NCBI GenBank assembly: GCA_020055645.1 | Contig: CM034549.1 | Span: 9,327,501-9,391,500, forward strand | Source of the DNA: Tomocerus qinae | Taxonomy: Eukaryota; Arthropoda; Collembola; Entomobryomorpha; Tomoceridae | Direction: 5' to 3' | Length of the DNA: 64,000 nucleotides | Shown: piece by piece, positions 1 through 64,000 of the stretch | How positions within the stretch are numbered: the first letter of the stretch is position 1 | Layout: every line of letters starts with the position of its first letter | The notes under the pieces: model-generated | The model's database searches: none | What the model saw: only the letters and a program-made list of their open reading frames with translations | Told to the model about the DNA's origin: nothing | Translations under genes and position numbers: made by a program

Positions 1-3000
1 TAGCGAAGATCTTAACCACAGAAACTATCTCCAAAAGCATTACTCACACTACACTTTGATATTAATACAAACATTACAATTCTCGTAATTAACCTTTGGA
101 TGTAATGTAATATTCAAAAAATTAGAATACTTTCAATGTAGATTGATTTTTGTTGTTGAAAAAAATTAAATGCAATTTACGATATATATTAGGTACTGCA
201 ACCGTCGACAAAATTCGATATACCAGAAATATATACTTTTCACATGACATAATTTGATAATGTTATACTTATGTGCTTTAGAATATGTAATGCAAGTATA
301 TATTGCGCTATTAAAATGTGGAGTAGTAGAATGTTAGTGAGAGAATTCCTTTGTGCTATTCCGGTGGAAAGTTTGGAAGTAGTAGCTGGAAGTTTCTAGC
401 TACTAGTAGAAGTAAATTCAATAATATTGGGAAAGTTGCCGAACGTAACTTGTGTGTGAGCTCTGTGTATTATGTCTGTACGTAAGTGATATCTTCTGCT
501 GTGCTAAATGGGAAACTAACTTTTCAAGAAATGGAGTAGAAGAGAATAAGATTTCCATTTTACGAGAAGATACAATTAGGTACTTGGCTATCTCTCTTTC
601 TCTCAGATCTAGAGAAAACTTGGACATGTAACTGAATTGAAATTGAAACGATAAATCAAGAATACACTTTCACCATCCAGTGACAAAAGACACGCAAAAG
701 GATAATAACTCACAGATCTGTCGGTGAGGCAATGCATTATTTCTATTCTAGACCAAATACAAAAAAATGATATCGAAGATTTTTAATAGATTCCCAAAAT
801 TTTGAATTTGTGGATTTTTCTATAGGAGTTGTAATTTTAGTAAGCATAGTCAAAGACATTGATATATGTTGGCAGAAGTTGCCAAGTGAAGTTGTACAGG
901 AGCAAGTGTAGAAAAAGTTTACCAATTAGAAGGTGAGATGGTGAGAACAAGAAATAGCTTTTTGTGGATTTGATTCTCCTCGAATAGGTCGGATCTCCAT
1001 TGAGAGGTGCAATTGGTTTGCAGTAGTGTAGAATCGAACGAGGCTATCAATTCATCCTTAACTTTATTCAATTGACAATGATATAAGTTTGAAGTTGCGT
1101 TGGCTCATCACCAGAGTAAGGCGAGTAAAGGAAAGCAAACGAGGCAGACAGAGAGCCATGAGATAGCTCCGTGCAAATATTGACTTTAACTCCTCGCACT
1201 TCACTCCACTTCAACCAGACCAGGCAGAATAGCTCAACTATTCCCATCATCCTCTCACACAATATGTCATCAGAATCATCACACGCTTATTATAAACAGT
1301 CTTACTACTACTATACAACGTATTACATATACAATTGTATATTATTCTACTCAGACACTTACCATTAGGGATTATGTAATTTATTTTTCATTTTAGAAGC
1401 ATTAACTACACAAACAAAAATTGATCTGAATTAAGTATAACTTCTATATTCTGATAGACTCTTATCATTCGATGTCCTATCGATTTGAAATGGAAGATCT
1501 TATTATAAAATCGAAAACAAAGCTATTATAAATGAGTATTATCCATTTAGTAGCTAGCAGAGTAGGAGAGACCTAAATGACAGAAATTGCCTTTGTTTTC
1601 TAAGTGTATGCCAATTTACGTCGGATTTCTATTGTTTGGCTGGTAGAAATTGTAAATTTACTCCACCGTGTTTAACAGGATAAGTACTAACTGCTTCAGT
1701 ATTTATGTACTCAGGTAATGTATTATTGCAATATAGAGTTACTTAGCTTGGGTCGACAACTAACTCTTGAAAAGTTTGTTGAGTCGGGTGTAATGACAAT
1801 GGAAATGGCAAAAGTCTTAGTCATTGTCATCGGAAATTCTGTCAATAAGCATTAGAGAAGAAACGGATCGAGGTAGGGAAGGCAGAGGCAAGTCTGCCAA
1901 ATCAAACTGAACGAAAGTCAAGTTTTCCTTGTCGTGTCGTGACTTGACTTCCTTTGGTCTGGGTTTCTGTTAACTGTGCATATAGGCATAAAGTACTTTG
2001 TAGTTCATATAGAAGAAAAGCAAAGCAATTATAATGAAGACCTCGTTCTTCGCTTCCACTGAAGAACAGCGTAACCGGGAGGGACACTTTTTTATATTTT
2101 ATTCACAAAAATTCCTATAGAAAAGTTTTAAAAAGGGAAATTCAGCCATTTATGTATTATGCATGACATAAATAGGTAAATAGCTAAGGCCTCTATAGTT
2201 ATATGTACATCCTAAAGATAATATGCAGTGGTACGATTCAAAGATAAATATTCTATAGCAAGGAAACGTTTAGTAATGGATTGTAATGGAATGGTGGTGT
2301 GTTCTGTTGTGGCGATGGTGATGCGATTATGCGATGTCGTGGAAAGACTGGAGAATGGAGGCATATACACAACACGGGAGAAAAAACTCTTCTCCGTCAA
2401 TAATCCAAACATGTAAATTGTCCCATTGATTTTGTGATTAGTGTTTTGGTGGAGAAAAAGTTCTATATTATTCCATTACCTTCCTATATAGACAGGATAA
2501 GATAGAGCTGGAACTGACTGACTGTCTTGACTTGCTTTGACTGACGTTCCCTTCTATTGGCCATTTTTCGCACGCGGCCCTCTGTAATTTGCATTAGGAA
2601 GTGTGACACGTAGTATGTATGCCCCCACATCATTTACATACATTCCTCCACCAAAAAAAAGACAGAGTCAACTCGAGCCAAATGTGAAAACTAAGTACTC
2701 AAAGCAAAACTATCTCTAAACTGGGTTGAATATGTCTTTGCTTTTGGGAGGCCTGGCTAGGGTTGGGCTACTCTTCTTTAGAAATACTCTCCATGAATGC
2801 CACACTATGCCAGGGAATTGCATTGGCAATAAAATAAAGAAAAGATGCCTCAGCAAGCCAAAGAAAAAAGTTAAGTGTCCCACTGTCCCACCCAATCTAT
2901 TCTCCACAGGCATTTCAAATTCACTAAATATTGATCAAACTTGTCCGCATGATTTGACACAAGCCAACATTAAAACTTTTCACTACCTAAATCCATTTCT

Positions 3001-6000
3001 AATTCTTTCTTAAACTATTGATTATTTTCTTAATTCAGCTATATACAACGATCAATCAATTTCATCTTTTTTCGTATTCTGTTCGTTAACTCTTCTACAC
3101 TATTAAGTAACTATTGCATTATATTTGGATTAACACCGAAAGAAGAATGGTTTACCTGCGTATAATGAGGAATAAAAAATAATTGAAATCTGTATAATAC
3201 TTGTGTTTATCGTTCAGATTGGTTTATTCATTGCAATTCAATTTAATATTAATTTATTCAACAAGCTTACAATTTCAGATTGTTGTGGGATGTGATAAAA
3301 GTTGTGTGATATGCATACACTGGTGTGGGAATTAATTGGTTCTTTTTGTTTGAATTGGGTTAATGTTGGCAAAAAGCATTATTGCATTGAAGAAGATTTC
3401 TTCGCAATTTCAATTTACACTTTAGACTGGTACGGAGTAAAAAGTTATTGCAAAGTTGCAAAATCCATTAGGCCTTAGTTGAGTGAGTGTAGAGAAAGGT
3501 TGGCAAAAAAGTTTTAATGGAAAAATAACACTCCATTATGCATAAACATGGAAAAAGTTGCTTTGGTTTAGCATTTACTTTGGTGATTATGCAAAGACAT
3601 TTTTTGCTTGAAGTTTCAAGAGCTCCCATATGGCTTCTTTTTCTTGTGTTCCCACTTGACTTGTCTCGATGTACAAGTGTAGTAGTAGTGGGTAATGGTA
3701 TGCAATAGAGTAGAAGTAGATGATGGTAAAGCTTTAGATAGTGAGAACATTCTAATGAAATCTGGTCATTAAGTTAAATGCTCAAGTTTTTGGAAAGAAA
3801 AGGGAAGATTTTATTCCTTATCATCAGACCAAGAAACTTTTCTCTCAATTCATATGCATATGAATAAAGGAGAACTACTTATTGTGTGCACAAGAACGGA
3901 GAAATAAGGTACAAATATTATACATGTCATCTCTGCTTACTTACACCCTTCCCTCTGTGTACAGAAAAACCAGTAGGATTCTTAGATAGAACTTGGAGAT
4001 AGAGAGTATAAATATGTATGCACGTCCAAGAGAGTTGAAATGGCTTAAATGGGTTTCAAATGTTCGAGTTAAGTCATTATAAGCAAACAAAAGCATGTCT
4101 TGACTTTATGTCTGTGGATTTCTATATTTTTGATGTGTGGCAAGGAAAGGTTTTGTCTGACGTTCTGTTGTGATGCGAGTTGGGAGAAGCACCAAGTCTC
4201 GCTTAAAATATCAGCATGTGACATTTGATGAGATGACCAAGCCCTTGTAGGTGGCCTCCTTCTACTGCTCTATACACATGACATTGTCTATGATAGAATC
4301 ACAAGACATTCAAGAACTCAACTCACGAGACATAACTTCTCTATTCACATCACAATACTCACCCATAAATGGCAATATTCTAATAAACTTTTACATCTAC
4401 GTGTAGCTATGTACTCCTTGAAGTATTTCTTTTCGCTATTTCTACTCGCACTTATTCGACTTATTCTTTCAATTTTATATACTATCTACCTAAACATAAT
4501 AACTTCACTTACAGGTAGGTAATTGTACTTACTGACTTGTTATGAATAACTTACGCAAAACAACGGAGGGTTTCCTAAACTAGTATTTTGTATACTGCAC
4601 CTGTCATTTAACCAATTATGGCTTTACATTTATACTACATTGTGAACTATGTATATCAAATGGTTTACCATCATTGTTATTGTTACATTCACCAAACCTG
4701 TCTGTACAGAAGGGATAGGGGAATGTAACAATAATGACGTACGGATATCTACATTATATTTTAACTAAGGAATTTTGGAATAATAACATAATTAAAAATT
4801 GGCATAAAATCTAAAAAATAATATTAGTATTAAAAAATCTCTACCACAAAGTATTTATGGTATTTTGTACAGTTGGTTGTGTCAAAAATGTGAATTCGAG
4901 AGCAATTTGGTAAACATTAATGTCCATGGAGTGTAAAAAGACTATCAAGGGCTATAGTATTTACTAGAAAGGATATTTATTCGGATCTATGATATGTTTT
5001 GAAGCGAATGTAATTTAAAAATGAAGATTTAGCAAAAAAATACATAAGATTTTAGCAACCAGTTCGTTACAGTAGAATTGTAAGAGATTGGTTGTGGGAT
5101 TAGGTTGAGAAGAGGTCGACGATATTTAAAGTTCACGGAGTGCGTATGCGGATTAAAAAGAAAGAGTAAAGGGCAAACCTGCAATGTGATATTATTGGTA
5201 TTCTAAGGATACTGGAGGCGAGATAAAGGAAAGAGAAAATTGAGTCGTCTATCTGGAATGGAGCTAACTACGAAAAAGAAAGAGTTGATGATGATTTTAG
5301 CTGTGTTTTGGTGTGTTTGGACTTGAGTATTTTACGGCTCGTTAATTTTTACGGCGATGCTACAGGAAGGAGAGGAGCTCGAGCATATTTGTATTTTGTC
5401 TTGTCTTAGTCCATTGCGAGAGAGCTAAGAGAAATTAAATGGACATACTAAGAAAGTATAGCTGAAGCGAATTCTTGGAATTAGAAATACTTAGTATTGC
5501 TGTGTAATAATAGATTAGCTATCTTTCGTCGTACGAAAAGGTTAGAGTTTGAATTTAATGAGATCAGTTGGAATGAGACGGTTAGCCAAGCTACGCGAAG
5601 AGACTAATAAGGTCATTAATTTCTTGTAGATAATTTAGACTAATGCGCTTCTTCATACTTATTACTATGAAATATTAATGTCTTGTGTTATCTATACCCT
5701 CGTTGAACTAATAACAAACGAATCCACCCAGGAATTCTCCAGGTTTCTGAGAAAATATTAATTTTTTCAAAGTATAACTCTTTCACCTTTAGGGAAATAA
5801 GGTACTAGAGTTTTCTGATTAGTGGTAGAGGATGAGGTAAAAGGTTAAAGTAGCATGCACATTATTAATGGTAGTAAGACAAGGCATGATGACTACGAAA
5901 TGAAATAATAATAGTAGCTTGTGTACAGATGAGCGTTTGTGAAGTTTGAGTGTGAGTAGAGTACGGAGAAAGGAAAAGATTTCCTAATGGACGGAATGAA

Positions 6001-7536
6001 ATGAATGCATGAATGGTCCGTTGCTTTCCAATGAGATGGTAACCAAAGGCCGGGATGCCATGCCAGGGATTAGTACAGCTAAGTCTCGAACGGAAAAGTT
6101 ACATTTACTATTTCATCAGATAGGGATGGAGATTTCTCTCGTAATCCAAGTAGGCAACCCAACAAGTATTTTCTAGCCACAACGCTCTAGAACTATAAAT
6201 ACAAACCCAGAAACCCATTTACAAATGTAGTTTCCATCTCTAATTCCTCCTCTGCGGTCTCACTTTCCGTTTGTTTTAAACTACATAATATTAGAGTATG
6301 GGCCATGTAAGTTGTGTGTGGGCAAAGTTACTACTACTTCAAACACAAATGTCTAGAGAGAAAGCAGAGAGAGTGAACTAAATCCATCCATCACTTTATT
6401 TGCTCCTGAAATAAATACACGTGTACAGAAAGGAAATATCTCTACTTACATCACATTACCTTGCAAAAACTATGTCTTAGGAGATGGAGACTGAAGAGGA
6501 AACTCTGCTAAAAGCAAAGTAACAAAAACTAAATCGCAATTCCTTGTTTCACATTACGTTGACTTGAGTGATTTCAGTTCAAATCCTCGCAATCAACTCT
6601 AAATAACTTTCTAGAGTAAACAACCAAGGTGTCCTCACTTTCCCCAATCTCTTTCTTTTTAGCTACACACCAGACTCTAAATTGAATACTACTAGTGCTA
6701 CTAAACTTAATTGCTGAATTGATTGAAATCTAGCAATCTGGATTTTGTTTTCAACACGAACACTTCATCTACCACTCTTTACGCTAAATACAGACTGTAG
6801 TAGCAAAAGAACAATCTCTATTTACAAAAGTTTCTTAAACCTTCTACAGTTAGAATTAATTATTCCTATATAGAAATACATGTTTTGAGTGATTACAGAT
6901 TACTAACGATTTGGACCTTAGTAGAGACAGAAAAGAAATAGTATAATCTATTAAGTGTACATTGAAAGCCCATTTGAGTTGGATGTAGTTGATTTTAAGC
7001 ACTATTATATCGTTAGGGAGTATTTATAGGTAAACTTTGTTATGTTGGCGAAATAGCAATTGCTATAGTTTATTTTCACTCTGAATCTCATCTGTTTTAC
7101 AAGGGAAAGTTCTATTCTTATTACACGAGAATTAGAAACTGTCTAATGTAAGAGCTTAAGAGGATTTTGGTGAAAGAAGTTGAAGGTGTAATTTCATTGA
7201 AACATTGCTAGTGTAATTATGATGGTAGAGAATATCTTTAGTTGGGTTAGTAGTAATTGTTCGCTGCCTACACCTAAAGAATGGAGTGAGTGGGATGTTG
7301 AGATGATTTGGTTGTGGGAGAGGGTGAGAGTTCAGCTTTCCTTCCTATTGTGCCCTCCATCACTACGACTCCGTGCACAAAAGACAAACTAAGGCAAAGG
7401 AAGGGAATCGGTGCTAGAAGAGAAACCAAACCAACCGGGAACCTAACCTAACCCGAGTTCGGAGTCTAAGAAAGTAGAAGAATTACCTACCCTACTCTCC
7501 CTATCTCTACCATTCTGTCTCGTCTTGTTACTTTAG
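1..7536. other. 5' flank, no gene recognised
   Basis: AT-rich, with stop codons frequent in all frames. The open frames (up to 95 codons at 2726-3013) show no domain, splice context or codon pattern that I can support. It may hold the promoter or further 5' exons of the DDR gene. The stretch from about 7270 to 7540 is less AT-rich than the rest. Confidence 0.6.
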
Positions 7537-7783
7537 CACTTACCTTGGTGGATGTATATACGAAGAGTGTGTACGTGTGTGCAGACTATATTATTAGTTT
7601 CTGTCTTTACATGCTGCATGGAAAATGCTCTTGGTATTTGTAAATATAAGGGAGATGTATGTTATAGTTATTCAGAGAGAAATGAGTTTCCAAAAGTTGG
7701 GGAAAACTTTCAGGTTTTTGGTAGTGGTTCGTGGTTAGAGCGTTCCGCACCGAAGCGCAAAAAGCATTGGCTCTCTTCTAAAA
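7537..7783 (+). CDS. Possible 5' exon of the DDR gene (coding from 7552 or untranslated)
   Basis: A pyrimidine-rich stretch ending in tactttag at 7536 could be an acceptor, and AAA-A|gtaagt at 7783/7784 is a strong donor. An ATG at 7552 opens a 77-codon frame that leaves one base, A. Spliced to the acceptor at 14187 this makes an AGT codon and continues in frame through the ATG at 14282. Two readings are possible. If translated, the exon supplies an alternative N-terminus with its own hydrophobic stretch (residues about 8-28, with several Cys) and a basic cluster near residue 70. The signal peptide in the next exon would then be pushed to about residue 160, which is awkward. More simply it is a 5' untranslated exon whose open frame is partly chance. 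The flanking sequence 7270-7930 is less AT-rich than its surroundings, as is common near first exons. Confidence 0.35.
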
Positions 7784-10700
7784 GTAAGTAGACGGGCAAT
7801 AGTCAGCACTCTCGGCTCCAGACTCCACTCGACTCGGGCGAATGCTTATGGGCCCTCTGAGAATTACCTCTCGACCAAAACAGAACAGACCAACCAACAA
7901 CCAACTCTCCGTGTCCCTCTCCTACTAATGCACACACTCTCCTACAACATTTTGCATTAGCGTACATTTACTAAAATAAAACATTCCCTACAATTACTAC
8001 TTTCTTTCAAGACAAAATTCCATTTTTTACTCTGATAATTAAATGCCATATTTAGTACAATAGAAATCATAATTTCCAGGATTATGTGACATTCATTAAT
8101 ATTATGTGCTATAAGTTTATTCCCAAATGCATAGTAGTAATAGATATTAGTTGATTTTGGTTTTTGCATAAGAAGTGTACATAACGTGGGCAATGTAATT
8201 GTGTTGCTCCATACTCTTAATGGTACTTTAGGTATATTTGGAAGAGTTATTTTGGAAAATTGTATTCAATAGATCACGTAGGTTTGGCATGTGAGGGAGA
8301 AAAGTTTATTGGGCAAGCTGGTGTGTGTAAGTAGGTGATGGAAGAGAAATAAACAGGAGGTGATCGTAAAATGCACAATCCTAGGAGTGGGTTCAGTTTT
8401 TAGAGAATTGTAGTTGAAGATTTAGAGTCGTGGTTCTGTCTTGTCGTGCCGTGTCATTTCCTTGTTAAAAGAGAAGGAAAAGGGGAGAAGAGAAATAAGA
8501 GAAAGATAAGATTAGCTTTTACTTGCTATAGCTAATATACACGAATTTTAGGATATCTATAGATAGTTCCGGTAAAGACTGGTTCGTTAGTCTAGTCAAG
8601 TCACTATTCCATCGCAATATTATGATTCCTGTGTAGAAGATGACGTCAGAGATAAGTAGAGTCAAAGTATTAAAGGCAAAGGGGAAAGAAAATTCGGGAC
8701 ATGCAATGCACAGCTAAGCAATGAACAAAATCTCAAATTGAAACTCGTAATATTGGGATTTGATTGCCCTGGCGTAGTTAAGGTATTTTACTACCTGCTG
8801 AACACAAAAGGGAAGTCATACGCTACAGACACATGAGTAATACGGTAATTATGTCTAACAGTAGGCTCTAAATTTACATGCTTACAGAACAAGTACAGAA
8901 AATAATTATTGTGCATACCGAATACTATTTTACAATCGTCATAATAATTTCTGAGTTCACTTGCCGCTGTAAACAGCAGGAAGTCTTTTCGAAATTCTAC
9001 TTTCCACATCACGTTTAGTCCGTTTATACAAAGGTGTACAGCACAAGTTTAAATGACGGGATTAATACTTTTATGTCCATTGGCTGATTGTCATATTTGT
9101 TATAGCTTACTGCCTGAATTACTTGTGTTTAGTACATTTAGTAGCAACATGTAGTACATTTGTGACTAGCATTGACGTGTTTTATTAAGTACAACACAAT
9201 TATTATATGGGAGTGCCTTATAAATATGTAGCTTTAAAAGAAATGCTTCTCCCACCTGCAATTCGTGACAACAAATTCAAGGTGTGATTTAAATATATAC
9301 AGAAAAGTCACCGACAGAAAGTATTTACTACAATTTTACTAACCAATTAGCATAGTTAGAGAGGATGTTTTGTTTGCGTAAGAGTAGTATGTATATTGTA
9401 TTAGGCAATTCATTGATTCCCATTAAAATTCATTAGATTCTTATGGCGCATTGCAATTTTGATGAATGACAATCCGCATTGCATGAGGAGACAAGGACAA
9501 TTCTAGCAATGACAATCGTTAATAAACTAATGGGAAAGAATTCCGGTGATTATATGTTGTCAGTGCCAATTAAAGGATGTCTTGTGAATATTGAGTGGAG
9601 AACGTCGGTTGGTGTTGCAAATTCCTAGCAGTCATTGGCAAAATTCCACAGGGGTCTCCCGGCTGTCCTGTCAGTCAGTAAATAGTCGCGAGTTAAATTC
9701 CAGTAGGTATTAGCAATTACTATTCGCAAGTGCGCACATTTGCACATTGTTCAGAAATTGCCTATGCATAGTAATTACAGTCTCAAGTTAAGTAACGAAA
9801 CAGTTTATAAATATAGATGACTATAAGTGACCTGTCAGTTTTGAAAGAATGTATTGCACAATTTATTATGCACGCCAGTTTTGTAGATACAAATGATAAT
9901 TCTCTCAGAGTATACACCTGTACCGTAATATTATGCACAAGATTTAATTGATCGACACTAGATAAGTAACGAATGGAGAGTAATATTACTCTCCCCTTAA
10001 CAAAATGAAATATTATTAATTGAGCTTGCTGTCCAGTTGCTGATTAAAATTGTGTGTTCCCTGAGTGGCATGAAATATTGCATTCGTCATTTTTATATCA
10101 AGTATTATGACCATGAAAAAGAAAAAAACATATAGAAGACTTCTGTATTTGTATAGGAAGTATATGTAGATTGAAGACTGTATATAATATTATGAAGGAG
10201 TGAGAGAGAGCAAAGGACTGGATGTCATGGCATGGCAGTCCAATTTATTAACCTCCTCCGAAGCACTGCAATGTGCAAATATTTGCTTAGCATGAGTTCA
10301 GTTATGCAAACACTGTTGAATGGAAATAGAATATTCAGGTACTTACATAGTACAGCCATGCAGATGAACTCTCTGTCAGGTAGTATGTGTAATATTGTGT
10401 AAAGCGAGTAAAAGTTGTACATCAGATATGGGTAATGGTGATTTGATTGTATTGACTTGGCTGCGTGGAGTGTGATAAGGCGAAAAAAGTGGGAGTAGTC
10501 TGTATTGTGTGTACACAGAGAGAAAGTGTAATGTGAATTGAGCTAATAATATAATACATATTATGCATGCTAGTCTATATGAAATGAAGTAACGCACATC
10601 ATATCATTTTATAGTTGAAGATGATAAGAAGAGCCCCCCACAAGGCAAGAATAGACGAGCCTTCATTTATTTATTTATGTCGCTCGCCTTGCTATATTTT

Positions 10701-13700
10701 CTCGTGTACCTTTTCCATACCTATTTACGTAGGAGCAAAAGTGACTGTATAGAATATACAAGAATTCAATAGGGTAGAGATACGCAGTAGATGTCTACAT
10801 GAATCAACATCAACAACGTACAAGTACAAAATTGGGTAGTAAATAGTAGTATGTATACCTTAGGTATATTTTAGACTTAGGGTTTGCGTGTGTCTGTGCG
10901 TTTTAATGTAATGAGGAGAAATAATCATAATTGAAGTCTGTGGAGCATATAGCAAGTGTATGGAGAAGATAGTTATATAGCACTTGAGATGAGTGGAGGA
11001 AATGAAAGACTGTATAATTTTATAGTGTGGAGTAAAGGGAAGTTAACTATAGTTATTATTATGATATTTGCCTTGGGACGATATTATTTGATGGTACAGA
11101 GGAGGGAGTAGATTGGCATTAGAGATGTTTTTTATAGTGCAGACTCCGGATCCCGACTCAACTTACCTTATCTCATATTTCATTTGGTTTTATGCACTTT
11201 TTTATTATAGCTGTGCATTCATATATTAAATGTCTCTTTAAGGAGATGAAGTGATAGCATAGACTCTGTCCTGTGTCTGTCCTGTCGAAATGCGCGAAAG
11301 GGTGATAACTTCTCTTGACACGCTCGGAATATGATAAACATATGCTATATACTACCCCTACCAAATGTAAGTGATGCAGATGAAATTGAGGGCTTTACGA
11401 CCTGACATGACATACTATAAAATATAAACACAGAAAAGTGCCGAAACGTGTGACTTTATGGTGTTTCTATGAAAGATACGGGAATATTATTTCTAAAGAG
11501 AAAATATTGAGATAAGGAGGTTAAGTGAAGAAAGTTGAGTGAAAGTGCACGGTGAAATAACGATGAGTGTTAAAATACTTTCTACTAAAACGCGCTATAA
11601 AAGCAAAAGACTTGATTTCTTCCTTATGATAATGGCAGAAATTCATTTATTTACAATTTAGGTCAAGTGGTGAAATAGGAAGTCGTATATACCAAATAAA
11701 TATCTAGCTTAGACCTTTACACACGTTTTTTAAGGTTACGCAGCATATGTAATATAGGGAGTTACATTTGCAAAATTGAATCTGTATCTCTGTAGTCGTT
11801 TGCATTTAAATTCCCAGGGTTATGACTCTCTGTGTGAGTGTGTGATGTAAGAAAATGGGAAATGAATACGTGAAAGGAATTTTCAGCTCAGAATTAGCAC
11901 TCTTCACTCCTCTCTCCGCTTTGCAAAAGTGTATCATTTGTTAAACTAACGTGCAGAGTTCCATGCTTCTTTCGCTCAACTATGTATTTGATTAGTTTCA
12001 GTGTTTTTGTATTAAGAGCTTACCTTGGATGATACGAGTGTGAGTGTCGTGTGTAGTGGAACGGAACGTAATGGGCCTAATGTAATTTAATGCAATAGAA
12101 GGATCCACCTAAAGTAATAATAGCCTTTCCTTCCATCACACCCAAAAGTGTTTTATTTAATAAGATGAGCTGCTCGCTCTTCTTCTCTCCTCATTCACTC
12201 ACTCTCCCTCAAATTTAAACGAATTTCTCACGTTCTCTTGTTTGCATTCAATTACTACACAATAAGTACACCCAAACGGAATCGCTTTACAAACGAATAC
12301 TTCCCCAAACTACTGGCATATCATATTCCTCTCCACACTATAATGTCACTTCGTTCTTTATCTAATGACAATACTTATTTTAATCATTGTAAAAGTAAAA
12401 ATTAATTTTGGTTACGGATTTAACACTGATGAAATGACACCTAACCAATGTCTTTTGTTATTATCACTAGAACTGTTATACGATGAGTTTGTGGCTGTTC
12501 AAACTGAATTGTTATTGTCAGTTATTCCCTGTATACAAAACAATTTTAGGTTTTTGCTTGTGTTCATGAAAATATATTGTAGGTATACTATAATGCTTAT
12601 TTATCAGTTTGGAATTTTCATGCAGAAGACGGATCAAAAGATTTTCTTATAAATCAACATTACCAACGAATTTTAATCTTCTGTTTTCTACTATTATAGC
12701 AATTAATTTTAATCTACAATTTAGATTTATTTTTAATGTAGAAGCATGGTGGAACGTCTGATCTAATATTTTATAATAATTAGAACAAAATATATAGTGC
12801 TAAATATTTATTTGTCGACTTTATTCAGAGTATACTTCATTCAAATACAATTTCGAATTCTATAGTATATTCGTGAATCCTGCATTCTGCATGAAATGGT
12901 CCGAAATAGGTAGCTCAATAATAAAGGATTACTTGTGTTTTTGCAGTAAGATTCATGAATAACCATGCATGAAAGGAAATTGTTAACAATAATAAGAAAT
13001 TATAATTTTGCTTTTGAAAATGGTTGAATATAATGCAAGGTCTTCTTTGAATTTGTGTTAGAAGTAGTAATGAAAAGCGGAAATGGTAAATCTATACAGG
13101 TATGTGAAGGTGTAGGGAGGGAGGTTGGAATTAAAACTATTGATTTGCGTTCTTTGGTGTTCACTTTGTGACTTTAAGCTAAGAATTGAATTTAGTCCTT
13201 CTTTACAACGCCCACACGAAGAGGAAGGAAGGTTTGTTACTTTGTTTCTAGATGCCAACTGTAACTTTAGTGTGAAAGTGTAATGTAAGACTCAAAGTAT
13301 ATTATGTAATTACATCCGTTGAACTATAGCTAATGGTACGTAGTATACAATAGGGAAAGTTTACCTGGTAGAGTAATAAAACGTATAGTAAAGGAAACTA
13401 TGTAGAATTAGAAACTCTTGCTTTGTTTCGTTTGGGAAGGAGAGGAGGAAATTGTAGAGTGGAGTAAAGGATTGTTGAATGCAAAATGACGAAGGAAAGA
13501 GGCAGGTTGAGGATTGAAACGGTTCTAGAAATAGTTTGCGTAAACTGAAATGGTATTTGGAATTATTACAGAGCTTAGTATTTTCTTACGCATAGGATAT
13601 TGCATAAGTGCGTTGGAAGGCGAGGGAAATGAACTATGGGAGAGTTCTAAATCATCTGAGAAAACAGAAATTGTTGTCTCTCTGTCTGCTTAATGGGAAA

Positions 13701-14186
13701 TGAATGGGGGATTGAAGGAAATGGTTAATGTTAATGTTTTCTTGAAAATTCTGCATCGTTTTGCAAAATGTAAGGCTTGTGTAACAACATCCTAGAATCT
13801 TGAGACTAACTCTCCAAGGTTTTCAGTTAGAGAAGTAATTTTACAAGAGGTACACTTAATTACCAGAGGAAAGTTGTTAAGGCTTATATATGTGGCGTCA
13901 CATGACATAACGCAATGATGTTGCGAGGAAAAGTTTCCCTCCTTACCTATAGTTGTTTCTCCCCAGTAGAAAATATCATCACAACAAAGAGAGAGATGAG
14001 AATAGCAGAGAGAAAACCAGAGCTACCAAATTTTAGGTTTACCTTTGTGTATTCTTTATGAGTTATGATATTAGGAAGTAAATAAGTAATAAGAGTTATG
14101 CGTAGTCGTACGTTGTGCCTAATTCCCTTGAAATTCCTTTTCTACTTGAAGTTAGCTAAATAATTAATTCTCTCTTTCTCTTCCAG
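7784..14186 (+). other. DDR intron 1 (6.4 kb) if the 5' exon is real
   Basis: No coding feature is supported. A short motif around 12017-12062 resembles 7537-7585 (see findings). Otherwise it is AT-rich unique-looking sequence. Confidence 0.4.
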
Positions 14187-14510
14187 GTTACTCGGACGGA
14201 CTTTCAAGGAAAACCACAACAAAGAATATCCATGTTCCAGTTGAAGGAATAAAACAATCCACTGAATTTAATGCAAAAAACATGCGGTTGAATGAGAATT
14301 TTTACGAGAGGAAAACCTGCCAGGAGCATTTTCCCATTGTCAATATGAAAATGAAAGAGGATTCTCTCAAAATGAATTCATTAGCGACAGTTATGCGGAA
14401 TGGACGGAGTGGAAGTTGTAAAAGGAGTTTTCTAAGCTTCAATCTTTGCATATTCTTCTGTGTCACTCATTTATTCTGCCTTGTTTCACAAGCACAAGGA
14501 CTTGACACAT
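14187..14510 (+). CDS. Ddr: DDR exon: N-terminus and signal peptide
   Basis: The acceptor is a long pyrimidine run ending tcttccag at 14186; the donor is ACA-T|gtaagt at 14511. The open frame spans the whole exon. The translation from 14282 has a 48-residue polar, basic N-region, then a hydrophobic core (SFLSFNLCIFFCVTHLFCLV), then SQAQG, a plausible signal-peptidase site. The N-region is much longer than in a usual signal peptide, so the ATG at 14372 (A at -3) or 14393, which give n-regions of about 18 and 11 residues, is more likely to be used. The last base (T) completes a Ser codon with the next exon. Confidence 0.82.
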
Positions 14511-17500
14511 GTAAGTCTTCACAATTTATGCATTCTTTTACTCTCCTCATGTATTGTTACCACGAAGAATATGGATTGTTCATTCCTGTGGAGCACTTCC
14601 GCTTATTTAACACAGTAAATCTATAGCTTCACAGACCAAGACATTATTAATAGCCAACAGACGGAAACTGAAACTAAACATTTTTCATTGTCTTTCATGT
14701 CAAGAGCACTAGTCTCCTTGTTACAATTTTCCCTCTTAGAAAATACTCAAAATGTTTTGTAAGATAACACTTTTCAAAATACTTGAGCTGGAAGAATGTT
14801 GAAATTATTTTTGAATGTCTTCACAAAGAATTAATTCAGGATTTTGATAAAATACTTTCAGCTCAGTGCAATTCCCCTATGGGAATGGAAACAGGCGAAA
14901 TACCAGATAAAGATTTGACTGCATCAAGTTCGTTTGAACAAGGAAATGTTGGTCCTCAGAATGGAAGGTAAAAAATCCTAATTTATATTCATAAATCATA
15001 TCAAACACATTTCGACATAATTAGGGGGAAGTCGTTTCGGAAATCAATTTGCAGCATCAAGTTTTTTTAAATCCCCATTACCACAAATAATTGCATAGGC
15101 ATAAGATTTAAATCTGCTACACAATTTACTAGTGAAACGAGAAATTTTCGAGTAGGGAAGGATAAATTCCTTGAAAATAATATTTTGCCTACAGGTTTAT
15201 ATATGAGGAGTGTGTGGTTCAACATTAAAAAGGAACAGAGGTTGGGTTTTGTGGGCTAAATGAGAATGAAGGGATACCTACAGGGAGGATATATAAAGAC
15301 TGTTGAGATGGCGAGTCCATTCTCGTCAAGGTGAAAGAGATCCTAATCAAAAGTCGACAGAACATAATCCCATAACAAAACATGGGTAGCTGCAATAACA
15401 AGCTCGGCAGGATTGCATTGTGTTAATAACTATTATCCTTTTCACATTTCGGACAAGACGGGCCGGAATGAGGGCCAAACTCTCTAATTAATGGACAGGA
15501 TGATTATCAGGGCATAACCGGACTGAAACACCAAGCTAGTCAAACCGAACGGTTATTATAACTTTTAATATTGTATTTCCAGATGTAGCAAAAGTAGTCT
15601 CCGGGCACTACTCAATTCTGATGAGTTTTAATTATAACTAACGCTAAATATCTAGCATAGTAGATATTACTTTCATTGTGTAAAGAAGACAGTACTCCTG
15701 CATAATATTTTTTCAAGTAGGGAGGTACAGGTATTATATATAGCCGACTAAAGTTCATCTATTATCTGAAAACTCATTTGCAGTTACTACAATGGAAATT
15801 CACTTAGCAAAGCATTAGGTCCCCATTAAATTTTATGTAAGGTTAGTCTTGTTCATTACTAAAGCTGTTATCTCTAAACCTATCACTAACTGGCTACACT
15901 ACCTGACGTTAATTTACTATTTACAATTTACACCGCATTACTTTATCGGTATTGCTCCGGTCTTAGACTCACTTTCATCGGCTATATTTTTTATCTCTCC
16001 CTTAACAAGTCAGTCAGATTGTTGGGAATTTTAACAATATATTTATTAATACGCACAATGACGTTTATTGTCAGTCTATCTCTGATACTTTTCTCTAACT
16101 ACTACTACAAATGCTAGAAAGCAAACCACACACATGCTGACATTATCTGTCTGTCATTTAAAGCTAAAATCGTTACTACTTATTCCTTTCTGTGTGCGGT
16201 AGATACAAAGCGAAGCTTTGTGAATGTCTACTCTGTAGTTTATGATATAAGATCAACTTGCAAAGCAGATCAATATACAAACTAATTACGAATTTCTGTT
16301 TGAATAGTCGGCATGTAAACCTAAAAAACTACGATAGCTTTCATCTACGTCTATATGAGTGATATTTTGGGAAAAATGAAATGTGTTTCATCCTTTTCAT
16401 CACTCAACCATAGCTTTGTTCTCCTCCTCTCCTGTTTGAAGCATTGAAGTCTTAATAATGCACGTTGCTAACCAAGTGAACTATTCATTTCAAACCATAT
16501 GGTTAAATTATGGATTTTCAGTTTCTCGATGGACTGATGTCAACTAATACTCACGTCATTTGTGATCTGCCCTAACCTAACTTCAGCTGACTCAACACTA
16601 AAATTCATGGATAGGGATTGTCTTGTAATAATTGGTTTGCATTCTATACGGTCGTCCTTTAATGTTTCATGTCAAAGAAAGCCAAACTTATTGGATTTGG
16701 TCATTTTGCTTAAATTTTTAAAACTATTTATGTCTCTTTGTATCTACTTATGAAATATTACCAAAGACTAACTATTTAAAGTTACGTTCTGTTACACTAT
16801 TCTTTGTTAATGATGTACTAAGGCTTTCCTAAACTAAGCATATATCAATTTGTATAGCAGAATAGTCCGTCTGTCTCCCCCTTTAGAGTAATATTATTAT
16901 GAATAGGAGCTAGGGTTTCATAAATTTCTCAATTCAGCGGAATCCAAAAGTCAAACTTTGGCTTAAGGGATCTAGGACGAGAGTCAAAGTGTAAATCCCG
17001 AAATGTGTCAAGTCTCCTCCTCATGTTTGACAGTCATATATGATATATCCACACAACTGTCTCCAATATCCATATAGGACTCTTACTAGGATATAACGTT
17101 TATAAAGAAAATGGGGGACAGAAGATGCGGGCTATTTATGTGTATAGTATAACTGGAGGAAAGGTTCGGTTAAGATAGGATGAGGCATTATGACACAGAA
17201 GCCTTTTAGGATCCGAGTTTCCATTCCAGTTCCATAAGTTACAGTTTTGGGTTACACTGACATTTACACTTTAGCAGACCTACTTGCATGCATGCGTCCT
17301 TAGGATTTTTCCTTTCCCTGGGCCACAGTAATAAGTAAGTCTAATGGTGTTTGTTAGGAGGGAGTAGGTCGTCCTAGGGTGTCAGCAAAACTATGCGGTT
17401 AAGCTATGCACGAATGTAGGCTATTACTGTCGAATAAAGGAAGTCGGGCATTGGGAAACCAAATCTGAAAAAAAATGAATCCTCCAAAAGTTAGAGGGAC

Positions 17501-20500
17501 GTGTGTTTATACGTCCATATTAAAACTCTAGAGCTTCAGACATGGCCAGATGCACAATTTTTGTTAGAAATGATGCGACACGCTCTTTTTTGACTAGTTT
17601 CATATTTTCTGACCATTTTTATCCCATTGTGCAAATGTATAGCGTGAATTATGTTTTATTGTCATCATAATATTCAATTCTATTTTGCGTTTTGTTAGGA
17701 TGCTAAGAATATTAGTTCCACAGTGTCACTTTTGTCATTAGGATGTATTGCATTATCAAAGTGTGTACAAAAGGTAGCTGCAGTTTAGTAAAATTAAGTA
17801 ACTAGATTGCAACATGCATTTAGTAATCCAATCAGGAGTATTAGCAGATGAAGGGAATTGTCAAAGTGGCTTACAGCAAATGGAATGCTCATTGTCAGAT
17901 GTATATGTCTGCATGGTAAAGTGATGTACATATTTACCTATTTAAATTATTACATGTCCTGAGCTAGAGTTTAATAGCTTGCAGAAGAGGACTGGCTTTG
18001 ACAGGGAAGCATGTTGCTTCACAGTGCAATTGTATTATGCAAGAATGCAACAAACCGGGTAGCCTGCCACAGGAGATTCCCCTCTGTTCTCTGTTTTGCT
18101 TCTGTTGCTTTCCTCCGTAGCTAATTAGTATGATTAATTGGACACGTGACAGATATTTTCTAGCCTGACTTGCATAATGAGCCTGTGAAAGATGAGACTA
18201 AAGGCATTGCCTTCCTTTCTCATTTCATTTGCTCTACTTATTTGTTAAGTGCAGTATCATTCAAACATATGTATACTAAATGCAGTTGCTCACTGTTTCA
18301 AAGTTCGGTGCATTTTATAATTTTCATCTGAAATTGGATTAAAATATTTCCTATTGAAATCAGGTCACGTCATTCTCCATTGCCCATTCATAAATAGGTA
18401 CATTTTCATAATAGAGTTTAGATTCGCATTCAGGAAAGAAAATGTGATCTTGTGAACCAATATAAAACTTATTAAGAATACAGTAATGGAAATAACATTG
18501 AAAATTCCAAAACTTTGCATATAAGAAATAAAGGCTGATTGACAACTTCAATCATCATCACTTATGGTTTACAGCCAAGGCCTATGGTGCTTTGACTGCT
18601 TTGTTACATTATAGACCTTGTAGCAATTGTAATATTCAGCTTGAGTGTACAAGTACACAGAATAGTAAATTAATATCTGTACTATAGGAGAGTGTGGATC
18701 TATATGGGATGGGATAGCACCAAATTTGTCAGTCACTCCACTTGAATCCAATAATCTTAAGTTTAATACAGACTTCCTCTTCCACTCACTTCTTGAATCC
18801 AGATCTATCCCACCCAAAACCATAATCCATTTTACAAACAGCCACACTCGACACTCAACTCGGATTGAAATCAGGAAATAGTATTAAATTCCTGGCTTGA
18901 TTTCAATTTGCACCGTTTAAACTTCAACTTGTAAACTTAACCTTCTTCCCTTCAGTTGTATCAAGTCCAATTCTCTTATAGCATGTTACATAATATCACA
19001 GATGATTTTAATATTTACTCTTCATTCCTCCATCCGGCATTCTCTTGACAAGATGTGAAAATGATGATTCATATTTAATTCCCGATTCTCTTTGAATTGC
19101 TTATTTGAAACATTCCCTCTTTCAATTCAACTCTCTCAACAACTTGAAACATTTGTGACTTGTCTAGTCTTATCTTCGTAATCCCTTCCGTGTGTAAATT
19201 TCTCTCAACACTTTAAAAAAAGAACTTCCCAATGAATCATCACAACAAAGAGCATTGATCATAAACGAATCTGTACATGCAATAAGAAAAATGACCCTTT
19301 TCGTCTCTGTCTCTCTTGTTTACACTATTTTTTGTTTTTCTGTCCCAAGTGGTTTGTTTTTCCTCGAGAAATTCATTTGTCTCATTTATCAAAATCATGA
19401 TGTCCATAGTAAGAAATATTTCGTGCTGATGCATACAGTGATAACAACGCGAATCTATCAGTTTTCTCCTAACGTGATGATAATGAAGAGCTGTATGGCT
19501 GATTGCATTGTAAGATGCTCATTAGAACCATCCGTCATACCCTAGGGAAATTAATTAGCTGTAATTTATTTTAATAATGCAGAATGCTTGTCTTGTATCT
19601 TCAATGGGCTCTACTCTCCTACACCAATAACAAGTTTACTTATGCAAGAATTCCCTATATTATATCAGACTATAATATTATTAGGATGCGTTACGTTCCC
19701 TTTCATACTTATTAGCTCATTGATGATTAATTAGTACACTACTCTAACATTGAGTTCTATTCAATTGAATTGCATTATTGTGTAGATCCACAACTTGAGT
19801 TGTGAGTTTAAGAGGCCAAGTCAAGTCTGCAATTTGTTACGCGTGCAGCTAGCAGCAATTTGTACTAACAGAAAAATAAGGTAAAACGGATAGAAGAGCC
19901 TTTGAAAAATTACCACTACAAAGGAGCACAACAGGAGCCTTTGAGTCAACAATATAAGGGTCCTTTTATATTTGTCTGCACTCGGTGGATATCATTGGAA
20001 TTTTTTGTGGCAGTATTTTCTAGTCTATGCATCTTTCCAATAAATATCCTGACTAAACAGTCAGAGCCTTTCATTAGCTTCTTTCCAGTTTTTCATCATA
20101 TTTTGAATGAATTTCTTTTCATAGTAGGGTTCCCCATTTTTTGTGTTGGATGAGGGAACGATAGTTGGTTTCATATTAGATACTTCACTCACATAAACAT
20201 CAAAGATAGAATATGCGGAGGGTTTACGGATATTAATAACGTTTACATTATGAAACGTTGACTTGTGTTGTTGTATTTCGTAATAAGTAATGATGATGAT
20301 GATACGGGTGAAATATCACAAGATATGTGTCCAGGGTTTTGGATTTAATTAATAGGAAAAAGGGATTCTTATAAGTGAGTTTAAGTATTTAACTTTGTAG
20401 TGAGAATACCTACAGCTATGTAAAACAGAGCCCTTTCGGCTAAATTATATTTATATGTTAGGTAAGTGGTTGGGTTTACTTGAAATAGTAAAGTAGTACC

Positions 20501-23500
20501 TTAAGTATGATTGATATGAATATTTTCACCCTGAGCATTATGACTGTTACCACAGAACAGAGATGAGAAGTAATGGGCTGTAGCAGTTAGGAGTTAGCCA
20601 AGTTGCCTATTTATTACGGCAGTGCTTAGACAAGGCTTGTTGAATAGAGTGAAATGAAATTCCAGAGTTGTTTCTGATGGTTTCGTTGGTTATTTAGTTT
20701 CCTTCCCCTTCCTTCCTTATTATCTTATGCTTTTCATCCCCTTCCTTCTCTATCGGTAACTTCCTCTATATTTTCTACCTAATACTCCAGTTTGATTTCA
20801 ACATAACTACTTTGTGGTTTATGCATATTATTGCTAACTTTCAGCCATCGTAGCTAAATAATATGTACATTGCATGTAGGTGGCTAACAATAAGCCAGCA
20901 CCACATTTTCTCTAATAAGTCTTATCTCCTTTGCTTAACTCTAAAAGAGTTTATGATTTGGCTGTGACGTGGTGTGGGCTCCTTTCCTCATTCATGACAT
21001 CCCATATTGTATAACTATATGGGATATATGTGTATGACTATTATTAGTGGTATAAGACGGAGCCTTGCTCAATTCATTTCAATTCAAGGGGAATGGAAGG
21101 CTTAGGCATCACAAGACAAGTGAATCAAATCCAAGGGAAGGCAAAGATTTTGGACTGCGGGCGGAATTAATTTATCCTTCCTATCATCACATCACATCAA
21201 CATAACAGCCGAATAGAAAGAGGTCCGCACCGTCTGCCATATCATCAGTCCACCCTCATTCTGAAAATCCTATATACTCACACAGTGTATTCTAGTTAAT
21301 ATGTTTATGTAAATAATTATACTCGTATTACGGACTTTTTTCCTCTGCGAGAAAAGTCGGTTTGTTCTTCTCAAGTCTTGTTTAAAGGTTTGATGATTAA
21401 ATCAAAATTTCATTTGAACAGCTTACGTGAACTCTAGCAGAATCCTTCGCCTACCATTGTAAACCACTTGTAATAGTGAATATAAAAGTTTTAATAAATA
21501 CAGATAGGACAACGTTATTAATCAGAAATAGGTACAGCTTTTGTTTTTATAACACTTGAATTTAGATACTTGAAATGTAGTTACAAGTTCTGATGTTACC
21601 AAAGATTGTTCCCTGATTTGTCTTCACTTTCTTTAATATGTAAGATAGAATTATGGGTGAGTGAGTATGCATGTAATATTCAATAAAGTATGAATAGCTA
21701 TTTGATATCATGACATCAGATCACAACAGAACGATATCAACTTGTCAGTCACTTTTCAACTTGGGGTGGGGTGGAATCCATGTGATTGGATACTAAAGAA
21801 GATCTATTGTGTTCTACTCTTTCTGCTGACTCTACACGCTTTTCAAAGATGAGGGTAAAACGGTGAAAGCCGTCATCTCCTCATAGATTAGCTATGCATC
21901 ATACTCCAGTGTCTCTCTCTTCACTGATATTATCATCACATCGTTTCAAAATTGTTGTTTCACAAGTATGCATTTATCCTACTACCGTAGTTTAGCCACT
22001 GGTTCTACATAATTAAAAAAAATTCTATTTTGTCAGTCTGCCTGGTCGTAAGAATATGGGGTGAGTAGCCAAAATGGATAATGTCACTTGACAAATGTGT
22101 ACTGTACAAATTTTCTATTACCATATTATAAACACAGCTGAATTGAATATAATAGTAGGTACGTCGAAGAAAACAATCTGTATTTGAAATTAATATTACA
22201 ATTTTAAGCCTTAAGAAATTACTGATTGACGTAAGTCAAAAACATTTTCGTGGTCGTATCAAAAATCAAAAAAATGCGTTCAGAAATAATTGATTAGCTC
22301 CTAGTGTTTAGCACATTCAAAGATTGATAATTAAAATATCCAACTAAGTATATCTATAATGCCACCATAGTACATAATTACTTCGTTATTGTATACATTT
22401 AACATTTAACCGTTTTGTCTCACGATATAGTGTATTTCATAGGAGTTAGTGGAATGCATGTGTGAGGTGTCATTTTAACCAGTAGAGTTGGAAAGCTAAT
22501 GCTACTGTATGTACCTATGAAGTGAAATTAGTAGGAATGTCATGTAAAATAATTTGATGTCACTGGAAAGACATGACAAGTTCAAATCCCCTGTTTATGA
22601 TAATCCAATATTAATCTGGAGTAATGTGTAGAGGTGGAGACATTTGCATTCCTTCCGTCAACTGAGACAGACAGACAAGTGTAGTGAGTTGACAGGAGAA
22701 GGCAGAACTCCCTTCTTCTCATGCATGCTATGCAGTTGAATGCAAGTAGTAAATTAATGCAACTGCTAAAGTGTATTGCTACTGGGAATGCACACTGTGT
22801 ACATCTTAAGCACTTATCAATCTAATACGTGCATACTTGGGAAGAATTCTCTTGTAGTTCTAGGAGCGAAAGGAGTTGAGCTATTTAGATGCAGTAAATA
22901 AATGCATTATGCATCACACGACACGTATATTAATTCTGCCTTGTCTTTCATTCCTTTCGGTAGCTTGCTTTTCCGTCTTCACGTATTCTTATTAAAGGTA
23001 TCTCTCTTTGCACTCGGGCTTATACTGAATTTACATAGTTTAGTTGCCAGGATTTTACGAAACGAAAGTCACGAGAATGTGCCATCGGCTTTTCTCCAGA
23101 AAAAAAACGAAAGATTAGCTTTTCTAGTCTTTACCGAAATTTGTTGTATTTGGAATGTCTACTAAATCTAAGACTCCTGTTGGTAGATTTAGACTACATG
23201 GCTAAGCACATCTAGATACCACCACAAAGAACAATATTTCAATTTTTCCAGCGCATTAAAGTTTCTGGATGATCAACGTAATATATTAACATAATAAGAT
23301 TACGCACATCAGCTGAGGCTCAAGCTCAACTCACTCAACTCGCCCATTTTCTTTCCCTGACTCATCTGATCTCTCTTCTTTTGCTCGGATGCATTCTATC
23401 TTTGTGTCTTCCTTTCATTTCGTCTTCAATCACTCCTAGCACAAAAAACTACATACACACATTCTACCCCCACAACTATACAAACTTTATGTCTTCTTAA

Positions 23501-26500
23501 AATTTTATTTCGATAGTTACTATTAGCAAAGGAGATGAGAATGAGTAGAATGCTATGAATTCGTATGGACTTATGAACAATTTAAGTTAAGGTATGCTTC
23601 TTGGGTAGACTAAGCTAATGTCAAGCTCAAAGTAAAAAGCCCCTCAAATATTCATTCTTCATCATCTCTACTCATCACTACTTGGTAAACAGCGTTTGTA
23701 GTACACTGTCTTGCTTTACCTATAGCTATAGGCCTTGACTTGTGCGTTGCCGCATAAGAAAGCACATGAGAAACTTTTAAAAGGAGAGAACACCCATTAG
23801 AAAGGATAATCTGACAGATTTCCAGGGGAAACGACCCAGGGATTCTCTGGGAGCGGTGTTTGTCCTACACAACTCAACCATATTGTACATTACCTGACTA
23901 GCATGAGCCGAATTTTATTGCACGCAGTCTACCAACCTACTCTAGACAAGATTTAAGACGGAATGAGCACCCAGCCCATTAAACCACAAAAAATATGATT
24001 TCCACAGGAAATATATTAGAAAAGTGTACAAAACTACTATGAACAAAATAATATTATACACTTGTTATACTCAACATTGGCAATGCGGGAAACAATTTCT
24101 GACTAACTATTACATGCTTACTTACAATTACCTGGATAATTTCATGCCTACGTTTGTCAGTATATTTTGTGACCTGTTGGACTATACACTATCTTTGGCT
24201 TAAACATTGTTTAGCGTGTAACTTTTTAGTAACGACTGTAAGTAAGTAACAAATGTAAGACACTACAATTGAATTCAACGCAGTGATAGCGAAGAAATAA
24301 GCCGAAGGGCAAGGCAAAACCAAAGAAACCACACAGATAACAGAACAGAATATAAATAAACCAAAGGATACTCACTAACTGTCTTAAAGGCCATTAACAT
24401 GACAGGATGCATTTCTAATCCAATCTTCCCTTCAAATAAACTACCTCAGCTATCTGTCCGTTTAATGTGTATTTATGTACAAACACACTTTTCTAATGCA
24501 CATAGCCTATTCTAACTACATACTAAACGGGAATTATCAACATGGACAAACAAAGAAACTTCTTTTAAACCGATTCTATTTGCATTCTTGACTTGCACTT
24601 GCTTACATGCCGGACAACACGATAAGTTGTTCTTATACCATCCGTCCACTCAAAATATCTATGACTTTTGTTGCATTTTACAGTTCTGTCTTCCTCTCTG
24701 TCGAACAGTGTAACCTACACTTGTTCCTTATCTAAACCTTAATTAATTTAATTTAATGCAATAGTTTCTTCACCAAAGTTCTTGTCTTTTGGGTTTTGTT
24801 ACTGATACCCTGGGAAATTAAAAGCGGAAATATGGAGATAGTAAAAAATTATTGCACATTATGTTACATAAATGTACACTCGGTGCGAATTGTATTTGTT
24901 GCAACATGACATGATGAAAACGAAGATAGCTCCTACTATTTTATCATATCACATTCGCTCTCAAAATATACTTACTAAGTCAACGGTCATTTCTTAATTC
25001 AATTACCAAAACAAATTCAAAGCACCATGATTTAAATACAGAATGGCACAATTGAGATCTTCATCTACAACTAATTTCAATCTTCAAAATTGTTTTTGGA
25101 TGATTGTTTTTGTTAAATGGCATGGATAAATAAAATGTGTGTATTGGGCTAAAACATTTTATTGACTTTTCTTATTTGGTTCTAAAATCTAAAAAAAAAT
25201 AATTAATTGCTACTAGGTCGCTTTATGGTCCAATGATTGGTAGTATCAAATATGATTTCTAAGTGTGGGTTATTAATACTTTAATGGAGAAACCCTAATT
25301 GCTGATTGCTGTTTTTGTGAATGAGAAAAACGGTCGGATAAAAAACGTCTCATTTGGAATTTGAAAGTTTCAACGTAATGAAGCGTTGAAAGTCACATAA
25401 TTTAGCTGAGAATTGAGTCGAGACTTGATAGGATAGGAAATAAATTGGATTGGAAATGATAGGAAAGACAAGTCAGGAGAGAAAAGGGAAAAAGTTACCT
25501 TTACTTTATCTTTTAGTCAATTCCAAGTGAAGTGAAGTGAGTCTTGAGCTTGAAAGAATCCAACTAAAAGGCAAAAGCTCGATTATAAAGTGCTATATCA
25601 CTAACTAACTAAGTATTAGGAGGGAATACGTGCAATGAACGAATTCTCTTTGAAATTGCATCAGTGAGCTAGTATGTCTTCTCTATCTAATTCAGTTGAC
25701 TTTTGACTTGCTTTTTGGGTTGAAATTGGAAGACGTAGGTTTATATGAAATGCAAATGTAGTAAGTGGTATAATGCAAAGAGAAAGTAACTATATATTAT
25801 AATGATATTACCAATAATAGACGGGAATAGCCCCTGTGGTATTTTTAGTCACGTTTAGTTACCTAACCTTAAGTCAAGTTCAAAGGATGCAATACATATT
25901 CGGATGCAAGACAAAAGTTTGGAGTTGAAGTCTTATGTGAAATGAACATGAGATCCCTTTCGGAGATAGTTGTCCCTAAATAGTTGGTATATACTCATAT
26001 ACCAACTAGGAGTTGTAAAAAGGAGTTTTTCCTGAACTATTAGTTTTCTATTGGGACAAAACACAAGTGAAGAGTAAGACTGATGAGAGTAATGCCAATG
26101 TCACCGTTAGTGCTCATGTTTCTTCAGGTTTTATGTTTTATCTAATGTCCCTCGTGCATCAACAGTGTAATACCATACCTTTGCCGTTAACTTGTTAGGT
26201 AAGAAGTGTAAACGGAGGGAAATCAGCATAGGAAGAAGTACGAGAGATAAACCTTGATAAGATGCCATGCTATGCCACTTATAATTATAACAGTAGGGAG
26301 ATTATTCAAGTATAGTTCACCATCCCACCAAGGAAGAGTTCATGTAAATGCTTATAGAAGAATCAGTGTCAGATTTATTTCAAGTGAATGTATTTTCGAG
26401 TGGGTAGTTACAATTATACCTACGTGAGCTTGACTGTAATGCTTAGTCTTTACTTTAACTTGCACTGACTGTCGGGCACTTGCTATACGAGGAACATTAT

Positions 26501-29500
26501 TTTATGGTCCCTTGACTTACATTAGATAACTCTTTCTTACATTTGCTATTGAAATAGCTAGGAATAAGGTGACTGACTAACGGTACTTAAATTAATGTTC
26601 TTTTCACTATCATCACTGATATTTTTCAGATAAGTTTAGTTTTTAAACCGTAAAGATTGGCGTAGCTCGTGAAAGCGTCAGGTTCTATGAAAAAGTCATT
26701 CATGTGAAATTGGTCGTAGAGGATTTGATGATATTCTGCAGGTTTCGGTACCCGACTTTTCCAAATTATTGGAGGAATTTCACTCTTTCTAGAAATTGGC
26801 CCGGGTACTTTTCCAATTATAAAGTTTTTCTCAGTACCCTTCATTTCTAGCTTTTTTGCTAGAAATTTGGCTTCCTCGTTTGTTTTGGTACTCCATTGGA
26901 ACTTGCATACGAAAATTGACTCAATACTATGCATTTCCAGTAGGCTCTTTAGAAAATCTGGGTTCAGTTGATTTGGGTTTTTTCCACCTGCGATAGAAAT
27001 CTCCCTCAAGGCTGGGAATAATTGCTGCGCGTGTAAATCATTGTTTCGTTTTGGGTCTAAGATTCCTTCAACATTGCATTCGTACATGTGAAGCTGTTCA
27101 AGACGATCAAACGAGGAAATGGAATTATTATTGCGAATACTTAAGTCATACAGCGCAACGGATGTGAAATTCGGTTTTAATTCGAAAGAATCGGACGGAT
27201 TTGGCATAGAATCTCCGTTGATTCCAATTCCACATCGGAATGAACTGTGTTTTATTTTTTGAGCGATTGTTTCTCGTTGATTCCAAATTGTTATTTCACG
27301 GATATTGTCGCATTTTTTGAGCATAGACGACAATGATACTGTATACGGTCCTACGAAAGTGAATTTCGTCAGTAGATGAGGCTGAATGTTTTGATGCCAT
27401 GATAAAATGTGGCTTCTTGTCTCCGTTGTCGAAGATATCACAGAGAGTTTCTTCATTCTTTGATTTCTCACACTCTCTAATAATGCTTCAGAACATTCTG
27501 CTAAACCCCTATTAACGAAATGAAGATTTGGATCCTTATGATCCACTCCACAAATAAACATGTCATTTAAGACAACTCTAATGTCTACATTTATCGAATA
27601 GATCTCATCAACAGCCCAGGGAATATCCCAGAATTTATTGAAGAAAAAAAGTTTCTCAAAATAATCAGATTTCTTTAGATAGCTTGCATTACCTTTCATG
27701 TTTACATCAAATCGTCTCAACTTTGGTAATGATACTCGAATTTCCCTTTCGAAATCACCAAGAACAGTACAGTTTTCAATTCTAAACGTTTCTACATTCT
27801 GTAAGGCCTTTTGTGAAGTCATTAAGCACTTTTGCATTGAGCTGGCAACTATTTCCCCCGTTTTCAGAGCAATCTCAATCACTTGGTGATTTTTATCACA
27901 GGTTAACCAAACATCACTATTTTCATCCGCACTCCCTATACTTCCCAGAGTCATTATAGACATCTCCCCATTTTTTACACTTTTCCGACTGTCTACTAAC
28001 ACTACATTGTAAATACAGATACGCATGTCTATTTTAGATAGTTGAACGCTTTTTGTACTGAAGAAAAACACGGGTTTTAAATTTCTACTGTACACTTCTC
28101 CTTGTGGAACTTCTTGTGGCGGCATTTCTTCATAGTGAAACAACTTTAAGTCACAAAGCGAAGGTTTCGTGATCCAAGTCGTTTGCAATTTCCCGAACAA
28201 TCTAAAGTTTACTAATTTTAATTCTTGTAGTTTTGTCAGTTGTCCCAAGTTTTCTAAATCATTTCGGTGCAACTCCACGAAAAACAGTTGCAGTGATGTT
28301 ATCGTTGATTTTAATGATGGAGGAGTATCTGAGAATTTGAAGACAAAGACATCTTCACAATTCTTTGCACCTAATGTTATTTTTTTGTAGTTTTCTGTCA
28401 GGATCTTAGCTGCACTAACATTATTACTGAAGATTAATGACTGAATTAAATGGAGAAATGCACTTTGACCTTTATTCCTAAAAGTTTTATAGAATACGTC
28501 CAGTTTGTCTTTATTCCCAACCTGAAAGAAAAATGTTCATGGTCATACAATCTTAGAAACTAAATAGACACGCATGAAACTCGTGTGAATTTGTAATAAA
28601 ACTTTGACTTACGATTCCAAATATGGTTTCTTCTTCCGAAGCGGTTAAAACTTGTTTCGAAATCAAAAACGTTGTGATCTTTTTTAGATTTTCTGTATTC
28701 TCCACAAGAAAATCCAAATGTTTCAGGATTTGACTATTTGACAAATATTCAGGCTCCTCCATAATTTTGTAAAATGCACTAACAAAATTCCTGCACAGTG
28801 ATTTGCAATTTAACAGGTCTGATTTAAAGAGCTACTGGTGATAATAAAACGCAGGAAGTTCCTCACGAAATTATTCTACGATGTAGTAATAATTTAATCA
28901 AGCTCAAACAAGCAGCGTGTTGACTGAAATGATTCACCTTGCCATATCATATGTGTATTATCTCGCAATCCTTCATTTCACAGAACAATTATAGCGCACT
29001 GTAATAAAACAAATATTAACATAAGCTCATTCTAGATGTATTATATTACGTAATTGATGTAATAGCAGCATAAATATAAAAGTACACTTACACAAATAGA
29101 AAATTCACACACTGTTCGACAGGATTCCCCATTTGTTCCATCGTGTGCACTCCTTCTCACGTACACAATGCACAAACTACTAGGTACTGCATTGTATACT
29201 GTGGTAATTCACATCATTGCACATAGTGTGTCTGTTAATATGATTTCCCATTTAGGTTATCTGTGTAAATATTCAAATGTAAAGTAGATTTTACGTAACC
29301 CAATGCAATACTATGAACTTTTCTATCTGCACATTGTTTCCAGGGGTAAATGTGTCACTTATAGAAAATCCAGTTGATATTGAAGTGTCCTTTCACACAC
29401 CACTATTGAAAAAATCCATATATCCAGAATACTCAGCACTATTGATGAATTGGGTAATGATGACTTATCTTTTAGGCACTTACTATCTCCACTGCGTAAT

Positions 29501-32500
29501 GTACAATGTATTTATCTCGAACGTAATTCTGTAATCCTCTAGCTTTTCATTCTACCTTATCTCAATCGTCAATGATATTTCCGTTAAAAATGGAGAGCCG
29601 ATAACTTCATAAATGTGTGCTCTTTCTACTGCAGCAATGGAATGAACCTAACAAACATATATGGACACAATTAGGTATTTCTTGGTTTCGCTGGGAATAT
29701 TTACGTTATAGCAATGGTATATACATACGGGTAAAAATATGAATATTTTATACCTTTAGTAAGTTGCAGCAGTGCTGTAAAGGCAAATGGGCCTGTAATA
29801 TTCCACTCCAGGCAGGAACAGGAGCCTATTTGCTACTGTAATGCTAGAAGTACCTACTTAAAAAGAATGAAGGCACTTTTGCTTGTGTTGTGTGATTGTG
29901 TGGTGGTATTTGTAAATATGTTTATGGCATACTCCTGTTCACAATCAAATCAATCATAGTTAATTGCAAGACTTTGAAGAGCAAAGGAATCCATAGTAGG
30001 CAGGTGCACTAATTTAATATTCGACCTTATTCCCAAAACCATACTATGGCTGGTGACTACAAACATGTGTAACGTAAAACCTGTCTGTTCTTGATTGAAT
30101 TATGAATTGAGAGTTCCAGCACTGTCCTACCTGCCCTCCATCCTAAGCCTAAATATACACAAACAGGCAGTCAAAACGTATACCATAAACTCCTTATACA
30201 TACTGCAACCACTACCATAATCAAGGATGTTCACGGGCAAAATTCATACTAGCTATGCATGACTATGCTTTTACATACCTATCGGTAAACATCTTACCTT
30301 AATGTTACAATGTTTTATTATCAAAAACTTTATGCGCATAGCGATTTATATTTCCTCATACGCAGTCAGCCCAGTTTATTTCTACAAGAAACAAGGCCTA
30401 ATGTAAATAGTATGTAAAGTATTAGCCGAATTATTAACAGAAATACATGGGTTCACGTATCATAGTGTTTTGCAACTCGATTAGATGGATGGACGCTTCG
30501 CTTGCTGGCTATTTCATTCCGTGATGTAGAATAATCGATTTATAATTGATTATTTATTTAGCACTTCGATTAATATGCATATCCCACACATCTTCATATA
30601 AGGAATTTGCTTATTACTACACCCTATACGTTCCTTAGTTATAAAAATCATCACTTGAGTATCTAATCCTGCATTCTACAGCTTATACCAAGTCGTTTTA
30701 ATACGAAAATTCCAAAACAAGCTTATTGGAAACTTTTAAACAATTTTTATTGTTATGCAGGTTTGAAGGTTAAAGTTTTAATGAAAAAAGGAAGTACAAA
30801 ATAAGTAAACATCGACAATAATTACACCAAAAAGTATAATTCAGTAATTATGTAGATTCAGACCTCAGGGTCGCAGTATTATGACCTTCCTTCAATTAAC
30901 TTCTAAGATATTAAGCTGACATTTACTTAAACCTTTGTTTAGCCTAATAGAGTCATTTATCTGCCTTAATTAGATGTTGTATTTATGTCACGTCCCTTTA
31001 CTACTATAGGTACCTAGGCAAATTACCAATGTAAATCGAAAATGAAGCCATATAAAATGAAAACAGTAATGACATGTTATCAGGAATTTATTTGAACTAT
31101 TACTACCCATATTGCATATGGTTTCATTGTAGTTGTACAGTCCATAATAGCACAAAACTATGCTAGAATAGTTAGACACAGACACGATGATACTATCTAT
31201 CATGTACGCAATATTTCTTTTATAACTCAGAAGTGTTGACTGCACAATTTACCTCAGCACACATTTTTAGACATCTGAAATCCTACAAAAGACTGACTAC
31301 GTAAACAAACTAACACACAAAGCATATACCTAAAATAAGTAGAAAATACAACACAACACACTCGCGGCACTCACGTTTCGAAGGTTTAACTATACTACAG
31401 AAATGCAGTAGAGCTGCAGAAAATGCTAACCAAACCTATTTTTATTTTATAGGGTTCGTGTGGAACGACAAGGAGGTGCATGGTGCCCCAAGAGCCAAAT
31501 CACCTCAGAAGCGGAAGAATGGTTGCAGGTAATAAATAAAAATTATTGTTTTCATTTTACAATCTAAATGCAGTTTTTTGTCGCATTTATCTGTTCCTCG
31601 AAGTCGACATCGTAGATATTGATACAATTTTGTTAATGAAAATGTATTCCTTACAAATCAATTAATTTATCTACTGTAACTAACTAATAGAATAATTATC
31701 ATCCCATTAAAATTTGAAACTGGAATTGGATCAGCCCAAAATAGAAGGTTGTGCATTCAGAACCTCAGCATACATATGTACAACTTTTTTAGCTGTATTT
31801 GGGTTTCTGTCTCGTCATGAGGTTTATTCTCTTTCTCAAGTTACACGACCTATCCTTTCGCATCTCTTTAGCTCTGTCTTGTCTCCGCATGCTGTTCTGT
31901 TCTCCTGTAGTTGTAGTATGAGCTACATAAGCTGTCGTGTGTTGCGTCTTGCTGAGTCTGCTATCCACATCCCTAAAGATAACATCAAATCACATCACAT
32001 AACATCAGCACCAAACGAACGGAACAGAAAACCCAATCTTATTCACCTTCTGTTACATTGGAATACGAATGTCTTTTTACGTCGGTACTTAGCTGACTGA
32101 CGTTACTCTACACACGTTTCTAAATGCAGTAACACTATGCTACACTTACATCCCTGTATAAATGCCGTTCAAATGTCTAGCCAAATAAAAAGTGACAGAC
32201 TATAACAAAAGAACCTATTTCCTTTCCTCATTCACCTCTTTTCTTTTAGTATTCATTGTCATATGCTTTTAGTCTTCATTTCTCTCAGATTTTCATTCCT
32301 TTTATACTCCATATACTTTATATAGTAGTACATGTACACTGAATATACTATATAATTCAATCCATAAATCATTCTACACATCAACTTTGATCATCACGTA
32401 TGTATGTATAAAACATTGATCCTGGGAATCTATATTTGTAACTCATTTTGTACATTTGCTTTACAAAGCCGTATTCAAATCATATACTAGTAGTGTGACC

Positions 32501-35500
32501 ATTTTAAAATGGATACTCAATTCCGAATATGATATATATTTCTACTGTAGTTAGCGATAGTTTAGTAAAAGGGTAAAAGTGTAATAGTTTGTAAATAGTA
32601 TAAGAAAGGGACGAGGAGAGTGAATGATATGAAATAATGGACTGATGACATCCACCCCATGGTGCTGAATGACAATTAACCCTTTCTTATCTAGATGTAC
32701 ATGATTTCTTTCCTCTCCTATGGCTTTAACAATAAGTTAACTTCCCTTCGTCGTCTACTACTTTAGCCAAAGAGGGAAGGCAAGAGTGTCGAGTCCCATG
32801 TTTAACTCATATGTATTATCTCAACAGACACGTATAATAAGTACCATTGTGTAATGTGGGTAGCATAGACATAGCAGACTAAGTTACATTTTTAAACGTT
32901 ACACACGTACACGGGAACTGTTCCATTGTAACATAACACGCCTTGACTGCACGCATGCACGCATTCTCTCCATTTCATCTTCCCTTTACTCACAATAAAC
33001 TTTTCAGTGCCCCCTCCTTTTAATACCTTCTACATTCACAAAGTTCCATTTTAAGAAACAATGATATTATGGCAATTAGAACTTTAGGTATATGTAACAC
33101 GGTATTACAATAGTATGATATTATAACAGTTTAGCAGCTTTATTAGTAGATAGAGTGTTATAATTTGTGAACTAAGAGCAAGTGGATTTAAATTTATCTA
33201 CTATCGCTTAGTGTAACGATATTAAAATATGAACCATAATAAGAAATTGACGTTATTATTTTCCAGATCGATTTGCACACAGTTCATGTGATCACTGCAA
33301 CCGAAACACAAGGGCGTTTTGGAAATGGACATGGACAAGAGTTTGCAGAGGCTTATGTACTAACCTACTGGAGACCAGAATTGAATAAATGGGTGCGATA
33401 TCGAGACCACACTGGAAATGAGGTAATTCGTCCTTGTACCTTAAACCCACTAATTTTAAGTTAACTTATGGAATTAAAAATTAATATAAATATAATTAGA
33501 TCCGAATTCCAAATTAAATTAAATTTAAGTGAACAACTGAAAGTAAAAGATACTACACGTACACAGCAGTGGATAATAATGCTATATACGTATACTATGA
33601 TAGTATATTATTATTACCCACTGGGTAGTAAAAGTATGCTGTAGTGTCCTGTCTAGGAAGTCAATATGTAAATGTAAGCAGATAGATGGTCGCATATTAG
33701 CTAATTTGCATGATTTCCCCAGAAGGTAACTAAAATTTAATTCAATTTGCAGATGCAAAGCAGAAATAGATTATAAGTATACAATAGATCGAAGTGTGTG
33801 AATGTCGGTATCCCAAATCCTACACGTTGATACCGTAAACCAAGTGACTAAAGAATAAATAGCTACATTGAAATCCGCTGGTCTTGATTTCATCCAATTT
33901 AGTGAAGCTATTAAATTGAACTGAACTGTAAAGTAGCATCTGGAGTGGAGAACATTGGAGGAGCGACATTGAAAATTGTAATAAAGTATGTGCGTAGCAG
34001 GAGTTGGGGATTGGTAGAGTCACCTAAATAGCTATAAAGTATATAGACTTATTTGAGCTAAATAAAATGATAATAATATAACAATGCTATCAGCTGGTGC
34101 ATTTCATTCCATCAGAATTGCAATAGTTTAAGGGAGTCAAATAAACTAGCAAAGTGAAATGCAGAGTGAAAAAGATAGTCTAGGTCTGGGTAAGAGGCTC
34201 AAGTTTAAAATAAATATTGGATCAATGGCACGGCAGAGAGTGGTTGTGTTGCACGCATATCTGGTCGGGTATGTTATGTACATTAAATTATATCGTTTGA
34301 GCTATTTCATTAGAAACCGCACGACTAGAGAAAAGCTAACCAACTCAATCAATGCAAATTACAAATTAGAGCTTTCCCATGCCACTCAACGCGCCGGGTT
34401 TTAATAGGCGAGAAAGGGAAAAGCAAACAGCCATTGTCTGTACGCAACGGGTAAAGAACGCATTTCTAGTCTAAGCGATAAGGCTAGTATAGAAGTATTT
34501 AGTTGTAATAGGAAAACGCACTCTGGCTAATAAGTCGAGAGCAAAGGAAGTCTAATAAGCTATGTGCTAGTCTTCAAATCAAAATACATGAGAAATAAAA
34601 GCCTTTTAAGCCTGTCGTATCGTATCTTAAGTCTGAGGTAGCTTTCGTGTAAAGATGTGCATAGAAAGTGATGGGAAGGAAATGAAAGTGAAGCCGTATT
34701 AGTCGGTTAGCCGAACGAAATGCATTGAAAGCGTTTACCTAAAGCTACTCAACAGTCTGTTCGTCTACTTCTTGGCACAGTACAGTAGACGGTGCTCACT
34801 TGAGTTTTCCTAAGATATACACACACTCCGAATTTCACTTTTCTTCTCGAGTTGTGCATAAAGAAAGCATAGGAAATGAAAGCAAATTGAAAGAAAGTGA
34901 AAAGGAAAGTAGGGAAAGGACCATTTCAATTTCAATGCAAATATATGAGCCAAAATAACCACATTCCTATGCAATGCATTGTATTCCACTCAGAAATCTA
35001 TCGAGACGAGTCGAGCTGCGGCTACGAATATTTTACATCTTGTCTTCTCTTCCCTTGGCCTATGGTCTCCAACAATCCATATACTCTTCTGGCTTCTTTT
35101 TTTTACAATTGAAGCTTTGCCTTTTGCATTTTCCATTTATTCTTTATGTGTAGCTAAGGTCTCCCTCTTTCTCTCTTTCTGTCTGTTGTCTTGGAGTGAG
35201 TCAGGAACAATTTGCATTGGCACAGAATAGACAAGCCATACAAACGGTGGAACTAAGAATCTTGGCTGATTGTTGTAAGAATACATATTTACAGAGTATA
35301 TACCGTATGGATGTAGCACTTATGTATAAATAGTAAGTGAAGGTGGTAGGAAAGATTTTCGAATTAGGTAGCACTACTACTACTCTCCTGAATTGCAAAG
35401 TAGAGTTAGGTAAAGAACAAAGTAGATCGACACAGCTCTTTGTAACGATTGGATTTCTTGTAAGTGGTCTACAATAATGCAGTCGAGTACAATAGACATA

Positions 35501-38500
35501 AGTACTACAATGTAGTATACCACGACAATCAGAATTCAAAATGAAATGAAAGAAATACTGCCAAGAGATTTAAACAATAAGGCTACCTACAAATATCTAG
35601 TTGAACAAAGAACAAAGTTACACACAGACTAAATAGATAGTGCTTACATACATTACATATGTGGGCACATTTATTCACTTTTACATTTTCTGTCTACCGT
35701 AAGTGAGTCTAAAAGCATGCACGCAAATAAAAATAAAATTGAATTAGATTGACTTTTGTGCTCTAGTTGCAGTTGCTAGGATTGTGCTCTTTAGTGTATA
35801 AGAAACATTTTGCATCTACACATTATATGGACAGTGTTTCTTTAGGTAGTCGTTTTCTTTGGTCGTCGGTTTGCGCTCGAAAATTCTGTATCTATAGGTA
35901 TAGAGGTATAAGGTGTGTTTTAGTGTTTCCGCGTCAGATAAAAGCAGCAGTAAGATATTTTCTTGTTTACAAAAAAGTTTTATGATTATTGAAATGAAAG
36001 TAGAAATGTGTGTTTTGTGTATTAGTTCCTACATAGCATAGAACGGTGTAAGAACCCAAGCTGCAATTTTCAGAAGAAAGAAATAGGAAAACAGTTCCCT
36101 GCAATTTGTATGAGATGGCAAGTTGCGAAATATTTACCTTTGTAGCTATTCCTTCTTGGTTATTTAACACTCCACGTAGTTTGGTTGTCTGTTCTATGCA
36201 TTATGGAACATGGAAAATGGTATTTTATCTAAAGAATCTTGTTTTATTTTGCGAATTTCTAAAGAAAAGATTTTGCATTGTATTTGGTAGAGAAGAAAGG
36301 GTTTATAATGTAGTATCATTATCGTATCTGGTGAAAATTTGGTGGGTAGACGTCTGTTATTGAATAAAAAATGATGTGGTTTGTTGTTTGTGTTTCAGAT
36401 CCTGAAAGGTAATATCAACACTTACCTGCATCAGAAAACGGAGTTGAATCCACCGATAATGGCTTCAAAGTTGAGAATCCTGCCTTACAGTTACCACCGT
36501 CGGACAGTTTGCATGAGGGCTGAGATTTACGGTTGTCCTTTCCGAGGTAAGACTTTTAGCACAGTAACATTACGGTACACTACCTGCAAAAACACTCTGG
36601 CCCAATCCAGGAAATACAATAAGACACACTCAACTTCCTTCTTATTGAGATAGCAAAAGTAGTTTCTGCCAGTATAAAGTTTTATGGATGTGAAAACGAA
36701 AAGAAAAACAATGGAGCGTTAATAGGGGATGTATTATGTGCGTTGGCGTTGAAGGAAAAGGAAAACGGTGTAGTTCTTATTCAGTTTTCACCTACTCTAG
36801 TGCTAGTCTAAAATTCTTGTAACAATTGGAGAGAAAAGAAACAAAAGACACGCATAACCTAGTAATAGTTATATAAGAGTGAAATGTAACAGTAAATTGC
36901 GTGGCGTGAGGCAGAGAAAATCAAAGGAAGAAAAGAAGCGTGGACAAGGAAAGTGGCAAGTGGTGCTACTTCCATTACATCTGTCTCCTCCGTTCATTCT
37001 CCCTCCACTTCCACTTCCAGTCTATTCCAAATTAAGACAAAGTGCCACATATCTCCTGGATAATGCTATCCGTTCCGTCCTGTGCCAAAGAAAAAACTAA
37101 CATACTTTTCGTGTATAACAATACCATTAACAATAACCGAGCTACCTCATCTACTACACTTTTCTGTACTAGACCTTTCTTGACTCCTTTTTTGCAAACT
37201 TTTTCCTAGTGCTTTCCGTATTTTATTGTAACATTTGGAATGTTTTCTACTTGTGATAGAATGGTAATAGCAATAAACTTGTAGGTTAGAAATAATGCAT
37301 ACTTTCTCGAGTTTATTGACCCCTTTCCATTTCACTTATTTCAAGAAATAACAATTTGGCTACTAATTAAATTGCAATTAGCTAAATGAAAGTGAAGGAC
37401 CTTTGAAAAGGGTCTGAACTAAGTGAAAGTGAAAAGACAAGTTTTACTTAGGGCATTGTGTCTCTAGTAAATAAGAAAATAAGTTATCCCAAGTTGCAGA
37501 GCAGAGACACGTTGACTGTCTTGACATTCCTTTCTTAATTATATTTATTTTATTAGCTACACACTATCTCTTTTCCCTTCTGGGATTTGGGGATTTATAT
37601 TTTGCTGTATAACTAGATAAGGCAAAAGATATCACAGACAGAGGGAAAGGTAGGGAAAGTAAACGGAGAAAGGAGAGTGACAATGACTTTCACTCTTACT
37701 TACATTCTACATTACGTATTTCTTGTCCCATTCCTCTGTGATACATCAGACCACTTTTATCTCACGTACTCCAACCTAAATATTATTATTTTCTCCTCCA
37801 GACTCAAATATCACTCTATTCCGTTTCCCGTCCCTGTCGCCGGAAATAATTTTCATAGGTAGTCCAAAGTATCTTCTTGAGTCGTATCTTATGTACTAGT
37901 AAATGCTTTCTTTTACTTCATAAGCAACCAGACTGGTTTTCTATCTGTTGTTACTTATTTTCTCCTGTCACTTCGTCTCAGGCTTTCCTGCTCTTACCTC
38001 TTATCCTTTTACTCGCTCCGGAGATTGTAGTATACAACTTCAACACTATGAACAGTAAGCCTTAAGATACTATATACTAGTATTCTTAGACTACCTCGGT
38101 GTGTGTTTTGATGGAATTAGGATTTTATCTGTTAGTCAACTTGACTCGGGCTATTTCCTCTCAAGCTTGTCCTTCCAGGTGTCATTTAGTTGTGGAGAGG
38201 CTGACTGTCACACGGAAATAAACTTAACTATTTATACCGTTTCGTTGTCACTTGCACTATTTGAGTGAGGCTAGATACATCAACATTTTAACTCCTTTCT
38301 TGAACCTACGTCCAATTTTAGTCCACGTGGTTCCTATAGAGGATGCTTAACAAGATGGATCAAATTAATTATTATTACCAGAAAAAATTCACAATGATAA
38401 TGTCGAAATAAAAAAGGCACTAAATTAGTGACCTTTGAAGATTAAAGTTTTTAGATTCTTTTTTATGCATGTGATGTCGGGATTTTCATATTAGTGTTGT

Positions 38501-41500
38501 ATGGTAGTCCAATTCAACTTATAGTTTGGTGTGAACAATTTCTTTTGGAAGATACTAAAACTGTTTAGGTAGCTTTTATCAGTTTTACAAACACTCAGAC
38601 ACATGTTTGTACCATACTTTATTTGTGTTTAGTTGTTTCCAGTTTGTATGGAACTATGGAAGTACATATAATAAGTTCATAAATTAAGTCATACTGTATA
38701 AGTATATCTTTAGTACATGTAGGGATAAGTAGTGAACAATAGTTGTGTAAGCTTCTATCGTCATATTTAACTTATTTACAACTCATCCCTTTTCACTGTC
38801 CTTATTTTGGTTCTTCTATTGTTTAGCTTGATTTGACTAGGAATGTAAGGTAGAGGAATGACTCATTTAATTTTCCTTTGTCATGTTCTGTCTCTATTCA
38901 ATGGAGTATTTACATTTGTAGCAGTAGTATATATTCTTTTAGTGCAATATAATGCTTTCTTTATGATAATTGTAGTTACACATTGAAGTAGTAAAGTTAC
39001 AAGTTAGTTGAATAATACGGGATACTATTTAATAAGTATGGGATGGTGGTACATAATATAGTTAGCCATTTGGAATGAAGACGAGTGTGGAGGTAATGTT
39101 AGACTATTACATAGAGAGCCCATTGACTTTTTTATTGTCCTGTGGGAGAGAAACGCCTACCTGTCTTGTCCTGTCTCTCAGTCTGACAAGCCAAATACGC
39201 AGAACAAAGACTACATACATATTCTGTAGACTGAAGGTGGGCCCAGAAGATTCTTGCAAATCCAAATGAATATGAATGAATCCTCTCATGTGACATGCCA
39301 TTCTATGTAGCATTACATTGTTACTTACGACTATTTCAGGAAGGGACGGCAGGAAAGCTATAAAATAATATGGCAAAAGTAGTCGACTTGTCAGTCGAAA
39401 ACAGTCTTTTTGAATAAAATATTGCACTATTCAGTCCCTTTTACCCCCTATGCTTTTACATTAGCCAATTTTATTGCTGTGTTCCTCATAAACCACATTT
39501 GAGAGACTCTCTCTGCGAATAATTTAAAGCTCTATTGTTTCACTCAGGTTTTATATCTAAATACATTCATTCAGAACCCTTCTGTAAATATTGCATACAA
39601 ATATCTGTAAGTATTTGCCTTCTCGTTTCTCACAGTTAGATCGGTATGCTTTTTCGTTTACAGGGTTTATAAGACTATTTCTTCGATTTGCATGAACCTG
39701 GTGAAAGATAAGATCTAAACAACAATGTGGCATAGTAATATTATATCCAGCGCAATATTGGGTGGACTGAATCTAATGATTTGGACATAAACCATGAACA
39801 TGAACCTATTAAATAACTCTAATGTTATAGCTTCAATTGTCTATGTTAAAATGTATTAACTGCTGATAAAAATGCAAGCTATAAAACCATTTTCAGAGAA
39901 TTTGCGTGGTTTATTGTACTTTAGGTACTGTACGTCCAGCACAATGTGCAAAACAAATCCATCAGTTGATCAGTTTCTATAAAGCCATTTATTTATTCAT
40001 TCACTTTCATCATGTCATGTTCAAACAGTGTATTGAGGCATATAATCTGTTGTTTTCGTAATTCGTAATGTTATTAGAGATAATGTGATCTGATAAGATG
40101 AACTGGAAAAGCAGTTAGTACCTACTTATGCGCAGTAAATTTTATTATAGATATATTTTTTATCTTATAGTGACTTCATCGTGACTGCGTAATGCACTGT
40201 GATGTGTATCATTTATTGAATCGTGCTAACTCGTAAGTATAGTAGAAAGTGTATAAGATACCATTATACATGTTATCCAAAATGTATAATCTGGTATGTA
40301 ACATGCGTAGAAACGAAGGATGAGTATTAATATAATGTCTCATAGATAGATATAAATATTTATCTTTATTTTTATTGCTCTGTTGGATATTTTTCTTTAT
40401 AGTTGGTAGGAGAAGATCCGGGAAAGGGTTTAGTGTAATGAAAAGCGACAAGAGTAGGACAGCCGACAGGGACACAATTCGTTGAGCAAAGAGAAATGGC
40501 TAATAATCTATGAATGAATGAAATAGAGCAGTAGAAATTGTATTTTTAGTGTCCTGGCGTGACACGGCGAACATATTGAATAGAATGAAGTAACCGAGTT
40601 AGTTTTCCTTGTCGGAAACGAAATGCGGATGTGGCATGTAGAGTGGGTGGGTTGTCTGTATAGCTATTCCTTAGCTCTCTGCATGAGCATAATATTTAGT
40701 ATTGTATAGTATCGTGTAATACAGTAGTTAATATAGTAGTAGGTAGTCAATGCAATAGAATATTATGAAGAAGCCAAAAGTGGGAAAGATGTAATAGAGA
40801 AAGACATGTGTTGGTTATGGGGATGTAAGCATTTAGGCAACTGTTATGTCATATTATGTGATGTGGGCTCTGAGCTGAACTCAACTGAACTAATCTACTA
40901 AACCAGCTTCTTTCTACCGTAGTATGTACTATAATCTGTAATGACTGTACCTAACTTAAAGGAAATGTTATTGTTCTGTCTTTTCTTTTCTTCCATGACC
41001 ATGACATGTCCGTATGACACTTACACACATGTTAGTCCTATACCTTTACACTATACAGAGTATTGGGTGAAGAGATACATATTGTAGATAGTGCGTGGAA
41101 AAAATATTGACATGCATATAGCATCCTTACTGATTGTTTTTCTCGTTTGTATCTCTACACGTCACGTTGACTAGGTGGTCTCCTCAGCTACACCATGCCA
41201 CAAGGAAGCAAACGAGGCGAGAACTGGAATCTTTACGACCACACTTATGACGGTATCTGGGACGGTAATTATCTTCGAAATGGACTTGGACAGCTTACTG
41301 ATGGACGGGGTGGACCGGAAAATTTCAAGGATGATTACTATGGACATGAACGGAGTAAGTTACTTTTATAACTTCAATTGCCTACGCTAAAATATATCTA
41401 CACAGCATTAATATATTAATCAATCTATATTAGGTGTTTTGTAATGATGGAAGTGTGCTAAATGATTAGTAAAAATGGAATTTTGCTTTAAAATAGATAA

Positions 41501-44500
41501 AGGATGGGTTGGATGGAAAAATGACACGAAGAATGGGTCCAATCCGATTGAAATTCTTTTCAAATTCGATTCCGTCAGGGAATTCAGTGCAGTGCATATC
41601 CACACCTCCAATCAATTCCAGAAGGATATACAGGTAAATCATTAATTTTGCTTGCTTTTCAGATCGTAAGATGGTAAAAGGAGATTGGATGAGCTGTGAC
41701 AGGAACTAATTAGTAGATATTGTGTATATAGTTTCATTTTACATATTTTATGCATATATTTCAGCTAATTACCTAATACAATTTTATTCTCCGTAATGAT
41801 GCTTAAGAGCTTGCTTGCCAAGTTCCTAGTATCACTAGTAATGCTGATGGAATTGGAGAATTCGGTGATTTAATTACATAGGATAGCTTTCTGACCTCAT
41901 TTTCTCGTTATTTGGGAGTAATGCAAATTATTAGTAATACAGGCTGACTAGCTAATTAAATTTTAATTATGCATTTCAGCGAATACTACTAGACAAAGAA
42001 GACTGTACAGGAATTTGTGGAAGCTGAAATGTTTAACATAAAGCAGAGCAATAGTTGACTATAACTTTTGAAGTATATGTAGGTATTTAGCTGCGTTGTA
42101 TTTCATTAGGCAGGATTGCTTTGTTATTGTAGCCAATATTGACCTATTAAATTGGTACTCGGTACTTAATTAATTAGGAGTTCATGTGAAAAGAGTATAA
42201 TTTGATTTTATCTGTAGCTGGTAGAGCTGTGTGAGTAATAGTAACGTTAATTAGGAAGATTCTCTATGATTGTGAGTTATGATTCATATATCATAGTAAA
42301 TAATGTAATGCGGAGCAGATGCAGCAAAGTTTTCTTTCCAAGAAACTGATTCCAATTTGGCAAATTTTATTTTCTGACCTAAAAATTAGTACGAAATTCC
42401 ATATCTGTTAGTAACTATATATCTGTCAACTGCGAAAGTATTGTAAACTTTTCTTTTCCATGCCAGACCCGGCCACAAGTCGTAAATGTAAATTTTCTCA
42501 GTAAACTAATAACTACGAATGCAAAGTACAAGTTAGTGCTTTGCTATGCCCACTGACTAAAGTGCAAACAGACTTTCTACGGAAAAAAAGTCTGACGGTT
42601 TTAGTTTTCTCACACTTTACTATTAACTAAGTAAGTATTAAGAGAGAAAAAGTTGGAGGATGAAACTGTAAGTAAAGTTGTAAACTATTGGCTAAAAATT
42701 GGCACAAACAGAGAATTGCAAAAAATGGGCTCTTGATAAATTCAAGTGTGTATGTGTTAAGTTAAGTAAATGATGAGTACGTTTACATTATACGCACACA
42801 TAGGTTTATTTTTCACAAAAAGTCAATTCATATTTTATGCAGGAGAGAGTCAAACTTTGTAAACTATCAATAGTAGTAATAAATCTGGTTTCTGTCATGT
42901 CAATAAGACCTATAGGCGCTCTCTTTCATCAAATCTCACACAACGCATCGGTTGTTATCGCAGAATTAGTCGGAGAAGAAAGTTAAAAAGCCAAAGAGTT
43001 TGTTTACTAAGGAAGTGTGAAGAAGATTAGGTATATAGCTATATTTACTGGAATTGTGTAGAAAAATCAAATAGAGAGGAAAAAGATTTTCGGCATGGCA
43101 GAAAAGTGTTTGTCGGTATTTTCACTGACTTTCCGCTGCCTATTGGCAGTGTTTGTGTACATAAGGATTATAAATACGTAGGTATTGTGTATAAAGAGGA
43201 GGTATAGTAAATATACAGATAGACACTTGTACAATCATTTCATCACATTTGAGATCACATCATCAGCTCCACTCCCTCCTTAATGACTCACACTCACACT
43301 TCCAAACGGATGTAAGTATAATTAAAGGAGGCAATTTGCCTATACAGACGCTTATTAAAGTTGACTTTCCTATGGATGTAAAACGGAATGAGTGCCAAGT
43401 GCCATATGGCCAGCACATTTAGTATTTGCACAGAAAATAAGATAAGAGTCCGTTGAAGAGTTACTGGAGTGGGACGTGACGTGACGCTGCGCTGACGCCA
43501 TTCATTGTCAATCACAATCAGCTCAGCTCTGAATTAGCCATTTCTACCATTACTCAACCCTTTTTGCATAAAGTGTATATAGTGTATAAATACGAATTTA
43601 CGCGTTTTCGCATCCTTTGGGCTTATTGTAACAAATCAAATGGATAGGAAGTCTCAGGAGAAGATTGCCAAAATTCATTGCTAAATCAAATGAGTATCTC
43701 TCGGTGTATATATAAGAATTCGGTGAGGGAAAACTTATTTTCGATGAAAGAGATTCTCTTGGGGAAATGAAAAGTTTTTGGCAGAGAGCTATTAAGCAAG
43801 TAGCATATCTTTCGGCACACTCTTTTTTGCTCTGACGAAGAGCTATGATATGATAGAAGTGCAATGAGAGTGCTAATAGTGAGGAAGAGGAAATAAATGA
43901 GTTCTTTTATTAGTCACTCCGTATTTCCATGAGACTAACTAACGAAGTCATTGATATTATCTCGTCTGTTTGAATTGGCTTTCAGTTTCGCTTGGATTCT
44001 GCTATTTCCTTTAGTTAAACTAGTGTGAATAGATAAATGAGTGATGGCATCCTTGGTTTAGTATGTGAGTCTCAAATGGCGCTAGTTTCATCTGTCTAGC
44101 TTAGTATATCTGTATTTACTTGGAATTGTTATGAATGGAAGTTTTGCTGACTTTAGCATCCTCTCCTGTCCGTCGCGTCTGATGTGAGGAGAATAAAGTG
44201 CCAAAATGTCATTAGAATTTCGTCATTAAATTTTAATGGGTTATATCGAATTGCATATGATATTCCCAAATGAAATTCCAAGCCATGGGCGACTCTTCGT
44301 CCTTTAATGCCCGTTCTTTCATCAGTTAGGGGTTGAGTTAAGGAATATCAAATTGTTTCACCAATATGGTTGGCTTTTGTTTGACTCCACAACAGTCTCT
44401 CTCTGATTTCATTTAGGATACACATTGATTTGCAAATCTCTTTCCAAGCTTATGTAATGCAAGGTACACCTAATCACATGAGCCATTTATGTTTCATCTC

Positions 44501-47500
44501 CCAATTTATTTTATGTATCTTCTGGGAAGAGTCTAAGCAAATACTATCCCTTTAGTTCCTGTAAATAAAGTTTACACATCCTTATATAGTGACTATAATG
44601 CAAATTCCATAACCAAGTAAATATCCAAGCGAATCCGTTCCGTGACCGGCGAATAACACACAGAGCCTTATAAGCAAGGTGTAGCGTGTAATGTATACGG
44701 TCCTAGGGAAGGAAAGGGAATTTTAATTGTGAGCGACACTTTTATGACTCTCGTAAAGAGAAGATGACGATCCGCCGTAAAAGTAAATTATGCTTTTCTC
44801 TTCTGAGCTGTCTTCCAATCCTATCATCCACGATCCTGCACAACCAACACAACATTCAAAATCCAACTGTAGTCTAACGAATCAACTTGGGGAGGCTTTA
44901 GGCTAATATCCCAAGTAAATGCTCAGCTCTTACGAGGATTCAATTGGCCTCTCTTCTTCTCTATCTCTACAGTAAATGTAAGGGACGTCCGTCACTCTTC
45001 CTTCTTGAGCCAGACTGAGAAGTGGGAGAGGAGAGACGAAATGGACGTCTAAACCAGTTGTCAATTTGAATAAATATTTGCATGGTTTGCCCACAATAAA
45101 ACCCGCATAAATGTCACCATCAACAGCGCTTTATGAGCTTCGCTCCTAATGAGCACAAAACAGCTAACGGAATTCAATTCAACTCTTCACTATAGAAAAG
45201 AATACTAAAATCTCTAGACTCTACATTCCAAATTAGAGTTTAACTGTTCGAGAGTATAATACAATAATTTAGTACTACTACTACGATCCTACAACATCTC
45301 TTCGGCAATTTTCTGCTTAGGATGCGCTGAAAGTTAAATTCTAAATAATGTATTATTGACATCCACAATTTGCTATTGTCATCATTTTTTTCCTTAAGTA
45401 ATGACAAATTGCACATTTTTTACAGACCATCACTTTCAAAGGTGCAGATTACAATATAACAAAGTATAAAACAGTATCTACTTAAAGATGTCTTTAAGTT
45501 TGTACAACTCTCAAATGGCATATTGCATACTATACTATCTTTTACTATCTGTTGCAAACTAAAGAATTATTATACCATATTGATAAGTTCTATTTCGATT
45601 CATAATGCGGTTTTACATTAAATGCCTTACTTTGTATAAATATTAATACTGAATACGAAGATTACGAAGATAAAGCTAGACAAACTAATTTTCAAAATCT
45701 CATACAAAATTAAGGTGTGTGCCATACGAATTCCTATTTTTCCGAAGATAAAATATCTATATAAGATGTGGTAAAGTAATTTTATGTGTCAATAAATATA
45801 ACGAAATTGACATTTAAGCCAAGCAATGGAAGTGGAATCAATTAATATTTTAGTTTTAATAGGCACAATACTTTTTGATTTATTCGGACCCAGTATGTAT
45901 AAAGTGAGCAGATAAAAAGATGGTACCTTCTACGGTAGTAGACAAACTAGAAAGGATCTTTTTAGTGATGCAGTTGTCTGGGACTGTATTTATACACGTA
46001 ATAGTTGTTCAGTGGAATGCTAGAATGTGGTCACATTACATGTAGATAATTATTAAAAAAAGAGGCATCCTTGGTCTAGTTTGCTGATGTTTGTTATCTG
46101 TATGTATCTACGAGTAGTCTGTTTGTCGTCTATCAGTATTCGGTAGCAATAAAACAGTGAAGCTGGAGCGGACGTTTACATAATTGAAATTACCCTGGAA
46201 AATTAAGCCTAAGGACTTAGTTTTATAACTTAGTTAATACTGTAATGCATCTGCACATAGGATACTACTTTTTAGAGCAATGGAAAATGCATTTTTTTAA
46301 AATATAAAAGTGGCTCCATTGCTCCTGGTAAAAAGAGGTCATTTGGAAATGTCTACTGTGTATGTGCACACAATAAAGTAAAAAGTATAATCAAGTAAAC
46401 AACAGAAAGAAAAGAATCAGTCTGTTTGGTCGTTACGTCGCGAATGTGCACGTACAGTTTATATCTGTGAGAGGTGATTTATACTACTAGTAGATTTAAT
46501 TATTATTTAGGTTCTACATGTACCTAATGGCAATGTGTACACAAAAGAAGTAGCTACTACTTTATGATTGCTAATGGGGACATAGTACTGTAGCTTCGTT
46601 TGGTCATGCATACACGAGGCTATAGAATTATTTAGTGAGCTGGGCTGATTGTCAGAATTCTAATTGGTTTATTGACTGCTGCACTACACAAGCCAGATGT
46701 ATATACCTACTCTCCGAACTCTATCCAACTAGTCAAACAGAAGTCGAAGGAGAACGAAATTAAGCCACCTTGAAACAATGCCCTAGGAAATTAAAACACG
46801 TTCATTGTTCACATTACACAGGATTACGCTCATTTGATCATTTGACATGATTTCAGTTATTTATTCGATTGGGCAGAAATATTTGGAAGCAAAGCTGATT
46901 TATTGATTGCCAGTTCACTCAGTTAACCCAGTCACTACCTACATTTTTGGTTATATAGATCAGAACATGACAGTATGCATGCACTTGCCATTTAAATACA
47001 TAGCAGTGGTTGATTCATTTTAATTTAACTGATTTTGAGTTGGTCATCATAAAAAATGAAACAAGATATAATATCAGAATAATATTGTTTTATCTGCTGA
47101 CCAAAATATTTTATTGTGGAAAATAATTTTCTTCTATGATCAAATTAGTAGGTTTCAAATTTTGCTTCTAGGAAAAGTATTAAAATTGGATTGGTTATTG
47201 TTATTACTAGTGTTAGTGTTTAAAGGGAAGTTCATTTGTGTAAGTCGTCTTATCGTCTGGTGCATTTGCATATTATCAGTGCGAGTAATCAATAATTAGA
47301 CGGGTGCATTTTGTTCTGGTTTGCTTCCTACGGTGTGCTACTTACTATTCGTTAGTGATTGCTTACGACTTTTCTCTATGCACAACTTGTTTTGTTTTTC
47401 TAAATTGCACCTACTGACTGAATGCACTTGATTGACTAGATCCACACGGGGTGTAAGCAATAAAAAAAGTTTTATACAAAGTATAGACAATCAGGGACGA

Positions 47501-50500
47501 ATGTGAATTAGATTGTGTATACAAAAGACCCTGTATTAGTGCATTTAGGTTTCTGTTTGATATACTGTTTCCAAATGAGATTGATTGATGATAATCCAGG
47601 AAGAATCTGGCTTGGCCTGGCCAAAACCAAAACATGGGAGCCAGAGTAAAGCGTCTGAGTGTTTTGTTACTGTTGGAAAGAAATTCTATACACGATCTAG
47701 TTGAGATTAGGTTTTAGTGCAGTGATGTTAGGTTTTGTGAGTTTGTAATGTAATGCGAACGAATTTCATGTTCCTTCTTATTGGGTTTATGCTTATTGTC
47801 TGTTTGTTTTAGTAGTCGAGTCTAATCATAATATTTGGGATGGGATGTATTTTGACTGACCTGATGTTTACCTATGATATTTGTCTTAATATGACCATCC
47901 TAGTTTTGTGTACTTTAGAAAATGATATGCAAATATATAGCTACTTATTTACTTATAGTTATTACATTTAAATTACATTGGAATAAGTACGCTTTGTTTT
48001 AGTATACATTTTGATCTTTTTATACGACTTTAGTTCTGACATGAATTTCTTTTTGTCTACTACCTTTCTATGTCATTTTGTAAGTTTGTCTTTGAAAGCA
48101 CTCTGTGTGTGTGCTTATTATAAGGAGAGACGTGCCTTCGTGCTCTTGCTCTTCCTACGCAAATCAAACAGAGAGTAAAGTACAATGCAAGAATTTCATC
48201 CTCTGCAGATTAGAGAACAGGACAGTAACAAGACGATAAGAGAAGTGAAGCCAAGCCCTTCTTTTTGCATTTAAATTGAATCAAATGTCAATTCACATTA
48301 CATCAAATCAAATTCTCAAGTTACTAACGACATAAACATGATACAATAAAGAGAAACATCTCGCACTCTTCTAATATACTTCCAAAGGTGCTTATCTAAC
48401 TTGTTTATGCTCTCCTTACTCCTTCCTATTATTTATGATCAATGATAAAACAAATCGAACTTGTTTTCAGTTGCTCTTTACTTTAACAATCTAAGTAGCT
48501 ATACAAGAACACACCTTCGTTAAAAAATTCTATGACAGTCAAAATCCTTAAACAATTGTTCATTCATAATGGTTATTGAGTTTTGAATGATCCTAATGTG
48601 TTTAATAGTTCAACTAACCATGTAATTAATTTCACGCTACTTCGAACAGGATTGACAATTTATTTATGCTTAACAAATTACTCCTTGTAAAACAATGTAG
48701 GACTAAAGCAAAGTCAATGACTTTTAAACTTGAATGCATTACCATCTGTACACGAGTAAATCAGTTTGGTAAAAAAGATCCGGTAAAGAGCTTAAGTATA
48801 CTTAAAGGTACTTGCAAGTTATTTGACTACAGGAAAGGTAAGACAATTTTTGTGAGAATTGGAAAAGAACAACTTTCGTAACTGTAGACAAGTACAATTC
48901 AAGAGGAAAACATAAAATAAGTTTCTTGAGTGATTTCTCTGGTTTCCCCATTCAGTAGGGAATTCAAAACCATAAAATATTCAATAAATTCCTGAACTCA
49001 GAAAGTTATTAGCATTTCATTATGTCTTCAGGACAGGTTTACAAAAATGAATATATTGCCAGTCAGCCGAATGCATTATAAGAAATATGGATAAGCGTTA
49101 GTAATAATGTGTACTTATCACGGCTTGCATCTATCACCTACTATTAGATATGTGTTTATTTACAATGTGTATTTATGAAGTGAATTCCCAGGACGTTGTA
49201 AATAAAAGTGCATATAATATTGTGTATATAAAGTAGAGCTTAGAGATAAATAAGCCAATTTCTTGTTCGTGGTCCGACTGTTTCATTTCTCCATTTGAGC
49301 TTTAAAGTTTCATGAATGAAACCCGTGAAATTCCACATGGGTTTTTGTACGAGTAGTATAGGGATGTAAAGACGAGAGTGTAAAAACAGAGAGGAAATTC
49401 CACTGAAAAGCAAAGTAAACCAAACCAATGTGCAATTCATAAGGGAGAAATGAAATTAAATGGGATATTTAGACAGGAAATAAACTAAAAGGCAAAGTCA
49501 GAATGTAAGTACACTAAGTCATATGCATAGTAAAGGAATTTCTATGTCGCATGCAGTAAAAGTATGAAAAATTTGCCGGTGAGCCTGCAACGGTGCAAAT
49601 GTCTCATAACTCATAATAAATACTCAAGCTAATACGGGTATTTGCATTTCTATGCGTATCCTTCCTTGGAAATGTTGCTGCAAAATGCGCTAAGCTGAGA
49701 AGCGACTGAAAGAAAGTAAAGGAAATCGAGGTTGCGACTGTTATTTGGTTTGGATGAGTTCTAATGAGATGACTTTTATATGTCTTCTTACAGTCGCATC
49801 TACTTCTTAGACACATAGTTACTACTTAAGGATTTTCTAACTTCTTTTGCCTCGTTTTAATGAATGTATACATACGCACTGCTGGGAATATCTGACATTG
49901 CTATATAAGCATAGGGAAATGATGAGAGATGAAACCGGAACTATTGTGCATGTGTAGGAAACACTAATAACATAAGGAAGACTAACCTCATAAGAGTACT
50001 TGCTACTAACATAAAATAATGCTATTTAAATAATACACTACAATTTAAAGTAAGGAAGGAGGGAAATGAAAGCTAGAGGCTTCTTCCTTCTAAGTAAAAA
50101 GTAAAACTAAAGAGAAGTTTAGCAATGAGATGAAATGAGACGAGTTTCTTTGAGAATCCATCACTCGTTCACTGGTTTGCTCACTGCAAAGGAAAATACA
50201 AAATTGCGTGAACAGACAAATCCTAAGCTATGTACGTATAAACTTTGCAATGCAATGCAAATATTTAGTAACTACTATTTCCTACTTCTTTTGTGCATAA
50301 TAGTCTATAAGCATAGAGAAAGATCAAAATATACAGCGACGGGAGTTGAAAAGATTAGAAAGAAGGCCTGCTTCCTACATCTGGACGGGCTCGTTTCAGA
50401 TAGCAAACTTTTTCCAAGCAAAAAATGTCTTTGGCATACTATAAGTAGTTAACAATAAGGAAAGAATATTCTATAAGAAGGAAACAACTTTTCTTGTCGT

Positions 50501-53500
50501 CCTCTGTGAACTTGTTTCTTCCACCAGCTAACGATAATACTGCTTGTACATGTAGATTATAAGGGTAAAGCATCCTAATAATGCAATACTATCTTATGTG
50601 ATGCTAGAGATGGGATCAGTCAACTCTTCCTCTTTGTCAAGTGAAATAAAGAGCACTTGAGTAAATAGCAAGAAAAAGAAATGTGCATAGTCAATGAAAC
50701 CTTACTCTCTATATCACTTGAAATTGTAGATCTATCTACTTTGTTAGTTGAAACAATATAGCTAGTTGCATGCTATCATTCTATATGTACAATGCATATA
50801 GTCCTTCTATGGTCCACGTAGTAGATTAGCGAGCGTCTGTTTACAAGGAAAGCAAGCAGACAAAGTTGAAGCTTGTTAGTTGTCTTGTCGTGTCATGTTA
50901 TGTCATTTGCATCTATTTAGATATTTTAAGGAGTACTTTACAGCTCACAAGTAACAAACAAATTCAAACCAAATCTAACAACGAAATTGAATTATAAAAA
51001 GTTTATCCCTCAAGTAAATATGTCAAGAAATAGGTAATACATTTACATAACCAACCAGGGTCCACGTACAATCAAATTTGTGTTTGCAGTGATAGAAATG
51101 CGTTAGGATAAATTATTTAACCTGCAGTAAATTAACTTACTGAGAGGCTCATTCTGTTTTCAACCTACGGTAGGTAATTTGAATTAAATCAAAAAAGATA
51201 TTCATAATTCTGTATGGGCTGTTGCTTTCAAAATTGTATTACTAAAAATGAATTAAGGTTACACTTTGGCCCTGCATAGCAACCACAGGGGACTATCAAA
51301 ATGCATGTTAAAAAATCTTTTACATCGACTATTATAACTTCCGGAGGATCAGTCTGATTTTTATGGAACCTACATTTTTGGAACCGTGGACTATCAAGGA
51401 ACAAAAGTTACCATTCGGAATTTTGATATAGTTGCTTTAAATGGACCAAAAACATCAACGTTTTATAAAAAACTAAAAATGACTCATTTTTTTGGGAATT
51501 TGATTTTTTTAAATGCATTTAAAACAACTATATCAAAATTCCGAATGGTAACTTTTGTTCCTTGATAGTCCACGGTTCCAAAAATGTAGGTCCCATAAAA
51601 ATCAGACTGATCCTCCGGAAGTTATAACAGTCGATGTAAAGATATTATGATGAATTTTAAATGCATGGAGGTTGACCCGAATTGCTGATGATGGAATACC
51701 GAGGGCATAAGTCAATGCAATTCCAAAAAATTAGTTTCTAGGAAACGGGGAAGTGTATTATATTATAAAGATTTCTATACTGACTTGTATAGTAGCATTT
51801 CCACCTGTCGTCATTGGCAATGTTATTACAAATACTTTAGTACAAAATCTTTTTGTTTGCATCTTGCTTCAATGCATTCATACTTGTAAGTTTAAGTTAT
51901 AACCATGGTTGTTATAACTACTATCAAAGATGTCTATTGTCCATGTGACATAAACGGCCATCAAGTACAAGCATTGACACCGTAGTCATAGTGATATAGT
52001 ACTAACCAAAGTACTAACCAATAGATTTACAAATATTATACCATAAGACGGCCGTTTATGCCGCATGGAATTCATTTTGTTATTGACTTGATAGCATCTT
52101 GTTTATCAATATTGCACTGCCAAAACTTCCCCTTGAGGTAGTGGAATGGCCGGGTAGGTTAACTATGGGGTTTCGGATGTGACAATTGACGGGTTAAATT
52201 TTGGAAATTATATTTTTTTCGTTAGCAACCAACGTAAACAGCGTCCTTAAGGCAATGGTGCATGTTTCAAAAGACTCAGATTGTTTTTGCCACAAATGGG
52301 GATGTTGCTGGGCAACCAGCAAAAATTATCATAGAGGGTAAATGGGAATCGGAAAAATTCGTACTTTTTTTTGGAAATTCCCTAAGGATCTGAGACCACT
52401 GGTCCTACAGTCGTACAATAATTTTTTAAAAATTCTTCGATACTTATTCTATGGTAGTTATATTTAAAATTCAACATTTTGGTCTTCGACTTGAAGATAT
52501 CATTGTTTGAAACCGAAAAATGTGTGTTTTTTTGTGAATTATATATTGCGAATTTATATCTTCAAGTCAAAGCCCAAAATGTGGAATTTTCAATATAACT
52601 ACCATAGAATAAGTATCGAAGAATTTTAAAAAAATTAATGTACGGCTGTAGGACCAGTGGTCTCAGATCCTTAGGGAATTTCCAAAAAAAAGTTACTGGC
52701 AAATATGATAGTCGAGAGATTATTTTCGTTTCCAGGCACCTGGGCTTTAAAATTGACGAAACATTTTTAGGATGAAATAAATATGTTTTCTCAACGAAAG
52801 ATAAAGAAAGACTCATAAAGATCACCCTAGAAAATTATTGCCAAATGTGATGTGTAAGTCGTAGTAATGTAATGTCATAAAATTGGATTTTCGAGTGTGA
52901 GGGAGTGGGAGAAAAATGTGTTTTGTGATTAGTAGGGGCGTTGAGCAATCCAAATCCATAGCTTGTTAAGGTAAAGATTCAGTGATACAAAGCAATCAAA
53001 CATAACACCAAATAGTTAAACTAAGGAGGATGCCTACATATTATGGTGCACATACTTATTTGAGTTCGGGAAACTGTGATTCGGTAAAAATATTCAAGAG
53101 AAGGAGTTTGACTGAACATGAACATTCGACTTTTTCTGCTCTGCGTTTGCTTTTTCTTGTTTCCCCTCTCAGGTGTCAAAATTCTCACAACAGACCATTA
53201 GTGAGACACTTTCTCAACTTTTTCCTCGCTAACTAACTAGAGTTGCACTGTTGGGTTGAAGTAGACCTGCTGAACGCTATAAATAAGGCAACCTGAACAA
53301 AAGTAAAGAATGGCACGACTCTGTTGTCATTGTTAGCTGGTTTAGACCATGTTTCTCCTCTCGTCATAACTTCTCTGCCCTGCTACTGTTTCTTTCTGTG
53401 CACTGTATACATTAGTGGATAAAGTTAGACTAATTCTATTCTTTCAATATTACTGTGTACTTGCAACTGCCTTCTTCCTACTTGCTCTGTGTACATATCA

Positions 53501-56500
53501 TAGGTTTCCTCATTTTAGAAACTTTGGCTTTTCTATAACTATATACGATCATTTTCTGAGGTTAGTGCTTAATAGCATTCGATTGTTTTGTTTCCTGTGA
53601 AGAATTCTTAGGAAAACCTAGGCTTATTGTACTCTGTAATAAGCTAGGCTTCCACAATAATTTCTTTAATTTGATTTATGTTCCCGGAATTTCTCATTTG
53701 ACACTCTCTGAGTGAAAGATAATTCTCCATATGCATGAAATTGTGATGACTGATGACACGCACATTCTATAAGCACAACGTGCAGACAGACGTGGTAGAA
53801 GAATGTAACATTTTGAATGGTACTGACAAAACCAGGCTCTATGTAGGATAATTGCAGAAATAAACCTGATAAAATTATAAAACACAAATAAATTCTATTA
53901 TACAATCGTAGACTTAGAAAAATTTACTAATCTATGTATGCATGGTAGCGCAGATTTGAATTTTACCGCGTTGATCCTAGGGGGCATTATTATTACTATA
54001 TAATACCTTTCGAAATCGAGTCGCGCATGCTAGCCAACTTGAGCTTTTAACATTTGCACGTTATAACATATTTGCCTTGAGAAAATTCAAACGCCGGCCA
54101 AAAACAATTCGGCTCAGAACATCATCGATACTATGCATCACAACGGTGTACGTTCACATATGAGATTATTATCATTGCCGAGTGTGCAACTTTGGATACA
54201 GTAGGAATCGTCCCCAATCTCTACCTAAATGGATCAGCGACGCTACCTACCTATCCAAGTACACAGATTTACATGGTACTGTATTCTGTACATATTATAT
54301 TGTATTACACAATGAGACCATTAATACGCTTACATATGCTAAAATCACTATAATATAATATAAATCATGCAAAAAATTACATTACATGATTCTAAGCTAT
54401 AAAATGTATTCCTAAACCGAAAATGCTTATTGAGTTTTAGTGACATTCTAGTTAGTTAATAATAATATTAATTGGGTCTAAAACAATCTTATGATATAAA
54501 CTGCTGCTAAAAATGTCAATTTTATGTATTATCTGTATTTGGTTCCGGAAAATTGTAATAATTTTAACAGAAAATCGATAATAATAGATCAGAGATCTTA
54601 CGGGCAAGTCTTATTTCATTCCTTGATGCATTACTTCAATCGTTCGTGTTATTGGGCTTTATACTATTTGCTCATAATGTAAAATATTAGTACTTAAGTA
54701 AATCACCATTTGTGAAGCGAAAAAAAGCTGAGGGTGGGCCGCGAAAGCTTTCTGATTCTTTCTCATTAGTTGCATTATAGGTAGGGATACTCGAATAGAG
54801 AGCGTACGAGTAGGTTGAAAATACTTTGTACTTTGGAGCTAAGAATGAAATATGATGATAACACTTGTGTGTCAATTCACAATCATTTTTCATTGATGGT
54901 TCGGCTAAGTTTCTCCTCCCTCCCTCCATTCCTTCGTGGTCTGGTATAAATAAAATATCCATCTCTGTGTAATACACACACTTAAATATGTAAGCTGCCT
55001 ACTTTCCTTTTCGTGTCAGCCTACTATCTCAAGTACTGAAACTTTTATATGAACTTACTTATGTATAGACATACAGCTACATAAATGTATCGTAAGTGAA
55101 CGAGAACCAAGCTTTATATAGAAAACCATTCGTTTCGTATACTTACACTTTATTCTTACATGGCATTATTACATTAAGTATATTTTCTACCACATAAATG
55201 CAGGATAAGCACATCTAAACTGAAAATCGGAAACTAGAATATGACTCTTGGTCTCGTCTCCTGTTTTTGCCTATAGGTAAAGACGAACGGAGATGGAGAA
55301 AGCAGGATCTTTTGTTATTGTTAGAAAGTGGGTAGTTAAGTGCAGAGTTATGGATCCACCTGAGGGACAGTGTGGATATAGTAAAAAGAAAAGCTTTCTG
55401 TTGAATTTGTATAAGTGCACCTAGTAGCATTATATAGTGTAATAATATAATGGAATGGAAAGTACAATGTTATGTTCGTTGTAGTACGGAAAGAAGAATA
55501 AAGACCAAGTTTGAATTGATGTTTGATGTCTGTTTTTCGTTTGAAGGTATTTTCCGAGGCGAGAGTGTTCTTCAGTGTCGGTGGGAAAAAGTACCCAGGG
55601 GATCCCATCTCCTACACCCCTATGGAAGACTGTATTTTCGAAGAGCCGAAAAATGTCACGATAAAGCTGCATCATCGAATTGGCCAATATGTCAAGTTGC
55701 AATTGTTCTTCGCTGCCAAATGGATTCTCATCAGTGAACTTACTTTCGACTCCCGTAAGTTTTTCACATTTATTAACATCAACATTCACACACTTGCCAT
55801 TTTTATTCCCAACCACAACTCAAAAGACCTAAAATATCCATTTTAACTTTAACTGAGTGGGATTTTTTGAAAGCTTATCATTTTAAGTATGCTTATTTCC
55901 ATCAAATGTTACCACTATTTTGCAACACTTAACTTCATTATTCATAGCAAACCTTAGGTGCACTGTGCGTTAGAATAATTTGTGCGTTGAAAATACATAA
56001 AGCTGTATCCGTAGTTCTACATTATGAATATTATAGTACGAAATATGCTATTTATTGTTATATCTACAGTCCAAAATATTTTATTGATGCCAATGTTTTA
56101 ATATCATGTCCTAAGTAATTTAGGTTTGTAAACATTCCTTGGTATAAAGAATTGTGAAATCACAGGAAAGAGTGTGGAAACGTTTGAATTGACTTTTCTT
56201 ACATGTATTTAAAAGGAAGTTCATTTGTGTACATTTGTAAAGGTGACACTGACAGTGAAGTATATTGGAAGACGATTGTATTGGTTTTACTTACTTTCAA
56301 ACAGTAACAATGAACATCTAGATTAGGTTCCTGTTATTTGTTATCCCTCTCTAAAGCTAGCTTGTTATGAATCTATGTATATATTTTGCTACATGACATG
56401 ATGGAAACCATCTAAACAGTATTTTGTGTAATAATTGAAATAATTCAGCTGTATTTTAAAATGACTCATGGGGTAAGGAAATGACAAGATCAGCGCAATT

Positions 56501-57678
56501 AGTGAGTAGTTTTACGAAGTACAAATGTAAGGTTATCATCCGTTATTCGACAGAAAAAGAGAGACATGATGTGAATGAGATAAGTTGCGAGGTGTGAGGG
56601 AAGAAGTAATAGAAAAAAAGAGCACAGTACAAGATTCTAGCACTTTAGTCTCCACATTTAAAATAAATGATTCAGAGTTTTTGCTTTCCCTTGTGAGCCA
56701 TTTGCACGTGTGTTGTATTTTGCCCTGTTTTTATCGATGCCTTTTCATGATGTTTCACTGACATTCATTCAATTCCTTGTACATCCCTAACATTAATGCT
56801 TTACATATCACACTACACTAGTTACACTGCTCCCTTCCGACTTCCATAACATCTACTATGCATGCCACAAACATACAAATAGAAGTCCTAGGTACATTAC
56901 CTTACATTATGTGGACTGGGTTATTGTTTGGTAGAAATTGTAACTTTAAAATGTATAACAAAGTGGTAATTTGTCGTTTATTTTTGTACTTTTAGAACCA
57001 GCAATGGGAAATTTTACTGATGAAGCTTTAGTACCAACAGAAGATGCTTCCTTGGCACAGAGTGATGCTTCAGAAATCATACCCGGGAACAAACTTCCCG
57101 AAGAAGTTCCGAGTAATTATTTTAATTTAATTATCTAAACAGATTTTTGTATTCTAATGAGGACAATAATATCTACAATTTAAGTTATGATAGTAAATAA
57201 ATAAAATTTGATTTATTTGTGACAGGTGTAGTAGGGCAAGCGCCGACAGCAAGTGGAGAATGGAGTTCAGCAACAATAGTAATCACTGCTGTGATTTCAT
57301 CGTTCGTTGCAATAATCGTGGTACTGCTGATAATTCTGACAGCGATGGTCTTCCGTAATAAACTGCGCTCACGATCAAAAGGGCCGGTGAGTCAAAATGG
57401 GACTCTGCCTTATGACAATCAGACAGAATTTGGCTACGTGTCACCGGAAGAGATTCGCAAGTGCAAAATCTCTGCTGGAGAGTATCAAGAGCCTTTTGCA
57501 GCTGCTCCTCAGCTAACGAGTTTCCCTGGTGCGGCCATCGCTCCCGGAATCAACATTAACACAATGAGTGTCAACATGAACAATATAAACGGCTCGAGTG
57601 GGATGCTTGGGAAAGGGAAAATGGCAGAGTACTACAGCTGCACTCTCGTCTCCAATCCTCCTCCTCCTAATAATCCAG
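14282..57678 (+). CDS. Ddr: Discoidin domain receptor (DDR-type collagen receptor tyrosine kinase), 5' and middle part; kinase domain outside window
   Basis: Ten exons joined in phase (14187-14510, 14862-14967, 31453-31528, 33267-33422, 36399-36546, 41175-41354, 41497-41633, 55547-55754, 56996-57112, 57226-57678) give 603 codons plus one base from the ATG at 14282. Residue order: hydrophobic signal core about 50-68; discoidin domain C79-C235; discoidin-like domain about 239-414; acidic linker about 415-468; transmembrane helix about 470-495; cytoplasmic juxtamembrane 496-603. All introns have GT-AG ends. The family binds triple-helical collagen through the first domain and signals through a C-terminal tyrosine kinase. 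That kinase must lie beyond 64000, since the last exon ends at a consensus donor in mid-codon. Diagnostic matches include GAWCP, IDLHT, TQGRFGNGHG, VCMR...YGC and GLGQLTDG. The translation start is uncertain: ATGs at 14282, 14372 and 14393 all precede the signal peptide. The gene is broken only by the window edge. Confidence 0.93.
14511..14861 (+). other. DDR intron of 351 bp
   Basis: It lies between the signal-peptide exon and the first discoidin exon, with consensus gtaagt and ttttcag-like ends. Nothing else is seen in it. Confidence 0.85.
14862..14967 (+). CDS. Ddr: DDR exon: start of discoidin domain
   Basis: Acceptor atactttcag at 14861; donor GGA-AG|gtaaaa at 14968. It encodes residues 77-111 of the 14282 form. 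C79 is the first of the two cysteines that close the discoidin fold. The pattern GMETGEIPDKDLTASSSF followed by NVGPQNGR is typical of DDR discoidin domains. The aromatic F101 sits where vertebrate DDR2 has the collagen-binding Trp52. The exon is followed by the largest intron of the gene, 16.5 kb. Confidence 0.93.
25981..26008. repeat. Perfect 12-bp stem, 4-base loop hairpin
   Basis: tagttggtatat, the loop actc, then atataccaacta: a perfect 12-base inverted repeat in the DDR intron, about 620 bases past the stop codon of the nested CARD-LRR gene. A role in transcript ends or as an element remnant is possible but not shown. Confidence 0.6.
26374..26379 (-). terminator. Candidate polyadenylation signal of the CARD-LRR gene
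   Basis: AATAAA on the - strand, about 250 bases past the stop codon of the nested gene, is the nearest canonical signal I found downstream. In AT-rich sequence such hexamers are common by chance. Confidence 0.3.
26626..28521 (-). CDS. CARD-LRR gene, exon 2
   Basis: The acceptor on the - strand is ttttctttcag, next to 28521. The frame begins VGNKDKLDVFYKTFRNKG and stays open for 631 codons, by far the longest open frame in the window. It supplies CARD helices 4-6, then the LRR region and a C-terminal tail of about 80 residues rich in Pro, Phe and Tyr. There is no internal ATG before the CARD end, so the upstream exon is needed for a full domain. Confidence 0.85.
   Translation of the reverse strand, partial: VGNKDKLDVFYKTFRNKGQSAFLHLIQSLIFSNNVSAAKILTENYKKITLGAKNCEDVFVFKFSDTPPSLKSTITSLQLFFVELHRNDLENLGQLTKLQELKLVNFRLFGKLQTTWITKPSLCDLKLFHYEEMPPQEVPQGEVYSRNLKPVFFFSTKSVQLSKIDMRICIYNVVLVDSRKSVKNGEMSIMTLGSIGSADENSDVWLTCDKNHQVIEIALKTGEIVASSMQKCLMTSQKALQNVETFRIENCTVLGDFEREIRVSLPKLRRFDVNMKGNASYLKKSDYFEKLFFFNKFWDIPWAVDEIYSINVDIRVVLNDMFICGVDHKDPNLHFVNRGLAECSEALLESVRNQRMKKLSVISSTTETRSHILSWHQNIQPHLLTKFTFVGPYTVSLSSMLKKCDNIREITIWNQRETIAQKIKHSSFRCGIGINGDSMPNPSDSFELKPNFTSVALYDLSIRNNNSISSFDRLEQLHMYECNVEGILDPKRNNDLHAQQLFPALREISIAGGKNPNQLNPDFLKSLLEMHSIESIFVCKFQWSTKTNEEAKFLAKKLEMKGTEKNFIIGKVPGPISRKSEIPPIIWKSRVPKPAEYHQILYDQFHMNDFFIEPDAFTSYANLYGLKTKLI
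26626..28762 (-). CDS. CARD-LRR protein, complete two-exon gene nested antisense in a DDR intron
   Basis: Exon 1 is 28762-28613 (50 codons, ATG in good context with A at -3 and G at +4). It is joined across a 91-bp GT-AG intron (28612-28522) to exon 2, 28521-26626, open in one frame to the stop. The predicted protein is 681 residues. Residues about 8-92 fit a CARD death-fold domain: SQILKHLDFLVENTENLKKI, ISKQVLTASEEETIFGI, DKLDVFYKTFRNKGQSAFLH, with the usual spacing of hydrophobic helices and the VL-x-x-x-E and K-G-x-x-A-F signatures. Residues about 140-600 hold irregular leucine-rich repeats (LTKLQELKLVNFRL, LPKLRRFDV, MKKLSVI, FDRLEQLHMYEC, FPALREISIAG). No NACHT P-loop, kinase, TIR or membrane segment is seen. 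By family knowledge CARDs mediate homotypic assembly in immunity or cell death and LRRs sense ligands. The function here is inferred and no ortholog is recognised. Confidence 0.83.
28613..28762 (-). CDS. CARD-LRR gene, exon 1
   Basis: Fifty codons, starting MEEPEYLSNSQILKHL and ending in GGA-ATC before a strong donor gtaagt (- strand, 28612 downward). It holds CARD helices 1-3. Without splicing, the frame would close after 69 codons with no further CARD helices, so the splice is well supported. Confidence 0.82.
31453..31528 (+). CDS. Ddr: DDR exon: discoidin domain, GAWCP segment
   Basis: Acceptor ttttattttatag at 31452; donor TTG-CAG|gtaata at 31529. The first base completes an Arg codon with AG from the previous exon. 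Residues 112-137 include the hallmark GGAWCP (C123, expected to pair with C227) and end in EEWLQ, leading directly into IDLHT of the next exon. At 76 bp this is the shortest recognised exon, isolated between introns of 16.5 and 1.7 kb. Confidence 0.92.
31529..33266 (+). other. DDR intron of 1.7 kb
   Basis: An unsupported 128-codon open frame (31714-32100) is the only notable frame. It has mixed low-complexity composition and no recognisable domain. Confidence 0.8.
33267..33422 (+). CDS. Ddr: DDR exon: discoidin domain core
   Basis: Acceptor tattttccag at 33266; donor AAT-GAG|gtaatt at 33423; exactly 52 codons in phase 0. Residues 138-189 read IDLHTVHVITATETQGRFG onward and contain R154 and E162. 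By alignment these match DDR2 Arg105 and Glu113, which contact collagen. The Y-W-R-P-E-L-N-K-W strand follows. Everything seen fits a working collagen-binding face on this exon. Confidence 0.95.
33423..36398 (+). other. DDR intron of 3.0 kb
   Basis: No supported gene. Purine-rich stretch near 34860-34925 and several short chance frames. Confidence 0.8.
36399..36546 (+). CDS. Ddr: DDR exon: end of discoidin domain
   Basis: Acceptor ttgtgtttcag at 36398; donor CGA-G|gtaaga at 36547. Residues 190-238 carry the LxPPIMASKLRILPYSYH strand, C227 in VCMR and C235 in EIYGC, the closing cysteine of the domain. The final base G completes a Gly codon with the next exon. The domain boundary nearly coincides with the exon boundary. 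Confidence 0.95.
36547..41174 (+). other. DDR intron of 4.6 kb
   Basis: AT-rich, with frames of up to about 106 codons that show no domain. Nothing else seen. Confidence 0.8.
41175..41354 (+). CDS. Ddr: DDR exon: start of discoidin-like domain
   Basis: The acceptor is weak in pyrimidines (cacgttgactag at 41174); the donor is CGG-A|gtaagt at 41355. Residues 239-298 begin GGLLSYTMPQGSKRG, then contain YDGIWDGNYLRNGLGQLTDG, a family-specific motif in DDRs that opens the second, discoidin-like domain. The frame is uninterrupted and both junction codons are consistent with the neighbouring exons. Confidence 0.95.
41497..41633 (+). CDS. Ddr: DDR exon: discoidin-like domain, middle
   Basis: Acceptor ttttgctttaaaatag at 41496; donor ATA-CAG|gtaaat at 41634. 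It follows an intron of only 142 bp. Residues 299-344 include GWVGWKN, then EILFKFDSVREFSAVHIHTSN, the pattern in which DDRs have a conserved EI-F-FD-R-F core. It ends in phase 0 before a 13.9-kb intron. Confidence 0.94.
51301..51666. repeat. Long inverted repeat (hairpin) 1 in a DDR intron
   Basis: The left arm (about 51318-51443) and the right arm (about 51516-51641) are reverse complements over about 125 bases with only about four differences. The loop is about 72 bases. Beyond the core the pairing continues with gaps to an atgcat motif near each end (51301 and 51661). No open frame is present. It is either a fold-back/MITE-type element or a hairpin-RNA locus. Confidence 0.9.
51895..51919. 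repeat. Small palindrome
   Basis: Nine-base arms, agttataac and gttataact, flank a seven-base centre. The arms overlap a separate perfect ten-base palindrome, aaccatggtt. It sits inside the hairpin cluster of the 13.9-kb intron. Confidence 0.5.
51940..52069. repeat. Short degenerate inverted repeat between the two long hairpins
   Basis: The 20 bases at 51940-51959 match the reverse complement of 52050-52069 with two differences. More scattered pairing lies outside it (ctatcaa at about 51921 against the complement near 52090). It looks like an older, decayed hairpin of the same cluster. Confidence 0.55.
52362..52694. repeat. Long inverted repeat (hairpin) 2 in a DDR intron
   Basis: The left arm (52362-52500) and right arm (52555-52694) are reverse complements over about 138 bases with roughly eight differences. 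The loop is about 54 bases. The arm sequence is unrelated to that of hairpin 1, which ends 0.7 kb upstream. A - strand open frame that overlaps it (52562-52825) is not supported as a gene. Confidence 0.9.
55547..55754 (+). CDS. Ddr: DDR exon: discoidin-like domain, end
   Basis: Acceptor tgtttttcgtttgaag at 55546; donor TCC-C|gtaagt at 55755. Residues 345-413 start VFSEARVFFSVGG, carry IKLHHRIGQYVKLQLFF and end KWILISELTFDS. This matches the last strands of the DDR discoidin-like domain (vertebrate forms end in F-SEI-F-S). One N-glycosylation sequon, NVT, is visible in this exon. A long - strand open frame (55430-55816) overlaps it but is only its antisense shadow. Confidence 0.94.
55755..56995 (+). 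other. DDR intron of 1.2 kb
   Basis: AT-rich; nothing recognised beyond the splice ends. Confidence 0.85.
56996..57112 (+). CDS. Ddr: DDR exon: acidic extracellular juxtamembrane linker
   Basis: Acceptor tttgtacttttag at 56995; donor CCG-A|gtaatt at 57113. Residues 414-452 read QPAMGNFTDEALVP onward and are rich in Asp, Glu, Ser and Pro, with one NFT sequon. In vertebrate DDRs this region is the flexible, glycosylated and shed stalk. No dibasic furin-type site is visible here. Phase is consistent on both sides. Confidence 0.9.
57226..57678 (+). CDS. Ddr: DDR exon: transmembrane helix and cytoplasmic juxtamembrane region
   Basis: Acceptor atttatttgtgacag at 57225, after a 113-bp intron; donor CCA-G|gtaagt at 57679. 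Residues 453-603. The membrane helix is about 470-495 (ITAVISSFVAIIVVLLIILT, then AMVF), followed by the basic stop-transfer RNKLRSRSK. The cytoplasmic part has five tyrosines (515, 523, 539, 588, 589). Y539 lies in EYQEP, like the YxEP motif in vertebrate DDR juxtamembrane regions. There is an Asn/Met/Gly-rich stretch about 560-583 and a proline run near 597-600. The exon ends in mid-codon, so at least one more coding exon must follow outside the window. Confidence 0.93.
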
Positions 57679-59917
57679 GTAAGTGTCACTATAAATAACA
57701 TTAAACTGGAAGTGAAATCAACGACAACGACACTAACAAGTCAAGTGAAATGCTCTGTCAACTCCGATCACGAAAATAAGTTGCTCAGCGGAAAGTAGGA
57801 CAGAATTATTAGAAAAAGTCAGGAAACTTGAGTTCCAGATGATTATAAGAAAGTCGAAGTGAATTGTTGAAGCGAGAGAGGAGAACTTGTTGCTCTAGTT
57901 GGTCTCTCTAGTCCATAAGTACCTTATGTTCATTTCCTATTAGACTTTACTTATTGTCAGGAGAATCAAGATTTATGCCGAAAAACAACAATTGTTAAAA
58001 GAGTAAGGTTCAAAATACAATAATATTAATAGTATAACAGTATGGAAGGAAAGAAAGGGGATGTCCGCTGGGAATCGCAAAAAATTTCATATCGCAAATA
58101 TTTCCCATAGAGAAGAAGAAAAGAGAGGAAACTTTCTTTTGGTGCACACACGGGACAAAAACAAACACAATGGAATAGCGGCAGAGTGCCTCGCCTTGCT
58201 TTTCCTATCCCTACTGAGTACAATAGTGGTAGTAATATAGAAATTCCTTCTCTCTGTCTCTGAACAAACCTAAAAGCATGACACTAGCACTGCTCTCTGA
58301 TCTAGCAACCTGGAAAACATTTCTAGACAGAGCAAGAGCAAACTCTAATGTCCCTTCATTCTGGTTTATTGCATCTTTTTGTGGACTTTCCTCTTTCTTT
58401 TCTACGTTTTCATAAACTTTCACGAGTTTCAACTCACAATAGTCGAATATGAAGTGTAGCAAAAGTGTAACTGCCTACTTACGTACTTTTTCACAATGCA
58501 ATATTCTAAAATAATATACTCCTTGTATTTCTATATACTATCCATATAATTTAATAGAACATAGCTATACGGAGACATTTTATTTTATAGTTACTTTCTT
58601 CTGAGTGAGTTGAGCTGAGGAGGAAGGTGAAATAATAATAGGCCATAAACTACACTGCCATATAAAACACAATAAACTACAATTGTACTCTTCTCAATAT
58701 TGCAGACGGAGAATCATACCAGTTTTATTAGACTTTTCATCCTATACAGCACACAGACATACCTGTGTCTATCATCAGATTGTTATTTTCCATGTTTTGT
58801 GGCAGGCTGAGTGAATCTCTACGTCAAATAAAAGAACAGTCAATAATATTTGACTCCAGAATCAATAAAATGCCCGATATCAGTGGTATCGCATAATAAA
58901 TAGTACATACAGTGAGTGAATACAAAATTGCCCAACTACATGCATATAAATGAATATAATATTATGGTCTGACTGACTAACCGATATGTTATCTACTTAA
59001 ACAATAGTAAATGAAATAATTTATTGCGCAACAAAATAATTTTCGGATTTCAGAGTCCCAAATTGATCGAAACGATTTAATTAATTTACACATGCTTGCT
59101 AAAGTTGAGTATTACTTTGCAGGCAATTTTTATAGTATTAGCCCATGAGATTTCATTTTTAACCAGCATGAAAGCATGAAGAATAATGAGATCACTAGAC
59201 TTAATACTTGGATTGCATATACCTAGCTTGTATATTATGTCTAAGTAATACAAGTTGAAATTGTAAAGTCAGGATGACATAGGATGCAGGTTAGGGAAAT
59301 GAGTTTTTCATGAATCTTGTGAAAAGTGGAAATAGAGTGAAGGTTGAATTGAAAAGGTTGTATGTGTCAGTACAAATTCGTAGTGAAAAGTAAAAGAATG
59401 TAAAATGAGAGAGAATTAAGGGTGAGGCGAAGAAAGGAAGGTGGATAAGGTTGGTGTAGAGTGAGAAGAAAAGGAGTGTCTTGTAAATTGGAAAGCAATG
59501 GAGCGAATTTCTTGACAAGACAGAAAAATAGGGAGAAAGTGAAGAGAGGAGAAGAAAGATTGCATTGCTTTCTTTCTCTTGTATCTTTCTTCACTGCATC
59601 TAGTGCCTCTTCTTCAGGGTAAATAGTAAATAGGAAATAAATACGCTTAAGTGAACTGAAGTGACGGTGAGTAAGCCAAGACAAGCCAAACCCAAACCGA
59701 TCTTCTTTTTCGACTAGTAGAACTGTGACCTAAGCAAAGCAAAGCACTCTTTTCTTATACTTCCCTTGTATACAAAATCCTATTCTCTGTTCATATAAAT
59801 AATATGAAAAATTCAGGTATGTATAGTGAACAGTTTGTAAAGTAGTAGCAGCGCTATTACTGTTTACTGTGAGTATTGAGTGGCTATGTATGACTTGACA
59901 CTCAAATCGTTGTTCGT

Positions 59918-59985
59918 CTTCACATCACATCACACACATTACATTACACTACATTACAATGCAATAGAATACAATAGAATGCACT
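59918..59985. repeat. Low-complexity CACAT/ACATT/AATAG stretch
   Basis: Short near-repeats of cacat, acatt and aatagaat give a simple-sequence stretch. Similar catcacat runs occur near 21186 and 31985. It explains the chance open frames around it. Confidence 0.5.
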
Positions 59986-62900
59986 TGACTAAGTTTCTCG
60001 ACTATTTTCTCTCGATATATTTTATTATCCGTTTGCTGATCCTCACTTTTTCACAGACGTAGATAGGGAATGTGTATTCAAGAGCAAAGTAATAAAGAAT
60101 GAGTTAAACATGTACCAAATGCATTTTTTCAATTTTTCACGTTGTTGTCTTGATAGGCTCTTCATGTTCTCTTCCAGCACGTGAATTCTTCTGTAATACA
60201 CTGAAAGTACATACATATTCAGTACACATACATACCTACATAGTTCTAGAAGTGAAAGCGTGAGAGCATTTTTCCGATCCTGCTTGTTTCGAATATCTTT
60301 AACGTCAAGTCAACTGATGTGATGTGAAGCGAGTAGCGAGTCATGAGAAGACTCGCTTTTTACATAAACACGTCCACATTCACTAGTTTACTTGAATATA
60401 CTAGAACACAGAGAGCTAAGGTACTTTTCGCACTTTTCAAAAATAAAACGAAAGTATAGCTTACGCGTAAATACGTAGAGTACGAAGTATTGTAGCTCGT
60501 CGCTCTTAGTCTGAGAGGAAAGCAGGAAATAAGAAAAGCTGAAGAAACATGATGACAATCGATCACAGCAACCAAGTTGACGACAGGACAGGACAGCAGG
60601 ACAACAGTTTCCATTCCATTGCCATACCAAGCCAAGACGTGCGTGTGTCTGCAGCTATCTATAATAGTTGGGTGACTGAGTGAAAGAAAGATGGATAGGG
60701 AGCATCTATATACTCACAGGATGTGATAGAAAAGACTAATAGGAAGACAGAGACAGACAGAGCTGAACTGAACATGAGACATGCCTTCCATACTTAAGTA
60801 ACTCATACTACTTTCACGCACAAATTCCTACTTACAAAATGCTACTTACATCCCTATCCCTGTAAAGCTATTTTAAACCAAACACTTTCTCACAAACGAC
60901 GCGTTAAAAAATTTATTTGGAATTTACTGCACTAATGTTCCTTAAATGTCATCTCATTAATTAATTGTAACATAAGAATCTGACGATGTCACCATGTACC
61001 TTTGATGTTTTAATATTACCCTAAATGAATGAACGTGGTAGTTTCCTAAATGGTTGTAATTATGCACAAAAAACCAATAATGAACTGCTCTTAGTTTTGA
61101 TTGTTAAAATACTGCTAGCTGCAAATCTAGCAAAATTGTTAGAAAAATGTTGAAATAGGTTTTCTACCGATTACACACTGTTCCGAAATTCATCGACAGA
61201 CCGGTAATTTACAACGGCATAAAAATTATATAAATTCCTTACGCCTGCGTACTACGATTAGAAAGTGCATAAATCAGATTCGAAATTTTAATAACAGCTC
61301 TTATGCATAGGATGTAGTACCAATACATTATAATGTTCCTTTTCAACACACTAAGGTTACTATATACCCTCAAATGACGTTATGGAATATTTGTGGTGAG
61401 AAAATAGAATGGAATTGATTAGGATTATATGAGATTATGGTATAAAAATAGTATTATTTTGTATAGAAATAATAAATGCAGGTCACAGACTCATGAGAAA
61501 GTTTCAAGTTGAGGCGAGCATTGACAGAATAGAATATAAGGCGGAGGAGAGGAGACAAGACACGTTCGTGTCTGTAGTAACAATGCACTAGTAGTGTGCA
61601 AGCAACTAGTTTTCTCTTTGCGTATAATATATATTTTTCTTGATTCTTGGGGAAAAGGAATTCTTGTCGACTCATTCAGTTCCTTCAGTCAGTCAGCATC
61701 AGCAATATTACAAGTTTTGTGGGAAACATAAGTTCAATTTAGTTTGGTTGACTTGTTTTCGCGTGGCCGACGCCTTGCACTGCCTCTCTGGCCAATCTAC
61801 ATGAGATGTACAGGAAAAACTCATGTTGCTCTTCCAGAAAATTCAAAAGCGTCAAGAATTTTATTACTATCACTTTGTTTGATGGAGGAGTGAGAAAACA
61901 GAGTGTTTGTTACTGTCTCGTCTTATCTAGACTTAGTATATAAGCAACTACTGCTAGTAGAAAGTACATACAAGGATGGTGAGGGAAATGCATATTTGGA
62001 CAGCTCTGTGGTCTGCATATTTAGTTTTTTAAGAGGGAAGCCAGAGAATGGAGGGCAGACTGAAAAATTATTTTAAACCGTGTCTTTTCACATAGGAATG
62101 TATTTGTGTGCATGTTTGATGTGGTCTGGCTTCGTCACGACTCATTTGTATTCACTCCCCGTCCCAGTAAAAGTGGCGAGCAAATATTTCCAAACTTTCA
62201 CTCACTCACTCACTCTCCTCTTTAGTTTGGTTTTCGGATGATCCTACTCCTTACAACCTTTCATACACTCTTCTAGTCTGCGCTACTAAACGGTTCCCTT
62301 TAAGCTCCTTTTCCTCTTTCAGTTTGTTTAACATTACAAATACTTAATTACTTCATGGTATTACACTAAGTACAAATAGATCCCTTGTTTCAAGTAAATA
62401 GTAATAGCGGAGACTGACAACTCCTGAACTTATTGCTAGATTGGCTGCCTAGTAAAAGCTAAGTAAAGGTAAAGAAAGCTTTGTTGTTGTAATTGTTGAT
62501 TATAGTAAGTAAATATTTTTTGTCATATTATGTCCTGAATGTTAAAGAATTATTTTTCCAAAATTATAATACTTGACTTGGTTTCAATAGTTTCAATAGC
62601 ACTGAGGCTTAATTATCTGTCAATTTGTTAAGACACGGCATAGTATTAAGAACTGTGTTTGTCGCTGAATTATCAGGCTTTTTAATTTACTTTTTTGTGC
62701 AATATTTATGCAAAGCTGCCGCATAATTTTTATAACAAGAATTGTTTTATGCTGCCTCATATTAATGATAGGTTTCAATTAAGGGTCATGACTTTAATAA
62801 AATATTACATGAATAATAGGAATTATTTCTAGTCGGTTCATTTATTCTGTGTTATTTATTTTAATTGTCTCTAATATTTAGTAGGTACGATATTTTACTT

Positions 62901-63567
62901 GATTGGAGAACTATCTGATTTGAGTATAATCGGTGTAGTAGAAAACGAAGGGTAAGTATAAGTCTATACAAGTGGTAGGACATGGAGAAAATTGGTACAA
63001 AAGTATTTGGTGCTATGAAAATTGATACGATACAATTTAGTCTAAGTAATTCATTCCCCATACGTGCAGTAAAGATGAATGATAACATTAGAGAATTTAA
63101 CTGCCTTTTAGTGTGTACATCTTGTTCTTTATTGTCAGTTGAGTTCCTTATGTCACCCTTCTTAGGCCTCTCCCAGTTTAACCCTTTCTCCATCTTCCCA
63201 TTTTATTTATGTAGCACATGGATAGGAAAATATTGTAATAGAACCTTTCTCCTCAGCTTAAGTTTAGAAGACTATAAATATAGTTATTTGTAAGTTTTAT
63301 AAATGTATCTATGAGTATAATATAAAATTTAGTATTTTCTCCCTTCCATTTTTCGCCCCAATGTAATGGAAGGCAGTTCATTTCATTCATCGTAAACACA
63401 GAGCCACGATATAAGGAGGGCACACCGCAGAATACAATACGACATTCAATTCGTGTCATCTTGCTCAATGTTCATGGTTTCCTCATTCACACATGACACG
63501 GCATTCTATTCAACTATTTCGTCAAGACAGGACAGACAAGTCTAGAACTGTGCATTATATAAGTACA

Positions 63568-63588
63568 AGAGAGAGAGAGCGAGAGAGA
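63568..63588. repeat. (GA)n microsatellite
   Basis: An interrupted run of GA dinucleotides downstream of the last DDR exon seen. Confidence 0.7.
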
Positions 63589-64000
63589 ATGTCAAGGCTA
63601 GACTTTGTTGTAGTAGTAACGAAGGGAAAGCAATCCAGGCCAATCCTGTCAGACAGAGTACTCCATTATTCTGTTCTCTCATCACAATGACTATACTATA
63701 GTATGACAATAGCTGGGAAATGTGAATGTGATGTGCAGTTCAACTTCCCTTCCACAATACGCAATTCTTATGACTACATATGCTTCTCCATCCCCACTAA
63801 ATATTATTAGAGAAATGCTATTGTTAGTTAGTGCATGCACACACAAATAGCGTAAAAGTTTATTTCAATGCTTACACAAAGATGAGCAGTGGACTTCTTC
63901 TTGTAGTAAATGTGATCTTGTTGTGACATCGCTGCGAGGTGAGGTGACCCTCCACTCCCTTGTGTATCAACTTCCCTTGAGGCATTATGCTTAGCAATTA

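Follow-up and report, generated by a model that had tools for sequence, protein, structure and literature searches.

How a protein with a CARD and leucine-rich repeats (LRRs) could act when no NTPase lies between the two is the question raised by a gene on the minus strand of a 64,000-nucleotide stretch of the Tomocerus qinae genome (GenBank assembly GCA_020055645.1, contig CM034549.1, positions 9,327,501 to 9,391,500; referred to here as the window). In NLRs, the NTPase couples the CARD and the LRR by ATP-driven oligomerization. The gene model, the CARD, the LRR region, the lack of an NTPase, the gene family, and the split-CARD exon structure are established here at the sequence level. As for the role, we lean toward a putatively intracellular CARD-LRR protein that would serve as a co-sensor or modulator in a network of CARD-NB-ARC receptors and a CARD-caspase, in immune or cell-death signaling.

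Structure and genomic position of the CARD-LRR gene

The original prediction described a two-exon gene coding for 681 residues, and its coordinates, its strand, and its 91-bp GT-AG phase-0 intron were all reproduced from the sequence (Table 1). The predicted splice of exon 1 to exon 2, which we infer from the sequence, rebuilds a single domain, since the Pfam CARD match (residues 18 to 90) spans the join at residue 50. Homologs of exon 1 were found at L006, L082, L087, and L088, four loci of the family described below, and at 14 NB-ARC loci. Exon 2 lies in a frame of 636 codons from stop to stop, in a window with a GC content of 35%. The codon usage of the spliced frame reached 0.152 bits/codon, compared with 0.081 for the best of 714 other segments or frames of the window and with 0.018 and 0.080 when the gene is read in its two remaining frames; the codon table was derived from the paralogs and the NB-ARC and NACHT genes. 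The background was taken from stretches of the window itself, so that the values of the control segments are somewhat depressed. The reading frame is kept in paralogs, as in the contig C5 gene L006 (25% identity over 383 aa, E 5e-21). A search of a phage collection gave no match, and NCBIfam gave none for window exon 2, L006, or L008.

Two plus-strand exons, identified as DDR exons by their motifs, stand on either side of the gene, and a further open reading frame in the window matches a DDR domain in Pfam (Table 1); a search of the window with PF00754 gave no match. With DDR exons on both sides, the CARD-LRR gene lies antisense within a DDR intron of 16.5 kb, as had been proposed. No functional link of the gene to DDR was seen.

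Table 1. Positions of features in the window (first ten rows) and of loci elsewhere in the genome
Feature	Position	Strand	Details and evidence
Exon 1	28613..28762	-	Start codon (ATG at 28762) and first CARD half, 50 codons; translation, CARD exon-1 HMM match (window sequence itself in the seed)
Intron	28522..28612	-	91 bp, phase 0, splits the CARD; GTAAGT donor, TTTCAG acceptor
Exon 2	26626..28521	-	Second CARD half, then LRR region; stop at 26626-26628; open frame
CARD, second half	28387..28521	-	Residues 51-95; Pfam CARD
Divergent LRR region	26629..28386	-	Residues 96-681; LRR_14, profile matches to PDB LRR proteins
Candidate poly(A) signal, AATAAA	26374..26379	-	246 nt past the stop; sequence only
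DDR discoidin-domain exon, 3' part	14882..14967	+	Translation GMETGEIPDKDLTASSSFEQGNVGPQNGR; donor at 14968; 5' limit not set
DDR host intron	14968..31452	+	16.5 kb, phase 2, GT-AG, in-frame join
Next DDR exon	31453..31528	+	Translation VRVERQGGAWCPKSQITSEAEEWLQ
ORF with DDR DS-like domain exon	55520..55843	+	Pfam PF21114 (DDR1-2_DS-like), 80.9 bits
CARD-LRR gene L006	C5:13.74 Mb		Phase-0 intron within the CARD, at the fixed NB-ARC position
CARD-LRR gene L082	C1:42.68 Mb		Exon-2 frame short, 243 codons
CARD-LRR gene L087	C4:30.5 Mb		Both CARD halves
CARD-LRR gene L088	C2:4.34 Mb		Splice ambiguous among several sites
CARD-LRR gene L008	C1:68.16 Mb		Second CARD half only
NB-ARC loci with a CARD half	L016, L018-L026, L030-L043		Mostly contig C1
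Example NACHT places	C2:57786436, C3:35689624, C1:76743655 (L086:4971-7499)		

The N-terminal CARD

When residues 1 to 100 were scanned, Pfam CARD (PF00619) scored 26.0 bits, above its cut-off of 23.9; in the full-length protein, the score was 21.4 bits, and this below-cut-off value counts against the co-sensor or modulator reading. An HMM whose seed consisted solely of 16 CARDs from NB-ARC loci in this genome scored the window protein at 18.6 bits, compared with 11.8 bits for the best of 2,000 shuffles of residues 1 to 100. Among the five held-out CARDs scored with this HMM, the window CARD was the weakest (it was scored inside the full protein), which we also count against that reading. Compared with the PDB, the A2 CARD profile matched the CARDs of MDA5, CARD8, CED-3, APAF1, and NOD1, and the CARD family profile reached E values of about 6e-6 to the NOD1 CARD and 0.006 to the NLRC4 CARD. 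The Pfam score of residues 1 to 100, the PDB matches, and the score above the shuffles support the N-terminal CARD that had been predicted, so that, by sequence profile, the protein would carry the N-terminal death-fold effector domain of an NLR.

In a tree of CARDs, the window CARD joined that of the NB-ARC gene L009 (35% identity, support 93/87) and then that of the caspase gene L061 (84/84). The branches were long, only 3 of 22 inner branches were starred, and in no bootstrap tree did the CARD-LRR rows form one group, all of which we count against the co-sensor or modulator reading. The intron of the window CARD lies 3 codons beyond the fixed phase-0 position found in the CARDs of the NB-ARC genes, L006, and L061.

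The LRR region and the missing NTPase

The region that follows the CARD matched Pfam LRR_14 with an E value of 2e-5, under the cut-off of that family. When four family members were scanned, four of the five Pfam families matched at E 0.1 were LRR families. The profile of the LRR family (A1), compared with the PDB, matched 29 sequences up to E 1, with a best E value of 1e-4, and all of them are LRR proteins (LRRC8A/C, a plant NLR, receptor kinases from plants, and ribonuclease inhibitor). Exon 2 alone matched a plant receptor protein (E 0.004), and the motif FFFxK....W....I....V.I is common to the LRR regions of the family.

The loose pattern LxxLxL occurred 27 times in the window protein, against a shuffle mean of 19.2, and 26 of 1,000 shuffles scored as high; its count exceeded the shuffle mean in all eight rows, though the excess was weaker in the rows other than the window protein, and both controls fell under their shuffle means. 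The strict LRR pattern did not clearly exceed shuffles in any of the eight rows tested, the best being L008 (83 of 1,000 shuffles as high). A structure model of exon 2 only had a mean pLDDT of 34.2. The irregular LRRs of the original description are thus borne out as to class by LRR_14 and the PDB profile matches; because the repeats are irregular, their number is not set. The protein would have the C-terminal LRR region of an NLR, given LRR_14 below its cut-off and irregular repeats.

No NACHT or NB-ARC was found in the 681 residues, in which Pfam searched to E 10 gave CARD and LRR_14 only. Since the second half of the CARD and the LRR region lie in a single continuous exon, there is no NTPase between them. 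Both observations uphold the proposed order of a CARD followed directly by LRRs, and the NTPase of an NLR is, as predicted from sequence, absent from this protein.

A small, dispersed family of CARD-LRR genes

The genome (334 Mb, 115 contigs) was searched with the window protein, L006, L008, and L086 as queries. Related LRR regions were found on contigs C1, C2, C4, and C5, and three further places had E values below 0.001 (C5:16.006, C5:8.917, and C1:67.730 Mb), along with several weaker ones. The search for paralogs of the same domain order, which had been suggested as a check, was successful: a CARD stands 5' of the LRR at six places on four contigs, the window included, one of them with the second CARD half only. 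With the family CARD HMM, the joined CARDs of L082, L087, and L088 and the half CARD of L008 scored 58, 48, 30, and 29 bits, respectively, while the best of 1,000 shuffles of each scored 13, 6, 7, and 7 bits. The CARDs of L082, L087, and L088 pass with the family HMM only; Pfam gave no match on those of L082 and L088 and 16 bits, below the cut-off, on that of L087, a further point against the co-sensor or modulator reading. At E 0.01, Pfam found no family in the L006 exon or in L082. A search of about 2.9 kb upstream of L008 did not reveal its CARD exon 1, nor did 1.3 kb upstream of another family member, L010, contain a CARD. Taken as a whole, the sequence searches support the view that CARD-LRR genes without an NTPase constitute a small, dispersed family.

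The N end of L086 seemed to carry a kinase tail, for which Pfam gave no support. This LRR-family gene lies together with a NACHT gene and Peptidase_C14 matches within about 35 kb (C1:76.738-76.774 Mb).

The short exon-2 frame of L082 (Table 1) suggests that some family members may be decaying or may have further exons, and it is the observation that speaks for regarding the window gene itself as a decaying or nonfunctional derivative of an NLR-like gene. We consider such an origin highly improbable: all 681 codons of the window gene are intact, their usage exceeds that of the 714 control segments, the frame is kept to a paralog at 25% identity, and the LRR shows no detectable relationship to the NB-ARC genes' repeats.

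The recurrence of the CARD-LRR order at these six places also bears on the idea that the protein is a direct two-part sensor, in which LRRs clustered by a ligand would gather the CARDs and nucleate caspase activation without an NTPase. The genome does hold a CARD-caspase (see below) that could be so activated; the literature search, which had subscription papers and preprints outside its reach, found no report of a CARD-LRR protein as a precedent, however, and both ligand binding and oligomerization are hypothetical here. We therefore hold a direct sensor to be quite unlikely, and we retain the co-sensor or modulator reading.

NB-ARC, NACHT, and caspase genes of the same genome

The original prediction pointed to the absence of classical NLRs from many well-studied arthropods. 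The premise that NLR-like genes are lacking fails for this genome, which has at least 126 NB-ARC places over the cut-off (253 candidates, of which 126 were scored) and 30 NACHT places; 12 of the latter lie in open frames longer than 1,500 codons. At least 116 of the NB-ARC places, among the matches listed, are on contig C1 (140 Mb). Bacterial control genomes also matched NB-ARC (6 of 14) and NACHT (11 of 14), but in this genome the NB-ARC frames come after CARD exons, with introns, and lie on large contigs. In the best 30 of the at least 126 NB-ARC loci, a second CARD half preceded NB-ARC in 24 (Table 1), and 14 of these 24 also had the first CARD half within 1.5 kb. All 14 loci with both halves have their CARD divided by a phase-0 intron, always in the same position.

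Neither CARD half was found in the remaining 6 of the best 30 NB-ARC loci (L015, L017, L027, L028, L029, and L044). The L027 protein (L027:1-3009, minus strand) has at its N terminus a match to HEPN_DZIP3 below the cut-off, the L028 locus has TPRs, and the L017 protein (L017:1-3324, minus strand) has another N terminus, an unassigned region. The NB-ARC part of L021 (L021:1162-3708, plus strand) matched the bacterial FxSxx_TPR family with an E value of 8e-41 and 140 bits (cut-off, 300), a hint of a possible bacterial-type STAND origin.

Three NB-ARC genes were read to the end, with frames of 1,439, 1,335, and 1,118 codons. Their C-terminal repeats look LRR-like by eye; in Pfam, FNIP alone appeared, just over its cut-off, in one of the three, and PDB searches with the repeats of the three genes gave no LRR match, so we call these repeats LRR/FNIP-like only.

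Peptidase_C14 was found at 38 places, counted exon by exon. At one of them, L061 (C4:11.949-11.951 Mb), a CARD lies 5' of the Peptidase_C14 exons and is interrupted by the phase-0 intron that the NB-ARC receptors also have; its exon 1 matched with an E value of 1.5e-16 and its exon 2 with an E value of only 0.015. A second-half CARD match of 25 bits was found at another caspase place, L066. At L001 (C1:88.54 Mb), a CARD exon (35.2 bits) is followed on the same strand by a Death match of 13.7 bits, below the cut-off, which makes L001 a candidate CRADD-like adaptor. At L011 (L011:1482-1860; C1:42.75 Mb), a CARD-only frame terminates immediately behind the CARD, and a further CARD first-half exon lies close by on its upstream side; the frame possibly codes for an adaptor or a decoy. 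The proposed search for CARD-bearing caspases and adaptors has yielded at least one CARD-caspase, L061, and two adaptor candidates, L011 and L001.

A CARD followed by a stop is the layout of known CARD-only inhibitors, and the presence of such a frame in the genome, together with the lack of an oligomerizing NTPase in the window protein, would fit an inhibitor or decoy whose CARD caps or titrates the CARD assemblies of NB-ARC receptors or caspases and whose LRR provides localization or partner choice. The window CARD is, however, divergent from most NB-ARC CARDs, the nearest being those of one NB-ARC gene and a caspase, and we regard an inhibitor as rather unlikely, if worth keeping in mind.

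Of the first interpretation, the CARD-LRR protein without an NTPase and its small dispersed family stand, while the absence of NLR-like genes does not. On the predicted gene models, the CARD-LRR protein represents a single branch of an extensive CARD repertoire, not a substitute for missing NLRs.

The same assembly has other features that touch on its source. Chitin_bind_4 cuticle proteins and TTAGG repeats are arthropod marks; the former were found at 114 places, and a 30-base TTAGG repeat gave 400 overlapping matches (reversed control, 0), with many sites inside contigs (e.g., C1:6315544-6315648). DIOX_N was found at 19 places; at two of these (C1:120031248 and C2:4509309), the match is full-length and lies in an open frame, of 374 and 368 codons, respectively, which makes the two candidate isopenicillin-synthase-like genes. 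Springtails carry isopenicillin synthase genes, which the DIOX_N places would fit.

Proposed role of the CARD-LRR protein

That this is a lineage-specific immune or cell-death protein, as was first suggested, is plausible in view of its CARD and of a genome that also has a CARD-caspase and CARD-NB-ARC genes. Beyond the assignment of domains, every step given here is one that we infer. The LRR would bind a ligand or a partner; the CARD would then enter CARD-CARD assemblies with the CARD-caspase or the CARD-NB-ARC receptors, and the protein might in this way feed or restrain those assemblies in immune or cell-death signaling. Since it has no NTPase wheel of its own, it would most likely operate as a co-sensor or modulator, together with an oligomer that other proteins form.

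A bolder proposition, namely, that NTPase-free CARD-LRR receptors start or tune CARD-caspase signaling directly, beside a plant-scale CARD-NB-ARC arsenal, seems doubtful to us. If true, it would place an inflammasome-like system in a phylum where one survey judged such a system absent (PMC11508797). The CARD-NB-ARC genes, the CARD-caspase, and the CARD-LRR family make an arthropod CARD-receptor-to-caspase pathway directly testable, and the family raises the question of whether an NTPase is needed at all. The setting, a genome rich in CARD-NB-ARC genes that also has a CARD-caspase, is of more interest than the CARD-LRR gene alone.

Comparison with known systems

According to the 2024 survey, CARD-caspases occur in Arthropoda and arthropod NLRs lack an N-terminal effector domain, for which reason inflammasomes were judged possible in other listed phyla and not in Arthropoda (PMC11508797). 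Expanded families of Folsomia are given in PMC5490193, from whose main text NB-ARC, CARD, and apopto are absent. The literature search for an expansion of CARD-NB-ARC genes in arthropods (Collembola, Folsomia, and Ecdysozoa) found none among the matches listed, subscription papers and preprints being outside it.

The domain-shuffled immune genes of amphioxus, likewise an invertebrate, combine death-pathway and LRR domains in unusual ways, such as LRR-caspase and death-fold-NACHT (PMC2575513); the available passages of that paper do not name CARD-LRR as one of the combinations, and the phylum is different. The shrimp protein LvNLRC (NACHT-LRR) is, like the window protein, an arthropod LRR-bearing, putatively intracellular sensor; in contrast to the window protein, it has no CARD named in the available text, which gives its N-terminal region as one of unknown function (PMC12370184).

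With the NLRC-type receptors (CARD-NACHT-LRR; NOD1 and NLRC4), the window protein has in common an N-terminal CARD and a C-terminal LRR, but it lacks NACHT or another NTPase and has the second half of its CARD and the LRR in one exon. The CARD-NB-ARC-repeat genes of the same genome (L016, L020, L021, L022, and others) have a related CARD, split in phase 0 at nearly the same place, and, unlike the window protein, an NB-ARC over the cut-off. Homology of the window LRR to their C-terminal repeats was not detected in a weakly powered comparison of four with three sequences (best E values, 0.17 for the window protein with blastp and 0.087 with hhalign). The window protein therefore does not appear to be simply an NB-ARC receptor minus its NTPase, and loss of NB-ARC from a CARD-NB-ARC gene as the sole origin is not favored. 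With APAF1/CED-4 and the CARD-caspases (CED-3, Dronc, and caspase-9), the window protein shares CARD homology but not NB-ARC, WD40, or the protease, and the CARD-caspase of its own genome shares the CARD intron and stands near the window CARD in the tree.
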